Source: Allotamlana fucoidanivorans (GTDB lineage Bacteria; Bacteroidota; Bacteroidia; Flavobacteriales; Flavobacteriaceae). Taken from it: a stretch of DNA of 64,000 nt. The notes beneath the pieces are model-generated. The model did no database searches. It saw only the letters and a program-made list of their open reading frames with translations, and was not told where the DNA came from. The stretch is taken from the NCBI RefSeq assembly GCF_006265225.1, contig NZ_VDCS01000008.1:124001-188000 (forward strand), given 5' to 3'. Below are positions 1 to 64,000 of the stretch, in pieces; the first letter of the stretch is position 1; every line of letters begins with the position of its first letter. The position numbers were made by a program, and so were the translations under genes.

Positions 1-5
1 TAGTA

Positions 6-335
6 ATGGAAGACGTAAATATTAAAATCACAGACAGAGACGGAGTAACCCATGAGATTGTAGCTCCTACAGATATGGCTATGAATCTTATGGAAGTAGT
101 AAGATCATATGAACTGGCGCCAGAAGGCACCATAGGTGTATGTGGAGGTATGGCCATGTGTGCGTCATGTCAGTGTTATGTTATTAGCGATACGAAACTC
201 CCAGAAATGAGTGATGACGAAGAAGCTATGCTATCAGAAGCTTTTGATGTAAAAGATAACAGCCGATTAGGGTGTCAAATTCAAATCACGCCAGAAATGG
301 AAGGGCTTGAGGTAGAACTTGCCCCTGAAAGTTAG
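6..335 (+). CDS. [2Fe-2S] ferredoxin, adrenodoxin type
   Basis: A 109-residue soluble electron carrier. Cys46, Cys52, Cys55 and Cys90 have the C-x5-C-x2-C...C spacing of adrenodoxin/putidaredoxin-type [2Fe-2S] ferredoxins, and the length fits the family. An extra Cys57 lies beside the cluster loop. No signal peptide, so it acts in the cytoplasm. The ATG overlaps a TAA (TAATG at 4-8) and another stop, TAG, sits at 1-3, so an upstream gene outside the window may end here and be translationally coupled; its identity cannot be seen. A hairpin at 441-473 ends the transcript. The redox partner is unknown. Family call is firm, pathway is not. Confidence 0.9.
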   Translation: MEDVNIKITDRDGVTHEIVAPTDMAMNLMEVVRSYELAPEGTIGVCGGMAMCASCQCYVISDTKLPEMSDDEEAMLSEAFDVKDNSRLGCQIQITPEMEGLEVELAPES

Positions 336-440
336 AAGACTATTTTCTACCTGATTATCCTTTCATTGTGTATTATTTAATGCATGATTTATCTATAATT
401 GAGTCCGTTTTCAATACGTTTTCAGTATAAAAATAACAAA

Positions 441-490
441 ATAGCGGAATGAAATCTGGTTTCAATCCGCTATCTCTAATTGTTTTTTTA
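441..490. terminator. Bidirectional hairpin terminator between convergent genes
   Basis: Arms at 441-454 and 460-473 pair over 14 positions with one mismatch and a 5-nt loop. A T run follows at 481-489. It lies between the ferredoxin gene (+) and the NTF2-like gene (-), so it can serve both. Confidence 0.7.
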
Positions 491-497
491 GGTTTTC

Positions 498-869
498 CTA
501 ATGATTAACATGCGTGAAAATTTTGCTCACTATTTTCCAGTGGCCATCAATTTTTGTGAGTGATAAATAATCATAGTAATTAAAACCCAACATAGGTACA
601 TGTAGTTTAACCATGGCTATGTTACCTAAAATTTCTATTCCTAAAATTTTCATTTGAAAAGATTCATTTAATTCATTGGGACTTTGCCTGTTTTCTACAC
701 CTTTGAGGTATTCCTTACTGTTTTTTGAATATTCTGTACCATTAATATCTCCAAAAATTAAGGTGTCTTTTTGAAAGCAAGACGCAAGTTGGGAAATATT
801 TCCGTGATATATACCTTCAAAGTAATTTGAAATTAACTTTTCGATGTCTTTTATATGGGTGTTAAACAT
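498..869 (-). CDS. NTF2-like / lumazine-binding-like small protein
   Basis: A 123-residue cytoplasmic protein with the cone-shaped NTF2-like fold signature: an N-terminal helix pair (residues 1-30), a strand-rich middle, and a C-terminal DYLSLTKIDGHWKIVSK segment typical of the putative lumazine-binding (SnoaL-like) families. It is the third gene of an operon with the tautomerase and the SDR, starting 11 bp after the SDR stop. Proteins of this fold are often small-molecule isomerases or binding proteins; no catalytic residue can be assigned here. Substrate unknown. Confidence 0.75.
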   Translation of the reverse strand: MFNTHIKDIEKLISNYFEGIYHGNISQLASCFQKDTLIFGDINGTEYSKNSKEYLKGVENRQSPNELNESFQMKILGIEILGNIAMVKLHVPMLGFNYYDYLSLTKIDGHWKIVSKIFTHVNH

Positions 870-880
870 AATTTTATTTT

Positions 881-1624
881 TTAAATAGCATGGCCAATGG
901 TGTGCCCACCTGCCACATTAATAGTTTCTCCTGTTACAAAATTTGATGTGGCTAAATAATATGCGGCTTCAGCAACCTCTTTCGGTTCTCCAATTCGGTT
1001 TAACAGATGTAAACCAGAAAGACTATCGGCATCTTCAATTCCTATTTTAGCTTGTAACGGACTTCTAATTATACCAGGAGCAATGGTGTTGACTCTGATA
1101 TTGTTTTTTCCAAATTCTGCGGCTAATTGTCTTGTTAATGTATGAATTGCACCTTTACTTGTTAACGGTGCTGTAGCAGGAAATCCAGCAATGGCGTGAT
1201 CAACCAGAACAGTACCAATGTTAATAATAGATCCATTGTTTTGTTTCAACATTTCAGGAATTACTACTTGAGAGGTGAAAAATGTTCCTTTTAGGTTTAC
1301 GTTCCAATATTGGTTCAAATCATCTTCTTCCACATCTAAAAATGGCTTTGGAGAAAACACACCCGCATTGTTTATTAAAACATCAATGGTCTCAAATTCT
1401 TTTAAGGCAAGATCTCTTAGTGCCAGACCTGTTTCTTTTTTACTAATATCTCCAGCTAAATAAATGACGTTTGAAGGTTTGCCTAAATCATCATACGCTT
1501 TTTTTAAGTTTTCTTCGTTTGATGAATTCATTACAACCTGATATTCATGTGAAGCAAAATATCGGGTCATTTCTTTTCCAATTCCTGTCGATGCCCCAGT
1601 GATAATTACGGTTTTGTATGTCAT
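881..1624 (-). CDS. SDR-family protein with replaced catalytic Tyr
   Basis: A 247-residue classical short-chain dehydrogenase/reductase fold. The TGASTGIG nucleotide loop is at residues 9-16, NNAG at 85-88, Asn110 and Lys157 are in place. The YxxxK tyrosine is Pro153 and the catalytic Ser position is Thr138, so the usual proton relay is missing. The start chosen (1624) gives the canonical short N terminus and an ATGA overlap with the tautomerase stop; a 16-residue extension from 1672 would lie inside that gene. It may be a non-catalytic cofactor-binding protein or use another mechanism. The fold is clear, the reaction is unknown. Confidence 0.85.
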   Translation of the reverse strand: MTYKTVIITGASTGIGKEMTRYFASHEYQVVMNSSNEENLKKAYDDLGKPSNVIYLAGDISKKETGLALRDLALKEFETIDVLINNAGVFSPKPFLDVEEDDLNQYWNVNLKGTFFTSQVVIPEMLKQNNGSIINIGTVLVDHAIAGFPATAPLTSKGAIHTLTRQLAAEFGKNNIRVNTIAPGIIRSPLQAKIGIEDADSLSGLHLLNRIGEPKEVAEAAYYLATSNFVTGETINVAGGHTIGHAI

Positions 1625-1824
1625 TTTACTTGATTTTTGGTTCCTGAATACTGTTGTCCATTTACGCCCCAATTTGACGCTGGAACTTCATCAATTACTA
1701 CATGCGTTGTTTGTGGGTTTTTGTTGAGAATGTTAACCATTAGTTGTGTTGCTCCAGCAATTAATTGGCGTTTTTGTTCTGGTGTTACCTGTTCATCTGT
1801 AACTTTAATGTTAATGTATGGCAT
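1621..1824 (-). CDS. 4-oxalocrotonate tautomerase family protein
   Basis: A 67-residue tautomerase-superfamily subunit. It begins Met-Pro-Tyr, and removal of Met would expose the catalytic Pro typical of the family; the length matches 4-oxalocrotonate tautomerase monomers, which assemble as hexamers or dimers. The stop overlaps the start of the SDR gene by the ATGA arrangement, indicating translational coupling. First gene of the tautomerase-SDR-NTF2 operon. The natural substrate cannot be deduced. Confidence 0.85.
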   Translation of the reverse strand: MPYINIKVTDEQVTPEQKRQLIAGATQLMVNILNKNPQTTHVVIDEVPASNWGVNGQQYSGTKNQVK

Positions 1825-1850
1825 AATTTTTAAGTTAAAATATTGTCATA

Positions 1851-1858
1851 CAAAGTTG
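1851..1858 (-). promoter_or_regulatory. Possible -7 box of the tautomerase operon
   Basis: On the minus strand the sequence is CAACTTTG, seven of eight positions of the Bacteroidetes -7 consensus TAnnTTTG. If used, transcription starts near 1848 and the CRP-like palindrome would be centred about 62 bp upstream. No matching -33 TTTG is seen. Confidence 0.35.
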
Positions 1859-1890
1859 AAGAGAAGTGAGTAGTTTGAAAAGGAGTTATG

Positions 1891-1919
1891 TCACAGTTTT
1901 AATGTGAGGTATGTCACAT
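1891..1919. promoter_or_regulatory. CRP-like palindromic operator with an extra half-site
   Basis: ATGTGA (1902-1907), six bases, TCACAT (1914-1919): a perfect inverted repeat matching the TGTGA-N6-TCACA pattern bound by CRP-type regulators. A third half-site TCACA lies at 1891-1895, also inverted relative to TGTGA at 1903-1907. It sits between a Crp/Fnr-family gene and the operon it precedes, so it is probably the target of that regulator. Inference from sequence only. Confidence 0.6.
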
Positions 1920-1940
1920 AACTAGCTCAAGAGTGAAGTT

Positions 1941-2504
1941 TTATGCTTTTAATCTGCTTAAGGTTTCTCTAGAAACACCTAAATAAGCGGCAATCATTTT
2001 TTTAGGAACACGCTGAAAGAGTTTTGGGTACTGCTCCAGAAGCAGATTATAGTTTTCTTTAGTTGAATTTTTCAATAAACATAAAATTCTATTTTGAAGT
2101 GCAATTCTGCCCATTTTGCTTTTTTTAGCCCAAAACCGTTCCATTTTATGCATTTGAGAGGTAAGTTTGTCTCTATTTTCAAACGATATGTATAGGAGTT
2201 CACAATCTTCTATACAATCTATAGAAATCTTTGACTTTGTTTGTTTTACAAAAGATTCATAATCTGTAATCCACCAATGTTCCATGGCAAATTGCAGGAT
2301 GTGTTCTTTTCCCAAATAATCAACAAAGTAGCTTTTAATACATCCATTAATAATCCAATATTCTTTATTTACAATGTCTCCTTCCTGAACAAGGTATTGG
2401 TGTTTGCGTTTTTTTATAGCCGTAAAATGACTCAAAATAAAGTCGAATTCTTCATCAGTCAGACTAATAATTTCTTCAATATGTCTTCTTAATGGATGTG
2501 TCAT
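1941..2504 (-). CDS. Crp/Fnr-family transcriptional regulator
   Basis: A 187-residue protein with an N-terminal cyclic-nucleotide-binding-like beta barrel (about residues 25-115) and a C-terminal winged helix. The recognition helix near the end reads SRETLSR (Arg179, Glu180, Ser183, Arg184), combining the Arg-Glu of CRP with the Ser-Arg of FNR. No cysteine cluster of FNR type is present. It lies upstream of the tautomerase operon in the same direction with a CRP-like palindrome in between. The effector is not apparent. Such small Crp-like regulators are common in Bacteroidota. Confidence 0.85.
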   Translation of the reverse strand: MTHPLRRHIEEIISLTDEEFDFILSHFTAIKKRKHQYLVQEGDIVNKEYWIINGCIKSYFVDYLGKEHILQFAMEHWWITDYESFVKQTKSKISIDCIEDCELLYISFENRDKLTSQMHKMERFWAKKSKMGRIALQNRILCLLKNSTKENYNLLLEQYPKLFQRVPKKMIAAYLGVSRETLSRLKA

Positions 2505-2565
2505 TTTATGTTATTCAATGATTGATATAAAAATAGAAAAGTGATTTTAAACAGGAATTATCTAT

Positions 2566-4323
2566 TTATAAAAAACTTGAAATGTAAGCTGTTAAACTTT
2601 GAGCGTCTAATCCAATACGTTTATGAAGTTCAGAAACCTTACCGTGTTCTATAAAATGGTCAGGAATACCAAGTGTTTTAATAGAGGAAGTATAGTTGTT
2701 TGATGCCGCAAATTCCAGTATGGCACTTCCAAATCCACCTTTAATGCTATTATCTTCAATGGTAATGATGGTTTTATGTGTTTTAAATACCGTATGCAAA
2801 AGGGGTTCATCTAATGGTTTTACAAAGCGCATATCAATATGTGAAACATCAAGATTACTTATGGCTCCAGTAACATGTTGCGCCATATTCCCTATACTTA
2901 ATACAGCAAGGTTAGTTCCTTTTTTTAAGAAAGCAGCTGTACCTATTTCAATGCTTTCAAAGGGACGTTTCCAATCTATCGTCACACCACGCCCTCTAGG
3001 ATATCGTATGGCAATAGGTTGGTTCAAACCAAGCTGAGCCGTAAACATAATGTTGCGTAATTCTATTTCATTTCGAGGAGCAAAAATGATTAGGTTTGGA
3101 ATACTTCGCAGGTAACTTAAATCGAAAGTGCCATGGTGTGTAGCTCCATCTTCACCTACTAAACCCGCTCTGTCTAAACAAAAAATAACGGGAAGCTTTT
3201 GAAGTGCCACATCGTGAATCACTTGATCATAAGCGCGTTGCATGAAGGTAGAATAAATGTTGCAAAAGGGTATTAAACCTTGTGCTGCCATGCCAGCAGC
3301 AAGCGTCACTGCGTGCTGTTCTGCAATGCCAACATCAAAGGCACGTTGTGGTATTTCAGTCATCATAAATTTTAAGGAACTACCTGTAGGCATGGCGGGC
3401 GTGATACCAACAATACGTGCGTTTTTTTTGGCAAGCTCAACAATGGTTTTACCAAACACATCTTGATATTTTGGCGCTTGTTCCAGCGTTGAAGTTTCAA
3501 ATAAATCCCCTGTTTTAGCATTAAATTTCCCTGGAGCATGATATTTTACCTGATCTTTTTCAGCTTGTTTTAAACCTTTGCCTTTGGTAGTAATGACATG
3601 TAAAAATTTAGGGCCTTTAATGTCTTTTAGTCGCTCCAATTCACTGATGACAGCACGTAAATCATGACCATCAATAGGACCAAAATAGTTGAAATTTAAG
3701 GCTTCAAAAATATTATCTTGCTTTTGGGTGCCTTTTTTTACGTTTGTTAGGTACATTTTTAAGGCGCCAACACTAGGGTCAATTCCAATAGCATTATCGT
3801 TTAATATAACTAAAAGATTAGCATCGGTTACGCCAGCATGATTTAAACCTTCAAACGCCATACCACCAGCAATGCTGGCATCTCCAATAACAGCTATGTG
3901 GTGCTGGTTAAAGTCGCCTTTCAGTTTTGAGGCGATGGCCATGCCTAAAGCCGCTGAAATTGAAGTAGAAGCATGGCCAACTCCAAAGGCATCATACACG
4001 CTTTCCTCTCGGTTTGGAAACCCACAAATACCATCTAATTGTCGGTTAGTATGAAAAATAGCTTTTCTCCCCGTTAGAATTTTATGACCGTAAGCTTGAT
4101 GGCCTACATCCCAAATGAGTTGGTCTTTGGGGGTGTTAAACACGTAGTGTAATGCAATAGTGAGTTCAACAACCCCAAGGCTTGCTCCTAAATGCCCTTC
4201 TTTAGTGGCCACAATATTAATGATGAACGCTCTTAGTTCTTGAGCGAGTTTTGGAAGTTCATCAGGTTTTAAATGACGAAGATCTTCGGGTGAACTAATT
4301 TGGTCTAGGAGACTTTTTTCCAT
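2566..4323 (-). CDS. dxs: 1-deoxy-D-xylulose-5-phosphate synthase
   Basis: Condenses pyruvate and glyceraldehyde 3-phosphate into DXP, the first step of the MEP isoprenoid pathway; cytoplasmic, thiamine-diphosphate dependent. Over 585 residues it has the DVGHQAYGHK motif (72-81), the TPP/metal motif GDASIAGGM (147-155) with NDN at 175-177, and the THHG segment of the pyrimidine domain, then the C-terminal transketolase domain. The start at 4323 gives MEKSLL, the family N terminus; a longer reading frame overlaps tadA and is rejected. It is divergent from tadA with 39 bp between start codons. A polyprenyl synthase that uses its product pathway lies at 15.6 kb. Confidence 0.97.
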   Translation of the reverse strand: MEKSLLDQISSPEDLRHLKPDELPKLAQELRAFIINIVATKEGHLGASLGVVELTIALHYVFNTPKDQLIWDVGHQAYGHKILTGRKAIFHTNRQLDGICGFPNREESVYDAFGVGHASTSISAALGMAIASKLKGDFNQHHIAVIGDASIAGGMAFEGLNHAGVTDANLLVILNDNAIGIDPSVGALKMYLTNVKKGTQKQDNIFEALNFNYFGPIDGHDLRAVISELERLKDIKGPKFLHVITTKGKGLKQAEKDQVKYHAPGKFNAKTGDLFETSTLEQAPKYQDVFGKTIVELAKKNARIVGITPAMPTGSSLKFMMTEIPQRAFDVGIAEQHAVTLAAGMAAQGLIPFCNIYSTFMQRAYDQVIHDVALQKLPVIFCLDRAGLVGEDGATHHGTFDLSYLRSIPNLIIFAPRNEIELRNIMFTAQLGLNQPIAIRYPRGRGVTIDWKRPFESIEIGTAAFLKKGTNLAVLSIGNMAQHVTGAISNLDVSHIDMRFVKPLDEPLLHTVFKTHKTIITIEDNSIKGGFGSAILEFAASNNYTSSIKTLGIPDHFIEHGKVSELHKRIGLDAQSLTAYISSFL

Positions 4324-4327
4324 GTGA

Positions 4328-4357
4328 CAAAAATACGAGAATGAAATTGTATTTTTG
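4328..4357. promoter_or_regulatory. Mirrored -7 boxes between dxs and tadA
   Basis: TATTTTTG, a match to TAnnTTTG, occurs at 4350-4357 on the plus strand and at 4328-4335 on the minus strand, ending 5 and 4 bp before the tadA and dxs ATG codons. If both act as -7 elements the transcripts would begin at or next to the start codon. No -33 TTTG is visible for either. Confidence 0.45.
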
Positions 4358-4362
4358 TTACT

Positions 4363-4812
4363 ATGATAGAACCTTTTGATGATACTTATTTTATGAAAAA
4401 AGCGCTTCAGGAAGCTGAAGTGGCTTTTGAAAAGGGCGAAATTCCCGTTGGCGCTGTTATTGTGGTTGATAATAAGGTGATTGCCAGAGGGCATAACTTA
4501 ACAGAAATGTTGTGTGATGTTACGGCACATGCCGAAATGCAAGCCATTACAGCCGCTGCTAATTTTTTAGGAGGTAAATATTTAAAAAATTGCACTTTAT
4601 ATGTCACGCTAGAACCCTGCCAGATGTGTGCTGGTGCTTTATATTGGAGTCAAATTTCCAGAATTGTTTATGGTGCAAGAGATGCAGAACGCGGTTGTAT
4701 TAATCTGAATACAAAGTTGCATCCTAAAACGGCGATTGAAGGAGGTGTTTTAGCAGATGAAGCAGCTAGTTTAATGAAACGATTTTTTATTTTAAAACGG
4801 AATTTAAATTAG
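4363..4812 (+). CDS. tadA: tRNA(adenosine34) deaminase
   Basis: Converts wobble adenosine 34 to inosine in tRNA-Arg(ACG). The 149-residue protein carries the zinc and catalytic signature HAE at His56-Glu58 and PCxxC with Cys86 and Cys89, the latter in EPCQMCAGAL, as in TadA rather than cytidine or dCMP deaminases. Length is typical. It is a single gene divergent from dxs; the downstream gene is convergent. Cytoplasmic homodimer by family knowledge. Confidence 0.95.
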   Translation: MIEPFDDTYFMKKALQEAEVAFEKGEIPVGAVIVVDNKVIARGHNLTEMLCDVTAHAEMQAITAAANFLGGKYLKNCTLYVTLEPCQMCAGALYWSQISRIVYGARDAERGCINLNTKLHPKTAIEGGVLADEAASLMKRFFILKRNLN

Positions 4813-4831
4813 CCATAATCTTTTGTGGCAT

Positions 4832-5068
4832 TTAATAGTTATTCTTGCGCTGGTTTTCACGCATTTTATCTAAGTTTTCCTTAGTAATCATATAATCTTT
4901 TACGTTTTTTCCTTTCCAGCGATAATAGGAAAATAATGGAAAAACTACCAAAAATAAGCCTGCTACACCATAACCAATAAGTTTTTCGGTATAGACTACG
5001 TTAAGGGTGAATCCTAGAATGATACTGGTAATCGCTGCTAAGGCGAGTATGGCTATAACGTATTTCAT
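4832..5068 (-). CDS. Small two-helix membrane protein, function unknown
   Basis: A 78-residue protein with two transmembrane helices (about residues 2-22 and 34-50) and a basic cytoplasmic tail containing RWKGKNVKDY and a C-terminal helix. It follows the CLC gene by 15 bp on the same strand, so the two are probably co-transcribed. No family function is recognised. Confidence 0.7.
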   Translation of the reverse strand: MKYVIAILALAAITSIILGFTLNVVYTEKLIGYGVAGLFLVVFPLFSYYRWKGKNVKDYMITKENLDKMRENQRKNNY

Positions 5069-5083
5069 GACATTGATAAAAAA

Positions 5084-6871
5084 CTATTGAGTGAAATTAA
5101 TAAGTTGTTGTCTGTATGCGGTTAGTAATTTAGATTTTGAAATATAACCGTAATATTTTCCTTCCTTAATAACGGGCAAATTCCAAGCGCCACTCGTTTT
5201 AAAGCGTTCCATAATATCATTCATAGAGTCTTCATCATAATTAATGGTACCATGATCGGCATGCATTAGTGATGACGCTTTAACTTTGTCATATAAATTA
5301 GCGTCAAACATCATATGGCGCATATCATCAAGCCTAATAACGCCCAAAAATTCATGGTTGTCATTCACTACAGGGAAATGATTTCTGGACGACTTTGCTA
5401 CGGCATTTTTCAAAATATATCCCAGTGTCATATCGGGTTTTAAAATCACAAAATTGTTCTCAATAACCTTATCAATGTCAAGCACCATAAGGACATTCTG
5501 GTCTTTGTCATGTGTCATGAGCTCGCCACGCTCCGCTAGTTTAAGGGTGTAAATGGAATGAGACACGTAGTATTTTGTCATAGAGAATGATATAGCAGAA
5601 ACAATCATTAAGGGCACAAATAGTTCATAACCACCTGTAATTTCTGCAATGAGGAAAATGGCGGTTAAAGGAGCGTGGAGTACACCAGCCATAAGACCAG
5701 TCATACCAATAAGCGTGAAATTTGATTCTGAAACATGAAAATCTAGTCCCAAGTTATTTATCACTTTGGCAAAGCCATTACCAATGGCACTACCCATAAC
5801 TAGCGTAGGAATGAAAACTCCTCCAACGCCGCCAGCCCCAAAAGTAGTAGTCATAGCTATGGCTTTAAAGGCAGCAATACCAAATAGCAATCCTATAACA
5901 ATCCAAATATTATTCAAATCAAAATTAAAAGGTGTTTTACCAATAGCCGCCAAATGATCGCCCTTTAGTAAGTTGTTCATTATACCATAACCTTCACCAT
6001 AAAGCGGCGGTATACAATAAAGCATAGATCCTATGGCTACACCACCAATTAATAAGCGGAATGCTCTACTGTCATACTGTTTGAAGTAATTAGAAATAGA
6101 AAAAAAGACTTTTGAAAAATAGACAGAAGCTAAAGCCGTTACAATACCCAGTACAGCATAAAACCCAATGTCTTTAACCATAAATTTGTCTGTTAGTTCA
6201 AACCGTAAAAGAACATCTGTGCCAAGAAATAAATAGGATGTTACCACAGCAGAAACTGAAGCGAGTAATAACGGAACCAATGAGGCAAACGCTATATCTA
6301 AACTAAAAATTTCAACAGCAAATACAATAGCGGCAATAGGTGCTTTAAACATAGAGGCCATGGCACCAGCAGCAGCACAACCAATAAGTAGCATTCGGGT
6401 TTTGGCATTCATATGAAAAAGACGCGCTGCATTTGATCCTAAAGCGGCACCCACACTTACGGCGGGACCTTGAAGACCTACAGATCCTCCAAATCCAGCG
6501 GTTAAGGGTGCTGTGATTAAGCCTGCATAAATATTATATCTAGGGATGATTCCATTTAGTTTTGAAATAGCATATAAGGTTGACGATATACCATGACCAA
6601 TATGTTTTTTAAGCCAAGTTTGTTTGATAATATAAACCAATAACAAACCAATTATGGGTAATACAAAATACAAGGTACTTTGGTAGTCGTGAAAAATATA
6701 TAAGCCAAAAAAGTAACGAATATAATGTGTTAAGTTTTTAAGCGTAACGGTACCCATTCCAGCCAAAAAACCAACTAATATGCTTAGTATATAAACAAAT
6801 TGACGTTCTGAAATATGTTTGTATTTCCAGATTAAAAACTTTCTTAAAAGACTTTTACCTGTAGTGGGCAT
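5084..6871 (-). CDS. CLC-family chloride channel/transporter with CBS pair
   Basis: A 595-residue CLC protein: a membrane domain of about 18 helices (residues 20-440) with GVGGVFIP at 349-356 (filter motif GxFxP), followed by two CBS domains (about 465-525 and 530-590). The GxEGP filter motif reads GLQGP, so the external gating glutamate (E148 of E. coli CLC-ec1) is Gln134; the internal proton glutamate (E203) aligns with Ile188. In the family, loss of these glutamates removes proton coupling and the gate, so it may be a chloride channel rather than an exchanger. Probably co-transcribed with the downstream small membrane gene; separated from aspS by a terminator. Confidence 0.92.
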   Translation of the reverse strand: MPTTGKSLLRKFLIWKYKHISERQFVYILSILVGFLAGMGTVTLKNLTHYIRYFFGLYIFHDYQSTLYFVLPIIGLLLVYIIKQTWLKKHIGHGISSTLYAISKLNGIIPRYNIYAGLITAPLTAGFGGSVGLQGPAVSVGAALGSNAARLFHMNAKTRMLLIGCAAAGAMASMFKAPIAAIVFAVEIFSLDIAFASLVPLLLASVSAVVTSYLFLGTDVLLRFELTDKFMVKDIGFYAVLGIVTALASVYFSKVFFSISNYFKQYDSRAFRLLIGGVAIGSMLYCIPPLYGEGYGIMNNLLKGDHLAAIGKTPFNFDLNNIWIVIGLLFGIAAFKAIAMTTTFGAGGVGGVFIPTLVMGSAIGNGFAKVINNLGLDFHVSESNFTLIGMTGLMAGVLHAPLTAIFLIAEITGGYELFVPLMIVSAISFSMTKYYVSHSIYTLKLAERGELMTHDKDQNVLMVLDIDKVIENNFVILKPDMTLGYILKNAVAKSSRNHFPVVNDNHEFLGVIRLDDMRHMMFDANLYDKVKASSLMHADHGTINYDEDSMNDIMERFKTSGAWNLPVIKEGKYYGYISKSKLLTAYRQQLINFTQ

Positions 6872-6884
6872 AGTATAAAATTAC

Positions 6885-6910
6885 TAAAAAATCCTGCGTG
6901 AAGCAGGATT
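6885..6910 (-). terminator. aspS terminator
   Basis: A perfect 8-bp stem, AATCCTGC (6890-6897) and GCAGGATT (6903-6910), loop of 5, begins a few bases after the aspS stop. On the minus strand the stem is followed by a run of T (6885-6891). It separates aspS from the CLC gene. Confidence 0.8.
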
Positions 6911-6915
6911 TTATT

Positions 6916-8670
6916 TTATGATTTTAAATTTAGTTTTAAGCTCAATTCTTCAAGCTGTTCATCATCAATAGGAGCAGGAGCGTCAATCATAACATCACGC
7001 CCCGAATTATTTTTAGGGAAGGCAATGAAATCTCTAATAGTTTCCTGTCCTCCTAAAATAGCAACTAATCTATCTAGTCCGAATGCTAATCCACCATGTG
7101 GCGGCGCACCATATTGAAAAGCATCCATTAGAAAGCCAAACTGTGCTCTGGCTTCTTCTGGAGTGAATCCTAAATAATCGAACATGAGCGATTGTGTTTC
7201 CTTATCATGTATTCTTATAGAGCCACCACCAATTTCGTTACCATTTAATACCAAGTCATAAGCATTTGCTTTTACTGATCCTGGATCTGTTTTTAGTAAT
7301 TCTATTTGTTCTGGTTTTGGTGAAGTAAAAGGATGATGCATGGCATGATAACGCTCGGTGTCTTCATCCCATTCTAACAGCGGAAAATCCATGACCCATA
7401 ATGGTGCAAATTCATTAGGGTTACGTAAGCCTAAACGTTCTGCTAGTTCCATACGTAAGGCACTTAATTGTGCACGAACTTTATTGGTGTCGCCAGAAAG
7501 TACACAAATTAAGTCACCTGCTTTGGCACCAGTTACTTCAGCCCATTGAGCCAGATCTTCTTGGGTATAAAATTTGTCAACTGAAGATTTAAAGGTTCCA
7601 TCTTCATTACATCTGCAATACACCATGCCCAATGCTCCAATTTGTGGACGCTTTACCCAAGAAATTAATTGGTCAATCTCTTTTCTTGAATAACTATTTC
7701 CGCCAGGAACGGCTATGCCAACCACAAGCTCAGAACTATTAAAAACACCAAAATCTTTATGCTGCGTTACGGCATTTAATTCGCCAAAGGTCATTCCAAA
7801 CCTAATATCTGGTTTGTCGTTTCCATATAAACGCATGGCATCATCGTATTGTATTCTTGGAAATTTATCAACATCAACACCATTAATTTCTTTAAGTAAA
7901 TGACGAGTTAATCCTTCAAAAGCATTAAGAATATCTTCTTGCTCAATAAAGGCCATTTCACAGTCTATTTGCGTAAACTCTGGCTGCCTATCGGCACGTA
8001 AATCTTCATCTCTAAAACACTTTACTATCTGAAAGTATTTATCCATACCACCTACCATAAGTAATTGCTTAAAGGTTTGTGGCGATTGCGGAAGGGCATA
8101 AAATTGGCCCTCGTTCATTCTTGAAGGTACTACAAAATCACGAGCACCTTCAGGAGTAGATTTGATTAAATAAGGCGTTTCAACTTCAATAAAGCCTTCA
8201 TTTGATAAATAATTTCTAACCTCTTGCGTTACTTTGTGTCTAAAAATTAAACTGTTTTTTACAGGGTTTCTGCGGATATCTAAATAACGATATTTCATTC
8301 GGATATCTTCGCCACCATCTGTTTTATCTTCAATAGTAAATGGCGGTAATTTAGCTTCATTTAAAACCGTTAACTTAGATACTAAAATTTCAATTTCTCC
8401 AGTAGGTAAGTTAGGATTTTTTGAAGCACGCTCAATAACCTGTCCAGTCACTTGAATGACAAATTCCCGACCTAGATTTTGAGCTCTTTCAATAAGTTCT
8501 TTGGAACTGCGCTCTTCATCAAACACTAATTGTGTGATGCCGTATCGGTCTCTTAAATCAACCCAAACAATAAATCCTTTATCACGAGATTTTTGAACCC
8601 AGCCTGATAATATAACTTCTGTATTGATGTGAGCAGCTCTTAATTCGCCGCAGTTGTGACTCCTGTACAT
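6916..8670 (-). CDS. aspS: Aspartyl-tRNA synthetase
   Basis: Charges tRNA-Asp. The 584-residue class IIb synthetase has an N-terminal OB-fold anticodon-binding domain (about 1-110), the catalytic core with the motif 2 segment [18 protein letters not shown], the bacterial GAD insertion domain in the middle, and motif 3 [11 protein letters not shown] near the C terminus. Length matches bacterial AspRS. The start at 8670 gives [11 protein letters not shown], the usual N terminus; a 7-residue extension is less likely. A -7 box TAAATTTG lies at 8689-8696 on the minus strand. Confidence 0.97.
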
Positions 8671-8721
8671 AGTTGTAAAATTGAGGTGCAAATTTAGTGA
8701 AGTTAAACGATTTAATTTATG

Positions 8722-8755
8722 AAAAAAGCCTCAATAATTATATTGAAGCTTTTTT
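8722..8755 (-). terminator. Terminator of the RND efflux operon
   Basis: Arms at 8722-8736 and 8741-8755 pair over 15 bp with one mismatch and a 4-nt loop, ending in six T residues on either strand. It lies 38 bp beyond the stop of the RND permease gene and insulates it from aspS. Confidence 0.8.
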
Positions 8756-8793
8756 ACAGATAATCGAGTTAGTCACACAATTAATTATATGTA

Positions 8794-11700
8794 TTAGGCT
8801 ATGTTATCACTGTATTTGGCTACCCTATCTTTAAATAACCACATTTTGAATTTAGTGACCAAGTAAAATAAAATGGGAACAACAACCAGTGTTAAAAACG
8901 TAGCTACTAATAAACCGTAAATTACGGTCCATGCTAATGGTCCCCAGAAAATAACATTGTCCCCACCTACATAAATATGGGGGTTAAATTCGCTAAATAA
9001 GGTAAAAAAGTTAATGTTTAATCCTGTGGCCAATGGAATTAATCCTAAAATAGTAGTAATAGCCGTTAGAAGTACAGGGCGTAAACGAGCTTTACCGCCT
9101 TTTACAATGGCTTCTAAAAGCTCATTTTGATTGATGTATTGATCTTCATTTAAGTTGTGTTCTACCTTTTTTCTGTCAATAAGCAGTTGTGTGTAATCAA
9201 GAAGAACCACACCGTTATTTACTACAATTCCGGCAAGCGAAATAATACCCATCATGGTCATCATAATAACAAATGAACTCCCTGTGACTACAATACCGCC
9301 AAATACCCCAATTAAACTTAAGAATATAGCGAGCATAATGATGCCTGGTTTTGAGACTGAGTTAAATTGAAAGATTAATATGAGAAAGATTAGACCCAAA
9401 CCAGCTATAAACGCTCCATTTAAGAAGTTTTGTTGTTTTTGCTGTTCTTCAATTTGACCTGTGTAATCAATTTTAACACCATCGGGCTTTTCGGTAAAAC
9501 CCTGCATGTCTTTCTGAATTTCACTAACAATAGCGGCGGCATCAATAAACCCTGGTGCTAGAGCCGAATAGAGGGTTACCACACGCTTTACATCTTTATG
9601 TTTAATGGCACTGAACCCCGAACTATTATTTTGTTTTGAAACTGCAGACACAGGAATTTCCTTTATTTGCCCAGAGGCCATATCTCTAAAGGTTATTTTT
9701 TGGTTGAAAATAGCACTGGTATTATACCTGTTTTCTTCATTAAACCTTACATAAATATCATAGTCTTCGCCATCTTCTTTGTAAATACCGGCCTTAGCTC
9801 CAAAAATGGCATTTCTTAACTGCTGTCCCACCTGACCAGATGTAATACCCAATTCTCCTGCTTTTTTTCTATCAACAAGCACTTGCATGGAGGGTTTTGA
9901 TTTATTGACATCAATTTTTAACTCATCAATACCTTGAATGTTTTGAGCATTGATAAAGGCGCGCATTTTCTCAGCAGTAGCAATAAGCTCGGAATAATCT
10001 TCACCTTCCAATTCAATATTAATAGGGTATCCTGCTGGAGGACCAACGGCATCTTTTTCAACAGAAATAGCAACACCTGGATAGACGTCTTTAAGGGCTT
10101 CCTGAACTTTTTTGAGTAATTCCTGACTATCAGCTCCACGTCTAAATTTAAACTCCCTCATAGTAGCGGTAATCTTGCCTCGATGTGGCATCTCAGCAGC
10201 CGATCCGCCATCTGTTTGCGGATTTCCTGCACCTTCACCCACTTGAGAAACCGCACTTTCAGTAAGGAAATTATAATCACCATCCATATATTGAGGGTCA
10301 TTTATAATTGCATACACCCGCTTTTCAATATCTTTTGTGATGGCATTGGTTTTGTTAATTTCAGTACCTTCAGGGTATTCAATGTAAACTATGATTTGAT
10401 TGGGCGTGTTATCTGGAAAGAATTCCACTTTTGTTCTTTGAGTGCCAACAGAAGCACCAAAACCCATAAATGCAATAAAAAGTAAGACAATTGTGCTTAT
10501 GGTTATTGCAACAGGTTTTCTGCCACTTAAAGCAAAACGCAAAGTTTTTTCATACGCGCGTTCCCAATTTGGGAGTATGTTGTTTTGAAATCCGTTAGCC
10601 CATTTTCTTAGAAAAAGTCTGTAAATCCATAATAGTATAACAGTAACTATCATTAATGTACCTAGACCTCTATACGCACCACCAAATATTAAAATTAATA
10701 AGCCAATACTACCAACAATTATGGAGATTCTAATAATGGACTTTAAGGGCATATTCTTATCTTCAACAGTCATAAATTGAGAGACTAATACTGAATTGAA
10801 AAATATGGCAACAAATAAGGATGAGCCAAGCACAACAGAAAGCGTGATTGGGAAGTAAATCATGAATTGCCCCATAACCCCAGGCCATAACCCAAGCGGA
10901 ATAAATGCAGCCACTGTGGTAGCTGTTGAAATGATAATAGGAAACGCAATTTCTCCAATTCCTTTTTTGGCCGCTTCAATGCGGCTCATGCCTTCTTCAG
11001 ACATGAGTCTGTAAACATTTTCAACCACTACAATGCCGTTATCTACCAACATACCTAATCCCATGATTAATCCGAAGAGAATCATAGTATTCATAGTATA
11101 TCCTAAGTTGTTGAGAATCATTAGTGACATGAACATAGACATAGGAATGGCAAACCCAACAAACAGGGCGTTTTTAAACCCAAGGAAGAACATTAAAACA
11201 GTGACTACCAAAATAATACCAAAAATAATATTGTTGATTAAATCGTCAACCTGGCCAATGGTTTTTGAGGATTGATCATTGGCTATTGTTACTTTTAAAT
11301 CTGGAGGGAATACATTATCAATGGCATCTTTTACTATAGTTTGAATTTGTTCAGCCGCAGCCACCATGTTTTTACCTGCTCGTTTTTTTACGTCGAGCAT
11401 CACAACAGGGTCTCCAAACTCTCTTGCAAAGGTGGTTTTGTCTTCATCTTTAAAGGTGATTTTGGCAATGTTTTTAAGGTAAATGGGGTTGTTACGCTCA
11501 GACTTCACTACAAAATTTTCAAGTTCTTCAGGGTTTTGAATTTCACCTAAAATTCTGATTGTTCTGCGCTGACCGCTGGTAATTAAGTTACCTGCAGACA
11601 TGGTCATATTTTCTCTGCTAATGGTATTTATAACATCATCAAAACTTACTTGAGCAGCCATCATTTTGTAAATATCAACAGCCACTTCAACCTCCTTTTC

Positions 11701-12285
11701 TTGGGCGCCTCGTATGTCTACTTGTTTAATCTCTTGAAGGCCTTCAATTTCATCTTCCAAATACTCCCCGTATTCTTTTAACTTATCTACAGGGTAGTCT
11801 CCAGAGATGTTAATGTTTAAAATGGGGATTTCTTCAGACATGCTAAGATCAAAAACGTTAGGTTCTACTTTGGCACCGTTAAATGTGGGCCAATCTTCGC
11901 CAGCTGTTTCAGAATCTACTTCGTCTTTCACCTTTTGTTTAGCGGCTTCAACCGAAATATTTTCATCAAATTCAACAATAACGATTGAATAGTCTTCTTG
12001 AGACGTTGAGGTAATCTCTACAACGTTGCTTACCGTTTTTAACTTATCTTCAATAGGATCTGTGATGAGTTTTTCAATATCTTCCGCAGTATTTCCAGGG
12101 TATATGGAACTTATATATATTTTAGTCTCTTTAATTTCAGGGAAGTTTTCACGAGGCATACTAAAGTAAGCGCCCGCGCCAAGAATAAGTATCAAGGCAA
12201 TTAAAACATACATGGTTGTTTTATTGTTAATTGCCCATGATGATAGACCAAATTCTTTGTTTACTTTTTTCTGTTTATCAGTCAT
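8794..12285 (-). CDS. RND efflux pump inner-membrane permease
   Basis: A 1163-residue AcrB/HAE-type transporter that exports substrates with the proton motive force, working with the adaptor and TolC genes upstream. It shows the duplicated RND topology: one helix, a large periplasmic domain, a six-helix bundle with GLGMLVDNGIVVVENVYR, then a second helix, periplasmic domain and bundle with VVNNGVVLLDY. An additional hydrophobic insert near residues 510-560 lies between the halves, and the protein is longer than AcrB (about 1050). Last gene of the TetR-TolC-MFP-RND operon, 17 bp after the adaptor gene. Substrate (drug or lipid rather than metal) is not determined. Confidence 0.93.
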   Translation of the reverse strand: MTDKQKKVNKEFGLSSWAINNKTTMYVLIALILILGAGAYFSMPRENFPEIKETKIYISSIYPGNTAEDIEKLITDPIEDKLKTVSNVVEITSTSQEDYSIVIVEFDENISVEAAKQKVKDEVDSETAGEDWPTFNGAKVEPNVFDLSMSEEIPILNINISGDYPVDKLKEYGEYLEDEIEGLQEIKQVDIRGAQEKEVEVAVDIYKMMAAQVSFDDVINTISRENMTMSAGNLITSGQRRTIRILGEIQNPEELENFVVKSERNNPIYLKNIAKITFKDEDKTTFAREFGDPVVMLDVKKRAGKNMVAAAEQIQTIVKDAIDNVFPPDLKVTIANDQSSKTIGQVDDLINNIIFGIILVVTVLMFFLGFKNALFVGFAIPMSMFMSLMILNNLGYTMNTMILFGLIMGLGMLVDNGIVVVENVYRLMSEEGMSRIEAAKKGIGEIAFPIIISTATTVAAFIPLGLWPGVMGQFMIYFPITLSVVLGSSLFVAIFFNSVLVSQFMTVEDKNMPLKSIIRISIIVGSIGLLILIFGGAYRGLGTLMIVTVILLWIYRLFLRKWANGFQNNILPNWERAYEKTLRFALSGRKPVAITISTIVLLFIAFMGFGASVGTQRTKVEFFPDNTPNQIIVYIEYPEGTEINKTNAITKDIEKRVYAIINDPQYMDGDYNFLTESAVSQVGEGAGNPQTDGGSAAEMPHRGKITATMREFKFRRGADSQELLKKVQEALKDVYPGVAISVEKDAVGPPAGYPINIELEGEDYSELIATAEKMRAFINAQNIQGIDELKIDVNKSKPSMQVLVDRKKAGELGITSGQVGQQLRNAIFGAKAGIYKEDGEDYDIYVRFNEENRYNTSAIFNQKITFRDMASGQIKEIPVSAVSKQNNSSGFSAIKHKDVKRVVTLYSALAPGFIDAAAIVSEIQKDMQGFTEKPDGVKIDYTGQIEEQQKQQNFLNGAFIAGLGLIFLILIFQFNSVSKPGIIMLAIFLSLIGVFGGIVVTGSSFVIMMTMMGIISLAGIVVNNGVVLLDYTQLLIDRKKVEHNLNEDQYINQNELLEAIVKGGKARLRPVLLTAITTILGLIPLATGLNINFFTLFSEFNPHIYVGGDNVIFWGPLAWTVIYGLLVATFLTLVVVPILFYLVTKFKMWLFKDRVAKYSDNIA

Positions 12286-12302
12286 TTGCTTAGTCTTTGG
12301 AA

Positions 12303-13481
12303 TTAATTTGAAGCTTCAATCTCAAGAATTTTAACCTCTTGCCCATCTTTCACGCTTCGGGCACCTTCATCAATGATTTCATCGCCATTTTCAACACCAG
12401 AAAGCACTTCAATCACGTCACCTTGTGTTCTACCAGTTTCAATGAAAGTACGTTTCACACTAGCTTTGTTTCCCGATTTATTCACAGTTGTGTAAACATA
12501 TTGCTGTCCTTGAGCGTTTTCTGAAATAATACTTTGCGGAATTAAAATAGCTTTTGGATTTGTATAATCATTTATACTTAGTTTGGCTGTCAAGTTTGGC
12601 TTAATCGATTTATCTTCATTAGGAACAGCAACTTCTACTTTAAAGGTTCTGTTGGCTGGATTGATATAGTTTCCGGCTTGACGCACTTTGGTGTCTACCT
12701 CTTTATTAAGAATAGGGAAGTTTACCTTCACGGCTTTACCAGGAATGATATGAGATACATAACGTTCCGGAACATCTGTTTCTATGTACATGTGTTCTAG
12801 GTTTACAATTCTAAATAATTGAGATTGACCTGGAGCCACTACACTACCTTGTTCTGTAATCACATCATCAATAGTGCCTGAAAACGGAGCTCTTACTTCA
12901 GTTTTGGCAATTTGTTGCTTCAATTGGTCTCTGGCTTGAATTTGTGCTTCATAAGAAGCTTTTGCTTGTAAATATTGAATTTCACTGCCAATTTTTTGTT
13001 TCCACAAGCGGTCTTGACGCTCAAAAGTAGTTTCAGCTAAATTTGCTTGAATTTCTAACTGTGATAGTTGTTGACTCAAGCCGCCATCATCAATTTTAGC
13101 GAGAAGTTGGCCTTTAGTTACGTTTTGGCCTTCTTTTACATATACTTTGGTTAAAACCCCCGAAAATTCAGGGTAAATAACAATATTTTGTTTGGTGTTA
13201 ACGCTGCCTTGCAATTCAACAAAGTGATTAAAAATGGTTTCATGAACTTTAATAGTGGTGATTAAAGGCACTTTAGATTGCGGACTTAATTTTTTTATTG
13301 CCGCTTCAAGCGCTTTAAGTTGGGCAGAAATATCTTGAGCCTCTAGGTCTAGTTCAGATTTCTTTTTTCTGATAGATTCCAGATTCTGTGATGCAATAAT
13401 ATCTTCAACTGAGTGTTTGCTGCCAGACCCACAGGACAATAATATAGCCGAAACGAAAAGTAAGGTATATAGGTTTCTCAT
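12303..13481 (-). CDS. RND efflux periplasmic adaptor lipoprotein
   Basis: A 392-residue membrane-fusion protein of the AcrA/HlyD type. The lipobox LLSC places the lipidated Cys at residue 17. It has a coiled coil (about 30-65), a lipoyl-like half (about 95-130), a helical hairpin (about 135-190), the second lipoyl half and a beta-barrel and membrane-proximal domain to the C terminus. It links the permease to TolC. Lies 25 bp downstream of tolC and 17 bp upstream of the permease gene. Confidence 0.93.
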   Translation of the reverse strand: MRNLYTLLFVSAILLSCGSGSKHSVEDIIASQNLESIRKKKSELDLEAQDISAQLKALEAAIKKLSPQSKVPLITTIKVHETIFNHFVELQGSVNTKQNIVIYPEFSGVLTKVYVKEGQNVTKGQLLAKIDDGGLSQQLSQLEIQANLAETTFERQDRLWKQKIGSEIQYLQAKASYEAQIQARDQLKQQIAKTEVRAPFSGTIDDVITEQGSVVAPGQSQLFRIVNLEHMYIETDVPERYVSHIIPGKAVKVNFPILNKEVDTKVRQAGNYINPANRTFKVEVAVPNEDKSIKPNLTAKLSINDYTNPKAILIPQSIISENAQGQQYVYTTVNKSGNKASVKRTFIETGRTQGDVIEVLSGVENGDEIIDEGARSVKDGQEVKILEIEASN

Positions 13482-13506
13482 TTTGTTTATGTTTTGAATG
13501 GATAAT

Positions 13507-14850
13507 TTATTGGTTGACGGTGTTTAATAAGGTTTCAAGCTCTGCTTTTCTGGTGATAACATCTAGCATAGCCTTTAGAAAATCTTGTTGCGCGGTGTAT
13601 AGTTGAATTTGTGCCTGTCTTAAATCAAAACTAGATGCAATGCCTTCAAAAAATTTAGTTTCGTTTTTGGCTTCTATACGTTTTGCTAAATCCAGATTTT
13701 CTTTTTTGTTTGAATAATCTTCCAGAGCAAATTGATAGGCGCTTCTAGCTGTTGCCACGTCAAGCTTTATACGTTGTTCGGTTTCCATAAGGTCATCTAT
13801 GGATTTTTCTAAATTAATTTTAGCGCGCTGTGTTGATGCTCCACGCATCCCCGAACTAAAAATAGGAATGCTTAGGTTTACACCAAATAGGGATGAACCA
13901 AACCAAATTTGATCACGGTTGGTAAACGTAAATGTATTGCTGTTTCCTGTATATCCGCCATTAAGAAAAGCACTTAAAGCAGGTAGAGCTTTGCTTTGTT
14001 CTAGCTTTACCAAAAGTTCTTTTGATTCTTTATTATTTTCAGCAATTTGGTAGTCTATTGTGTTTTCAACAGAATATGGATCATTGATTAAATGCAAGTC
14101 TACATTTTGAGCTGTTAATGTTTCTAAATTATCAGTTAGAATTATAGGATGATCAATATCTAAACCTAAGGTCATATTAAGCATTTGATACGATACTTTC
14201 TTAAGTCTGGTATAATTATTTAATGCGCTTTCAATATCAGATAGGGTAATTTTTAGTTGTTCAACACTTTCTTCTTCTTCTAAACCATTTTCATAAATTT
14301 TGGTAAGCTCGTCTAGATTCTTTCTTAGTGTATTTCTGTTTTCAATTAGAATTTTTTCACCTTCTTCGGTTACCAAAGTATTTCCGTAGGCATTTATGAT
14401 AGCCTTTCTAACTTCTAGGTCAGTTTTTATGGCAGCATTTTTTGAAATTTCTAAGAATACCTTAGTAGATTGCAAGCCTACAATATAGGTGCCATCAAAT
14501 ATTTTTTGTGTTACAGTGGCTGAGGCGTTAAGGTTTTGTTTGGTACCAAAGGTAATAGGAACAAAAGTGCCTGGTTCTCCGCCAGCAATTTCTCCTGGAA
14601 GTAAACTAACGGGCTGCTTAATAAAATTTTGGTACTCAATATTCGCATTCAACTGAGGTAAACCAATAGCAATGGTTTCCCATTTTTGTTTGTAAGCCGC
14701 TTCTATATCGCGCTTGGCATTTTTTGCATTTCTGTTATTCTCTAAGGCAAAATCTATAGCCTGATTTAAAGAAAAGGTTTGAGGCGCTTCTTGCGAATAA
14801 CCAGAGATGACAAATACTAAACTAAAAAATACAATTAGTTTCTTTTTCAT
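13507..14850 (-). CDS. TolC-family outer-membrane efflux protein
   Basis: A 447-residue outer-membrane factor with a signal peptide ending near residue 20 (SGYSQ) and two OEP repeats rich in long amphipathic helices (about 25-220 and 240-440), the build of the TolC channel-tunnel. Length is typical. It starts 2 bp after the TetR gene stop, so it is translated with the regulator. It forms the exit duct for the RND pump encoded downstream. Confidence 0.92.
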   Translation of the reverse strand: MKKKLIVFFSLVFVISGYSQEAPQTFSLNQAIDFALENNRNAKNAKRDIEAAYKQKWETIAIGLPQLNANIEYQNFIKQPVSLLPGEIAGGEPGTFVPITFGTKQNLNASATVTQKIFDGTYIVGLQSTKVFLEISKNAAIKTDLEVRKAIINAYGNTLVTEEGEKILIENRNTLRKNLDELTKIYENGLEEEESVEQLKITLSDIESALNNYTRLKKVSYQMLNMTLGLDIDHPIILTDNLETLTAQNVDLHLINDPYSVENTIDYQIAENNKESKELLVKLEQSKALPALSAFLNGGYTGNSNTFTFTNRDQIWFGSSLFGVNLSIPIFSSGMRGASTQRAKINLEKSIDDLMETEQRIKLDVATARSAYQFALEDYSNKKENLDLAKRIEAKNETKFFEGIASSFDLRQAQIQLYTAQQDFLKAMLDVITRKAELETLLNTVNQ

Positions 14851-14852
14851 TG

Positions 14853-15458
14853 TTATGATTGATTTTTTGTAATAAACATATTTAATAATTCAAGTCCTTG
14901 AGGAGTCACAATGGCTCTTAAATGATATTCTAAATAACTCTCAATTAGGTATTCCATGGAGAAAATGGTCTGCGGAAAAAAAGTTTCGTCTTTTATGCCG
15001 GTCATACCATTAAAATAGATGCGTGATATGAAATTTACATCTAAATTTGATCGGAATAAACCCGTATCAACCCCCTTTTGAAGACTCTTTGTTACACAAT
15101 CATGCATTTTTTCAAACTGTTTTATGTGCAGTTTTCTAAAAATATCAGGGTAGTATTTTTTAAGTTGGTATTGCGGCGAGGTTTTTTCGTTTTTTAGGTA
15201 CTTTAAAACAAATAGTTTAATATCGTAAAGTTCTTCAATAGGATTGGTAGAGTTATTGCAAATACAATCAATACCATCACAAATAGTTTCAAAAACCTCA
15301 AAGGTCACGGCCTCAACAAGCTTGGTTTTGTTTTTAAAGTGTACGTATATCGTTTTCTTTGATATGCCTAATTCATTGGCAATATCGTCCATAGTAACAC
15401 TTTTAAAACCAAGTGTTAAGAACAGTTCTGCCGATTTGTTTATTATTTTATGTCTCAT
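14853..15458 (-). CDS. TetR/AcrR-family repressor of the efflux operon
   Basis: A 201-residue TetR-type regulator: N-terminal helix-turn-helix (about residues 10-55; the segment MDDIANELGISKKTIYVHFKNK is characteristic) and a divergent ligand-binding C-terminal half. The ATG at 15458 gives MRHKII, the family N terminus; the longer frame is rejected. As the first gene of the efflux operon, with a palindrome over its own -33 box, it most likely represses itself and the pump and is released by a pump substrate. Confidence 0.92.
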   Translation of the reverse strand: MRHKIINKSAELFLTLGFKSVTMDDIANELGISKKTIYVHFKNKTKLVEAVTFEVFETICDGIDCICNNSTNPIEELYDIKLFVLKYLKNEKTSPQYQLKKYYPDIFRKLHIKQFEKMHDCVTKSLQKGVDTGLFRSNLDVNFISRIYFNGMTGIKDETFFPQTIFSMEYLIESYLEYHLRAIVTPQGLELLNMFITKNQS

Positions 15459-15468
15459 ATAGTGACGG

Positions 15469-15509
15469 CAAAAGTACATTAGGAAACTTTAAAAACCAAA
15501 ATAGTTTCC
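15469..15509 (-). promoter_or_regulatory. Promoter and operator of the efflux operon
   Basis: On the minus strand there is a -33 TTTG (15497-15500), a 20-bp spacer and a -7 TACTTTTG (15469-15476), a good Bacteroidetes promoter. An inverted repeat GGAAACT (15482-15488) and AGTTTCC (15503-15509) encloses the -33 box, the expected position for a TetR-type operator. Confidence 0.7.
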
Positions 15510-15584
15510 GTAGTATTAATGATTTCTTAACATTAAATTGATGCAGGTGCTTTTTAATATGAGGAATTGCATTATTTTTGTTTG

Positions 15585-16559
15585 ATGCATTCAGTAGAAC
15601 ACTACCAACAGGAATTTATCGATTATTTAAAGCGGTATGCCACCGTAAAGGAGCCGCATAATCTGTATGAGCCCATTGTTTATATACTTGGTTTAGGCGG
15701 CAAAAGACTCAGACCAGTGCTTACCTTAATGGCTGCTGATATTTTTGGCGGTTCTTATAAAGAAGCTATGAATGCAGCCTTAAGTGTAGAGGTGTTTCAT
15801 AACTTTTCATTGGTTCATGATGATATTATGGATGATGCACCGTTGCGCCGCGGGCACACTACGGTTCATGAAAAATGGGATGTTAATACAGGTATTCTGT
15901 CTGGCGACGCAATGTTGATTATGGCGTATCAACTTTTTGAATATTATCATGCTGAAACGTTTCAGGCTTTGGCTAAATTGTTTAGTGTAACAGCCTTGCA
16001 AGTATGTGAAGGCCAACAATATGATGTTGATTTTGAAACAAGAACAGATGTAACGGTAGAGGCGTATTTAAAAATGATAGAATATAAAACAGCCGTTTTG
16101 GTAGCAGCAGCGTTAAAAATGGGTGCTATAGTAGCCAAAGCTTCAACCGCAGATCAAGAAGGTATTTATGATTATGGTAGAAATTTGGGGATTGCATTTC
16201 AATTACAAGATGATTATTTAGATGCTTTTGGTGATCCTAAAACCTTTGGAAAACAAGTAGGAGGTGATATTATAGAAAATAAAAAAACTTATTTATTTAT
16301 AAAAGCTCTAGAATTTTCAAATGCAAGTGATAAAGCTGAATTAGCCCAATTATTTTCAACCAATCCTGAGGATGTTCAGGCTAAAATTCAAAAAGCTAAG
16401 CATTATTTTGTGGAATCAGGAGCTGCTAAAGCAACTAAAGCGGCCATTCAAAAGTATACAAATAAAGCTTTTTCGGTTTTAGAAACGCTTGATATTTCTA
16501 ATGATAAGAAAGAGCTGCTAAAAGCGTTTGGCAATAGCCTAATGAATAGAACGGTGTAA
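15585..16559 (+). CDS. Trans-polyprenyl diphosphate synthase
   Basis: A 324-residue prenyltransferase of the octaprenyl/heptaprenyl type, extending allylic diphosphates with isopentenyl diphosphate, probably for the menaquinone side chain. The first aspartate-rich motif DDIMDD lies in LVHDDIMDDAPLRRG and the second in QLQDDYLDAFG; the GGKRLRP segment is near residue 50. The start at 15585 (MHSVEHY) is preferred over an upstream in-frame Met. A TATTTTTG box (15573-15580) ends 4 bp before this ATG. It overlaps the next gene by TAATG. Confidence 0.92.
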   Translation: MHSVEHYQQEFIDYLKRYATVKEPHNLYEPIVYILGLGGKRLRPVLTLMAADIFGGSYKEAMNAALSVEVFHNFSLVHDDIMDDAPLRRGHTTVHEKWDVNTGILSGDAMLIMAYQLFEYYHAETFQALAKLFSVTALQVCEGQQYDVDFETRTDVTVEAYLKMIEYKTAVLVAAALKMGAIVAKASTADQEGIYDYGRNLGIAFQLQDDYLDAFGDPKTFGKQVGGDIIENKKTYLFIKALEFSNASDKAELAQLFSTNPEDVQAKIQKAKHYFVESGAAKATKAAIQKYTNKAFSVLETLDISNDKKELLKAFGNSLMNRTV

Positions 16560-16906
16560 TGAAATTACCAATAACATTTGAGGGCTTAATAAAAGAAGCT
16601 AATCAATTACAATTATACCAAAAGCTCATCTTTCAACTCAACAAAGATTTTCAGTTGGCTAATATAGATGTTAGCTTTCATGAAGATATTTTGCCTGAAA
16701 GCTTAAGAGTAATACTCCAAGAAACGGTATTCAATTTAATTCAGAACAAATTTATGGAGTATTTGAATCTGCTATATATTATTGATGTTTCTGAAGATGA
16801 CATTAAACGACTTGAAGAAGCTGATATACTTAGGCTTTCAGAAGCTGTATCTTTCTTAATTTTAAGACGAGAATGGCAAAAAGTATGGTTTAAGAATTAT
16901 TATTAA
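16559..16906 (+). CDS. Conserved small protein, function unknown
   Basis: A 115-residue, mostly helical soluble protein without signal peptide or recognisable motif. Its ATG overlaps the stop of the polyprenyl synthase gene, so it is translationally coupled to it. It ends just before the operator of the Rrf2 gene. I do not recognise a family; the tight coupling suggests a housekeeping role near isoprenoid synthesis, but this is only context. Confidence 0.65.
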   Translation: MKLPITFEGLIKEANQLQLYQKLIFQLNKDFQLANIDVSFHEDILPESLRVILQETVFNLIQNKFMEYLNLLYIIDVSEDDIKRLEEADILRLSEAVSFLILRREWQKVWFKNYY

Positions 16907-16909
16907 GCT

Positions 16910-16956
16910 TTAATTAAGATAAATTAGTCTTAATTAATAAATTATTTATAACTTTG
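16910..16956 (+). promoter_or_regulatory. Rrf2 promoter with autoregulatory operator
   Basis: A perfect inverted repeat TTAATTAAGA (16910-16919) and TCTTAATTAA (16928-16937) with 8 bp between, followed by a -7 box TAACTTTG (16949-16956). The inner core AAGA-N8-TCTT resembles NsrR operators. Positions 16914-16937 are nearly repeated upstream of the nos operon at 30027-30050 (21 of 24 identical). Confidence 0.7.
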
Positions 16957-16978
16957 CACAGAATAAGGAAAGAGATAT

Positions 16979-17413
16979 ATGTTTTCAAAGGCTTGTGAGT
17001 ATGGTATAAAAGCAGCTATTTTTATAGCAACTAAATCCTATGAAGGAGAGTTGGTAAGCCCAAAGGAAATTTCACAAGAAATTGATTCGCCTCAAGCGTT
17101 TACAGCTAAGATATTACAAGCGTTGGTGAGGCATGGTGTGGTTAATTCTATTAAGGGGGCCTATGGCGGTTTTCAAATTGATAAAAATAGAATTGCAACC
17201 GTGAAATTATCTCAAATAGTAAATGCCATTGATGGTGATGGTATTTATAATGGATGTGGCTTAGGCTTGCATAAGTGTGATGAAGAGCATCCTTGCCCAG
17301 TTCATGACAAATTTAAAACAATACGCACTGAGTTAAGAGAGATGCTAGAACACACTAGTTTAGAAGAGTTAGCGCTTGATATAAAATCGGGGGTGTCATT
17401 TTTAAAGACGTAA
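16979..17413 (+). CDS. Rrf2-family regulator, NsrR-like
   Basis: A 144-residue winged-helix regulator. The N-terminal half holds the Rrf2 HTH (about residues 25-66, ending KGAYGGFQ) and three cysteines follow at 93, 100 and 106 (C-x6-C-x5-C), the place where NsrR and IscR bind an Fe-S cluster. The next gene is RIC, and its own promoter carries an AAGA...TCTT palindrome, both typical of NsrR, which releases DNA when NO destroys the cluster. The same operator sits at the nos promoter. Whether it is NO-specific is inferred. A purine-rich GGAAAGAG precedes the ATG. Confidence 0.85.
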   Translation: MFSKACEYGIKAAIFIATKSYEGELVSPKEISQEIDSPQAFTAKILQALVRHGVVNSIKGAYGGFQIDKNRIATVKLSQIVNAIDGDGIYNGCGLGLHKCDEEHPCPVHDKFKTIRTELREMLEHTSLEELALDIKSGVSFLKT

Positions 17414-17431
17414 AAAAATTTAAAACAAAAG

Positions 17432-17447
17432 AGGACAAAAATATCCT
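17432..17447 (+). promoter_or_regulatory. Rrf2-like site before the RIC gene
   Basis: AGGACAAAAATATCCT has the AGGA...TCCT symmetry and matches the AAGAC...GTCTT core of the nos operator at 12 of 16 positions with the same spacing. It lies between the Rrf2 and RIC genes, 15 bp before the RIC ATG. Confidence 0.45.
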
Positions 17448-17461
17448 AAATAAACGTAAAT

Positions 17462-18193
17462 ATGGAAGTAATAAGTAATAATGCACAAAAACAAATTGGA
17501 CAATTTGTAGCAGATGATTTTAGAACAGCAGCAGTATTTGTAAATTATGGTATTGATTTTTGCTGTAGAGGTCACAGAACAGTTGAAGAAGTGTGCCAAA
17601 AAAATGGTATTGATACCAATGAGTTATTAGATAAACTGGATGCCGTATTAAGTTCAAAAGCAGATCAGTCTATTGATTATAAATCATGGCCTATAGATCT
17701 ATTGATAGATTACATTGAGAAAAAACACCATAGGTATGTTGAAGCTAAAATTCCTGTGTTAAAGCAGTTTTTAGATAAACTTTGTCGTGTTCATGGCGAG
17801 CGTCATCCAGAATTATTTAAAATTAATGAGTTGTTTACGGCTTCAGCAGGTGAATTGGCTGCTCATATGAAAAAGGAAGAGTTGATACTTTTCCCATTTG
17901 TTAAAAAAATGGTTGATGCTACCATGAGTCAAAATGCTATTGAAGCGCCTCATTTTGGAACGGTTGAAAACCCTATAGAAATGATGAAGCATGAGCATGA
18001 TAATGAAGGTGTTCGGTTTAGAGAGATAGCTGAATTAACAAATAACTACAATCCACCTGCAGATGCCTGTAACACCTTTAGAGTAACCTATGCTATGTTG
18101 GAAGAGTTTGAGCAAGATTTACATTTACACATTCATTTAGAGAATAATATTTTGTTTCCTAATGCGGTTAAGCTAGAAAAACAGTTTAGCTAA
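17462..18193 (+). CDS. ric: Iron-sulfur cluster repair di-iron protein (RIC)
   Basis: Repairs Fe-S clusters after nitrosative or oxidative damage (ScdA/YtfE/DnrN family). The 243-residue protein has the N-terminal DUF542/ScdA_N domain with FCCRG (Cys34-Cys35) and a hemerythrin-like four-helix domain (about 80-240) with the di-iron ligands in KKHHRYV, HMKKEE, MKHEHDNE and HLHIHLENN. Cytoplasmic. It is in line with the Rrf2 gene, 48 bp downstream, with a related operator in the gap, and is followed by a terminator. Expression is probably induced by NO. Confidence 0.93.
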   Translation: MEVISNNAQKQIGQFVADDFRTAAVFVNYGIDFCCRGHRTVEEVCQKNGIDTNELLDKLDAVLSSKADQSIDYKSWPIDLLIDYIEKKHHRYVEAKIPVLKQFLDKLCRVHGERHPELFKINELFTASAGELAAHMKKEELILFPFVKKMVDATMSQNAIEAPHFGTVENPIEMMKHEHDNEGVRFREIAELTNNYNPPADACNTFRVTYAMLEEFEQDLHLHIHLENNILFPNAVKLEKQFS

Positions 18194-18238
18194 CAAAAAT
18201 AAAAGTTGCATCTGCATGAATGCCTACTTCGTTTAAAG

Positions 18239-18266
18239 CCAGAAAGTTTTATCTTTCTGGTTTTTT
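18239..18266 (+). terminator. Terminator after RIC
   Basis: Perfect 8-bp stem CCAGAAAG (18239-18246) and CTTTCTGG (18253-18260), loop of 6, then six T residues. Confidence 0.85.
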
Positions 18267-18309
18267 ATTTAAAACTGTAAATTTTAAGAATATCATTGTA
18301 ATACAATAA

Positions 18310-19497
18310 ATGAAGCAAAAATATTTTGTTGCTATTTGCTTGTTTAACTTTTTTGTAGCTGCCCTAATGGGGTTACTGCTTAGGTATACCTATTTGGGTG
18401 ATATTCATTTTAATTATCGTTTTCTAACCCATGCGCACTCACATGTAGCTATGTTAGGATGGGTGTATTTGTTGCTTTATAGTCTTTTTGTTCATCATTT
18501 TATTCCCGAAAAACGACCAGTTTACTACAGACTTTTTTGGTTGACGCAATTAGCGGTTATGGGTATGATGTTAAGTTTTCCTTTTCAAGGTTACGCCAGC
18601 ATATCTATAGCATTTTCAACACTTCACATATTTTGTAGTTACTATTTTTCATATTTATTTTTTAAGAATGCCCAGTTTGGATCTGTAATTACTAAATACT
18701 TAACTAGAACATCCTTGGTATTTATGCTTATATCAACTATTGGAGTCTGGTGCTTAGGGCCTGCGGTTACTATGTTGGGTAATAGGTCTGCATTTTATCA
18801 AATAGCGATACAGTTTTTTCTGCATTTTCAGTTTAATGGATGGTTTATCATTGCTGTTTTGACCGTTTTGTTTCATGTGTTAGAAGTTCAAGATGTGAAA
18901 TTATTTAGACCTTTTTTGGGGCTACTTGTGCTTTCAACTATTTTAAGCTTAGCATTGCCCGTGCACTGGTTTTTGCCTCATCCATTCCTTATAAAAGCTA
19001 ATATAGTTGCTGTTTTGTTACAACTCATTATGTTGTTTTTGTTTTTAAAAATCATCAAACCTTATCAAAAAGCGCTATTAGCATCCAACTCCAAAACGGC
19101 ACTTTACGTGTTTGGGTTTTCGGTGTTTTGTTTTCTGATAAAAATAGGGATGCAGTTAACAGTGTTGAGTCCAAAATTTGCAGAGGAGGTGTTCCAGCAT
19201 AGAAATTTTGTTATTGGATTTATTCATTTAACCATGCTTGGCGTTATTTCAGGGTTTTTGTTGTTTTTTATTATTAAAAATCAATGGGTAGCTAGCACAG
19301 CATTGTTAAAAGGCGGTGTTTTATCTTTTGTATTAGGATTTGTGTTAACAGAGATAATTTTGCTCATTCAGGGGTATAAATATTTTACAGGAACAGGCAT
19401 TATGGAAAACTACTATGTAGCATTGTTTCTATTCAGTATGTTAATCCCGATTGGTGTTTTGGTGTTTTTAATTCAAGTGTTAAGGAATAATCACTGA
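18310..19497 (+). CDS. Polytopic membrane protein, heme-copper-oxidase-like
   Basis: A 395-residue integral membrane protein with about 12 predicted helices. Histidines recur in a pattern reminiscent of heme-copper oxidase subunit I or NnrS: THAHSHVAMLGW (His41, 43, 45), FLHFQFNGW (His172) and GFIHLTMLGVISGF (His306). This suggests a heme or metal centre in the membrane, but the full oxidase ligand set is not seen. Its position beside RIC and an NsrR-like gene suggests a role in NO handling. The 3' end overlaps the convergent TonB receptor gene by 18 bp. Identity is tentative. Confidence 0.6.
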   Translation: MKQKYFVAICLFNFFVAALMGLLLRYTYLGDIHFNYRFLTHAHSHVAMLGWVYLLLYSLFVHHFIPEKRPVYYRLFWLTQLAVMGMMLSFPFQGYASISIAFSTLHIFCSYYFSYLFFKNAQFGSVITKYLTRTSLVFMLISTIGVWCLGPAVTMLGNRSAFYQIAIQFFLHFQFNGWFIIAVLTVLFHVLEVQDVKLFRPFLGLLVLSTILSLALPVHWFLPHPFLIKANIVAVLLQLIMLFLFLKIIKPYQKALLASNSKTALYVFGFSVFCFLIKIGMQLTVLSPKFAEEVFQHRNFVIGFIHLTMLGVISGFLLFFIIKNQWVASTALLKGGVLSFVLGFVLTEIILLIQGYKYFTGTGIMENYYVALFLFSMLIPIGVLVFLIQVLRNNH

Positions 19498-21477
19498 CAT
19501 ATTTACATAAAAATTACGACCTTGCCTCGGAATATTATTCCAATCAGCAAACGTTGAGTAATGCGTATCTAAAATATTTTCTATCCCGTATTTGAACACT
19601 ATTTTGTTGTGTTTTACATATAGTATATTACCAAAGTTTAGGTGTAATACAGCGTAAGCTGGTGTTTCGTTTTCCCCGTAAAATGGACTGTATTTGCTTT
19701 GATTGCCATTACCCTCAAGTTGAATGGCTCCGTTAAACTTAGGGGTACCATAGTTAACTTCGGCTAAATATGAAAGAGGCTTTATTAAAGGTAAATTATT
19801 GTGGTTGCTTCCGCGTCCGTAATTATATCCTATGGTGCTGTTAAACGAAAAAGCCTTAGATATAGAAATATGAGCGTTGAGGTACACATTAAAAATAGAT
19901 GCATGGTTTAATGCTTGGTACACCCTAACGCCATTAGCGCCTATGGTCATTGGGCTAATATCTGGATCAATTTCACCAATAATATAGTCTGAAATGTGAA
20001 AGAAAGAGGATTCAAGCCCTAGCTTTATAGTTTTAAATTGGTATCCAGATTTAATATTAACTTCAATAGCTTTTTCGTTTTTTAAGTGCGGATTTCCTAT
20101 GTAATCATATTTGTCAAAACTATTAAATAGAAAGAAACCATAACCTTCACTAACAGACGGGGCACGTTCACCATAACCTAACCCCAACGTTGTATTAAAC
20201 TGATTTTTTTGAAAGGTGTAATCGGTTGATATACTCGTTAAAAATCGGGTTTGTGTGTCTTCCATATCTGGGTAAAAAATTTGAAGACTATGGAGTCCAA
20301 CATCATTGGCTACTTTGTTAAGGTGATATCCTAATCTTGTATGGAAAGAAAGACTTTCAAAAGTGTTTAATTGCCAGTGATCTTTAGCGTATAACCCCGA
20401 GTAAAATGTTCTTACATCTGGCCAAGTGTACATAAACATGTCGGGTTCGTTGGGGCTATTTGAAAACATGGTCATTTCTGCTAGTGACCGATTGTGATAG
20501 CCGTTAAGATTCATTAAAAAATGATGCTTGTTGGCATTAATTTTCATTTTACTATAAAACCCATAAGTGTCACTCCAGCCAGGCATATCCATTCGTATGG
20601 GGACATCTGGGCGGTTGCTGTCATCCATGATGTGTGTAATAGAGTTGAAGTAAAATTTGGTTTCTAAAGATTTTATAAAGGTAGATTGGTTTTTGTAGTG
20701 ATATGAAGCAGATGCAATAAAAGCTTCGGCTAATGATACATCCATAGGAAGCGCAGGATAGCCCACGTCAGTTGCCTTGTCATAAATGACATTGGTTTCA
20801 ATTGCCTGCTGATTTGTGAGTTTGTAGCCGCCCTTAAATGAGAGGTTGTATTTTTTAAATTGAGAATAGGCTACTTCCTCATTACCACCAGCTTTATAAT
20901 TATCAGATGTTCTATAAATACCATCAGTAGTGAGGTAAAGTTTGTCTCCAGAATATTCAAAATCAAGCCCCGCCATTTTATAGTTTCCGTTGGTTTCATA
21001 CCCCAAATCTGCACTCGTTTTTAGTCCACTTTCATTAAAATGGGATGATGCTATTTGTAAATCTATACCACCACCAACACAATGACCATTTTCAGTACCT
21101 TCTTGCCCAGAATTAACAGTGACTTGTTCTAGGTTTGATACATCTACATATGAGGTAATAGGATCCATTTTGTCTGTACAGGCACCAAATATTTGCATAC
21201 CATCTATCGTCACATTGAGTCGGTCACTAATCATATTATTTATAGCAGGTTCCCAAGCATAGTTTCCTCGTTTTATCATGGTCACTCGGTTAGATTTTTC
21301 AAGATAAGTATCAACACTTGAAAGTGTTTTTTCTTGTCTGTAGTTACTGAGCTTGCGTTCAGCTACCACAATGATTTTTTCAAGTTCGGTGGTGTCTCTT
21401 TTAGTAACTACATTGTTTTGAGCAAACAGGGTATGTCCAAAAAGTACACTGGCAACTACAATTATGAGGTGTTTCAT
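19480..21477 (-). CDS. NosA/OprC-type TonB-dependent copper receptor
   Basis: A 665-residue outer-membrane receptor with a signal peptide ending at FAQ (residue 20), a plug domain (about 45-150) and a 22-strand-type barrel ending in an aromatic/hydrophobic C terminus. The plug contains GMQIFGACTDKMDP (Cys100, Met104), the Cys/Met copper site region of OprC and of NosA from Pseudomonas stutzeri, which imports copper for N2O reductase. It is the last gene of the minus-strand nos-linked array, behind a Met/His-rich lipoprotein. It has no N-terminal carboxypeptidase-like domain, unlike SusC proteins. Confidence 0.85.
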   Translation of the reverse strand: MKHLIIVVASVLFGHTLFAQNNVVTKRDTTELEKIIVVAERKLSNYRQEKTLSSVDTYLEKSNRVTMIKRGNYAWEPAINNMISDRLNVTIDGMQIFGACTDKMDPITSYVDVSNLEQVTVNSGQEGTENGHCVGGGIDLQIASSHFNESGLKTSADLGYETNGNYKMAGLDFEYSGDKLYLTTDGIYRTSDNYKAGGNEEVAYSQFKKYNLSFKGGYKLTNQQAIETNVIYDKATDVGYPALPMDVSLAEAFIASASYHYKNQSTFIKSLETKFYFNSITHIMDDSNRPDVPIRMDMPGWSDTYGFYSKMKINANKHHFLMNLNGYHNRSLAEMTMFSNSPNEPDMFMYTWPDVRTFYSGLYAKDHWQLNTFESLSFHTRLGYHLNKVANDVGLHSLQIFYPDMEDTQTRFLTSISTDYTFQKNQFNTTLGLGYGERAPSVSEGYGFFLFNSFDKYDYIGNPHLKNEKAIEVNIKSGYQFKTIKLGLESSFFHISDYIIGEIDPDISPMTIGANGVRVYQALNHASIFNVYLNAHISISKAFSFNSTIGYNYGRGSNHNNLPLIKPLSYLAEVNYGTPKFNGAIQLEGNGNQSKYSPFYGENETPAYAVLHLNFGNILYVKHNKIVFKYGIENILDTHYSTFADWNNIPRQGRNFYVNMSVIIP

Positions 21478-21503
21478 AATTAATTAGATAGAATTTTTGT
21501 TTG

Positions 21504-21538
21504 CATGAAGTTGCTTATTTCAATCAAGCAACTTCATG
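21504..21538. repeat. Perfect 13-bp stem-loop before the copper receptor gene
   Basis: Arms 21504-21516 and 21526-21538 are perfectly complementary with a 9-nt loop. It lies in the 81-bp gap between the lipoprotein gene and the receptor gene. On the minus strand no T run follows, so a simple terminator is unlikely; an RNA stability element or operator is possible. Confidence 0.6.
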
Positions 21539-21558
21539 ATATGTAATAAGTATGTGCG

Positions 21559-22407
21559 TTAAAATTCCAACTCTAAATACAGTGAACTTTTTTCGTTGCT
21601 TTCAGTCACATCTTCGCCTTTTAAAACCGTGTCAGAGGTATTTAAAAGTTTAAGATTAAGAACCCAATAGCCTGTCATGGTTAATGATAAATCACCATGA
21701 TACATCGTATCTGAGCTGTTAAAGCTTAAATCGGTATTATTTGGTGAGCTATGATTGCCCATTCCTGGCATTCTCGGATCTAACATAATTGTATAATTTT
21801 CAACCACAGGGAAAGACATCATACTCTCCATTTTATAAAGTCCTACGGTGATATCATTGATTCCAATACTAGGGTCAAGAGGCTCTATAAGTGCAATAAT
21901 ATATCGTGTGTCATCACTGCCCATAAAACTGGTTACGTTTTGTTTGGCAGACTGCATAACATTAATCGTTTCAGTGGCGCTGTACTCCATACCATTAATG
22001 CTGTAGTTAAGTGTAAGTGACCAGCCAGAACCATCGGTGTTTGTCATTTGATAAACAACGGAACCTGTATATAACGTTTTTTTGTTTGAAACTTTTGAAA
22101 TCGTAGAGTGGGGTGATGAATGCAGCATGCTTGGCATTTGCATCATAGGTGTCCAAGCTATATTAGCATTTTCAAAATAACTTTGCTCAGTATTGTTTTT
22201 AATTCGGATAAAGACCTCATTGTAACCAGTTTTAAATACACCAGATTTACTGTATAATTCTATGGTGTGCTCGTTGGTTGTGATATCCTGAATTTTTTTC
22301 AATTCTGCAATTTCATCAATGGTTTGTGGGGTATCGTCGTCATCTGTTGAACAGGACATAGATAATATGACGATACAAATAATTGGCAATATATATTTTA
22401 GTTTCAT
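21559..22407 (-). CDS. Met/His-rich lipoprotein, putative copper carrier
   Basis: A 282-residue lipoprotein (lipobox SMSC, Cys19, followed by an Asp-rich stretch). It has two beta-rich halves resembling FixH/YtkA-like domains, each with a Met/His cluster: PMMQMPSMLHSSPH at about residues 88-101 and MLDPRMPGMGNHSS at about 207-220. Such clusters bind copper in periplasmic carriers. Directly upstream of the NosA/OprC-like receptor on the same strand. I infer copper transfer from the receptor toward NosL/NosZ; no exact family is recognised. Confidence 0.65.
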   Translation of the reverse strand: MKLKYILPIICIVILSMSCSTDDDDTPQTIDEIAELKKIQDITTNEHTIELYSKSGVFKTGYNEVFIRIKNNTEQSYFENANIAWTPMMQMPSMLHSSPHSTISKVSNKKTLYTGSVVYQMTNTDGSGWSLTLNYSINGMEYSATETINVMQSAKQNVTSFMGSDDTRYIIALIEPLDPSIGINDITVGLYKMESMMSFPVVENYTIMLDPRMPGMGNHSSPNNTDLSFNSSDTMYHGDLSLTMTGYWVLNLKLLNTSDTVLKGEDVTESNEKSSLYLELEF

Positions 22408-22518
22408 TTTTATTTTTTTAAAAAAGGTATAGGTATATAGCTTAGTTATGTCGTTCTAAAAAAGAAGACATAAAGCGTCTGAAGCCGAAGTAGTGGCTTC
22501 TATGAGTTTTAATAAAAA

Positions 22519-22917
22519 TTAACTAAAATTTGGTGGCGGTGTTTCTACCTTTAAAAAGGCTTTTGTGATGCGGATAGATGTATATAATTGGGGTTTTTTA
22601 GGGGTCAAAGTTGTATTAAAAACGTTTTTAAAAACATTGTGGTAAGACACTACATAAAACGTATCTAAAGCAGTACGTTTATTGTTTTGAGCTGGTGCTT
22701 CACTATTTGTGTCTGCATTATTTTTTACCAATTGTTTTTTAAGGTGACATTTACCATTACAACCTTTTTGATCTTCTTTTTGAACACATAAGGTTTTAGC
22801 GATAAAATCTTGATTAATTATAAAACCACCAACAATAGCTAAGGTGTTTATATTGTTGGCCAACAATATAAACACAAGGCACAATGCTGTTGTTTTATGA
22901 ATCAAGGTTTTAATCAC
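22519..22917 (-). CDS. Small Cys-rich protein with CxGKC motif
   Basis: A 132-residue protein with an N-terminal hydrophobic segment (about residues 8-32) and a conserved-looking segment holding Cys44, Cys53 and Cys57 (GCNGKCHLKKQL). The only reasonable start is GTG at 22917, as no Met occurs in the next 80 codons. Similar small proteins occur in Bacteroidota before metal receptor genes; a copper-binding role is inferred from the motif and from its place between nosY and the copper-related genes. The C-terminal half is low complexity and unrecognised. Confidence 0.6.
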   Translation of the reverse strand: MIKTLIHKTTALCLVFILLANNINTLAIVGGFIINQDFIAKTLCVQKEDQKGCNGKCHLKKQLVKNNADTNSEAPAQNNKRTALDTFYVVSYHNVFKNVFNTTLTPKKPQLYTSIRITKAFLKVETPPPNFS

Positions 22918-22977
22918 GCCGCGAAGTTAAATGATATGTTACATAAAATGAAGTTTTTTAGTAGTATAGTTTTTAGT

Positions 22978-23760
22978 TTAAAAATCTTTCTTTTTCGACT
23001 TGGTTACTATTCTTAAAATGGGTAATATAATCCAAATTACTAAAGTCGTGAAAGAAATAATCAGACCAAAGTTCGTCCCAAAAAATTTTTTAAAAATGGC
23101 CCCAGTGTACCCCAACAGGGCAGAGATATCTAATTTTAATAGAATCAATGTTCTTGACAAGTCAATGGGATTTAGCATGGTACCTACTAAAGATAATTTG
23201 TCTAAAGGATAGTCTTCAAAGAGAATAAGCGACATTAAAAAAAGACCATCGTAAATAATAGCTAAAAACAGCCATAATAAAATGGCAAACCCGAACCCTT
23301 TTATTTTATTTTCGTAAGATAAAGCAATGTTAAAGGCCAAGGCAGTAAAAATAAAAGTTAAAAAAGTACCTGTTATAAGCAACAGTGAAAAATCCCATAT
23401 GGCAGAAGATTTAAATAAACCATAGAAAATAAATGGAATACCAAGCCCCAAAATTAAACTCATAGATAAAGAAATAGCTACCCCAAAATACTGTCCTAAA
23501 AAAATAGAGGATCGTTTGAGTGGTTGAGCAAGTAAAAGTTCGGTAAATTCTTTGGAATTATAATAGTACATCACACCAAAAATAGTTCCTATTAAAGGCA
23601 CCAAAACAATAATCACATTCATCAAGGTAATCACTGCTTTTGATAAGTTGTTATTTAGAAACAATAGCACCATTCCAAGGAGCAGGTAAAATGCAAAATA
23701 TACATAGCTCCAACGGCTACGCATTAAATCATAAAAACTATATTTTAATATTTTAAGCAT
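22978..23760 (-). CDS. nosY: NosY, permease of the NosDFY ABC complex
   Basis: A 260-residue ABC-2-type membrane subunit with six helices. With NosF (ATPase) and NosD it forms the exporter complex needed to assemble the CuZ centre of N2O reductase. It overlaps nosF by 8 bp, showing translational coupling. Length fits the family; the order nosL-nosD-nosF-nosY supports the assignment, since sequence alone would only say ABC-2 permease. Confidence 0.9.
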   Translation of the reverse strand: MLKILKYSFYDLMRSRWSYVYFAFYLLLGMVLLFLNNNLSKAVITLMNVIIVLVPLIGTIFGVMYYYNSKEFTELLLAQPLKRSSIFLGQYFGVAISLSMSLILGLGIPFIFYGLFKSSAIWDFSLLLITGTFLTFIFTALAFNIALSYENKIKGFGFAILLWLFLAIIYDGLFLMSLILFEDYPLDKLSLVGTMLNPIDLSRTLILLKLDISALLGYTGAIFKKFFGTNFGLIISFTTLVIWIILPILRIVTKSKKKDF

Positions 23761-24460
23761 GGTTTTCTTGTAAAATGGAGGCTATGGCATGTTCAAAATC
23801 AGGTTGATTCGTTTTTGTTTTTAAATCGCTAATACTGCCTTTAAAATAAATTTGTCCTTCTAATAGAAATACAATCTCATCTGAAACTTCTTCTACAAAA
23901 CTCATAATATGCGAGGTAATTAAAATGGTTTTTCCTTTTTGCTTTTCTATTTGAATTAAATCTTTCAATCTTATCAAAGCAATAGGGTCTAAACCCGTGG
24001 TGGGTTCATCTAAAATCACTAAGGGGCTGTTAAACATAAAGGTTAGCACAAGGTTTACTTTTTGTTTGGTGCCACCGGAAAGGTTGCCCAGTTTTTTATC
24101 TAAAAAAGGGGTTAATTTGAAGCGTTCAATTAAAGCTTTGTCAAGCTCGGTTTTGCCTCGCAAATCTTTAATCATTTTAATAAGTTCTTTAACTTTTAAG
24201 TTGTTTGGAAAATTGGCTATCTGTGGTAAATAATCAATTTGATGTCTGTATTTTGACTGATGTTTCGTGCTTTCACCAAATACAGCGATAGAGCCTTTAT
24301 TAGGAATAACCATCCCTAAAATAGATTTTATCAGGGTTGTTTTACCAGATCCATTGGGGCCAAGAATTGCGAAAATTCCCCCATTACCAATTGTTAAATC
24401 CAGACCTTTTAAAACGGTGTTTTTTCCGAAGGATTTATGTAAGTTTTGAATGGTTACCAT
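23753..24460 (-). CDS. nosF: NosF, ATPase of the NosDFY ABC complex
   Basis: A 235-residue ABC ATPase: Walker A GPNGSGKT at residues 34-41, signature LSGGTKQK, Walker B VILDEPTTGLDP and the switch His in TSHIMS. It energises NosY/NosD for maturation of the NosZ copper centre. Overlaps nosD by 7 bp and nosY by 8 bp. Cytoplasmic face of the inner membrane. Confidence 0.93.
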   Translation of the reverse strand: MVTIQNLHKSFGKNTVLKGLDLTIGNGGIFAILGPNGSGKTTLIKSILGMVIPNKGSIAVFGESTKHQSKYRHQIDYLPQIANFPNNLKVKELIKMIKDLRGKTELDKALIERFKLTPFLDKKLGNLSGGTKQKVNLVLTFMFNSPLVILDEPTTGLDPIALIRLKDLIQIEKQKGKTILITSHIMSFVEEVSDEIVFLLEGQIYFKGSISDLKTKTNQPDFEHAIASILQENHA

Positions 24461-25692
24461 ACTATTTGTTTGGTTAATGGGTTATTGTCTAGTAAATTAT
24501 TAGGTGTAAAAACAGGAGATACTTTTTCAGAAAAATCTATGACATCAATAAACAGGCTACGTAGTAAAATGATGGTTTCTGGTGTTCTGTTTACAATGTA
24601 CGAAAACAGTTTTACTGGCCTGTATGGTACATCGCCAATGCCATCTTTATTTAAATCGTAGCCTGTGTAATTACTCCAATAGTTTTTGTCGAACGTATTA
24701 TCATTAACCTTGCTGTTGTAAGATATATCAAAAGAATTGTACAGAAAGTTGTTTTCTATAAAGTGATTGCCGTAACAAGCACCACGCACCTTAATGGCCC
24801 AGCCATTACTTTCAAAATTGTTATGTAAGTAGTTTATTCTATTTGACCCTTCAATATTAATTCCAATAGTATTTTCTTTAAAAGTGTTACCCTTTATTTC
24901 AGCATCATTAATTTCTTTTAAAAGCATGCCGTAAGAGGCGGTGCCCCAGTTTTCCTGAAAGGTATTGTTTAGCATTTTTATTTTTTTTGAAAACATAACA
25001 GCTACGCCAGCACCATTGTTTTCAAAAGTATTATCTTGATACACATCGTTATTTGAAAACATAAAGTGTAGGCCATATCTTAAATTTTCAGTGCTAACAT
25101 TGTTTTTTATGAGGCAGTCATTAGAAAATTCTAAGTAAATACCATCCCGAACATGTTCTACGTGATTATTTTCAATTTCAATATGATTACTGTACCAAAG
25201 TTGAATACCATTTCCAGAATTGTATTCTTCAACGGCATTACCAATAATCTTGTTGTGATATACACGCCCGTAATTTGATTTTTCAAGATAAATTCCGAAA
25301 AATAATTTTTCAAGTACGAGATTTTGAATTATGAAATGGTTGCTGCGTTTTACTCTTATGGCAGCATAGTCTTCCGTATAACTGGTGCCCACATTGATGA
25401 TGAATAGGCCATCAACAGTAACACTGTCGGCTATTATGGTAATAACTTCTCCTTTAAGTTCCCCATCAATAAGAGGGTAGTCTTTACCCAGAATAGTAAG
25501 GGGTTTGTCTATAGATATATTATGTTCTTTATAGGTCCCTTTTTTTAGAATAATGGTATCAAAATCTTTAGCTTGCAAAATGGCTTGTTGCAACGAAGAA
25601 ATAGGGCAGGTTTCACAAACCTCAATGTTTTGAGCATAATTAGCAAAGGTCATAATGCATATGACAAATAAAAAAAGAAATATTCTTGTCAT
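24454..25692 (-). CDS. nosD: NosD, periplasmic copper-site assembly protein
   Basis: A 412-residue periplasmic protein with a signal peptide (cleavage near FANYAQ, residue 21) and a right-handed parallel beta-helix of carbohydrate-binding/CASH repeats (about residues 60-360), visible as regularly spaced N/G-rich turns such as NSGNGIQLWYSN. NosD works with NosF, NosY and NosL to insert copper and sulfide into N2O reductase. Four bp from nosL and overlapping nosF. Length is normal. Confidence 0.93.
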   Translation of the reverse strand: MTRIFLFLFVICIMTFANYAQNIEVCETCPISSLQQAILQAKDFDTIILKKGTYKEHNISIDKPLTILGKDYPLIDGELKGEVITIIADSVTVDGLFIINVGTSYTEDYAAIRVKRSNHFIIQNLVLEKLFFGIYLEKSNYGRVYHNKIIGNAVEEYNSGNGIQLWYSNHIEIENNHVEHVRDGIYLEFSNDCLIKNNVSTENLRYGLHFMFSNNDVYQDNTFENNGAGVAVMFSKKIKMLNNTFQENWGTASYGMLLKEINDAEIKGNTFKENTIGINIEGSNRINYLHNNFESNGWAIKVRGACYGNHFIENNFLYNSFDISYNSKVNDNTFDKNYWSNYTGYDLNKDGIGDVPYRPVKLFSYIVNRTPETIILLRSLFIDVIDFSEKVSPVFTPNNLLDNNPLTKQIVW

Positions 25693-25696
25693 TAAC

Positions 25697-26134
25697 TTAG
25701 TTGCTAAAGTGTTTTAGTAAGGTGTCCCAAGAATAGGTTTCGCCTCCTTTTTCTAGTTGTAATTTTTCAGCATCAGCTTGCGTTTTAAACGCAGACAAAA
25801 AAGCACCCATGGGGCTAGGAATGTTTTTACTGATTAAAAAGGTAGCTTTTGTGGCATCAATCAGTGCTTCGGGTTCTAAGTAATCATTGGATAAGTATAG
25901 TTGAATTGCAGCAGTGTCAAACTCATCCATGAAATTAATCATGCATTCTGTAGCGTCAAATTTATAGACTTTTCCTTTTTTAGTCACTATCTCTGCGGCA
26001 TGTACTTTATCAACAATAGTCATTTTACAAAAATGACACCCATCGGTTCCATAGGCTATAGGCTGAGGTGCAACCTGACACCCAAAGTATAAGGGCAGTA
26101 TGAGTATTGTTAAGGTCTTTTTTAGTGTTTTCAT
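25697..26134 (-). CDS. nosL: NosL, copper chaperone lipoprotein
   Basis: A 145-residue lipoprotein (lipobox YFGC, Cys19) with the NosL Cu(I) motif CHFCKM (Cys33, Cys36, Met38) and later Met residues in TECMINFMDE. NosL delivers Cu(I) for the CuZ site of NosZ in the periplasm. Located between the 197-residue membrane protein gene and nosD, as in other Bacteroidota nos clusters. Confidence 0.95.
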   Translation of the reverse strand: MKTLKKTLTILILPLYFGCQVAPQPIAYGTDGCHFCKMTIVDKVHAAEIVTKKGKVYKFDATECMINFMDEFDTAAIQLYLSNDYLEPEALIDATKATFLISKNIPSPMGAFLSAFKTQADAEKLQLEKGGETYSWDTLLKHFSN

Positions 26135-26159
26135 TTTTTTAGTGTTTTAGTTTCTCAAA

Positions 26160-26753
26160 TCAAGCCGTAGAGTTTTTGGCTTTTTTGCCAATAAGGTGCG
26201 CTACAAACGAAAAAGCGATGCCTAATCCTAAAAATAAAGCACCTAGTTGTGGGTAAGAGTGTGCTCTAAAATTTAAAATATCTTTGCTTCCAAAAAGAGG
26301 TGGTTGAAACCCCATGACTGAACCGTCTGGGTTTGTAAATTTCATGATGGCTTTTGGGTCAAGGTCATGACCGTAATCATGTTCCCATAAATAGAAGTCA
26401 TATAGCCCAGCAGAACACATGATAATCATTAAAATAAACCATCCTAAAAACCATTTGTAATTTCCTTTAAAAGCAATCAATAGACCTATTACCGTAGAAG
26501 CAATAATGGCAATTGGGAAAATTTTGAATTCAGGAATGGCCTCAGGTATATATTTCATACCTACGTAGTGATTCATGAGATTAATGTTTTTAATGTCATG
26601 CGGATGAACGTCTGAAAAATCATTGATATGGATGTACATGCCTAAAGGTGTTGGGTATTGAGGCGCTTCAAGCGTTATTTTCCAAAGCGGGAAAAGAAAT
26701 AGCCCTAAGGGTAATATGGATGCTACTAGCATTACTATGTTTGACCTTTTCAT
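26160..26753 (-). CDS. Membrane protein of the clade II nos cluster
   Basis: A 197-residue protein with four predicted helices (about 7-27, 80-98, 103-123, 168-190) and a His-containing periplasmic stretch between helices 1 and 2 (HINDFSDVHPHD) and after helix 3 (WEHDYGHD). Genes like this stand between nosZ and nosL in Bacteroidota. The histidines could handle copper or contact the cytochrome, but no function is established. Separated from nosZ by two hairpins, so it may have its own promoter. Confidence 0.75.
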   Translation of the reverse strand: MKRSNIVMLVASILPLGLFLFPLWKITLEAPQYPTPLGMYIHINDFSDVHPHDIKNINLMNHYVGMKYIPEAIPEFKIFPIAIIASTVIGLLIAFKGNYKWFLGWFILMIIMCSAGLYDFYLWEHDYGHDLDPKAIMKFTNPDGSVMGFQPPLFGSKDILNFRAHSYPQLGALFLGLGIAFSFVAHLIGKKAKNSTA

Positions 26754-26795
26754 ATGTTCTAGAAGTCTTATTTTTAAAGTATAGTGTTTTAAAAA

Positions 26796-26864
26796 AGAAA
26801 GGCGAGAGCGAAAACGAGCTCTCGCCTGAATAAGAGAATAAACACTAAAACAAAATTCTCTTAT
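26796..26864 (-). terminator. Two hairpins downstream of nosZ
   Basis: Proximal to nosZ: 10-bp perfect stem 26830-26839 with 26855-26864. Next: 10-bp GC-rich perfect stem AGGCGAGAGC (26800-26809) with 26818-26827, loop of 8, followed on the minus strand by a T-rich tract (TTCTTTTTT). The second has all features of an intrinsic terminator and lies inside the nos array. Confidence 0.75.
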
Positions 26865-26874
26865 AAGCTATCAA

Positions 26875-28845
26875 CTATTCGATATCTTCTCCTAACGACC
26901 ATTTTAATGGTGTGCTAGCGTTTGCTGATGACACACGTACATAACCCTGCATTTCTTGATGTAGTGCAGAACAGAAATCGGTACAATAGAAAGGCCAAAC
27001 CCCAACTTGTTTTGGTTCCCAAAGGAAGGTTTCTGTTTGTCCAGGCATGATGAGTAGTTCAGAGGTATTGGCACCTATTATACTCACGCCGTGAGGTACG
27101 TCATAATCTTGTTCTAAGTTTGTAATGTGGAAATAGACTTTGTCACCAACTTTAATACCTTCAATATTGTCTGGAGAGAAATGGGAGCGAATGGTGGTCA
27201 TATAAACATGTACCACATCACCTTCACGAACTACTTTAGTGTCGGCTTCATTTTTGCAGGCATAAGGGTGTTTATTGTCTTCTAACTTAAATAGTTTTTT
27301 AGATCTCGGTTTAATTAAATCGGCAGGGCATCCAGCAGCATAATGTGGTTCCCCAACTGTTGGAAAATCTAAAAGAAGTTCCATTTTTTCACCTGAGATG
27401 TCATATAACTGAGCGGATTGTGTTACCTCTGGTCCTGTTGGTAAATAACGGTCTTTAGTAATCTTATTCATTGCTACTACGTATTTACCCCAAGGTTTTT
27501 GGGAGTTTCCTCCAGGAATCATTAAGTGCCCCACAGAGTAATAACAAGGCTGTCTATCTACAACTTCCCAGGTGCCAAGTTTCCATTTTACCACTTCCGA
27601 AGATATAAAGAAGGTAGTGTATGCATTTCCTTTACCATCAAATTCTGTGTGCAATGGACCTAACCCGGGTTGCTCAACAACACCTGCCAAAACATCTTCA
27701 AAATTTAAAATAGGAATACCATAAGCGTCACCAGCTACTTTGTTATCTTCGATGGCTTTTAGCATTTTAGTAAAAGAATGTACCGTTAAGTTGGCAGAAA
27801 GTTTACCATTACCAACAATATATTCACCTGATGGGTCTACATCGCAACCGTGAGGCGATTTAGGGGTTGGTAATAAATACACAGCGCCAGGCACATCGGA
27901 AGGGTTAACTACCAAAACTTCTTTTTTCATGGTAGATGTTGCAGTATGTGTGTCTTCATCATAAACATTATGCGCATAGTTGGCTGGCATCATTTTGCCA
28001 CCACCATTGTTTACATACTCTTCAATTTTTTTCCAGTTTATAGCCGCTATAAAATCTTTGTCATTTTGAGAGGCATTAACCTCAAGAAGTGTGCTTGCTT
28101 CTTCTGAGTTATAAGTTGAGAAGAAAAACCAACCATGCGAAGCACCACGACCAGGGTGCGCTAAGTCATAATCAAATCCAGGCATAATTACTTGGAATTT
28201 GATATCCATATGACCATGCTCAGGATCTACGGAAATGAAGGATAGGGCACCTTTAAAATTACCTTTGTAATCTTTAATAGGCATGTCTTTCTGAGGAATC
28301 GGAATAGAGAAACGTGTTCCTGCAACTACGTATTCTGTATTTTCTGTAACAAATGATGAACTATGGTTGCCTGCACTATTGGGTACTTCAATAATTTCGG
28401 TTGTTTCAAAAGTAGACAAGTCAATTTTTGCAATACGAGGCGTATTATTACCATTAATGAACACCCAGCGCCCGTCAATGACCCCATTGGTTTGTGAAAT
28501 GTCAGGGTGATGCGAATCATCCCATGGTACAAAACCGTGAGATGTGTTTAGCATGGGCTTGGTCTCTTCGTTATAGCCATACGCCTTTTCCGCATCCTGT
28601 GAGAATACAGGGATAACTTTAAATAAACGGCCTGATGGCAACCCGTAAACAGATAATTGACCGCTAAAACCTCCGGAAATAAATGCATAGAATTCGTCAT
28701 GTTCTCCTGGAGCCACATAGACTTTTTCGGCTACGTTACCAGCAAGCGCTCCAGACTTTCCTCCAGATTTACTTGAATTGTTGCAACTGGTGAATGCTAA
28801 AAGAGCACTTAAAATAACCATTGCAGATTTGAATATATTTTTCAT
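26875..28845 (-). CDS. nosZ: Nitrous oxide reductase, clade II (Sec-type lipoprotein)
   Basis: Reduces N2O to N2 in the periplasm. The 656-residue protein has a Sec signal with lipobox TSC (Cys21), not a twin-arginine signal, which marks clade II. The beta-propeller (about 60-530) carries the CuZ histidines, visible in HHPD, GNHSS, GASHGW, SPHGCD, GPLHTE and GEPHYA, and the C-terminal cupredoxin domain has the CuA set C-x3-C-x3-H-x2-M (Cys621, Cys625, His629, Met632) plus His in VPHGVS. Third gene after cytochrome c and a FAS1 lipoprotein, followed by hairpins and then the nosL-D-F-Y maturation genes. Confidence 0.97.
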   Translation of the reverse strand: MKNIFKSAMVILSALLAFTSCNNSSKSGGKSGALAGNVAEKVYVAPGEHDEFYAFISGGFSGQLSVYGLPSGRLFKVIPVFSQDAEKAYGYNEETKPMLNTSHGFVPWDDSHHPDISQTNGVIDGRWVFINGNNTPRIAKIDLSTFETTEIIEVPNSAGNHSSSFVTENTEYVVAGTRFSIPIPQKDMPIKDYKGNFKGALSFISVDPEHGHMDIKFQVIMPGFDYDLAHPGRGASHGWFFFSTYNSEEASTLLEVNASQNDKDFIAAINWKKIEEYVNNGGGKMMPANYAHNVYDEDTHTATSTMKKEVLVVNPSDVPGAVYLLPTPKSPHGCDVDPSGEYIVGNGKLSANLTVHSFTKMLKAIEDNKVAGDAYGIPILNFEDVLAGVVEQPGLGPLHTEFDGKGNAYTTFFISSEVVKWKLGTWEVVDRQPCYYSVGHLMIPGGNSQKPWGKYVVAMNKITKDRYLPTGPEVTQSAQLYDISGEKMELLLDFPTVGEPHYAAGCPADLIKPRSKKLFKLEDNKHPYACKNEADTKVVREGDVVHVYMTTIRSHFSPDNIEGIKVGDKVYFHITNLEQDYDVPHGVSIIGANTSELLIMPGQTETFLWEPKQVGVWPFYCTDFCSALHQEMQGYVRVSSANASTPLKWSLGEDIE

Positions 28846-28862
28846 TGTATTTATAAATTAGT

Positions 28863-29438
28863 TTAATTAGATGCTTTCGATGGTGGTAAAAGTACTTTAT
28901 CAATAACATGAACAATGCCGTTTCCAGCTTTAACGCTGGCAATAATATTAGCCCCGCCAATAACAGGTTTACCATCAACAACTTCTACTTGTACGTACTG
29001 ATTGTTGGCCTGCCCTAATTTTTTAAGTTTAGTAAGAATAGAGGTGCTTAAATTTCCAGGAGTTACATGGTATTTTAGGATGTTAGCTAAGGTTTCTTTA
29101 TTCTCTGGTTTTACAAGGTTTTCAACAGTGCCTTCAGGTAAGGCGGCAAATGCGGCATCTGTTGGAGCAAAAACAGTAAGAGGTCCTACGTTGACTAAGG
29201 CGTTTTCTACTTGTGCAGCCTGGACTGCGGCAACTAAAGTTTTATGGTCGGGTGAGTTAATAGCTATTTGTAAGCAGTTTGGAGTAGCCTCGTCATCTTG
29301 AATAAAAGCTTGCCCTGTTTTTTGTTTAGGTGCATTGGCTTCAGTTGTAGTGGTTTGCACCTCCTTGGTTTCATTTTTACAGGAGTAGCATACAACTGCA
29401 AAGACAAAAAGAAGGACTAATGGTTTAAAGGTTTTCAT
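28863..29438 (-). CDS. FAS1 (fasciclin) domain lipoprotein in the nos operon
   Basis: A 191-residue lipoprotein (lipobox CYSC, Cys20). After a Thr-rich linker, one fasciclin domain spans about residues 55-187, with the FAS1 motifs LTVFAPTDAAFAAL and NGIVHVIDKVLLPP. It lies 17 bp from nosZ and 19 bp from the cytochrome gene, so it is part of one transcript. FAS1 domains mediate adhesion or protein contacts; here it may dock cytochrome c and lipid-anchored NosZ. That role is inference. Confidence 0.85.
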   Translation of the reverse strand: MKTFKPLVLLFVFAVVCYSCKNETKEVQTTTTEANAPKQKTGQAFIQDDEATPNCLQIAINSPDHKTLVAAVQAAQVENALVNVGPLTVFAPTDAAFAALPEGTVENLVKPENKETLANILKYHVTPGNLSTSILTKLKKLGQANNQYVQVEVVDGKPVIGGANIIASVKAGNGIVHVIDKVLLPPSKASN

Positions 29439-29457
29439 ATTTAGTGGTGTTAGTTGA

Positions 29458-29961
29458 TTATTTTAGCGTTCTAAAATATTCTAAAATCGCTCTAGCATCT
29501 TCTTCCGATAAATTTTGATTAGCCATTGGAGAACCGTTAAATTCTATTAATAAAGCTTTAGCAAGCGGGTCTTTCTGAACCATTTCATCAGGATTTAAAA
29601 TCATGTTCATAACCCATTCAGGGCTTCTGCGATCTAAAATGTTTTTGGGTGCAGGACCAATGAATTTTTTATCAGGTCTGTGACAAGCCGTACACATATT
29701 TTTAAAAACATCGGCACCGTGATTGGCCATGTCTTGGTTGACTTCGGCATCAAGTGTAATGGATGTTATGGGGCCTATCCCTTTATTGTTAAGGTCAACA
29801 GTTTTTGAGGCAGGAAGTGTCTCTGCTTTTGTTGTATTGGTTGTTTCAGTAACAGTTTTCTTCTCATAAGAGAACCCTGCTTTCTTTTTTTCTTCTTTGC
29901 CGCCGCAGCTAATCAGAAGAGCAATTAATAAAGTAGATAGGATATTACGTGTAGTTTTCAT
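29458..29961 (-). CDS. Monohaem c-type cytochrome lipoprotein, likely donor to NosZ
   Basis: A 167-residue lipoprotein (lipobox LISC, Cys19) with a linker and a class I cytochrome c domain: haem motif CTACH at 90-94 and a likely axial Met146 in GSPMANQNL. It is the first gene of the nos operon and is probably the electron donor to NosZ at the periplasmic face. ATG at 29961 is chosen because the longer reading frame would need a TTG. Confidence 0.9.
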   Translation of the reverse strand: MKTTRNILSTLLIALLISCGGKEEKKKAGFSYEKKTVTETTNTTKAETLPASKTVDLNNKGIGPITSITLDAEVNQDMANHGADVFKNMCTACHRPDKKFIGPAPKNILDRRSPEWVMNMILNPDEMVQKDPLAKALLIEFNGSPMANQNLSEEDARAILEYFRTLK

Positions 29962-29980
29962 AAAAAAGTATTTAATCAAA

Positions 29981-30052
29981 CAAATTTAGGATTCCTATAC
30001 GTGAAAAAACATGATAAAAATCATATTTAAGACAAAATTGTCTTAATTAAGA
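29981..30052 (-). promoter_or_regulatory. nos operon promoter with FNR-type and Rrf2-type operators
   Basis: On the minus strand: -7 box TAAATTTG (29981-29988), no -33 TTTG. ATGATAAAAATCAT at 30011-30024 is an inverted repeat of the FNR type (TTGAT-N4-ATCAA) centred about 40 bp before the predicted start, a class II activator position. TTAAGACA (30027-30034) and TGTCTTAA (30039-30046) form a second palindrome; with the following bases to 30050 it matches the Rrf2 promoter operator at 21 of 24 positions. TCTTAATTAAGA (30041-30052) is itself palindromic. Confidence 0.65.
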
Positions 30053-30110
30053 GTCTTGTAAATTATCATGCTTTTATGCCTAAATAATAGTTTATGTTTT
30101 GAGCTAAGTG

Positions 30111-30644
30111 CTAAAAGTAAAAGCGAATAAAAGGCGCCCATGGTTCGCTGTAAATACTTTTGTTATCATTATACAAAACATCATACCTAATGCCAAAAGC
30201 TACAGGGCCATTGCGATAGCCTGCTCCTAGATATAACGCAGGAATCCAATAGTTTTTATTTCTAAAATTTAAGTAAGGTTCAAACTTTCTATTCACATTA
30301 AGTTCTTCAAATTCAGCTGAAAGTTGAATTTGAGGAATAATATTGTAAAGTCCAATTAAACTACCTCCTAATATAGTAGAATGATAAATGTTTTTTTCAC
30401 TGTTATAAGTGAAATTGAGTCCGAGACCTAAAGCAAATCGTTGATCAAATTGATAGATGGCACTTGGCGCTAATGTACCACTAAAAAAACCGCTTCCAAA
30501 ATTTAAACCTATACCACCTCCGTAACGTACATGACTCCAAAAATTGTTCTTGTATTCTTGAGCATTTAGGTTTTGAAAGCCGATAAAACTAAAGAAAGTA
30601 ATGGTAATAATTATTTTATTAATTGAAAAAAAATGTTTGATCAT
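30111..30644 (-). CDS. Small outer-membrane beta-barrel protein
   Basis: A 177-residue protein with a signal peptide ending LNAQ (about residue 28) and alternating hydrophobic/aromatic strands with a C-terminal Phe (FIRFYF), as in eight-stranded outer-membrane barrels. The ATG at 30644 gives a normal signal peptide; a 33-residue extension is rejected. Divergent from odhA with 154 bp between. No specific family or cargo recognised. Confidence 0.75.
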   Translation of the reverse strand: MIKHFFSINKIIITITFFSFIGFQNLNAQEYKNNFWSHVRYGGGIGLNFGSGFFSGTLAPSAIYQFDQRFALGLGLNFTYNSEKNIYHSTILGGSLIGLYNIIPQIQLSAEFEELNVNRKFEPYLNFRNKNYWIPALYLGAGYRNGPVAFGIRYDVLYNDNKSIYSEPWAPFIRFYF

Positions 30645-30749
30645 GATGCGATATTGATAAAATATTAACAGCTTTAATGTTAAATTCGTTAAATGCTTAT
30701 TTCCAAGTATAAATATACTTAAAGAATAATCTAATTTTACCAAAAGTTG

Positions 30750-30770
30750 TATTTTTGGGGGATATTTTTG
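30750..30770 (+). promoter_or_regulatory. Tandem -7 boxes upstream of odhA
   Basis: TATTTTTG occurs at 30750-30757 and again at 30763-30770, both matching TAnnTTTG, 13 bp apart and 41 and 28 bp before the odhA ATG. No clear -33 TTTG for either. Confidence 0.5.
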
Positions 30771-30798
30771 ATTAACCTACAGGGGATTATAACACACA

Positions 30799-33537
30799 AT
30801 GGATAAATTTTCATTTTTAAATGCAGCGCATACAGCGTTTTTTGCTGATTTATACGATCAATATTTACAGAATCCAGATGCGGTAGAACCAAGTTGGAGA
30901 GCTTTTTTTCAAGGCTATGATTTTGGTAGTGAAAACTATGGATTGGATGGCGAGATTATTGAAGGTGTTTCTACTCAAATACCAGAGCATGTTCAAAAAG
31001 AATTTAATGTTGTTAGGTTGATTGATGGCTATAGAATGCGTGGGCATTTGTTCACAAAAACAAACCCCGTAAGAGAAAGACGTTCCTATACGCCAACTTT
31101 AGATATTGCTAATTTTGGGCTTTCAGATAGTGATCTGGATACGATTTTTAATGCAGGTGAAGTGTTAGGTGTTGGAGCTAAATCGTTACGCGATATCATT
31201 AGCCATCTAGAGCGCATTTATTGTAGTTCCATTGGGGTTGAATATATGTATTTGAGAAACCCAGAAGTTATTTCATGGTGGCAAACGCAACTAAATGAAA
31301 ATGACAACCAACCTAATTATTCTTCGGAAACTAAAAAATATATTCTTTCAAAACTCAATCAAGCAGTTACTTTTGAAAACTTTTTGCAAACAAAATATGT
31401 TGGTCAAAAACGATTTTCATTAGAAGGAGGAGAGTCCTTAATTCCTGCTATTAGTAATGTGTTGTTTTATGCCGTTGAGAAATATGGGGTAAAAGAATGT
31501 GTGTTAGGAATGGCACATAGAGGACGTTTAAGTACACTTGTAAATATTTTTAGAAAACCCATGAAAGAACTCTTTAGTGAGTTTGATGGTAAAGATTTTG
31601 AAGATGAAAATATTGATGGTGATGTAAAATACCATTTAGGGTTAACGCTTGATAAAACCTATCAGAACGGCAAGAATATCAAGATGAATTTGGTGCCAAA
31701 CCCATCACATCTTGAAACAGTAGCCCCTGTGGCTGAAGGTATAACCCGGGCTAAGATTGATAGTGATTATGCTGGTGATGATTCTAAAATCATTCCTATT
31801 GTAGTACATGGTGATTCAGCCATTGCAGGACAGGGTGTAGCCTATGAGGTGGCTCAAATGAGTCAATTAAATGGATATAAAACAGGAGGAACTATACACA
31901 TTGTAGTAAACAATCAAATTGGATTTACTACAAATTATTTAGATGCACGTTCAAGTACTTATTGTACAGATGTGGCCAAAGTGACATTATCTCCAGTATT
32001 ACATGTAAATTCGGATGATGCCGAAGCGGTAGTTCATGCCGTTGAGCTGGCTTTAGAGTACAGAATGCGTTACAAAAAAGATGTTTATATTGATTTGTTG
32101 GGCTATAGAAAATATGGGCATAATGAAGGTGATGAGCCTAGATTTACTCAGCCAAAACTTTACAAATACATCTCAAAGCATAAAAATCCGTTCAAGATTT
32201 ATTCAGATAAGCTTATTGCGGAAGGTACCATAGATAAAGGCTATTCAAATCAAATAGTAACAGAGTTTAAGGAGACGCTTGAAACAGCCTACACAGAGTC
32301 AAAAGAGGAAGAATCTTCAAAGGTTAGAGAGTTTATGGAAGACCGTTGGAAAGGTTTTGAGCGTAAAGGTATTGAGGCCATGTTATATTCTGAAGATACT
32401 TCCTATCCTAAGGATAAACTTGAGCATATTTCAAAAATAGTATCTACGGTTCCTGATGGTGTTAAGTTTTTACGCAAAGCAGAACGAATTTTAGCAGGAC
32501 GTGCCAAAATGGTTTTTGAAACCGATACCTTAGATTGGGGTATGGCAGAAACCTTAGCCTATGGTAGTTTACTGGAAGAAGGTTTTAATGTTAGAATATC
32601 AGGTCAAGATGTTGAACGAGGCACTTTTAGTCACAGACATGCCATTCTTCGTGATGAGATTTCTGAAGAGCGTATAAACCTATTGAATACCAATCCTGAG
32701 AATACCGGGCATATGGATATTTATAACTCCTTTTTATCGGAGTACGGCGTATTAGGTTTTGATTATGGCTATGCTATGGCAAATCCAAATACACTAACCA
32801 TTTGGGAAGCTCAGTTTGGTGATTTTAGTAACGGCGCTCAAATTATTTTTGATCAATACTTATCGGCAGCTGAAGATAAATGGAAATCACAAAATGGTAT
32901 AGTGGTATTATTACCACATGGTTATGAAGGGCAGGGGTCAGAACATTCATCAGCTCGAATGGAACGTTATCTTCAGTTATGTGGAAATGATAATATGATT
33001 GTTGCCGATTGTACCACACCAGCAAACTTTTTTCATCTGTTGCGTAGACAAATGAAACGTAATTACAGAAAACCACTTATCGTATTTACCCCAAAAAGCT
33101 TGTTGCGTCATCCAAAAGCGGTGTCTTCAATGAGTGAACTAGCGTCAGGTACTTTTCAAGAGATTATTGAAGATTCCATTGCGCCAGAACATGTTAAAAA
33201 GTTGGTGTTCTGTACGGGTAAATTCTATTATGAATTGCTTGAAGAACGCGAAGCTTCAAACAGAAATGATGTGGCTTTAATAAGAATTGAGCAACTATTC
33301 CCTTTACATGAAACGAAGTTGCAAGCAGTTATTGATAAGTATGCAAATGCTGAAAAATATATTTGGGCTCAAGAGGAACCAAGAAATATGGGGGCTTGGA
33401 GTTACATGTTGCAACGTATGAATTTAGTAAAGCTTGAAGTGTGCTCAAGAGATTACAATTCTGTTCCAGCACCAGGGTCAAGTACTAGAGATAAAAGAAG
33501 ACAAAGACGTGTTATTGAGAACGTTTTTGAATACTAA
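30799..33537 (+). CDS. odhA: 2-oxoglutarate dehydrogenase E1 component
   Basis: TPP-dependent decarboxylase of the TCA-cycle 2-oxoglutarate dehydrogenase complex. The 912-residue chain has the N-terminal E1 segment (FLNAAHTAFFADLYDQY), the catalytic core with HRGRLSTL, GDSAIAGQGVAYE and the metal/TPP region NNQIGFTTN, and the C-terminal transketolase-like domain with HGYEGQGSEHSSAR. Length is typical. Followed 36 bp later by the E2 gene, an operon as in many bacteria. Cytoplasmic. Confidence 0.97.
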   Translation: MDKFSFLNAAHTAFFADLYDQYLQNPDAVEPSWRAFFQGYDFGSENYGLDGEIIEGVSTQIPEHVQKEFNVVRLIDGYRMRGHLFTKTNPVRERRSYTPTLDIANFGLSDSDLDTIFNAGEVLGVGAKSLRDIISHLERIYCSSIGVEYMYLRNPEVISWWQTQLNENDNQPNYSSETKKYILSKLNQAVTFENFLQTKYVGQKRFSLEGGESLIPAISNVLFYAVEKYGVKECVLGMAHRGRLSTLVNIFRKPMKELFSEFDGKDFEDENIDGDVKYHLGLTLDKTYQNGKNIKMNLVPNPSHLETVAPVAEGITRAKIDSDYAGDDSKIIPIVVHGDSAIAGQGVAYEVAQMSQLNGYKTGGTIHIVVNNQIGFTTNYLDARSSTYCTDVAKVTLSPVLHVNSDDAEAVVHAVELALEYRMRYKKDVYIDLLGYRKYGHNEGDEPRFTQPKLYKYISKHKNPFKIYSDKLIAEGTIDKGYSNQIVTEFKETLETAYTESKEEESSKVREFMEDRWKGFERKGIEAMLYSEDTSYPKDKLEHISKIVSTVPDGVKFLRKAERILAGRAKMVFETDTLDWGMAETLAYGSLLEEGFNVRISGQDVERGTFSHRHAILRDEISEERINLLNTNPENTGHMDIYNSFLSEYGVLGFDYGYAMANPNTLTIWEAQFGDFSNGAQIIFDQYLSAAEDKWKSQNGIVVLLPHGYEGQGSEHSSARMERYLQLCGNDNMIVADCTTPANFFHLLRRQMKRNYRKPLIVFTPKSLLRHPKAVSSMSELASGTFQEIIEDSIAPEHVKKLVFCTGKFYYELLEEREASNRNDVALIRIEQLFPLHETKLQAVIDKYANAEKYIWAQEEPRNMGAWSYMLQRMNLVKLEVCSRDYNSVPAPGSSTRDKRRQRRVIENVFEY

Positions 33538-33573
33538 TAAATCAAATTAAATACACTTATAAAATTATAACGA

Positions 33574-34785
33574 ATGATTTTAGAAATGAAAGTCCCTTCT
33601 CCGGGAGAATCAATAACAGAAGTTGAAATAGCAACATGGTTGGTTGAAGATGGTGATTATGTTGAAAAAGATCAGGCCATTGCTGAAGTTGATAGTGATA
33701 AGGCAACATTAGAATTACCAGCAGAAGTTAGTGGAACCATTACACTTAAGGCTGAAGAAGGTGATGCGGTTGCCGTTGGTGCGGTAGTGTGTTTAATTGA
33801 TACCAGTGCTGCAAAACCTGAAGGAGGAGACGCTCCTAAGAAAGAAAAAAAGGAAGAAATGCCTAAAGTTGAAGCAGCAAAAGCGTCAACTTCAGAAGAA
33901 AAAACATATGCAACAGGAAGTGCCAGTCCAGCTGCTAAAAAGATTTTAGCTGAAAAAGGTATGGAGGCTAGTGCTGTAAAAGGCACAGGCAAAGATGGCA
34001 GAGTCACTAAGGAAGATGCGGTTAAGGCGGTGCCTTCTATGGGGACACCAACAGGAGGAAGTCGAGGTACTTCTAGGAGTAAAATGTCAATGTTAAGACG
34101 TAAAGTAGCAGAGCGTTTAGTAGAAGCTAAGAATACTACGGCGATGTTAACTACTTTTAACGAGGTGGATATGTCACCTATTTTTGCTTTACGTTCAGAG
34201 TATAAAGAAACGTTTAAAGATAAACATGGTGTAGGTTTAGGATTTATGAGTTTCTTTACATTGGCGGTGGTAAGAGCATTAAAAATGTATCCTGCTGTTA
34301 ATTCTATGATTGACGGAAAAGAAATGCTTTCTTATGATTTTTGTGATATAAGTATTGCAGTTTCTGGACCAAAAGGACTTATGGTTCCTGTAATTAGAAA
34401 TGCTGAAAACCTAAGTTTTAGAGGTGTAGAATCTGAAGTAAAGCGTTTGGCGTTACGTGCGCGTGACGGACAAATTACGGTTGATGAAATGACAGGAGGT
34501 ACGTTTACTATTACCAATGGAGGTGTTTTTGGTAGTATGTTGTCTACTCCTATTATTAATCCGCCTCAAAGTGGTATTTTAGGCATGCATAATATTGTAG
34601 AGCGCCCCGTTGCGGTTGATGGTAAGGTTGAAATACGCCCTATTATGTATGTGGCCCTTTCTTATGATCATAGAATTATTGATGGAAAAGAGAGTGTAGG
34701 TTTCTTAGTGGCGGTTAAAGAAGCGCTTGAGAATCCTGTGGAAATTCTTATGAATAATGATATTAAAAAAGCTTTAGAATTATAA
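33574..34785 (+). CDS. sucB: Dihydrolipoyl succinyltransferase (E2 of OGDH)
   Basis: Forms the E2 core that transfers succinyl groups to CoA. In 403 residues: a lipoyl domain (1-77; lipoylated Lys43 in DSDKATLE), an Ala/Lys/Glu linker, a peripheral subunit-binding domain (about 112-148, [13 protein letters not shown]) and the catalytic domain with SYDHRIIDG (His366, Asp370). Downstream of odhA and followed by a strong terminator. E3 (lipoamide dehydrogenase) is not in the window. Confidence 0.97.
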
Positions 34786-34807
34786 GCTTTTAAAAAATGT
34801 TATATGT

Positions 34808-34846
34808 AAAAAAGGGGGTGTTATGAAAATAACACCCCCTTTTTTT
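34808..34846 (+). terminator. Strong terminator of odhA-sucB
   Basis: A perfect 17-bp stem (34808-34824 with 34829-34845), GAAA tetraloop, run of seven T. Symmetric A and T tracts mean it can also stop minus-strand transcription. Confidence 0.92.
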
Positions 34847-34873
34847 CGGATTCGGGAATTCTTGATTTTTTAA

Positions 34874-34972
34874 CTAATAGATAATCATAAAAATATTTAC
34901 AAACACAATAGCTACAACTAAGAATACTAACCCAACGATGCAGCACTTTGTAAGGATATGGTCTGTTTTCAT
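34874..34972 (-). CDS. Possible 32-residue membrane peptide
   Basis: A small open frame from ATG (34972) to TAG. It starts MKTDHILTKCCIVGL and is a single hydrophobic helix from about residue 11 to 31, with two adjacent cysteines at the helix entry. The shape is that of bacterial small membrane proteins. It lies alone in a 495-bp gap. No homologue is known to me; coding is plausible, not proven. Confidence 0.4.
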   Translation of the reverse strand: MKTDHILTKCCIVGLVFLVVAIVFVNIFMIIY

Positions 34973-34985
34973 GGTTGAATGATTT

Positions 34986-35282
34986 CGCATGTTGCTTTGC
35001 AATAGTTTTGAAGGTTAAATACTCTGCACCTTTACGATGCAGAGTAGATATAAATTCTCTCTCAAAAGAATTTAATTAATAGCATCTCAAAGATAAAGAA
35101 GACTAAGCAGAAATAAAATACGCATTACTACGTATTTTTATGATTTCTAAGCTTTTAAAAGCAAGAAAGCCCTAGATTATCATAATCTAGAGCCTTCTAT
35201 AATTCTCCCTAAGAACTAATTAATAGCTCTGTAAAATTAATGCGTTATTCTGATATATAAAATACGCACTAGTACGTATTTT
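34986..35282. repeat. Gene-poor spacer with repeated palindromes
   Basis: No convincing gene here. Contents: an inverted repeat ACTCTGCA (35021-35028) with TGCAGAGT (35038-35045); a 24-bp palindromic element at 35115-35138 repeated with two mismatches at 35259-35282 (outer arms AAAATACG and CGTATTTT); and a perfect palindrome CTAGATTAT-C-ATAATCTAG at 35172-35190. The second copy of the repeated element overlaps the stop of the response-regulator gene. Confidence 0.6.
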
Positions 35283-35913
35283 AAAGGAAGTTTTTGTTTG
35301 TATTTGCCCAAATAAGTAACGATGTAGGTTTATTGTCTAGCCCTAATTTATGAACCATATTGCTCCGGTGTTTTTCTACAGTTCGTATTGAGATTGATAG
35401 CTCGTTAGCAATTTCTTGGCTGGTTTTATTATGGGAAATTAATTGGGCAATCTTTAATTCGCTTTTAGTGAGTAGATTGAGGTCTTCGGGTGTTTTTATT
35501 GTATCACTTGAGTTTAGATATGAAGCAATTTCTTCACTAAAATAAGGTTTGCCTTCAACAACATGTGTTATACAGGTTTCAATTTCTTCAATAGCAAACT
35601 CTTTTAGTATATAACCATAGACATTAAAGGCTTTTGCTTTATCATATAAATCTTCTTCCTTGTCAAACGTGATGAGTATAATTTTAGTAGGTAAGTCGTG
35701 CTTCATGCAAGCTTCTGCTATTTCTAGTCCGGTTTTATAAGGCATTCGTATATCAAGGATGGCAATATCTGGTTTGAGCTTTACAATAAGATTGTATGCC
35801 TTTTTTCCGTCTTCTGCACTGCCCACCACATTAAAGCCTCTAGAAGTTAAAAAATCTGTTAATCCCCGCAACAATAAGGGGTGGTCATCTGCAATCACTA
35901 GAGATGTAATCAT
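35281..35913 (-). CDS. NarL/FixJ-type response regulator (LuxR HTH)
   Basis: A 210-residue response regulator: receiver domain (about 3-120) with acidic pocket Asp9-Asp10, phospho-acceptor Asp54 and Lys104, then a LuxR-type HTH (about 145-205, SKTSQEIANELSISIRTVEKHRSNM). Orphan here; no sensor kinase is adjacent. Twin palindromes just past its 3' end are candidate binding sites for it or for a neighbour, but nothing proves this. Confidence 0.92.
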   Translation of the reverse strand: MITSLVIADDHPLLLRGLTDFLTSRGFNVVGSAEDGKKAYNLIVKLKPDIAILDIRMPYKTGLEIAEACMKHDLPTKIILITFDKEEDLYDKAKAFNVYGYILKEFAIEEIETCITHVVEGKPYFSEEIASYLNSSDTIKTPEDLNLLTKSELKIAQLISHNKTSQEIANELSISIRTVEKHRSNMVHKLGLDNKPTSLLIWANTNKNFL

Positions 35914-35943
35914 AGGAGGTAAAAACGCTATTAATTAACCTAA

Positions 35944-36384
35944 TTATAACTTTAAATATAAGTATTTCTTCTGATAATCAATGATGGCTTTGGCTTTTTT
36001 CAAGATATCGGCTCCAATAATACCATCAACGGGTTTGGAGTTATGGTTAATAAGAGCAGTGTTTACATGTGTAAGATTAAAGAGGACAAGAAGAATTTTG
36101 TTGTTGCTCCATTTGCCAATTTTAATTTTATTTTTTTTAGCCATTTTGGTGTCCATATTTATGGCGCCAGCGCCAGCTGCTTTAATAATAGAATCTTCAG
36201 CCTTTAGCTTAAATCGTTCTATACCTTCAAACCCTACACAAGAACTCGAAGCACCAGTATCTAATATAAACAAACCTCGTTTGCCATTTATGCTAGCTTT
36301 AATTTCAAAGTGGTTTGTTTTGGTTAAATGTAATTTTACTTTAGCATAACCTTTTTCCAGAAGAAATTCTTGAAGCGTTTCCAT
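35944..36384 (-). CDS. Retropepsin-like aspartic protease family protein
   Basis: A 146-residue single-domain protein with the aspartic protease motif LDTGASSSCVG at about residues 42-52 and a second conserved segment DGIIGADIL, the pattern of pepsin-retropepsin-like clan AA proteins that act as dimers. No signal peptide, so cytoplasmic. The ATG at 36384 is used; a longer frame would need a TTG. Upstream of the response regulator by 30 bp on the same strand, possibly one transcript. Substrate unknown. Confidence 0.8.
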   Translation of the reverse strand: METLQEFLLEKGYAKVKLHLTKTNHFEIKASINGKRGLFILDTGASSSCVGFEGIERFKLKAEDSIIKAAGAGAINMDTKMAKKNKIKIGKWSNNKILLVLFNLTHVNTALINHNSKPVDGIIGADILKKAKAIIDYQKKYLYLKL

Positions 36385-36465
36385 CTTATTTATTTTAAAC
36401 AAATATAATCATGTAAAAACGATTATTTTTACAAAAAAATTAAGTTTAATTAAAGCAGGATATAC

Positions 36466-37233
36466 TTGATTATTACTGATACACATACCCATTTATATAG
36501 CGAAGCATTTGAAGAGGATAGACAAGAAATGATTGAACGGGCGATTGATGCTGGAGTTTCCAGATTTTTTATACCAGCTATTGATGCAACCTACACAGAT
36601 GCCATGTTACAATTAGAAAAAGATTTTCCAAATCATATTTTTTTAATGATGGGCTTGCATCCTACACACGTAAACGAAAATTATAGAGAGGAGCTAGAAC
36701 ATGTGGCTTCTATGTTGTCTCAAAGAAAGTTCTATGCGTTGGGTGAAATTGGGATTGATTTATATTGGGACGCCTCTACTTTAGAGATTCAAAAAAAAGC
36801 GTTTAAATACCAAATACAACTGGCAAAAAAGTATAAACTACCTATTGTAATTCATTGTAGGGAAGCGTTTGATGCGATTTTTGAGGTTTTAGAAGAAGAA
36901 AAAGATGCTAGTTTATTTGGCATTTTTCATTGCTTTACAGGGACTTTAGAGCAAGCACACCAAGCCCTATCTTATAATATGAAATTAGGTATTGGTGGGG
37001 TCGCCACGTTTAAGAACGGGAAAATTGATCGGTTTTTAAGTCAGATAGACTTAAAACATGTCGTTTTAGAAACCGATGCACCTTATTTATCACCAGTACC
37101 ATTTAGAGGAAAAAGAAACGAGAGTGCTTATATTATAAAGGTGTTAGAAAAGCTTTCTGAAATTTATAGTAAGCCTGTTGAAGAAATTGCACGTATCACC
37201 ACTCAAAATTCAAAAGAGGTATTTAAAATCTAG
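36466..37233 (+). CDS. tatD: TatD-family metal-dependent hydrolase
   Basis: A 255-residue TIM-barrel hydrolase/DNase. Metal ligands are visible in DTHTH (residues 5-9), GEIGID, IVIHCREA, HCFTGT and ETDAPYL. Translation starts at TTG (36466): the encoded sequence begins at the family's normal N terminus (IITDTHTH), there is no upstream in-frame ATG nearby, and AGGA lies 5 bp upstream. It ends 3 bp before ansA, so the two form an operon. Confidence 0.93.
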   Translation: MIITDTHTHLYSEAFEEDRQEMIERAIDAGVSRFFIPAIDATYTDAMLQLEKDFPNHIFLMMGLHPTHVNENYREELEHVASMLSQRKFYALGEIGIDLYWDASTLEIQKKAFKYQIQLAKKYKLPIVIHCREAFDAIFEVLEEEKDASLFGIFHCFTGTLEQAHQALSYNMKLGIGGVATFKNGKIDRFLSQIDLKHVVLETDAPYLSPVPFRGKRNESAYIIKVLEKLSEIYSKPVEEIARITTQNSKEVFKI

Positions 37234-37236
37234 CCT

Positions 37237-38271
37237 ATGCGTAAAGTCAAACCTAATATATTACTCCTTTATACTGGTGGAACCATTGGTATGATTAAAG
37301 ATTTTCAGTCTGGAGCTTTAAAAACATTTGATTTTAAAACATTACTGGATAAAATTCCAGAGTTACAATTACTAGATTGCAAGATTGATACGGTTTCTTT
37401 TGAAGAGCCTATAGATTCTAGTAATATGAACCCAGAATTATGGGTTAAAATAGCGGAAATAATTGAAACACATTATTTAGAGTTTGATGGTTTTGTTGTG
37501 CTTCATGGTAGTGATACTATGAGTTATACGGCCTCTGCTTTAAGTTTTATGTTAGAGGATCTAACAAAGCCAGTCATTTTTACTGGGTCTCAGCTGCCTA
37601 TTGGCGACTTAAGAACCGATGCTAAAGAAAATTTAATTACCTCCATTCAAGTAGCCTCATTACAGGAAAATGGCGAATCGGTAATCAAAGAAGTTTGTTT
37701 GTATTTTGAATATAAGCTGTACAGAGCCAATAGAACCACGAAATTAAACGCTGAAAATTTTCAAGCCTTTGCCTCATTCAATTATCCTGAGTTAGCAGAG
37801 TCGGGCGTGCATTTAAAAATCAATCGTGAATATATCTGTAAATTAAATCACAAAAACACACTCAAGGTAAACAAACGTTTAAACAATAATATTGCTATTG
37901 TTAAATTATTTCCAGGGATAACAGAGGTTTTTTTAAAAAATGTGCTAGCAACACCTAATTTAAAGGCGGTAATTCTTGAAACTTATGGCGCAGGAAATTG
38001 CCCTAATGAAGATTGGTTTTTAAATACCTTAAAGGAATATATTAAGGCAGGGATATACCTTATTAATATCACACAATGTTTAGGAGGAAGTGTTATGATG
38101 GGACATTATGAAACAAGTGAGGCGTTAGAGCGTATTGGCGTCATTTCAGGGAAAGATATGACTACTGAAGCTGCCGTAGCTAAATTAATGTACATGCTTG
38201 GGCAGAACATGTCTGATTCTGAATTTAAGACGATTTATGAGACGTCCTTACGTGGTGAATTGGGTGCTTAG
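37237..38271 (+). CDS. ansA: Type I (cytoplasmic) L-asparaginase
   Basis: Hydrolyses L-asparagine to aspartate and ammonia. The 344-residue protein shows both catalytic threonine regions: YTGGTIGM near residue 15 and HGSDTM near 90, and lacks a signal peptide, matching the type I enzyme. Directly after tatD (3-bp gap), an arrangement common in Bacteroidota. Confidence 0.94.
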   Translation: MRKVKPNILLLYTGGTIGMIKDFQSGALKTFDFKTLLDKIPELQLLDCKIDTVSFEEPIDSSNMNPELWVKIAEIIETHYLEFDGFVVLHGSDTMSYTASALSFMLEDLTKPVIFTGSQLPIGDLRTDAKENLITSIQVASLQENGESVIKEVCLYFEYKLYRANRTTKLNAENFQAFASFNYPELAESGVHLKINREYICKLNHKNTLKVNKRLNNNIAIVKLFPGITEVFLKNVLATPNLKAVILETYGAGNCPNEDWFLNTLKEYIKAGIYLINITQCLGGSVMMGHYETSEALERIGVISGKDMTTEAAVAKLMYMLGQNMSDSEFKTIYETSLRGELGA

Positions 38272-38349
38272 TTAAAAGTATTTTAATTCTATCAGTACCA
38301 TTTGGCTTAAACACCAAAAGAAGCACCTAAGGATTTGGGTGTCTAAATT

Positions 38350-38499
38350 CTAAATAATCTTGTTTTTCCATACGGCCCCTATGCTTCCCATATTGTTCAA
38401 GTTAAGTCTTCTTTCAATAGTTCTTCCTCCTGCAAAGGACCAATTTGCACCTACACAGCCATAAGAACCTCCAGAGATATTTTTTGCTTGTGACTTCAT
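38350..38499 (-). CDS. Possible 49-residue Gly-rich peptide gene
   Basis: An open frame from ATG (38499) to TAG, 49 codons. It begins MKSQAKNISGGSYGCVG and has a Gly-Gly at 10-11, another at 24-25, one Cys (15), two Trp (20, 44) and a basic middle. This resembles short secreted or modified peptides with a Gly-Gly leader, but the leader is too short for a confident match and no maturation gene is near. Convergent with ansA. Could also be a chance frame. Confidence 0.35.
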   Translation of the reverse strand: MKSQAKNISGGSYGCVGANWSFAGGRTIERRLNLNNMGSIGAVWKNKII

Positions 38500-38888
38500 C
38501 GTATGCTATTTGTGATGAAGCAGAGGTATGTTTAAATAAAATAATGATTAGTGTTTAAAAGCTTTACTCTTAGTGAATTCTTTCTAGTGAGGGGTGACTT
38601 AGTGTAAGACGAAGGTTGGATTAACGTATGAAAGCATCAAAGCGTGTTAAAAAGCAACTTAAAAGTAAACAAAATGCCTGGGATGTTGCTGTCAATCTCC
38701 TTTTTTTAAGTTCACCAATAAAACTAATTTTAAAATCATAGTAAAGTTTTATGTTATATAACCTGTTTAAAACCACCATTAAAGCCATATTTGGCGCTAT
38801 ATTGATGTAAAATTAACTCTTAAAATTTGAAGGTTAGCAGTTTTTTTTGTTATTTCAGCCCCCAGTAATTTAATGTAAACAAAAATAC
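38500..38888. other. Gene-poor spacer before tRNA-Ser
   Basis: About 390 bp without a supported gene. A 37-codon frame at 38628-38741 (+), starting MKASKRVKKQLKSK, is basic then hydrophobic and may be chance or a remnant. The region is AT-rich with no clear promoter or terminator. Confidence 0.5.
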
Positions 38889-38976
38889 AGAGAGGTGGCC
38901 GAGTGGTCGAAGGCGCACGCCTGGAAAGTGTGTATACCTCAAAAGGGTATCGAGGGTTCGAATCCCTTCCTCTCTG
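38889..38976 (+). tRNA. tRNA-Ser (anticodon GGA)
   Basis: Acceptor arms AGAGAGG (38889-38895) and CCTCTCT (38969-38975) pair fully, discriminator G, and the CCA end is not encoded. D-arm, anticodon loop with GGA (CTGGAAA, 38921-38927), a long variable arm of class II type (TATACCTCAAAAGGGTAT) and the GGTTCGAAT T-loop are all present. Serves UCC/UCU codons. Confidence 0.97.
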
Positions 38977-39052
38977 CTGTTATTTTTTGTTATTTAATTG
39001 CTTTTTTTTTATATCTTTAACGCTTTAACTAATAAAATTAAGATCGAGAACA

Positions 39053-39823
39053 ATGAAAAGATTATTTTCTATCCTAGCCATTACAGGAATGATGGTATTT
39101 GGAACTGCTAATGCAACTACAATTGCAAACACAACTACAGCTGTAACAACCGTAACCGTAGCGCAAGAGGACGATGCTGCGCCAGCGCAAGAGCTTGGAT
39201 TTCACCAAGAATTAAAAAAGAGGTTTATAGAAGGAGGACCTGGGTTTATGGGGATTGTATTGTTATGTTTAATTTTAGGATTGGCAATTGCTATTGAAAG
39301 AATTATCTTTTTGAATCTTTCTACTACAAATACAAAAAAATTAACGCAAGATGTTGAAGATGCTTTAGCATCAGGTGGAGTAGAAGCTGCAAAAGAAGTT
39401 TGTAGAAATACAAAAGGACCTATCGCATCTATCTACTACCAAGGGTTAGATAGAACTGATGAAGGTCTTGATGCTGCTGAAAAAGCGGTTGTAGCTTATG
39501 GAGGTGTACAAATGGGACAATTAGAAAAGAATGTATCTTGGATATCTTTATTTATTGCCTTAGCACCAATGCTTGGTTTCATGGGTACGGTAATTGGTAT
39601 GATTCAAGCATTTGATAAAATTGAAGCGGCTGGTGATATGCAACCATCACTTGTTGCAGGAGGTATTAAAGTAGCTCTTTTAACAACGGTATTTGGTTTA
39701 GTAGTAGCTATTATCCTTCAAATTTTTTACAATTATATTATTGCTAAAATTGATAGCATTGTTAACAGTATGGAAGATGCTTCTATTACGTTAATGGATC
39801 TATTAATTAGAAACAAGAAGTAA
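39053..39823 (+). CDS. exbB: MotA/TolQ/ExbB proton channel family protein
   Basis: A 256-residue inner-membrane protein with an N-terminal signal-like segment (1-42), then three helices (about 57-77, 155-180, 200-228) and the family segment LAPMLGFMGTVIGMI. With the two ExbD-like proteins it forms a proton-driven motor that energises TonB-dependent transport. First gene of a four-gene operon directly behind tRNA-Ser. Confidence 0.92.
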   Translation: MKRLFSILAITGMMVFGTANATTIANTTTAVTTVTVAQEDDAAPAQELGFHQELKKRFIEGGPGFMGIVLLCLILGLAIAIERIIFLNLSTTNTKKLTQDVEDALASGGVEAAKEVCRNTKGPIASIYYQGLDRTDEGLDAAEKAVVAYGGVQMGQLEKNVSWISLFIALAPMLGFMGTVIGMIQAFDKIEAAGDMQPSLVAGGIKVALLTTVFGLVVAIILQIFYNYIIAKIDSIVNSMEDASITLMDLLIRNKK

Positions 39824-39845
39824 TAATTAAAATTTAAAAGATATT

Positions 39846-40277
39846 ATGGGTTTACATAAAATATTAAAAATAGTAGCGTTCGCACTTGCTATTATTGGTG
39901 CCATTTTTGCACTAATGATTATGGCAGGTGATGAGTCGACTGCTAACGATATGAGCGGAAATATGCTCTACATTGCCTATGTTGTACTGGGTATTGTATT
40001 ATTACTAGTAGTCTTGTTTGTAATTAAAGGATTATTTGCAGGTAATATTAAAAAGACCTTAGTCACTGTTGGAGCCTTTTTAGCCGTTGTTGTAGTGTCT
40101 TATGCTATGTCTTCAGGAACCGATTTAGATTTAACACCATTTACTCAAAAAGGAGTAGATATTACTGAGTCTACTTCAAAGTACGTGGGAGCTGGTTTAT
40201 ATACATTTTATGTTCTTGCTTTTTTAGCAATTGCCTCTATGTTATACGGCGGAGCAAAGAAATTATTTAATAAATAA
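39846..40277 (+). CDS. Four-helix membrane protein between exbB and exbD
   Basis: A 143-residue integral membrane protein with four predicted helices (about 7-27, 40-62, 72-90, 115-137). It lies 22 bp after exbB and 8 bp before the first exbD gene, so it is part of the same operon. Genes of this kind recur at this place in Flavobacteriaceae. Function unknown; an accessory role in the energy-transducing complex is inferred from context. Confidence 0.75.
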   Translation: MGLHKILKIVAFALAIIGAIFALMIMAGDESTANDMSGNMLYIAYVVLGIVLLLVVLFVIKGLFAGNIKKTLVTVGAFLAVVVVSYAMSSGTDLDLTPFTQKGVDITESTSKYVGAGLYTFYVLAFLAIASMLYGGAKKLFNK

Positions 40278-40285
40278 CAAAAACT

Positions 40286-40873
40286 ATGGCGAAAAGAGCA
40301 GCACCAGAAGTAAACGCAGGCTCCATGGCCGACATTGCTTTCCTTTTATTAATTTTCTTCTTAGTAACAACTACTATTGAGACAGATTCTGGTATTAACA
40401 GAAAACTTCCCCCAATGGAAGAGTCTGATCAAGATGTTATCATTAAGCAAAAAAATATTTTTACTGTATTATTAAATGGTAAAGATCAATTGCTCGTTGA
40501 GGACGAATTAATGGAATTGAAGGATCTAAGAAAAGCAGCAATTGAATTCTTAGACAATGGAGGAGATGGTTCATGTGACTATTGTAAAGGGCCTAAAGAC
40601 CCTAGTTCTTCTGATAATCCAGATAAAGCAATCATTTCCTTAAAGAATGAACGTGAAACAACATACAAAACATATATAGCAGTACAAAATGAGCTTGTGG
40701 CCGCATATAATCATTTAAGAGATGCCAGGGCGGAACAGTTATATGGTATGTCATTCACTGAAATGGAAGCTAACTATAAAGATGTTAATTGGCCTGGGAA
40801 TAAAGATAAATTGAAGAAGCAGATAGATCAAATTAAAGTTGATTATCCTCAAAAGCTTTCAGAAGTACAATAA
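40286..40873 (+). CDS. exbD: ExbD/TolR-family protein with CxxC insertion
   Basis: A 195-residue single-span protein: cytoplasmic N terminus, membrane helix with the proton-carrying Asp16 in SMADIAFLLLIFFLV, and a periplasmic domain. It is longer than usual (about 140) because of an insertion around residues 90-150 that contains Cys97 and Cys100 in SCDYCKGPKD. The cysteines could form a disulfide in the periplasm. Partner of ExbB; followed by a second exbD. Confidence 0.9.
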   Translation: MAKRAAPEVNAGSMADIAFLLLIFFLVTTTIETDSGINRKLPPMEESDQDVIIKQKNIFTVLLNGKDQLLVEDELMELKDLRKAAIEFLDNGGDGSCDYCKGPKDPSSSDNPDKAIISLKNERETTYKTYIAVQNELVAAYNHLRDARAEQLYGMSFTEMEANYKDVNWPGNKDKLKKQIDQIKVDYPQKLSEVQ

Positions 40874-40888
40874 TTTAATATTTAGAAC

Positions 40889-41365
40889 ATGGCTAAATTT
40901 AATAAGAAAAAGAAAGGTGATTTGCCTGCAATATCTACGGCTTCCTTACCGGATATTGTATTTATGTTGTTATTCTTCTTTATGGTAGCTACTGTAATGA
41001 GACAAAACACCTTAAAAATTGAAAATAACTTACCATTCGCTGATCAAGTTGAAAAACTTGATAAGAAAGATTTGGTAATGTATATCTACGCAGGTAAGCC
41101 TAGTGCAAACTATAAGCAGTTTGGTACTGAAGCCAGAATTCAGCTTAATGATGATTTTGCAAGTGTCAGTGAAATTGCAGCATTTATAGCAGCTGAAAGG
41201 GCTTCAAAAAGAGAGGAGTTAGTACCTTTCTTAACCACTGCTCTAAAGGTTGATAAAGATGCTAATATGGGCTTAATTGGAGATATAAAACAAGAGCTAC
41301 GTAAAGTAAACGCTCTAAAAATAAATTACACTACAAAAAAAGGTAGTGTTTTTGGAAGAGATTAG
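40889..41365 (+). CDS. exbD: Second ExbD/TolR-family protein
   Basis: A 158-residue ExbD paralogue with a basic cytoplasmic N terminus, helix with conserved Asp22 in LPDIVFMLLFFFMVAT and a periplasmic domain of usual size. No cysteines in the periplasmic part, in contrast to its neighbour. Last gene of the operon, followed by a strong terminator. Two unequal ExbD proteins may form a heteromeric motor. Confidence 0.9.
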   Translation: MAKFNKKKKGDLPAISTASLPDIVFMLLFFFMVATVMRQNTLKIENNLPFADQVEKLDKKDLVMYIYAGKPSANYKQFGTEARIQLNDDFASVSEIAAFIAAERASKREELVPFLTTALKVDKDANMGLIGDIKQELRKVNALKINYTTKKGSVFGRD

Positions 41366-41387
41366 TTTTTACTCTTAATTTTATAAG

Positions 41388-41420
41388 AAAAAGGTGTTTT
41401 GTTATCAAAACACCTTTTTT
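41388..41420 (+). terminator. Terminator of the exbB-exbD operon
   Basis: Perfect 14-bp stem (41388-41401 with 41406-41419), 4-nt loop, six T residues. The A/T flanks make it usable in both directions. Confidence 0.9.
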
Positions 41421-41482
41421 GTTTGTATATATGTATACGCTAATACTATCTTAGTATTTCATATTGAAATTTTATATTGGAA

Positions 41483-42181
41483 ATGAAATATTGTTTTTCG
41501 GTTTTCTTTGTCGTCTTTATTTCGCTAACTATTTTTGCGCAAGAGAAGCTGCCTAAGTCTGGTGTTGTCGATTCACTATACAAAGAGGATCATTTTTACG
41601 CAACAATGACTTATAATTTGCTTACCAATACCCCTGTTGGACTGCGGCAACGTGGCTTTTCTCTTGGTTTTAACCTCGGTTATCTAAAGGATATGCCTGT
41701 TAATAAAGCCAGAAATAAGGCTATAGCCATAGGTTTGGGCTATTCAACAAATTCGTATAATCATAACATTCTTATTTCAAAGGATGCTAACGGTGTTTTC
41801 TTGTATAATATTATTCCAGAAGGAAGTAGCTTTTCAAAAAATAAAATATCTACGCATTTAATTGAAGTCCCTTTTGAATTCAGATGGCGAACATCTACCC
41901 CGACTGATTTTGAATTTTGGCGAATTTATGCTGGATTTAAGGTGGGATATTTGTTAACGCATACTACAAAGTATATAGGTGACTTAGGAAGCTTTAAATA
42001 CAGTAATAACCCACATTTTGATAATTTTCAATACGGACTTATGGTAAGTGCAGGATATAATACGTGGAATATTCATGTGTATTATGCGCTTAATCCTATA
42101 TTTTCTGAGCAGGCTAAAATAGATGGAGCACGTATTGAAATGAGTACGCTAAAAATTGGTTTGATGTTTTATATCCTTTAA
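41483..42181 (+). CDS. PorT-like outer-membrane beta-barrel protein
   Basis: A 232-residue protein with a signal peptide (cleavage after FAQ, residue 20) and strand-rich sequence resembling PorT/OMP_b-brl_2 barrels of Bacteroidota, with the segment LIEVPFEFRWR and a hydrophobic C-terminal strand ending FYIL. PorT proteins take part in type IX secretion; whether this member does is not clear, as several paralogues exist in such genomes. The ATG at 41483 is used rather than a TTG two codons earlier. Confidence 0.75.
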   Translation: MKYCFSVFFVVFISLTIFAQEKLPKSGVVDSLYKEDHFYATMTYNLLTNTPVGLRQRGFSLGFNLGYLKDMPVNKARNKAIAIGLGYSTNSYNHNILISKDANGVFLYNIIPEGSSFSKNKISTHLIEVPFEFRWRTSTPTDFEFWRIYAGFKVGYLLTHTTKYIGDLGSFKYSNNPHFDNFQYGLMVSAGYNTWNIHVYYALNPIFSEQAKIDGARIEMSTLKIGLMFYIL

Positions 42182-42192
42182 ACCTTTATTTT

Positions 42193-42578
42193 ACGAAAAT
42201 ACCCGTTATAACTAATTTTTGTTTGGGTATATTTCTTTGCATAATATGGGGATGCTAAAATAAGACATCAAAAGAACCTATATCACGAGCAGATGACCTA
42301 GCATCGGCAGATGCTATTTTAAAATTGCAAAGAGAAGAAGGTTAGTATCAGTTAATACAATTGGAGGCGACACCTCAGATGGTGGAAGGCTTAAATGATA
42401 CTGTTCAGAAAAGGCATATCTTGAAATAAAGCAGAGGTTAAACTTTCATTCGGTAGAAATGATAAAGAAAGACCAATCGTATTGGGTGTATAGGTTTAAA
42501 GGACAGTTTGAATAAGGGATTGAGGTTGAGGTGAGAACTGTGCTAAATACTCAAGGTAAATTAACTGCGTTTTTTTGA
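42193..42578 (+). pseudogene. Decayed lipoprotein gene
   Basis: Reading from ACG (42193, where an ATG would be expected) gives a lipoprotein signal with WGC, then an in-frame TAA, then NKTSKEPISRADDLASADA... to REEG, a frameshift near 42342, then LVSVNTIGGDTSDGG, a TGA, KAYLEIKQRLNFHSVEM...QSYWVYRFKGQFE, a TAA, and GIEVEVRTVLNTQGKLTAFF before a TGA. One lost start, three in-frame stops and one frameshift in about 125 codons, with otherwise protein-like text. Parent family not recognised. Confidence 0.7.
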
Positions 42579-42604
42579 AACCTTGGCGGCATATACTCTA
42601 ACTG

Positions 42605-43213
42605 CTACAACCAATAGGGTATTAAAATAAGTTGTGGCAATACCCCGATAAAAAAGCCCACCACTAGTTCTACGGCAACATGTGCTTTTACATGTAATCT
42701 TGAAGTGGCAACAGCACCAAGAACTAGGGTCATGACAGACAATGTGCCTACTATATTTATACTAAAGTGAACACTTAAGGCAATAAAAAACATGGTTAAA
42801 CCAGATATTCCAATTAAATGAATACTGGCCTTAAACTTCATAATAGCTAGCATTAAACAGGTCATACTAGAAATAAGAATACCTAAGAAAAAAAAGTAGA
42901 GCTCTATAGATTCTGTAGGCGGTAAGATACGTTGAATGATAATAAGATTAATGATGCAGTTAAGCAATAACGGATACACACGCTCTTTAGTTGTTGTTAA
43001 ATAGAATGACTTTACTTTTCCTAATACCTTTAAAAAGAAATAGAGTAGAATAGGTAATAAAATTGTTAATATGAATAGTGAGATTAATTTTGCTTTTACC
43101 ACATCAGGGGCAACAAATCTAGGGGTTTTTGAGAAATAAAAAATAACCCCCAACAATGGCATAAACAACGGATGAAAAATAAAGGAAAGGCTTTTAAGGA
43201 ACTTATCTGTCAT
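42605..43213 (-). CDS. Integral membrane protein, PAP2-like C terminus
   Basis: A 202-residue protein with about six helices. The segment SRLHVKAHVAVELVVGFFIG near residues 170-190 recalls the SR...H...G signature of PAP2-type phosphatases, but the first phosphatase motif is not evident, so enzymatic function is doubtful. Its ATG overlaps the rpoN stop (ATGA), indicating coupled translation. Role unknown. Confidence 0.65.
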   Translation of the reverse strand: MTDKFLKSLSFIFHPLFMPLLGVIFYFSKTPRFVAPDVVKAKLISLFILTILLPILLYFFLKVLGKVKSFYLTTTKERVYPLLLNCIINLIIIQRILPPTESIELYFFFLGILISSMTCLMLAIMKFKASIHLIGISGLTMFFIALSVHFSINIVGTLSVMTLVLGAVATSRLHVKAHVAVELVVGFFIGVLPQLILIPYWL

Positions 43214-44670
43214 ATTTTTTTTCTTAGACGTGCCACTGGAATATCTAGTTGCTCCCTATATTTGGCCACTGTTCGTCTTGCAATAGGATAGCCCTTTTCT
43301 TTTAGAATAGCGGCCAAGGTTTCATCGGTTAATGGCTTTTTTTTGTCTTCTTCCTCTATAACGGTTTCTAATATTTTTTTAATTTCTTTCGTTGATACAT
43401 CTTCTCCTTGATCATTTTTCATAGATTCTGAAAAGAACTCTTTGATGAGCTTGGTACCATAAGGTGTATCAACATACTTGCTATTGGCTACTCTAGATAC
43501 GGTAGATACGTCCATATTAATTTCATCAGCAATATCTTTTAAAATCATTGGTTTTAAGCTGCGCTCATCACCTGATAGAAAATAATCTTTCTGATAATGC
43601 ATAATGGCGCTCATGGTCACAAACAACGTTTGCTGACGTTGTTTAATAGCTTCTATAAACCATTTGGCAGCATCTAATTTTTGCTTGATGAAAATGACAG
43701 CGTCTTTTTGCGATTTAGATTTATCTTTGGCATCTTTATACCCTTTCAACATGTTGCTATATTCTCTGGAAACATGCAGTTCTGGAGCATTTCTACCATT
43801 TAGGGTTAATTCTAATTCACCATCCACTATCCTAATGGCAAAATCGGGAACAACGTGTTCAACAATTTTATTATTTCCAGCGTATGAGCCTCCTGGTTTT
43901 GGGTTTAAATGTTCAATTTCTGAAATTGCTTCTTTCAATTGATCTTCGGAAATGTCAAACTTTTGGAGTAATTTTTTGTAGTGCTTTTTGGTGAATTGCT
44001 CAAAAGCATAATCAATAATATTAATTGCTAAATCTGTTGCGGCCGTTTTTTGTTTTCTATGTAATTGAATACTCAGGCATTCTTGTAAATTTCTTGCTCC
44101 TACACCAGCTGGATCTAATTGATGTACAATGTGAAGCACGTCCTTTATTTTGTCTTCAGTGGTATATACATTTTGAGTGAACGCCAAATCATCCATGATG
44201 TCACTCAAATCTCTTCGTATATAACCGCTTTCATCAACACTACCGACTAAAAACTCAGCAATATCACGTTCTTCATCTGATAATCTATAGGTGTTTAATT
44301 GATTTGTTAGGTGTTGTGTAAACGATGTGCCTGCCGCATATGGGATGCTTTTTTCCTCATCATCACTACTATAATTGTTGGCTTGAGTTCTATAATCTGG
44401 GATTTCATCATCACTTAAATATTCATCAACATTAATGTCTTCGGCATTGATAGATTCGGTATCATTAAAGTCATCAGATGAATTATCAAATTCGTTATCT
44501 ATATCATTCAGACTATCTTCTTTACCACCTTCAAGTGCTGGGTTTTCTTCTAGCTCTTGTTTTAAGCGCTGTTCAAAAGCCTGCGTGGGCAACTGAATCA
44601 ATTTCATTAACTGAATTTGCTGCGGCGATAGTTTTTGCGATAATTTAAATTGTAATTGTTGTTTTAGCAT
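43210..44670 (-). CDS. rpoN: RNA polymerase sigma-54 factor
   Basis: A 486-residue sigma-54. Region I is Gln-rich (MLKQQLQFKLSQKLSPQQIQLMKLIQLP), region II is acidic (about 55-115), the core-binding and HTH parts follow, and the RpoN box ARRTVAKYRE is near the C terminus, which binds the -24 element. The ATG at 44670 yields the standard N terminus. Needs enhancer-binding activators, none of which is in the window. Coupled to a downstream membrane protein gene. Confidence 0.97.
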   Translation of the reverse strand: MLKQQLQFKLSQKLSPQQIQLMKLIQLPTQAFEQRLKQELEENPALEGGKEDSLNDIDNEFDNSSDDFNDTESINAEDINVDEYLSDDEIPDYRTQANNYSSDDEEKSIPYAAGTSFTQHLTNQLNTYRLSDEERDIAEFLVGSVDESGYIRRDLSDIMDDLAFTQNVYTTEDKIKDVLHIVHQLDPAGVGARNLQECLSIQLHRKQKTAATDLAINIIDYAFEQFTKKHYKKLLQKFDISEDQLKEAISEIEHLNPKPGGSYAGNNKIVEHVVPDFAIRIVDGELELTLNGRNAPELHVSREYSNMLKGYKDAKDKSKSQKDAVIFIKQKLDAAKWFIEAIKQRQQTLFVTMSAIMHYQKDYFLSGDERSLKPMILKDIADEINMDVSTVSRVANSKYVDTPYGTKLIKEFFSESMKNDQGEDVSTKEIKKILETVIEEEDKKKPLTDETLAAILKEKGYPIARRTVAKYREQLDIPVARLRKKI

Positions 44671-44930
44671 GCCTAAAAGGTTACTTGATATCAAAAATAA
44701 TATAATTAGATTAATTACCTACCCAACTTTGAAGGCTTTTATGAGTTCAAATGGATTCTAATACCAAGCTTTTATAATCGTTAAGCAGTTATTTGTAGAT
44801 GCTTGCTGGGAGCTACTCTCCTTTGGGGGTACAAATTATATTGTTTTATATAGACAGATCAGTTTTGCCCATGGATCTTAAAGGATTACTATACGTTTTT
44901 ACTTAGAATAGGTGTTATGCAAAAATCAAG

Positions 44931-46364
44931 TTAGAATTCAGCGTTTTGAGGTGTTCTTGGAAAAGGAATAACATCTCTAATATTGCTCATACCCGTTGCA
45001 AACATTACTAAACGTTCAAAACCTAGGCCAAAGCCAGAATGTACTGCAGTACCAAATTTTCTTAAATCTAAGTACCACCAAAGTTCTTCTTCTGGAATGT
45101 TTATTGCGGCCATTTTTTCTTTTAAAACATCTAAACGTTCTTCACGTTGGGCACCTCCAACTATTTCACCAATCCCTGGGAATAGAATATCCATGGCGCG
45201 AACCGTTTTGCCATCATCATTTAAACGCATATAAAAGGCCTTAATGTTGGCAGGATAATCAAACAAAATAACAGGACATTTAAAGTGTTTTTCTACCAAA
45301 TAACGCTCATGCTCACTTTGTAAATCGGTACCCCATTCATCTATAATGTACTTGAATTTCTTTTTCTTGTTAGGTTTTGAATTTCGTAGAATATCAATAG
45401 CTTCAGTATAGCTTACTCTTTTAAAATGGTTGTCAGTAACAAAGTTTAGCTTTTCAATTAAAGACATTGGGCTGCGCTCAGCTTGAGGTTTTTTCTTGTC
45501 TTCATCTTGTAAGCGCTTATCTAAAAACTCTAAATCTTCGCGGTTGTTAACTAATATGTATTTAATAACATATTTCATAAAGTCTTCAGCCAAATCCATA
45601 TTGCCAGCCAAATCCATAAAGGCTACTTCTGGTTCAATCATCCAAAATTCAGCCAAATGCCTTGACGTATTTGAGTTTTCTGCTCTAAATGTGGGGCCAA
45701 AGGTGTATACTTTACCCAGTGACATAGCATAGGTTTCTGCCTCTAACTGCCCAGAAACCGTTAGGTTTGTTTCTTTTCCAAAAAAATCTTTTGAATAATC
45801 TACGTTGCCATTTTCATCTTTCGGCGGATTTTCAGCATCCAATGTTGTTACCTTAAACATTTCGCCAGCACCTTCAGCATCACTTCCCGTTATAATAGGG
45901 GCATGCATGTAATAAAACCCGTTTTCATTAAAGTATTTATGAATAGCAAATGACAATGCGGAACGCAAACGCATTACGGCGCTAAATGTATTGGTTCTTG
46001 TGCGTAAGTGTGCATGTTCTCGTAAAAACTCAAAGGAATGTTTTTTAGGCTGAATAGGGTAGGTGTCTGGGTTAGAATCTCCTAATACGTCTAATTCTTT
46101 TACTTGAATCTCTACCTGTTGTCCCTTTCCTTGGCTTTCAACAAGTTCTCCTTTTACATGAATGGCCGCACCTGTGGTAATGCGTTTTAAAAGGGCTTCA
46201 TCAAATTGTTCAAAATCAACAACGCATTGTATATTATTAAGTGTTGATCCATCGTTTAGCGCAATAAATCTGTTAGCTCTAAAGGTTCTTACCCATCCTT
46301 TTATTTCAACATCAGGTATAACAATTTCTTGCGACAGTAACTCCGAAACAGTTCTTAATTGCAT
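44931..46364 (-). CDS. asnS: Asparaginyl-tRNA synthetase
   Basis: Charges tRNA-Asn. The 477-residue class IIb enzyme has an N-terminal OB domain (about 1-105), motif 2 [21 protein letters not shown] and motif 3 [15 protein letters not shown], the latter typical of AsnRS. Length is normal. Single gene; 261 bp to rpoN contain no recognised feature. Confidence 0.97.
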
Positions 46365-46506
46365 AAATACTAGTTTTAAAATGTAAATATAAAGGTTTCA
46401 GCTTTTAAATTTGAAATATTAAAATGAAAAATCAATAAAAAATTTCGTTTAAAAGTCATAATAATGTTTTAATCTGTAATGATTTCTAAAGTGATTAACT
46501 TTGTTC

Positions 46507-48897
46507 TTATTCCTCCTCATCATCATCGTCAGGTATAATATTAATAGAGGGTTCTCTAAGTACCTGTTTGTTCGCAATGTTACGTTCAAGTGATAATAAT
46601 AATGAAGGTAATAGTAATAAATTAGATAACATAGCAAACAGTAATGTGGCAGAAACCAGTGCCCCCAATGCTACGGTACCTCCAAAACTAGAGATGGTAA
46701 ATACTGAAAACCCAAAAAACAATACAATAGAGGTGTAAAACATACTTACCCCTGTTTCTCTAAGTGCTCCGTAAACCGATACTTTTATTTTCCATTTGTT
46801 TGCTTGCAATTCTTGCCGGTATTTAGCCAGAAAATGAATGGTGTCATCTACAGAAATACCAAAGGCAATACTAAATACCAAAATGGTTGATGGTTTTATG
46901 GGCACCCCTAAATAGCCCATTAATCCAGCGGTAATTAATAAAGGTAATAAATTAGGGATAAGCGAAACTATAATCATTCTAGCCGATCTGAACATATAAG
47001 CCATGAAAAGAGCAATTAATAAAATAGCCAGAGATAATGAAATAGCTAGGTTTTTAACCAAGTATTTGGTTCCTTTTTGAAAAACCAAAGCCTTACCCGT
47101 CATGGTAACATTATATTTTTCTTTTGGGAATACTTTATCAATCTTGGTTTGTAGGTTTTCTTCAATACGTTCCATTTTGTCCGTACCTATATCTTTCATA
47201 AAGGTGGTGATACGCGCATATTGCCCCGTACTATCTACAAAGTTTTTAAGCAAATCAACATTAGAAGAGGAGTTTTTTGCATAAGACAATATAAAGTTGT
47301 TCTCTTGTGAGGTTGGAAGCTGATAGTATTTAGGATTGCCATTATAGTAAGCTTGCTTTGAATATTTAACCAAACCAACTACCGAAATAGGTTTTGAAAG
47401 CTCGGGTGTTTCAATGATCAACTCTTCTAGTTCATTCATACGCTTCAGTGTAGACAGCTTCATAACCCCCTTTTTCCGTTTGGTATCCACCATTATTTCC
47501 AATGGCATAATACCGTTAAATTCATCTTCAAAGAAGCGAATGTCATGCACAAAATCAGATTCTTGTGGCATATCTTCAATCAAACTCCCCGATATTTTTA
47601 TTTGATAAATACCAATAATACTAACGGTTAATAGGATAACGGCTGTAATATAAATGGTTATTCTCCTATGTTTCACCATTCGTTCCATCCAATTTACAAA
47701 TCCTCCAATCCAGCGTTTGTTTAAATGCTCTAGATGCCGGTCTTTTGGGAAAGGTAAAAACGTATAAATTATAGGAATAATAAGTAAACAAAGTACAAAG
47801 ATGGCCAATATACTTAGCGAGGCAACAACTCCAAATTCTTTTAATAGTTTGCTTTCGGTTAAAATGAATGTGGCAAACCCAGAAGCAGTTGTAACATTAG
47901 TCATTAATGTAGCATTGCCTACTTTCGTAATAACACGTTGCAATGACTTTACTTTGTTGCCATGAAGCTTTACTTCATGTTGGTATTTGTTGATTAAAAA
48001 AATACAGTTGGGTATACCAATAACAATAATTAGAGGCGGGATTAGTGCGGTTAATACGGTAATTTCATAATTGAGGAAACCAATAATACCAAGCGTCCAC
48101 ATAACGCCAATGCACACAACAATGAGTGAAATAAAAGTGGCTCTAAATGATCGGAAAAAGAAAAAGAATATAATAGAAGTGACTAAAAGGGCAGCAAAAA
48201 TGAATAGGCCAATTTCATCTACAATATTTTGTGAGTTCAGTGTTCTGATGTAAGGCATTCCTGAAACGCGAACATCTAGATGATACTGGTCTTGAAAGGC
48301 TTCAATATTTGGAAGTAGCACATCTATAATAAAGTCTTTTCTCGCTGGTGTGTTTACAATATCTTTATTTAAATAGATGGCTGTCCTTACAGTTTTAGTG
48401 TCTTTGTTGAATAAAAAATTGTCGTAAAAAGGATATTTCTTAAACAACTCATTCTGCAACTTTTCTATTTGAGCTACTGAAGCTATAGAATCTTTTATAA
48501 AGGGTTCTAGTTTAAACCGTTCATGTTTTGTGTCCTTTATGAGTTTTTGTAAATCTTGAATAGAGATAACAGTTTCAACAGCTTCATTAACTTTAAAAGC
48601 ATCTGAGAGATGATTCCAAGCGTTTAGTTTTTCAATAGAAAAAAGAGTCGAGTCTTTAACGCCTATAACAATAAGGTTTCCTTCTTCTCCAAAGGTTTTT
48701 AAAAAATCATTATATATAAGATTTACCTCATGGTCATCTGGTAACAAATTGGCTTCAGTATACGTGAAACGCATATTTTCCCATTTAAGACTAAGCAGAA
48801 CAGTAGCGGCGATTATACCAATAAGTATAATAATTTTATTACGAAGAATTAGTCTGGCAACGACATCCCAAAAGTGTTTGGTTAAAAGTTTAAGCAT
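46507..48897 (-). CDS. MMPL/RND-superfamily exporter
   Basis: A 796-residue membrane protein with 12 helices in two repeats, each with a periplasmic loop domain after the first helix (about 40-215 and 435-600). The second bundle has GISVDDTIHFLAKY, the RND acidic helix-4 motif. It resembles the HAE3/MMPL group that moves lipids or hydrophobic compounds, and lacks a partner adaptor nearby. The C terminus is acidic (DDDDEEE). The next gene downstream on this strand is asnS, 142 bp away. Confidence 0.85.
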   Translation of the reverse strand: MLKLLTKHFWDVVARLILRNKIIILIGIIAATVLLSLKWENMRFTYTEANLLPDDHEVNLIYNDFLKTFGEEGNLIVIGVKDSTLFSIEKLNAWNHLSDAFKVNEAVETVISIQDLQKLIKDTKHERFKLEPFIKDSIASVAQIEKLQNELFKKYPFYDNFLFNKDTKTVRTAIYLNKDIVNTPARKDFIIDVLLPNIEAFQDQYHLDVRVSGMPYIRTLNSQNIVDEIGLFIFAALLVTSIIFFFFFRSFRATFISLIVVCIGVMWTLGIIGFLNYEITVLTALIPPLIIVIGIPNCIFLINKYQHEVKLHGNKVKSLQRVITKVGNATLMTNVTTASGFATFILTESKLLKEFGVVASLSILAIFVLCLLIIPIIYTFLPFPKDRHLEHLNKRWIGGFVNWMERMVKHRRITIYITAVILLTVSIIGIYQIKISGSLIEDMPQESDFVHDIRFFEDEFNGIMPLEIMVDTKRKKGVMKLSTLKRMNELEELIIETPELSKPISVVGLVKYSKQAYYNGNPKYYQLPTSQENNFILSYAKNSSSNVDLLKNFVDSTGQYARITTFMKDIGTDKMERIEENLQTKIDKVFPKEKYNVTMTGKALVFQKGTKYLVKNLAISLSLAILLIALFMAYMFRSARMIIVSLIPNLLPLLITAGLMGYLGVPIKPSTILVFSIAFGISVDDTIHFLAKYRQELQANKWKIKVSVYGALRETGVSMFYTSIVLFFGFSVFTISSFGGTVALGALVSATLLFAMLSNLLLLPSLLLSLERNIANKQVLREPSINIIPDDDDEEE

Positions 48898-48944
48898 ACG
48901 TCATTTTAAAGAAGCGCAAAGGTAGAAAAATCAGGCATAATACC

Positions 48945-50216
48945 TCAAAATGAGACGTTAAAAGTGAATTTAAACGCAACATTGTCACTAATGTTAGGAA
49001 GGTGGTAAGCACCATAGCGATATGTAAAGCTTAAACCGAACCCAAACAGTAATTTGTTGAATTCAAAACCAGATTCGGTAAACCCGTGCTTTAAAGAGCT
49101 AAAAGTTATATTGTCATGTCTTTCAGGATTGTCCATGTCTCCTATGGCATACCTAGAAATTAAAACCAACTGTGGTTTTAACTTATCAGAAATTTGAAAC
49201 GGTGGTAAAAAATATCTAAACTGAATGGTGGCAAATTTATCAGAAAAGAATTCATTAAAATACATGGTTTCAAAACTGTTTAAGCCGGCCACGGTAAAGC
49301 GTTGTAGTATTTTTTCTTTTGTAATGTTATTGGGGTAGGCATGGTACAGATGGGTGAGTGGGGCATCGCCAATAGCCATACCAGTAACTAGAGTAATTTG
49401 CCCGTAATGGTTGGGGTTCTGACCAATCTTTTCAATAACCTTAAAATCAAACTTTGAGAAGTCAAAATCACCTTTAAAGGCATTTTTAAAACTTTTTGTG
49501 TATTGAAACGAAAACTTCGGGAATCCCGATTTTGTTTCTCTCATACCAATAGGAGTGGGTTCAAATTTACTAAACGGACTCCATTGAAATCCTACAATAC
49601 CCGTAGTTATATTAAAAGAGTGATACGATGTGTCATTTAAAAGGTAGTTGTAGCTATAGGTAGGCTCAATATTACTTACTGCAAATTCGGCTTCTGATAG
49701 AAGGTGGGGTGCTATTTGATGTTCTATAGCCACTGCTGTTGTTATGTGCTTGTGAAACAAATCAATATTTAGCAAACGAGGTTCAAAAAACTGAAATACC
49801 CTAGAGTCTGTTATGTACCGTGTACTCCCCGTTTCTTGTAAATCATCTGTATAGGTTGCATTTAACCAAGTATTAGTTTTTTGAGCTAACCTAATACCTC
49901 CTCCAAAACTGTATTTAAATCTATGGTCTCTAAAACCGTAAACTGCATAGGTGTTGAATCTGAATTTTTCAGAAAAAGTATGGTTTGTTACTCCGCCTAG
50001 TCCAGTACGAATCCCTTCGTAATGGTTGTATTTTACTAAATACCTAAGGTCAAAATTAAAGTACTTGGTAGGGAAATAACCATTTCCAATACTTTTAAGT
50101 AATAAGTTTTTGTTAATAGAGTCTCGCTGAGGCTCATTAGTAACATCAATTGGCTCTTGTGATTGTGCCAAAAAAGTCGAAAAAATAGCTAATAAAAAAA
50201 ATGAGCTTTTTGGCAT
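48945..50216 (-). CDS. Outer-membrane barrel, DUF5686-like C-terminal part
   Basis: A 423-residue protein with a signal peptide (cleavage near AQSQ, residue 20) and a large barrel (about 50-423) ending in Phe (FNVSF). The sequence style (GLGGVTNHTFSEKFRFNTYAVYGFRDHRFKYSFGGG) resembles the barrel part of DUF5686 proteins, but the usual N-terminal carboxypeptidase-like domain is missing, so it is about half the usual length. No frameshift seen. Function unknown. Confidence 0.65.
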   Translation of the reverse strand: MPKSSFFLLAIFSTFLAQSQEPIDVTNEPQRDSINKNLLLKSIGNGYFPTKYFNFDLRYLVKYNHYEGIRTGLGGVTNHTFSEKFRFNTYAVYGFRDHRFKYSFGGGIRLAQKTNTWLNATYTDDLQETGSTRYITDSRVFQFFEPRLLNIDLFHKHITTAVAIEHQIAPHLLSEAEFAVSNIEPTYSYNYLLNDTSYHSFNITTGIVGFQWSPFSKFEPTPIGMRETKSGFPKFSFQYTKSFKNAFKGDFDFSKFDFKVIEKIGQNPNHYGQITLVTGMAIGDAPLTHLYHAYPNNITKEKILQRFTVAGLNSFETMYFNEFFSDKFATIQFRYFLPPFQISDKLKPQLVLISRYAIGDMDNPERHDNITFSSLKHGFTESGFEFNKLLFGFGLSFTYRYGAYHLPNISDNVAFKFTFNVSF

Positions 50217-50246
50217 TTAAAAACCGTTTATAGGCAGAATTATGAA

Positions 50247-50273
50247 AAAAGCGACATGGTAATAGTCGCTTTT
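50247..50273 (-). terminator. frr terminator
   Basis: A 9-bp stem AAAAGCGAC (50247-50255) with GTCGCTTTT (50265-50273), loop of 9, followed on the minus strand by T residues. Just after the frr stop. Confidence 0.8.
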
Positions 50274-50276
50274 CTA

Positions 50277-50834
50277 TTATACGGTCATGATTTCTTTTTC
50301 TTTAGTATCAAAAAGATCATCAATAATTTTTACAAATTTATCGGTAAGCGCTTGAATATCAATTTCAGCATTCTTTTTTAGGTCTTCTGAAACATCATCA
50401 TTTTTCTTAACCTCATTCATGGCTTCTTTTCTAGCCGTTCTAATGCTTATTTTAGCATCTTCTGCTTCAGCTTTTGCTTGTTTAGCTAATATTTTTCTTC
50501 GTTCTTCAGTTAATGGTGGCACATTAATGATTATAACCTCGCCATTATTCATAGGATTAAACCCTAGGTTGGCATAGGCAATGCCACGTTCAATTTCTTG
50601 TAGCATACTTTTTTCCCAAGGTTGAACAGAAATGGTTCTACCATCTGGCGTGTTAACATTAGCAACTTGCGATAATGGGGTTTGTGAACCATAATAGTCA
50701 ACCATAACACTACCAAGCATGGCAGGGCTCGCTTTTCCTGCTCTTATATTTAAAAATGCCTTTTTTAGATGAGCAATGGCGTTATCCATTGATTCCTTTG
50801 TGGTGTCTAATATAAATTGAATGTCTTCGTTCAT
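50277..50834 (-). CDS. frr: Ribosome recycling factor
   Basis: Splits the post-termination ribosome with EF-G. The 185-residue chain shows the RRF landmarks: LNIRAGKASPAMLGSVMVDYYGS, SVQPWEKSMLQEIERGI and the C-terminal helix with LTEERRKILAKQ. Normal length. Follows pyrH by 42 bp, the usual gene order. Confidence 0.97.
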   Translation of the reverse strand: MNEDIQFILDTTKESMDNAIAHLKKAFLNIRAGKASPAMLGSVMVDYYGSQTPLSQVANVNTPDGRTISVQPWEKSMLQEIERGIAYANLGFNPMNNGEVIIINVPPLTEERRKILAKQAKAEAEDAKISIRTARKEAMNEVKKNDDVSEDLKKNAEIDIQALTDKFVKIIDDLFDTKEKEIMTV

Positions 50835-50876
50835 TGTTTTAATTTTTAGGGATTAAATCAAAAATTGCGCCAAGTA

Positions 50877-51584
50877 TTAAACGTTAACTACAGTACCTAT
50901 ATTTTCGCCAGAAACTACTTTAAGTAAATTTCCTTTTTTATTCATGTCAAAAACAATAATAGGTAAATTGTTTTCTTGACTTAAGGTAAAAGCTGTTGTG
51001 TCCATAACTTTAAGACCTTTACGTAGTACATCATCAAAACTTATGGTGTTAAATTTAACGGCATTGGTGTCTTTTTCCGGATCTGCATTGTAGATACCGT
51101 CAACACGGGTTCCTTTTAAAATAACATCGGCTTCAATCTCGATAGCACGCAATACAGCGGCAGAATCAGTTGTAAAATAAGGATTTCCAGTACCGCCACC
51201 AAAAATAACTACACGGCCTTTTTCTAAATGGCGCATGGCTTTTCTTCTAATAAAAGGTTCGGCTACTTCATTTATTTTTATAGCGGTTTGTAATCTTGTT
51301 GGCATACCAGCATCTTCTAAAGCACCTTGTAAAGCCAATCCATTAATAACCGTTGCTAGCATACCCATATAATCCCCTTGTACACGGTCCATACCTTTAC
51401 TAGCTCCAGCCACACCTCTAAAAATGTTACCGCCACCTATAACAATGGCTACTTCAACACCTTTGTCCATTATCGTTTTTATGTCTTGCGCGTATTCTGC
51501 CAAGCGTTCAGAATCAATACCATATTGGCGTGTTCCCATGAGTGCTTCACCAGATAGTTTAAGGAGTATTCTTTTATATTTCAT
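50877..51584 (-). CDS. pyrH: UMP kinase
   Basis: Phosphorylates UMP to UDP, a hexameric amino-acid-kinase-fold enzyme. The 235-residue protein has the Lys-Gly-rich N terminus ([12 protein letters not shown]), GGGNIFRG near 55 and the [13 protein letters not shown] segment. The ATG at 51584 matches the family; a 32-residue extension would be non-homologous. A possible -7 box TAATTTTG is at 51608-51615 on the minus strand. Separated from tsf by a terminator. Confidence 0.96.
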
Positions 51585-51665
51585 GTTTTGTTTTAACTGA
51601 AGTTGCGCAAAATTACGTATTTTTTTTATTTTGGAATTTATATAAAACCTTAATTTTAGAATAAA

Positions 51666-51695
51666 AAAACCACTATTCAAGGGAATAGTGGTTTT
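51666..51695 (-). terminator. tsf terminator
   Basis: A perfect 13-bp stem (51666-51678 with 51683-51695), loop of 4, followed on the minus strand by a run of T (to about 51663). It ends the ribosomal transcript before pyrH. Confidence 0.88.
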
Positions 51696-51731
51696 ATATG
51701 AATGTGTCCGCCAAAGCGGAAATGGTTCATG

Positions 51732-52706
51732 TTATCCTACAGTAGCACGTTTAAAACCAACGATTTCAACATCTCCAAAAGAAGCAACATAGTCTGCAAC
51801 TGTTTTCTTTTCATCTTTGATGAATTTTTGATCCAATAGACATTGTTCTTGATCTAAAGTCGTGTTGTCAGAAATGAAACGTTCCATTTTACCTGGTAAA
51901 ATTCGGTCCCAAATCTTTTCTGGTTTACCTTCAGCAGCTAACTCTGCTTTAGCATCTTCTTCAGCTTGTGCTAAAACTTCAGGTGTTAATTGTGCCATTG
52001 AGATGTATTTAGGTACATTTTTAAGTGTTTTACCTAAACGGCCAAGCTCAATATTGTCTTTTTCTATAACTGCAATTCTTGCTTCAGTTTCAGACGCCAC
52101 ATAAGCAGGATCAAAATCTTTGTATGATAATGATGTAGCCCCCATTGAAGCAACTTGCATAGCTATGTCTTTTACTAAAACATCAGCATTATCAACCTTT
52201 GCAGTTAAACCAACTAAAGCAGCAATTTTGTTAATGTGTACATAAGACCCCACATAAGCAGCTTCTAATTTTTCAAAAGCTGTAATGTCTAGTTTTTCGC
52301 CAATAACCCCAGTTTGCTCAACTAATTTTTCAGCAACAGTCATACCACCAAAATCGGCCGCTAAAAAGGCTTCTTTTGAATCGTGGTTTAAAGCGATATC
52401 AGCTAAATCATTAGCAAGTGCTAAGAAATTTTCATTTTTACCAACAAAGTCTGTTTCGCAGCCTAAAACTATGGCAACACCCGCTGTTTGGTCTGCATTG
52501 ATTTTAGCTACAGCAGCACCTTCAGAAGACTCTCTGTCAGCTCTTTTTTCTGCTACTTTTTGTCCTTTCTTACGTAAAACTTCAATAGCTTTATCAAAAT
52601 CGCCTTCAGCCTCAACCAAAGCTTTCTTGCAATCCATCATACCTGCTCCAGTTGCTTGTCTTAATTTATTAACTTCTGCAGCTGTTACTTTTACTGTAGT
52701 ACTCAT
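51732..52706 (-). CDS. tsf: Elongation factor Ts
   Basis: Nucleotide-exchange factor for EF-Tu. The 324-residue protein has the N-terminal UBA-like segment with LRQATGAGMMDCKKAL and the core TDFV motif in CETDFVGKN. It is longer than E. coli Ts (283), as is usual in Bacteroidota. Downstream of rpsB with an attenuator-like hairpin between. Confidence 0.97.
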   Translation of the reverse strand: MSTTVKVTAAEVNKLRQATGAGMMDCKKALVEAEGDFDKAIEVLRKKGQKVAEKRADRESSEGAAVAKINADQTAGVAIVLGCETDFVGKNENFLALANDLADIALNHDSKEAFLAADFGGMTVAEKLVEQTGVIGEKLDITAFEKLEAAYVGSYVHINKIAALVGLTAKVDNADVLVKDIAMQVASMGATSLSYKDFDPAYVASETEARIAVIEKDNIELGRLGKTLKNVPKYISMAQLTPEVLAQAEEDAKAELAAEGKPEKIWDRILPGKMERFISDNTTLDQEQCLLDQKFIKDEKKTVADYVASFGDVEIVGFKRATVG

Positions 52707-52719
52707 AGTAATTATAATT

Positions 52720-52770
52720 TAAAAAAAGTCGTTCAATTTATTTCCTGCAAAGAAAAGAACTAAACGACTT
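52720..52770 (-). terminator. Attenuator-like hairpin between rpsB and tsf
   Basis: AAGTCGTT (52726-52733) and AACGACTT (52763-52770) form an 8-bp stem with a 29-nt loop. On the minus strand it ends in seven T residues. As it sits between rpsB and tsf it can trim the amount of tsf message. Confidence 0.65.
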
Positions 52771-52792
52771 ATTTGTGTTGTATTAATGTTTT

Positions 52793-53557
52793 TTATTCTT
52801 CTTCTTCAGCAACGGCTTGTTTAGCTTTTGCTTTAGTAGTTTCTTTTGCAGAGGAACTTGCTTCTTTTTCAGCTTTACGCTCAGCTAAACCTCCGGAAAT
52901 TGCAGATGTTACATGAGATAAAATCTTATCAATTGATTTTGAAGCATCATCATTTGCAGGGATAACATAGTCAACCTGACGTGGATCAGAGTTGGTGTCA
53001 ACCATTGCAAAAATAGGAATGTTTAATTTTTGAGCTTCTTTAATCGCGATATGCTCACGCTTAATATCTACAACAAATAAAGCACCTGGTAAACGCGTCA
53101 TGTCACTAATAGATCCTAAGTTTTTTTCTAACTTAGCTCTTAAACGATCTACTTGTAAACGCTCCTTTTTAGATAATGTATTGAAGGTGCCGTCTTTCTT
53201 CATTCTATCAATAGAAGCCATTTTTTTAACCGCTTTTCTAATAGTAACAAAGTTAGTTAACATACCACCTGGCCATCTTTCAGTGATGTAAGGCATATTA
53301 ATTTCTCCAGCTTTTTCAGCAACAATATCTTTTGCTTGTTTTTTTGTTGCAACGAATAAAATTTTACGTCCTGAAGCGGCAATTTTTGCTAATGCAGCTC
53401 CGGCTTCTTCAATTTTAGCCGCTGTTTTATATAGATTAATGATATGGATACCGTTACGCTCCATATAAACGTAAGGCGCCATGTTTGGATCCCACTTACG
53501 TGTCAAGTGCCCAAAGTGTACACCTGCTTCAAGTAATTCTTTTACTTCTACTGCCAT
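52793..53557 (-). CDS. rpsB: 30S ribosomal protein S2
   Basis: A 254-residue S2 with the motifs LLEAGVHFGHLTRKWDPNM at the N terminus and the ATKKQAKDIV and FVVDIKREHIAIKEA segments; the C terminus is a charged Ala/Lys/Glu tail. The ATG at 53557 (MAVEVKELL) is the family start. It is preceded by a 186-bp leader with an inverted repeat TGATTAAG (53591-53598) and CTTAATCA (53619-53626), a possible regulatory stem. Confidence 0.97.
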   Translation of the reverse strand: MAVEVKELLEAGVHFGHLTRKWDPNMAPYVYMERNGIHIINLYKTAAKIEEAGAALAKIAASGRKILFVATKKQAKDIVAEKAGEINMPYITERWPGGMLTNFVTIRKAVKKMASIDRMKKDGTFNTLSKKERLQVDRLRAKLEKNLGSISDMTRLPGALFVVDIKREHIAIKEAQKLNIPIFAMVDTNSDPRQVDYVIPANDDASKSIDKILSHVTSAISGGLAERKAEKEASSSAKETTKAKAKQAVAEEEE

Positions 53558-53743
53558 TTTGTAATAGTTTACGTTCTGTTGAATTAGCAATGATTAAGTG
53601 GTCCTTTTAAAAATTCGCCTTAATCATTTAGATGCTAAACTAATTCCTGTCTTATTTATAGACCAGGACAACAATAACTGTTTTTTAAATTTTTGATATA
53701 GATGTGAAACAAGATAGTTTATGCCGCACATCTGAAAATGATA

Positions 53744-54130
53744 TTAACGTTTAGAGAACTGGAATTTCTTACGCGCTTTCTTCTGACCGAATTTTTTACG
53801 CTCTACCATTCTTGGATCTCTTGTTAATAAACCTTCTGGTTTTAAAGTTAATCTATTCTCAGCATCAACCTCGCACATAGCACGAGAAATAGCTAAACGA
53901 ACAGCTTCTGCTTGACCAGTAATACCACCTCCATATACATTTACTGTAATATCAAAGTTGCTTTCATTGTTAGTCAAAGCTAATGGTTGCTTTACTTTGT
54001 ACTGTAACGTAGCGGTAGTAAAGTAATTAGCTAAGTCTTTTTTGTTAATCGTAATGTTTCCGCTTCCCGCAGATACATAAGCACGAGCAACAGCCGTTTT
54101 TCTACGGCCGATTTTGTGAATTACTTCCAT
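53744..54130 (-). CDS. rpsI: 30S ribosomal protein S9
   Basis: A 128-residue S9 beginning with GRRKTAVARAYVSAGSG and ending in the basic KKARKKFQFSKR tail that reaches the P-site tRNA. Start overlaps the rplM stop by one base (TAATG), the standard L13-S9 pair. Confidence 0.97.
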   Translation of the reverse strand: MEVIHKIGRRKTAVARAYVSAGSGNITINKKDLANYFTTATLQYKVKQPLALTNNESNFDITVNVYGGGITGQAEAVRLAISRAMCEVDAENRLTLKPEGLLTRDPRMVERKKFGQKKARKKFQFSKR

Positions 54131-54585
54131 TAATTAAATTCGTTTAAATTGATTGTTTTTGGTTTTTGAGCTTCGTGTTTATGCTCTGAACCAACAACAA
54201 CGGTTAGATTACGGAATAAATCGGCACCTAATTTGTTTTTAGGTAACATTCCTTTTACTGATTTTTCTACTACTCTTGCAGGATCTTTTCCATACAATTC
54301 TGTAGCAGTTAAACTTCTTTGACCTCCTGGGTATCCTGTGTGACGAATGTATGATTTCTCAGCCCATTTGTTACCGGATAATGTGATTTTCTCTGCGTTG
54401 ATAATGATTACATTATCTCCACAATCAACATGAGGTGTGAAGTTTGGCTTGTGCTTACCTCTTAATAGTTTTGCAACTTTTGAAGCTAAACGACCAAGCG
54501 CTTGACCTTCAGCATCAACCAAAACCCACTCTTTATTTACAGTAGCTTTGTTTGCTGAAATCGTTTTGTAGCTTAATGTGTCCAC
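54130..54585 (-). CDS. rplM: 50S ribosomal protein L13
   Basis: A 151-residue L13 with the segments [16 protein letters not shown] and [17 protein letters not shown] followed by [15 protein letters not shown]. First gene of the ribosomal block; translationally coupled to rpsI. A good promoter lies just upstream. Confidence 0.97.
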
Positions 54586-54633
54586 ACTAATTGATTTTTA
54601 ATTATTAAACATTCCTCTCTCAAAAAGAGTTTG

Positions 54634-54664
54634 CAAATTTACGATTATAAATTTGATTACCAAA
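54634..54664 (-). promoter_or_regulatory. Promoter of rplM-rpsI
   Basis: On the minus strand: -33 TTTG (54661-54664), a 19-bp spacer, -7 TAAATTTG (54634-54641), an exact Bacteroidetes promoter. The leader that follows holds a short CTCT...AGAG stem (54617-54629). Confidence 0.75.
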
Positions 54665-54772
54665 CCCTGCTGCGGGTTTTTTTGTTATTGAAAATCAGCT
54701 AGCTGAAGTCATATTATGTGTTGTATTATGTTAGGTAGGTATAAATTGTTTTATTTGGTGTAAAGCGCAGGT

Positions 54773-55591
54773 TTAAAATCGGGTAATATCTACAAGTTGA
54801 ATGGTGGCTACCAAATACACATTATCACTCAACGGATTTACAACCATGGATGCTTTTATAGGAATAGTAATTTTGTCTGTGTCAACAAGATTACGTTTTA
54901 ATGAGACTCCAATATCATTAAAGCCTGCTTTGCTAGAGTAGAATGTGGGACCGCTTAAATCGTTCCAACTAAAAGAATACCCTATATGCGCTTCTATTTT
55001 GTAATCTCCAGCTTTTTTGCTGTAAGTCACATTAAAGTATTGTGTATAGCGCTGTTCTCCCCGTCTTAATAAAATGTCATTGGCATCATCTTCAGGTAAG
55101 GATGGCCGGTCTCTACCAAATAAAAAGGTTGATGACAACAGTGAAAAATGATTAGATAGTTTAAAGCTTGCCATAAAATCTAAAAGGCCACGTGTGGTTT
55201 CTGGATTAAAATCAAAAAAACCAGACGCTGTGGGGATATTGGTAATACCTTCCGTGAAATTGTAATACCAGTCTAATCTTAGATTGAATTTTGGTCTGTA
55301 ATAAATAAGAATAAGATCGGTTTCTTGATATGCACTATTTGTATTAACCCCTCCGTAAAATCCTAAAATAAAATCACCATATTTAACACCTGCTTGTGTA
55401 GCTAAAACAGGTGTTTTTGAAGGGGTAAGCCCTCTAAATACATTCATGGTTTTAAAAGCAAAAGACATATCGTAGGTAAATTTACCCTCTTCTACCTGAA
55501 TAATTTCGTCTTCAAGAATACGGTCTTCGTTTTGAGCTATGGTTTGAGCACTGAGAGCAATAAGGATAGCAAAAAGAATGATTTTCTTCAT
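54773..55591 (-). CDS. Outer-membrane barrel protein, Gcw_chp/TorF-like
   Basis: A 272-residue protein with a signal peptide (cleavage after TIAQ, residue 20). The segment VFRGLTPSKTPVLATQAGVKYGDFILGFYGG resembles the FRG...GFYxG signature of Gcw_chp family proteins, barrels of unknown cargo. Further antiparallel strands end at the C-terminal Phe. Single gene. Confidence 0.65.
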   Translation of the reverse strand: MKKIILFAILIALSAQTIAQNEDRILEDEIIQVEEGKFTYDMSFAFKTMNVFRGLTPSKTPVLATQAGVKYGDFILGFYGGVNTNSAYQETDLILIYYRPKFNLRLDWYYNFTEGITNIPTASGFFDFNPETTRGLLDFMASFKLSNHFSLLSSTFLFGRDRPSLPEDDANDILLRRGEQRYTQYFNVTYSKKAGDYKIEAHIGYSFSWNDLSGPTFYSSKAGFNDIGVSLKRNLVDTDKITIPIKASMVVNPLSDNVYLVATIQLVDITRF

Positions 55592-55854
55592 TTTAATTTG
55601 TATTTAAATTAATTAATAAAGCCGTATCAAGGTTTCACCTTGTAACCCCTAAATTGGACAAGAAGGTTGAAAACTTAGTACAAAGCTATTTTGATTGACA
55701 CTATGCATATTATAAATTAACTAGACAATAATAAAAAGCATTTATTTTAATTTAACATCGTCATCTTCTAATTTGTTTTATTAGTACTCTAACAACATAC
55801 AGCATAAAAACTAGAATTAAACATAGCAGTTCTTTTTTTAAGAATATTTGTTAG

Positions 55855-57582
55855 TTACTTTTTTGGTTTTAGATAAACGGACTTTCCTTCTTTTATCGTT
55901 TCTAAAACAAGAATTTCTTTGATGTCTGCCTCAGGAACTTTTAACGGGTTTTTATCAAGAACTACTAAATCTGCTAATTTTCCAACTTCTAATGTGCCTT
56001 TACTATCTTCTTCAAAATGCTGATAGGCCGACCAACTCGTAATACCCTGCAAAGCTTCGTAGGCTGAAATTTTTTCGTCTGCTCCAATAACTTGTCCAGA
56101 TCGCGATTTGCGTTCTACAGAAATCCCTACCATACGCATCAGGTTTGGTAAGGCTACTGGTGCATCTGTATGAATAGTGATTTTCACACCTTTATCCAAA
56201 GCTGTTCTGGTAGGGCTAATTTTATTACCTAAACTGTCTCCAATGATTTGTTTATGCCAATCTCCCCAATAAAACGTGTGCAATGGAAAAAGTGAAACCA
56301 TTAAATTAAGGTCTTTGGCATCATCTAACTGGTCTTTACGTATGTATTGACCATGTATAATAACATCACGCCTTTTATCATGACTATAGCGCTCTTCCAA
56401 TTTTCGCATAGTTCTTAACAGTTGATCTGCAGCCGCATCGCCGTTGGTATGACTTAGTATTTGCCAGTTGTTTTTATACCCTTTTTCATAAATGGTTAGT
56501 AAGGTGCTATCACTTGGTATGGCAGGATAGCCTTTATAGTTGGCGTCTTGTCCATCGGGTGGTATTAAATATGGAATTGTTCTCCAAGCGGTTCTACCTT
56601 GAGGAGAACCATCTAGGGTCACTTTCATACCTCCAATACGATAATGATTATTGTATGTGGTACTATTCCAAGGCGTACTCATCAACTCATCAACAACAGT
56701 GTAATCGATATAGCTGACTACATCTAATTTTAACTTGTCATTTTCTGATGCAGCCGCAAGCATATCATGACTAGCTTTCATGGTTCTACCATCCTGAGCC
56801 GTTGTATAGCCATATGATAATGCCATATTTTGACCAGCTTCAAAGAATTTATCCGAGGCTTCCTTAGTTACAGGAGTGGTTGCCTTAAAGGCATAAGGTA
56901 TAGCAGCAAGCTCTTCTAAAACCCCATTGGGTTCATTGCTGCCTTCTTCTCGCCTAATAACCCCTCCTTCGGGATTTTTAGTACTAGCATCATAGCCTAT
57001 TTTTTCTAGACCTTTAGAGTTAACAACAGCAAAATGCCCTGAAATATGAACAATCATAACTGGAAATTCTGTGGTTACCTCATCTAGATCATGCTTCGTT
57101 GGAAAACGTTTTTCTTCTAATATAGAATCATCAAATCCCATCCCAAAAACCCAACCAGTTAAGGCTCTGTTCTCTGGAGTATTCCATGCTTTTAGAATTT
57201 TAATAAGTTCGGGTATGTTTTTAGCTCCAGCATCTGGGGGAGGTAATATTTGTGCCCCAATAGCCTGAATACTAAATGCTGTAAAATGAGCGTGACCATC
57301 AATAAAACCAGGCAACATAGTATTGCTGTTTAGGTTAACTTTTTTGGCGTTGCTAAATTGCTTTTCAGCTTCATTAAGCGTACCTACAAAGGCAATCTTG
57401 TCCTCTTTTACAACCAAGGCCTCTGTATATGTTGGTGTGGCACCTTTCATAGTAAGTATGTCTCCCCCAAAATACAGCTGCGCATCAAACGATTCTTTTT
57501 TCTCTTGCTTACATCCAAAAGTGAAGCACATGCTTAGCACCAACAATATAATTGCTGTTTTTCTTTGATTAGTTAATTTCAT
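55855..57582 (-). CDS. YtcJ-like amidohydrolase lipoprotein
   Basis: A 575-residue member of the amidohydrolase_3 group with a lipobox (FGC, Cys24), so anchored outside the cytoplasm. Metal-site elements: GFIDGHAHF near residue 95, SHTNGDAA, HGQYIRKDQL and TIHTDAPV, and the C-terminal GKLADLVVLDKNPL strand. YtcJ-type enzymes hydrolyse amide or ester bonds in small molecules; the substrate cannot be named. It belongs to a group of same-strand export/hydrolase genes from here to the window end. Confidence 0.9.
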   Translation of the reverse strand: MKLTNQRKTAIILLVLSMCFTFGCKQEKKESFDAQLYFGGDILTMKGATPTYTEALVVKEDKIAFVGTLNEAEKQFSNAKKVNLNSNTMLPGFIDGHAHFTAFSIQAIGAQILPPPDAGAKNIPELIKILKAWNTPENRALTGWVFGMGFDDSILEEKRFPTKHDLDEVTTEFPVMIVHISGHFAVVNSKGLEKIGYDASTKNPEGGVIRREEGSNEPNGVLEELAAIPYAFKATTPVTKEASDKFFEAGQNMALSYGYTTAQDGRTMKASHDMLAAASENDKLKLDVVSYIDYTVVDELMSTPWNSTTYNNHYRIGGMKVTLDGSPQGRTAWRTIPYLIPPDGQDANYKGYPAIPSDSTLLTIYEKGYKNNWQILSHTNGDAAADQLLRTMRKLEERYSHDKRRDVIIHGQYIRKDQLDDAKDLNLMVSLFPLHTFYWGDWHKQIIGDSLGNKISPTRTALDKGVKITIHTDAPVALPNLMRMVGISVERKSRSGQVIGADEKISAYEALQGITSWSAYQHFEEDSKGTLEVGKLADLVVLDKNPLKVPEADIKEILVLETIKEGKSVYLKPKK

Positions 57583-57791
57583 AGTAAATGTATTTGCAAT
57601 AGTTTTAATTTTTTTTAAACACCAGAATATTCAAGAAAAACATGTTTAGGTTTTTAACTTAAAGCTACAAGTAGCTGATTTTTAGCGCTTCATTTATATT
57701 TAAAGATAGTAAAATCATGGGAGTTATGAATGACAGTTACTTGAATTAAATAAGACAAACTCTAAACCTTATTTATAGCTATTTAACTTCA

Positions 57792-58547
57792 CTATTTATT
57801 TTTTTGACGGTTTTCTCCAAATAAAGCATTAGTGTAGCACATTATTCCTAATTCTAAGCCCGCTCGTTGAGACTTGTTGAAAGCACTAGAATAGGTCAAT
57901 GCAACTATCCATTTTTTACTTTCCCATCTTACACCCGCACGATAACTAATGGGTGCGTTTGCTTGACCAGCAGTTCCAAATACTTCCCCAACGATAGCCG
58001 ATTGTGGAATGACTTTATATATTGCAAGTCTTGAGCTATAAGTGAAACCCCAAGCCGTAGTATTTGTTTGTTTATGATCTAAGTTTACCGTTGCTCCTGG
58101 TAATATATCTAAAAGCACATTATTTTTAGCAAAAGCAAACGTGGCGGTACCCATAACCCACCAGGATTGAAAACTACTGGTTATTTCTCCGTAGTCTAAA
58201 TGGTGAGGAAACAAACCAACTCCTCCCAGTACTGAATAGCCTGCTGTTTCTGCTTCGTTTTGATATAACCGGCGCTTTAAATAAAAAGAAGGGTTTATAA
58301 AAGCTTCTGAATTGGTTTTAGGGTCATTATAATAATATACAAACTGTGAATTAAACTCCCATTCGGGTAAAAAGGCCAGTATGGCATAAAATTGCGCATA
58401 ATCCTGTCCGGCAGTAGCCACTAACGTACCCACACCATGAGGCGCCACCCACTGATTGTCTCCTGCAAATTGTTGCCCATAAACGTGCCCTGTAAAGAGA
58501 GTGATAGATAAAACGTAAAACCCAATAAATAGTTGTTTGTTTGGCAT
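57792..58547 (-). CDS. Outer-membrane barrel protein, unknown
   Basis: A 251-residue protein with a signal peptide (cleavage near VYGQ, residue 25) and a strand-rich, aromatic pattern typical of 10-12-strand barrels or transporter-like outer-membrane proteins. No motif was recognised. It lies between an amidohydrolase gene and a porin gene on the same strand with short gaps, suggesting a shared role in uptake. Confidence 0.65.
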   Translation of the reverse strand: MPNKQLFIGFYVLSITLFTGHVYGQQFAGDNQWVAPHGVGTLVATAGQDYAQFYAILAFLPEWEFNSQFVYYYNDPKTNSEAFINPSFYLKRRLYQNEAETAGYSVLGGVGLFPHHLDYGEITSSFQSWWVMGTATFAFAKNNVLLDILPGATVNLDHKQTNTTAWGFTYSSRLAIYKVIPQSAIVGEVFGTAGQANAPISYRAGVRWESKKWIVALTYSSAFNKSQRAGLELGIMCYTNALFGENRQKNK

Positions 58548-58619
58548 GAAACTATTGCTTTTAGAATTTTCATTGTTAGAATGAAATAACCCCTATATAT
58601 AAGCTAATCGCTGCTCTCT

Positions 58620-59864
58620 TTAAAATTCAAATTTAGCCATGGTTTGCAGTCTGTTAGCTTCCCCGTAAGCATCATTAGAGGTTCGTTGTGCACCCCAAAT
58701 GTATTCAGCACCTATTGTGAAGTTTTTATCAAATCGATATACCAGATTTAAATGACCAATACCACCGCGTTTTAATGCAAAATCGGCTCGTGATGCTGGT
58801 GCACCAAGCCATCCATACGCATAATTTATATTGCTTTCTAATTTAGGAGCCCAACGATGCATAAAACCAACTAACGCTGATTTGGCTATCATTGGTTCAA
58901 GTTTTCCATCGGCATTTAATACGGCATTGGCGTTACTGCCAGCAAAGGCTATAATATTTTCCCCGCAAGCGGAACCGTAATTAAGGTTGTAGGTAAAATA
59001 ATTGTTTTCACCAATATACTGTCTTCCCGCAACCACAAAATTCCATTGAATGGTTTGATCGTAGGGGCCTGTATTGGTGCCATCCCAACGTAATTGAGCC
59101 ACACTTGTTCCTAAAAATAACACACCAGTTTTCCAACGGTAATCCATTCTCAAAGCGAGTAAAGGGAGTTGCAAAGATGCCTTGCCATCAAAATTGTTAG
59201 GGTTTTCAATGCCTAAAAAGTTCTGGTTTTCTATGGCTGCAGCAATTTTTATTTTGTCTGTTATTTGTTTTTGATACCTTACTTGTATGGAGCGACCTCC
59301 AAACAGGGCGTCACCAGCAGCAAAATCAATCATAAAGGCCATAGATTCTAAAAATGATAAGGTGGTCCAGGTTTGACCAATGATGAAATCGCCAGCGCCA
59401 ATATAAGCGTGTCTTATTCTAAAATAACCAGAAGTATTGAACCAGTCGCCTTCAAAAAATAAATGTAATGGTATTTTTCCTTCGGCATGGCGTCTTACAT
59501 CAATGTTAAAACGAGTTTCTTTAACCAAAAAATGGGTGTATCCTTCATTACCAAATTCAGGTTGCCCTTCTACAGGTATGGTTGACATGAGAAACTGGTC
59601 TTTATCTCGGGTGCCATTAAAGTCATACAAAAAGTCAGCTTTTAAATAGCCTCCAATTTTCATTCGAAAATCGGTACCAAACATGGGCCATGACCCTGGA
59701 AATTTAGAACTAACAAGATGTTCTCTAGCTGTTTTTAAAACACTTTCTTTAAGATCCTCTTTTGGTGTTTCTAATGGATTAGGAATAGAGTCTTTAACCT
59801 GAGCCTGAAGAGTTAAAGAAAAATAAAGGCTTATTAGTACGGAAAAAAAGCTACTACTTTTCAT
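58620..59864 (-). CDS. DcaP-like trimeric porin
   Basis: A 414-residue outer-membrane porin with a signal peptide ending near LQAQ (residue 22) and a short helical N-terminal segment, followed by FPGSWPMFGTDFRMKIGGYLKADFLYDF, characteristic of DcaP-family porins, then a long barrel with C-terminal Phe. DcaP proteins pass dicarboxylates and other small anions. The ATG at 59864 is used; a longer frame adds a non-signal sequence. Confidence 0.85.
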   Translation of the reverse strand: MKSSSFFSVLISLYFSLTLQAQVKDSIPNPLETPKEDLKESVLKTAREHLVSSKFPGSWPMFGTDFRMKIGGYLKADFLYDFNGTRDKDQFLMSTIPVEGQPEFGNEGYTHFLVKETRFNIDVRRHAEGKIPLHLFFEGDWFNTSGYFRIRHAYIGAGDFIIGQTWTTLSFLESMAFMIDFAAGDALFGGRSIQVRYQKQITDKIKIAAAIENQNFLGIENPNNFDGKASLQLPLLALRMDYRWKTGVLFLGTSVAQLRWDGTNTGPYDQTIQWNFVVAGRQYIGENNYFTYNLNYGSACGENIIAFAGSNANAVLNADGKLEPMIAKSALVGFMHRWAPKLESNINYAYGWLGAPASRADFALKRGGIGHLNLVYRFDKNFTIGAEYIWGAQRTSNDAYGEANRLQTMAKFEF

Positions 59865-59985
59865 ATATAGAAATTTAATATTTGTAATGTAGTCACCATA
59901 GCATGAATAGAAAATAATTTTCACTTACTATGCACTTTGACTAGCAATCATATGGTTTGTGTATCACGAAATAACGCATAAAAAT

Positions 59986-60045
59986 AATTCAATTTATAAT
60001 AAAAAGTTCATGTAATTTGTAGAATTTTCTATTATAAATTGAATT
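59986..60045. repeat. Perfect 16-bp inverted repeat
   Basis: Arms 59986-60001 (AATTCAATTTATAATA) and 60030-60045 are exactly complementary, loop 28 nt, all AT-rich. It begins 11 bp past the stop of the 60056 gene and precedes the porin gene. No T tract; probably an mRNA 3'-end or processing element. Confidence 0.65.
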
Positions 60046-60055
60046 GTATAGTGAT

Positions 60056-60976
60056 TTACCAAGGTAATGGAACTACCGGGGCAAATGTAAATCTAATTTG
60101 GTGTTGCGGGCCAAAGGCATCAGGAGAAGCTACATAATACCAGTATTGTAAGCCCATTCTAACTGGTAACTTGCCGAACTTTAATACTTTTTGCGCACCT
60201 GTTCCTATTGGTAAGGATAGTTTATTGCCTTTAGTACCACGATGATTGTATGCATACGTTGGTGTGGCACTAATTTGCCAACCTTTGCTGAGATTTACGG
60301 TATAAAAATACTGTCCAGCTGTAACGCTTGCACTTTTAGGCCCTGTACTTGTGCCAAATACATCATTGGTGAAAATGGTACCTCCCGCATAATCTTTTAC
60401 ACTACCAACACCTATGGCTTGACTCACCATTAAACCTAATACACCCCATTTGGTGAGTTTAGCAGCCATTATTTCAGGGCCAAGCGTTACCTGGCTTGCT
60501 CTTAATGCTTTGTTTGAAGCCGTAGGAAAACCTCCAAAAACACCAACCAAGGTAATCCATTTTGATGGCCAGGTTTTACCTATGGCTACATCGGCACTAA
60601 TGTTACCTAAACCGCCTTTATTTTCAAAACCATTTATCCCTAAAACCGGTTGTGATAAGAAAACAGGTATTAATGGCCTCACATAAAGATTTATACCTTG
60701 TGAAATAGGAATAGGTAATGACGGTTGAAAATTCAATACAAAACCATTTTGATTAGCATCTGGAATATCGCCATTGTAATTTACATAATCTATAGGGAAA
60801 AGCATTTGGCCTAATGTGGCATTTGGGTTAGCCAGTTTTTTTGCTAATTCTTCATCAGAATCTGGTTTTTTACTGTCTCCTGTATCTTGGGCATTTACTA
60901 CTAGAAAGGACATAATAAGGTGCAGTAAAACAGCACAAATTATGTTTTGTCGTTTTTTAAGAGTAATCATAGTCAT
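60056..60976 (-). CDS. Outer-membrane transporter-like barrel protein
   Basis: A 306-residue protein with a signal peptide (cleavage near VNAQ, residue 30) and strands with the repeating style of OMP transporters (GFVLNFQPSLPIPISQGINLYVRPLIPVFL), C-terminal PLPW. Similar proteins are listed as hypothetical or phenol-degradation MetA-like barrels; a firm family cannot be given. ATG at 60976 or 60970 are both possible. Confidence 0.7.
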   Translation of the reverse strand: MTMITLKKRQNIICAVLLHLIMSFLVVNAQDTGDSKKPDSDEELAKKLANPNATLGQMLFPIDYVNYNGDIPDANQNGFVLNFQPSLPIPISQGINLYVRPLIPVFLSQPVLGINGFENKGGLGNISADVAIGKTWPSKWITLVGVFGGFPTASNKALRASQVTLGPEIMAAKLTKWGVLGLMVSQAIGVGSVKDYAGGTIFTNDVFGTSTGPKSASVTAGQYFYTVNLSKGWQISATPTYAYNHRGTKGNKLSLPIGTGAQKVLKFGKLPVRMGLQYWYYVASPDAFGPQHQIRFTFAPVVPLPW

Positions 60977-61075
60977 AGTTTTTAAATGTTATTTTAGGTG
61001 TAATATTAAAGGTAATATTATTTGTTTTGGCTTAAAATGTTATGATGCTTCATAGATTACAAAAAGAACATCAAT

Positions 61076-61113
61076 AGGCCTCAAGTGAAGCAATATTACC
61101 TCACTTAAGGCCT
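61076..61113 (-). terminator. Hairpin after the amidohydrolase gene
   Basis: Arms 61076-61088 and 61101-61113 (AGGCCT at the outer end) pair over 13 positions with one mismatch. It is 12 bp past the stop of the 61125 gene. The T tract on the minus strand is weak. Confidence 0.6.
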
Positions 61114-61124
61114 TTTAATATAAT

Positions 61125-62465
61125 CTATTTTAACGTGTTTTTATACACTTTACCATCCTTCATGATTAGCTGAAATTTTTCGTCATATTCTTGCATAACG
61201 CTAAGGTCTTTCATTGGGTTACCATCAATAATAATCAGGTCTGCATAGGCGCCTTCAACAATTTTACCCAATGGCCCTTCTTGATATGGGTGGCGCGGAC
61301 CACTCAATTCTAACAGACGAGCGTTATCAGAAGTAACCATTTTTAACACTTCATAGTTAGTAAACCAAGTGCCCATTCTTACCAAATAGAGGCTTTGCTG
61401 TGCGGCTTTAGAGGCGTCCATTAATTGGTCTGTACCAAAAGCGACATTTACACCTAGCTTGCGTGCTTGTGTATATACATTGTTAACAGCGTCTGTAACT
61501 TGAAGCCATTTTTTTTCGCTAACAGGACTTGCCCATTTCATGTCGTCTGCAAACATAGCTTGAGGACTTAGCCAAGCATCATGTTCTTTCATTAGTTTTA
61601 AAGTTTCGTCTGAGGCAAAAAAACCATGCTCTATACATTTTACACCAGCCAATATAGACTTCTTGATGCCTTCATCTGTCATTACATGAGCATGTACATA
61701 GGTGTTAAAGTTTGCGGCTTCTTCTACGACAGCTTCTATTTCTTCTACAGAGAATTCACCAACATCTAGCGGGTCGTATTGTGAAGATACGCCTCCGCCG
61801 GTACAAATTTTTATTTGCGTAGCACCGTACTTTAAAATTTCTCTTGATCTTTTACGTACTTCTGGCACGCCATCAGCAATCATGGCCATCATATTACGTT
61901 CCCAGTAGCTGAGTTCTGAAGTAGAGTTCCTGGGGTTTTCTGCTAGTACCGTATGAAAATCGGCATGTCCAGAAGTTTGACTCATAAATGGCCCCGATGG
62001 TAAAATACGATGCCCTGGATATTCTCCAGAATCTATTAGTTTTTTAATGGCAAATGGATTTCCTCCTGGGTCTCTAACCGTAGTAAAACCACGCATCAAA
62101 GTGAGTTTAGCGCCCGTCATACTTCGAATAGCTACTTCTGGCATATCGCCTTGATTTAGCATAAGTACAGTTGCTGGGGTATACGCATAAGTGGTATGCC
62201 AGTGCACATCAATAAGGCCTGGCATTAGAAATTTTCCACCAGCATCAATAACTTCAGCGCCTTTCGGGGCTTTTATGCTTTTGGCTATTTGTTTAACCAG
62301 ATTATCTTCCACTAGAATATCTGTGCCTTCAATGAGCTTTTCATTTACACCATCAAAAACGTTGGCGTTTTTAATAAGTATGGATGAAGTTTGCTTTTTT
62401 TGACTAAAAGCCATAAGGCTTAAGAAAAGCATTAATAGAACTAAGGTTAATTTGTTGTTTTTCAT
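61125..62465 (-). CDS. Secreted amidohydrolase, imidazolonepropionase/prolidase-like
   Basis: A 446-residue amidohydrolase_1 enzyme with a signal peptide ending near MAFSQ (residue 22). Metal site: DVHWH (His88, His90), KICTGGG, YVHAHVMTDEG, IEHGFFA and FGTDQLMD, the HxH-K-H-H-D order of the binuclear branch used by Xaa-Pro dipeptidases and carboxypeptidases of the Sgx9260 type. Likely cleaves dipeptides or N-acyl amino acids in the periplasm. 32 bp from the M20 peptidase gene, so co-transcribed. Confidence 0.88.
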   Translation of the reverse strand: MKNNKLTLVLLMLFLSLMAFSQKKQTSSILIKNANVFDGVNEKLIEGTDILVEDNLVKQIAKSIKAPKGAEVIDAGGKFLMPGLIDVHWHTTYAYTPATVLMLNQGDMPEVAIRSMTGAKLTLMRGFTTVRDPGGNPFAIKKLIDSGEYPGHRILPSGPFMSQTSGHADFHTVLAENPRNSTSELSYWERNMMAMIADGVPEVRKRSREILKYGATQIKICTGGGVSSQYDPLDVGEFSVEEIEAVVEEAANFNTYVHAHVMTDEGIKKSILAGVKCIEHGFFASDETLKLMKEHDAWLSPQAMFADDMKWASPVSEKKWLQVTDAVNNVYTQARKLGVNVAFGTDQLMDASKAAQQSLYLVRMGTWFTNYEVLKMVTSDNARLLELSGPRHPYQEGPLGKIVEGAYADLIIIDGNPMKDLSVMQEYDEKFQLIMKDGKVYKNTLK

Positions 62466-62497
62466 AAAAAAATTTAATGGATTAATAGCTAAGTAAT

Positions 62498-64000
62498 TTA
62501 TTTTTTAAGCTCTTTTAGATTATCAAATATGGTATAAAAGAAGCCAATAGATTTGGCATATTCATCAACCAAAATACGCTCATTCACACCATGGAATCCT
62601 TTAAATTCTTCGGTGTTTTCTAATTGAATAGCAGTGATGGTATATACATCTGGTGCAAAATCACGTGCCTGAAAGTGTTTAGAATCTGAACCACCAATTA
62701 CAAAGAAAGGCGATACAATTAAATCATTACCATAGATTTGACGAATGGTTTTTTCAAGCATATTATAAGCTGGATTGCCTACCTGTGCTATGTTGGTAGC
62801 TGGTGTTGAAGCAGAAATGTCTCTAATTTGAATGCGATCATCGTTAATTGCTTTTTTAATATGTTCAATGATCACTTCTGGAGTATCACCTGGCATAGGT
62901 CTGAAATTTACAACAGCGGTTGCTGAAGGTGGCAATACATTATCTTTAATACCTGCATTAAACATGGTGGTAGCTATTGTAGTATGTAACATGGCTCTTG
63001 TTACTTCATTTTTTGTCATGCTCTCAATGAATTTTTTTTCCATGTCTGTGAGTTCTCCATCTTTACCAAAAGCAACCGCAGCAAATAGAGGCTGTAGTGA
63101 TTCATCTAATTCTGGCCCCATATAACGGTATTGCGAACGAACCGCAGGATGTATTTTATAAGGAAACGGAGCTGCTTCTAATTTCGTAATCGCTTTTGCC
63201 AAAATACCAATGTTAGATTCTTCTGGAGGCATAGAAGAATGCCCACCAATACCATGTATAGCCAATTCTAAACTAATAAACCCTTTTTGAGCAATACCAA
63301 TTAATGCCGTATTGTCTTTAATACCTGGAAATATACCAGGAGTTAATGGAGCGGACTCATCCATAACATAAGCAAATCGCTTAATACCTCGTGCTTCTAG
63401 AACATCGGCTACTTTTTTGGCACCTTCTGCACCTCCTACTTCTTCATCCTGTCCAAATACAAAATAAAGGGTACGTTCTGGCTGCCAACCTTCTTTAAGT
63501 TTCATTTCGGCTGCCTCTAAAATAGCATGAATTTGATTTTTATCATCTAACACCCCGCGGCCCCAGATGTAACCATCTTTTACAGTGCCTGCAAAAGGCT
63601 CTACTTTCCATTCTCCCCTAGATTCCTCAGGAACTGGCACAACGTCTTGATGGGCATAAAATAATGCTGGTTCTAAACTAGGATCTTTACCTTCCCAAGT
63701 GTAAAGTAAACTGTAAGGTCTAGGATCGCCATGTAGTTCTTTTTTTAGTGTTTTATGTACTAAAGGGTATGATTGTTCTAAAAATTTATGATACCCCTCA
63801 AAAGCTTTGGTATCAAAATCATCTCTGTCTTGGTTAGATATTGTTTTAAAAGTTACGGCTTTTGATAGTCTTTTAACCGCAGCATCTAAATCGACATCAA
63901 CAGATATTTGCTCAATACCTGTCATCTGCATAGAAGTAAAATTTTCTAGGTTAACAGGTTCTGAAGGTTTTTCTTCTGACGTACTTTGTCCTGATTTTTG
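62498..64000 (-). CDS. M20-family dipeptidase (5' end outside window)
   Basis: The frame stays open to the window edge, so the N terminus is missing; 23 additional codons upstream of the first ATG (63931) are open and Ser/Glu-rich, as in a linker after a lipoprotein signal. M20 di-zinc residues: YAHQDVVP, GRGVLDDKNQ, GQDEEVGG and the late His in HGVNERI; the dimerisation domain is in the middle. Cleaves dipeptides or deacylates amino acids. Co-transcribed with the amidohydrolase downstream. Confidence 0.92.
   Translation of the reverse strand, partial: QKSGQSTSEEKPSEPVNLENFTSMQMTGIEQISVDVDLDAAVKRLSKAVTFKTISNQDRDDFDTKAFEGYHKFLEQSYPLVHKTLKKELHGDPRPYSLLYTWEGKDPSLEPALFYAHQDVVPVPEESRGEWKVEPFAGTVKDGYIWGRGVLDDKNQIHAILEAAEMKLKEGWQPERTLYFVFGQDEEVGGAEGAKKVADVLEARGIKRFAYVMDESAPLTPGIFPGIKDNTALIGIAQKGFISLELAIHGIGGHSSMPPEESNIGILAKAITKLEAAPFPYKIHPAVRSQYRYMGPELDESLQPLFAAVAFGKDGELTDMEKKFIESMTKNEVTRAMLHTTIATTMFNAGIKDNVLPPSATAVVNFRPMPGDTPEVIIEHIKKAINDDRIQIRDISASTPATNIAQVGNPAYNMLEKTIRQIYGNDLIVSPFFVIGGSDSKHFQARDFAPDVYTITAIQLENTEEFKGFHGVNERILVDEYAKSIGFFYTIFDNLKELKK

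Follow-up and report, generated by a model that had tools for sequence, protein, structure and literature searches.

Three adjacent genes behind the nitrous oxide reductase (nos) operon of Allotamlana fucoidanivorans, here designated SML, YTK, and REC, likely constitute a copper-acquisition operon for N2O reductase, and probably for other respiratory cuproenzymes, with SML acting as a copper-sensing leader protein. In the window (i.e., the whole 64,000-nucleotide stretch of DNA that was analyzed), the minus-strand gene order proceeds from the nos operon (cytc, fasciclin, nosZ, orf197, nosL, nosD, nosF, and nosY; 22978..29979) through nosY (22978-23760) to SML (22519..22917), YTK (21559..22407), and REC (19480..21477). 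The nosZ gene (26875-28845, minus strand) is of the Sec/clade II type (TIGR04246, 937 bits). A sequence-only reading of this DNA had singled out two ORFs behind nosY, a Met/His-rich lipoprotein (YTK) and a small protein with GCNGKC (SML), and both were recovered in place with their motifs on the minus strand. Elsewhere at the locus, orf197 (26160-26753), located between nosZ and nosL, is present in nearly all nos loci examined and has no match in Pfam or NCBIfam; the segment 16979-19497, next to the module in this genome as well as in many relatives, encodes an Rrf2-like regulator and a Ric-like ORF of 243 aa (both names assigned by eye) together with a membrane protein of 395 aa that matches no family.

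REC (665 aa) is an OprC-type TonB-dependent receptor that aligns with Pseudomonas aeruginosa OprC (PDB 6fok) at E=1e-16; in this alignment, GACTDKMD of REC faces GACPNRMD of OprC, and HIMD is common to both. Both half-sites, CxxxM (C100, M104; 21166..21180, minus strand) and HxM (H282, M284; 20626..20634, minus strand), are accordingly in register, which bears out the earlier description of a receptor with the OprC copper motif following the two ORFs. The site occurs in 27/27 receptors aligned, near and far (as ACxDxM and HxM), and its pattern in 76/76 named receptors. REC shares the CxxxM-HxM site with OprC and NosA, but it is distant from OprC (131 bits against TIGR01778, under the equivalog cut-off of 472) and is linked to clade II nos genes and a YtkA lipoprotein. 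In P. stutzeri, expression of NosA is anaerobic and the receptor has been linked to the copper of N2O reductase, though a later nosA knockout in another P. stutzeri strain showed no NosZ defect (PMC8610252). Two receptor genes are unusual in themselves: that of Aquaticitalea lipolytica (L060 / L101) has an internal stop codon, and that at L067:8759-10855 encodes an N-terminal CNGSC stretch resembling the SML motif.

YTK is a 282-aa lipoprotein (lipobox Cys19) with two YtkA/CrdA-like domains and Met/His clusters MMQMPSMLHSSPH and DPRMPGMGNHSSPNN; domain 1 bears the motif MMQMPSMLH (22120..22146, minus strand), and the domain 2 motif lies at 21736..21780 on the same strand. By eye, the lipobox Cys and DPRMP..M.NHSSPNN are invariant or nearly so among 33 aligned members, and the domain 1 Met cluster is mostly lost in the MbnP-type group. 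The closest named relatives belong to Algibacter, Hyunsoonleella, and Flavivirga. Against the YtkA family (PF13115), the window protein scores 20.7 bits where the cut-off is 25.9, and all 33 aligned members match at E<=0.1 (best 4.8e-12). The nearest solved fold to the structure model (pLDDT 91.3) is that of Helicobacter pylori CrdA (9ll4/9ll2, one entry with silver ions), which superimposes on model residues 37-150 with Z 13.2 over 103 residues at rmsd 2.3. CrdA alone stands out, given that the next unrelated match reaches Z 8.3 and that most other top Foldseek matches are to immunoglobulin-like folds at poor rmsd; the corresponding profile match is weak (E=0.003) and covers the MPGM stretch. 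Taken together, the motifs, the CrdA fold, and the YtkA kinship make copper binding by YTK likely. As NosZ carries a CuA center, help with that center is one possible role for the lipoprotein. YtkA domains aid copper-center assembly in Bacillus subtilis (PMC13344008). The domain fold is the same in YtkA/CtaK, CrdA, and YTK, but YTK differs from the others in having two tandem domains on one lipoprotein and a receptor as its partner.

The distribution of the three genes ties YTK and REC to each other and to nos. In a panel of 149 genomes (one per genus), searched at thresholds that we set ourselves (SML, E<=0.01; YTK, E<=0.001; REC, E<=1e-60), matches were found in 86, 35, and 35 genomes, respectively, so the three are not chance ORFs. 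YTK and REC occupy an identical set of 35 genomes, always as neighbors, and all 35 also have an SML match adjacent to the two, in the order SML-YTK-REC or SML-REC-YTK. Co-occurrence with clade II nosZ, the check suggested alongside the original proposal, was run on this panel: nosZ is present in 29/35 module genomes vs 44/114 others (Fisher p=5e-6, uncorrected for phylogeny). The module sits beside nos in 15/35 genomes, in 11 cases behind nosY (some with one or two intervening genes) and in four in front of the cytc-nosZ operon. Among 80 named loci, which are the best 80 of 592 matches and hence enriched in close relatives, nosZ is found on 66 and the module directly behind nosY in 63. In a YTK profile search of 326 Bacteroidota genomes, 41 contained YTK, 108 nosZ, and 25 both (p=1.3e-4, kinship ignored). 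YTK and REC are therefore not genes that occur mostly without nos or copper genes. At 30 of the best 80 of 592 named loci, a further ORF of 140-168 aa, designated c9 and lipoprotein-like by eye (e.g., L054:7554-7979), lies between nosY and YTK; the single member searched matches nothing in Pfam or NCBIfam. A single genome (G128:C10:24902-29000) carries two adjacent NosZ-type ORFs of 811 and 771 aa.

The module might instead take up copper for general use (cbb3/aa3 oxidases and other enzymes) and simply co-travel with nos in a microaerobic gene island, a reading that we consider a serious contender although we lean against it. It gains from the absence of nosZ in 6/35 module genomes; from G071, G093, and G115, which keep the module at the same site but lack nosZ to nosY (through loss, or because these genes were never present); from cbb3 genes on 24 of the best 80 of 592 named loci; and from the seven of 35 modules that sit with an MbnP-like and an MbnH-like gene (one pair family-tested), four of whose genomes have nosZ elsewhere. 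The repeated linkage to nos in differing arrangements (after nosY, between nosL and nosD, and ahead of or divergent from the cytc-nosZ operon) weighs in the opposite direction. Surroundings were examined in 20 of the 41 YTK-matching genomes of the phylum set (nine with nosZ nearby and eleven others), and nos genes were found at 11 of these 20 distant loci. At L194 and L195, nosL, YTK-REC, and nosD follow one another in a single orientation, and at L198 YTK-REC lies directly behind nosL on a contig that ends after REC; all three loci belong to one other Bacteroidota family. At L210, nosL is followed by SML-YTK-REC with nosF-nosY further on, and at the remaining distant nos-linked loci the module is divergent from, or downstream of, nos genes. 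The strongest evidence that YTK and REC supply copper to clade II NosZ is this recurrence of nos linkage in differing arrangements, and in respect of these two proteins the proposed copper route to nos is supported by gene content and order. Its description as a dedicated route agrees with the nos linkage but is at odds with the modules lacking nosZ and with those accompanied by MbnP/MbnH-type genes.

Promoter signals provide a second tie to nos. The pattern TGAYN4RTCA, which we take to be a CRP/FNR-type box, was scored within 150 nt upstream of each gene and precedes 77/110 SML and 59/64 cytc genes, compared with 0/100 YTK, 1/101 REC, 0/70 nosY, 0/71 nosZ, and 40/740 other ORFs; on nos-carrying named loci, the exact box stands before 58/65 leaders. 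TAnnTTTG, presumably a Bacteroidota promoter element, is located upstream of 64/110 SML and 36/64 cytc genes and of 1/100 YTK and 0/101 REC genes. The placement of both elements implies that SML heads its own operon in most relatives, under a box of the type that also precedes nos; the absence of this box from the MbnP-type modules argues further against general uptake. In the window, the palindromic pattern TGATAAAAATCA (30012..30023, plus strand) lies upstream of cytc, the first gene of the nos operon. The window SML has no exact CRP/FNR-type box (the best match contains two mismatches), so its own promoter is only putative and read-through from nosY is possible. With five boxes in the whole window against 3.8 expected by chance, only the placement of the box matters. 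For the gene-by-gene counts of the CRP/FNR-type box and of TAnnTTTG, as well as the duplex (other than pooled), register, hairpin, masking, and footprint-reach counts below, 12 named loci apparently duplicating panel genomes (11 with leaders) were excluded, whereby the leader set of 115 rows was reduced to 104 distinct leaders. The L063/L147 leader and the YTK genes of L067 and L076 were absent from the ORF calls and were detected by genome searches.

SML itself (132 aa, GTG start) has an N-terminal helix, CNGKC (codons at 22747..22761, minus strand), a putative copper-sensing Cx3C motif, and PPP near its C-terminus (codons at 22531..22539, minus strand), a putative ribosome arrest site separated by three residues from the stop. 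The structure prediction (pLDDT 61.8, pTM 0.28) yields a single N-terminal helix at residues 2-43, in what appears to be an export-type N-terminus, and no fold beyond it. In 39 aligned leaders, C43, C52, and C56 (the Cx3C pair and one further Cys) are invariant, as are the Gly and the Lys of CNGKC. CxGxC is present in 104/104 distinct leaders and 19/19 of a wider set; PP lies 1-8 residues from the end in 104/104, with three residues after it in 76/104. The spacing from CxGxC to PP is 69-70 residues in 85/104 leaders and always within 64-71, such that the stretch between CNGKC and PPP varies in sequence at a nearly fixed length. In the first 41 loci, PP occurs in the last 14 aa of 43/43 leaders vs 12/738 other ORFs. 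Two family assignments were considered and not adopted: no genome of the 149 exceeds the 23.7-bit cut-off for DUF2946 (PF11162), which is not listed for any of the 39 leaders at E<=1, and DUF6769 (PF20558) matches 2/39 members weakly and 0/149 genomes over its cut-off, with 14 weak genome matches of which one (G125) overlaps a weak SML match.

In the sequence-only reading, SML and YTK were both periplasmic copper carriers conveying copper from REC to NosL, which we now judge improbable. The conserved Cx3C and further Cys, the export-type N-terminus, and the position beside copper-linked genes at the loci examined are what a carrier would display, and two of nine distant leaders keep CxGxC without a terminal PP. 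A carrier, however, leaves the near-fixed spacer length, the terminal PP of 104/104 distinct leaders, and the stop-start pairing described below unexplained, and no SML fold is predicted past one helix. The GCNGKC protein is thus probably not a delivery protein; its PP end, fixed spacing, lack of fold, position at the operon head, and stop-start pairing lead us to read it as a leader, and the proposed copper route loses it as a carrier.

Leaders of this type extend beyond the module. All 18 leaders found outside it have CxGxC, a terminal PP, and a spacing of 64-71 residues; downstream of them lie TonB receptors, followed in six cases by a PepSY-type gene, or, in three cases, an MbnP/MbnH-type pair and, in six, a Met/His-rich outer-membrane protein. 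Family labels come from tests for ten of these neighbors (TonB receptor, PepSY_TM, MbnP, di-haem peroxidase, and Phenol_MetA_deg), and the remainder were assigned by resemblance. At the distant loci, a leader was found in 9/20, with a terminal PP in 7/9; the leaders at L206 and L210 have PP 17-18 residues from the end. L194, L195, and L198, where YTK-REC lies inside the nos operon, yielded no leader, so the YTK-REC module can exist without one.

The known systems nearest to SML are CutF and CruR. Like SML, CutF of Rhodobacter capsulatus is small and exported, combines CxxxC with a proline motif at its C-terminus, is encoded directly upstream of copper genes, and has an RNA that shields the next start; the CutF-like set includes many Bacteroidota members with TonB neighbors, some members adjoining nitrous-oxide reductase or NosR genes (PMC9973294). 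CutF switches a multicopper oxidase on with copper, whereas SML precedes an uptake operon, so its switch should run in the opposite sense. CruR of Bordetella pertussis (DUF2946) heads a copper-receptor operon, is poorly structured, and has a Cys pair at a fixed distance from a PP three residues before its end (PMC9426467), all as in SML, and some SML relatives precede a TonB receptor and PepSY_TM in the CruR operon order. SML differs from CruR, as far as the latter is described there, in having Cx3C rather than CXXC, PPP/xPP rather than RAPP, and a spacing of mostly 69-70 rather than 45, and it falls outside DUF2946 by HMM. With its export-type N-terminus, Cys motif, terminal PP, and location directly upstream of copper genes, SML has the sequence traits of the leader class, and by sequence and analogy it fits a CutF/CruR-type copper-sensing leader. 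A 2025 survey reports RAPP/RGPP leaders of copper-factor genes in various lineages, Bacteroidota not being among them, and a TonB-related leader class throughout Gram-negatives (PMC12992588); SML-type leaders with other PP endings may fill the place of RAPP/RGPP leaders in Bacteroidota.

The stop region of the leader pairs with the start of the gene that follows, and this pairing covaries between species. In the window, the SML end and stop codon (22511..22529, minus strand) are predicted to pair with the YTK translation start region (22395..22414, minus strand) over 18 base pairs; the fold has an energy of -31.3 kcal/mol (z -7.15). When each leader end was compared with its own downstream start and with swapped partners from other species, own duplexes were stronger at 86 SML/YTK junctions (-8.39 vs -6.30 kcal/mol, sd 0.21; 0/1000 permutations) and at 11 SML/REC junctions (-10.5 vs -7.5; 1/1000). 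Restricting the set to 31 dissimilar representatives preserves the effect (z -7.1), which recurs at 26 further leader junctions, 25 of them outside the SML-YTK-REC module (z -4.6). Pooled, 67 leader junctions give z -11.3 vs z -0.3 for a sample of 250 drawn from the 329 other co-directional junctions with gaps >=35 nt, relatedness among species being only partly removed. No own-partner effect was seen at the control junctions YTK/REC, nosZ/orf197, fasc/nosZ, orf197/nosL, and tolC/rndMFP, and that between the leader end and a distal REC start is slight and non-significant (117/1000). The short controls cytc/fasc, nosL/nosD, and c5/tolC (median gaps 3-10 nt) do exhibit it, which we discount because their two segments share letters.

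In a fixed 13-pair register, 822/1118 cells are paired vs 781.5 in permutations, although not every species keeps to this register. By our own footprint estimate, 57/58 strong duplexes reach leader bases under a ribosome at PP. A 17-nt footprint mask opens the start by >0.2 in only 27/75 SML-YTK junctions and produces no average opening in 11 SML-REC junctions. Conserved local hairpins in the SML-YTK gap were also considered and set aside, their strength being no greater than in control gaps and RNAalifold having predicted no pairs from a plain MAFFT alignment of 39 such gaps. The YTK-REC and nosZ-orf197 gaps, for their part, form folds much more stable than those of shuffled sequences (mean z -5.2 and -4.2).

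The computations show which genes are linked, the motifs and their spacing, the promoter signals of relatives, and the covariation of the stop-start pairing; from these we infer a course of copper binding, arrest, switching, and hand-over. By homology, REC would carry copper ions across the outer membrane via its OprC-type CxxxM-HxM site, and YTK would receive or buffer them in the periplasm for hand-over to NosL/NosZ. When copper is scarce, a ribosome would pause at the terminal PPP of SML and cover the SML stop region; the YTK start codon would then stay unpaired, and YTK-REC would be made. Binding of copper by the nascent CNGKC would end the pause, whereupon the stop region would pair with the YTK start and turn the uptake genes off; this direction is suggested by the CruR analogy and the logic of an uptake operon. 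Control could alternatively be transcriptional, with copper relieving the arrest and Rho terminating between SML and YTK. CruR acts in this manner in B. pertussis (PMC9426467), and SML-YTK gaps of ~100 nt are common; nevertheless, stop-start covariation at leader junctions, and none at others with gaps >=35 nt, makes Rho-dependent control rather unlikely. There is about an even chance that the leaders with CxGxC, a spacer of 64-71 residues, and a terminal PP form a Bacteroidota family whose stop-start switch gates import, one branch of which meters copper for NosZ. The leaders of this N2O-reductase branch are mostly under the promoter box common to the nos operon.

Much of this has precedent: OprC/NosA receptors, YtkA domains, and CutF/CruR leaders are already known, as is a CutF-like set that includes Bacteroidota. 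The suggestion that such a route is undescribed holds for the unit as a whole, as neither the SML-YTK-REC unit, nor a leader with nos, nor the clade II nos link, nor the covarying stop-start pairing was found in searches of the open-licence PMC literature. It holds less well for the receptor, since NosA (PMC8610252) precedes it and an OprC-like receptor with CxxxM-HxM has already been named in Bizionia argentinensis, near NosL in the gene table (PMC11213822).

N2O, a strong greenhouse gas, has its known biological sink in N2O reductase, an enzyme that requires copper, and the literature searched gave no account of how copper passes the outer membrane to clade II NosZ. A receptor-lipoprotein pair with a copper-gated leader would make this route directly testable, and SML-YTK-REC may thereby link copper supply to greenhouse-gas removal.
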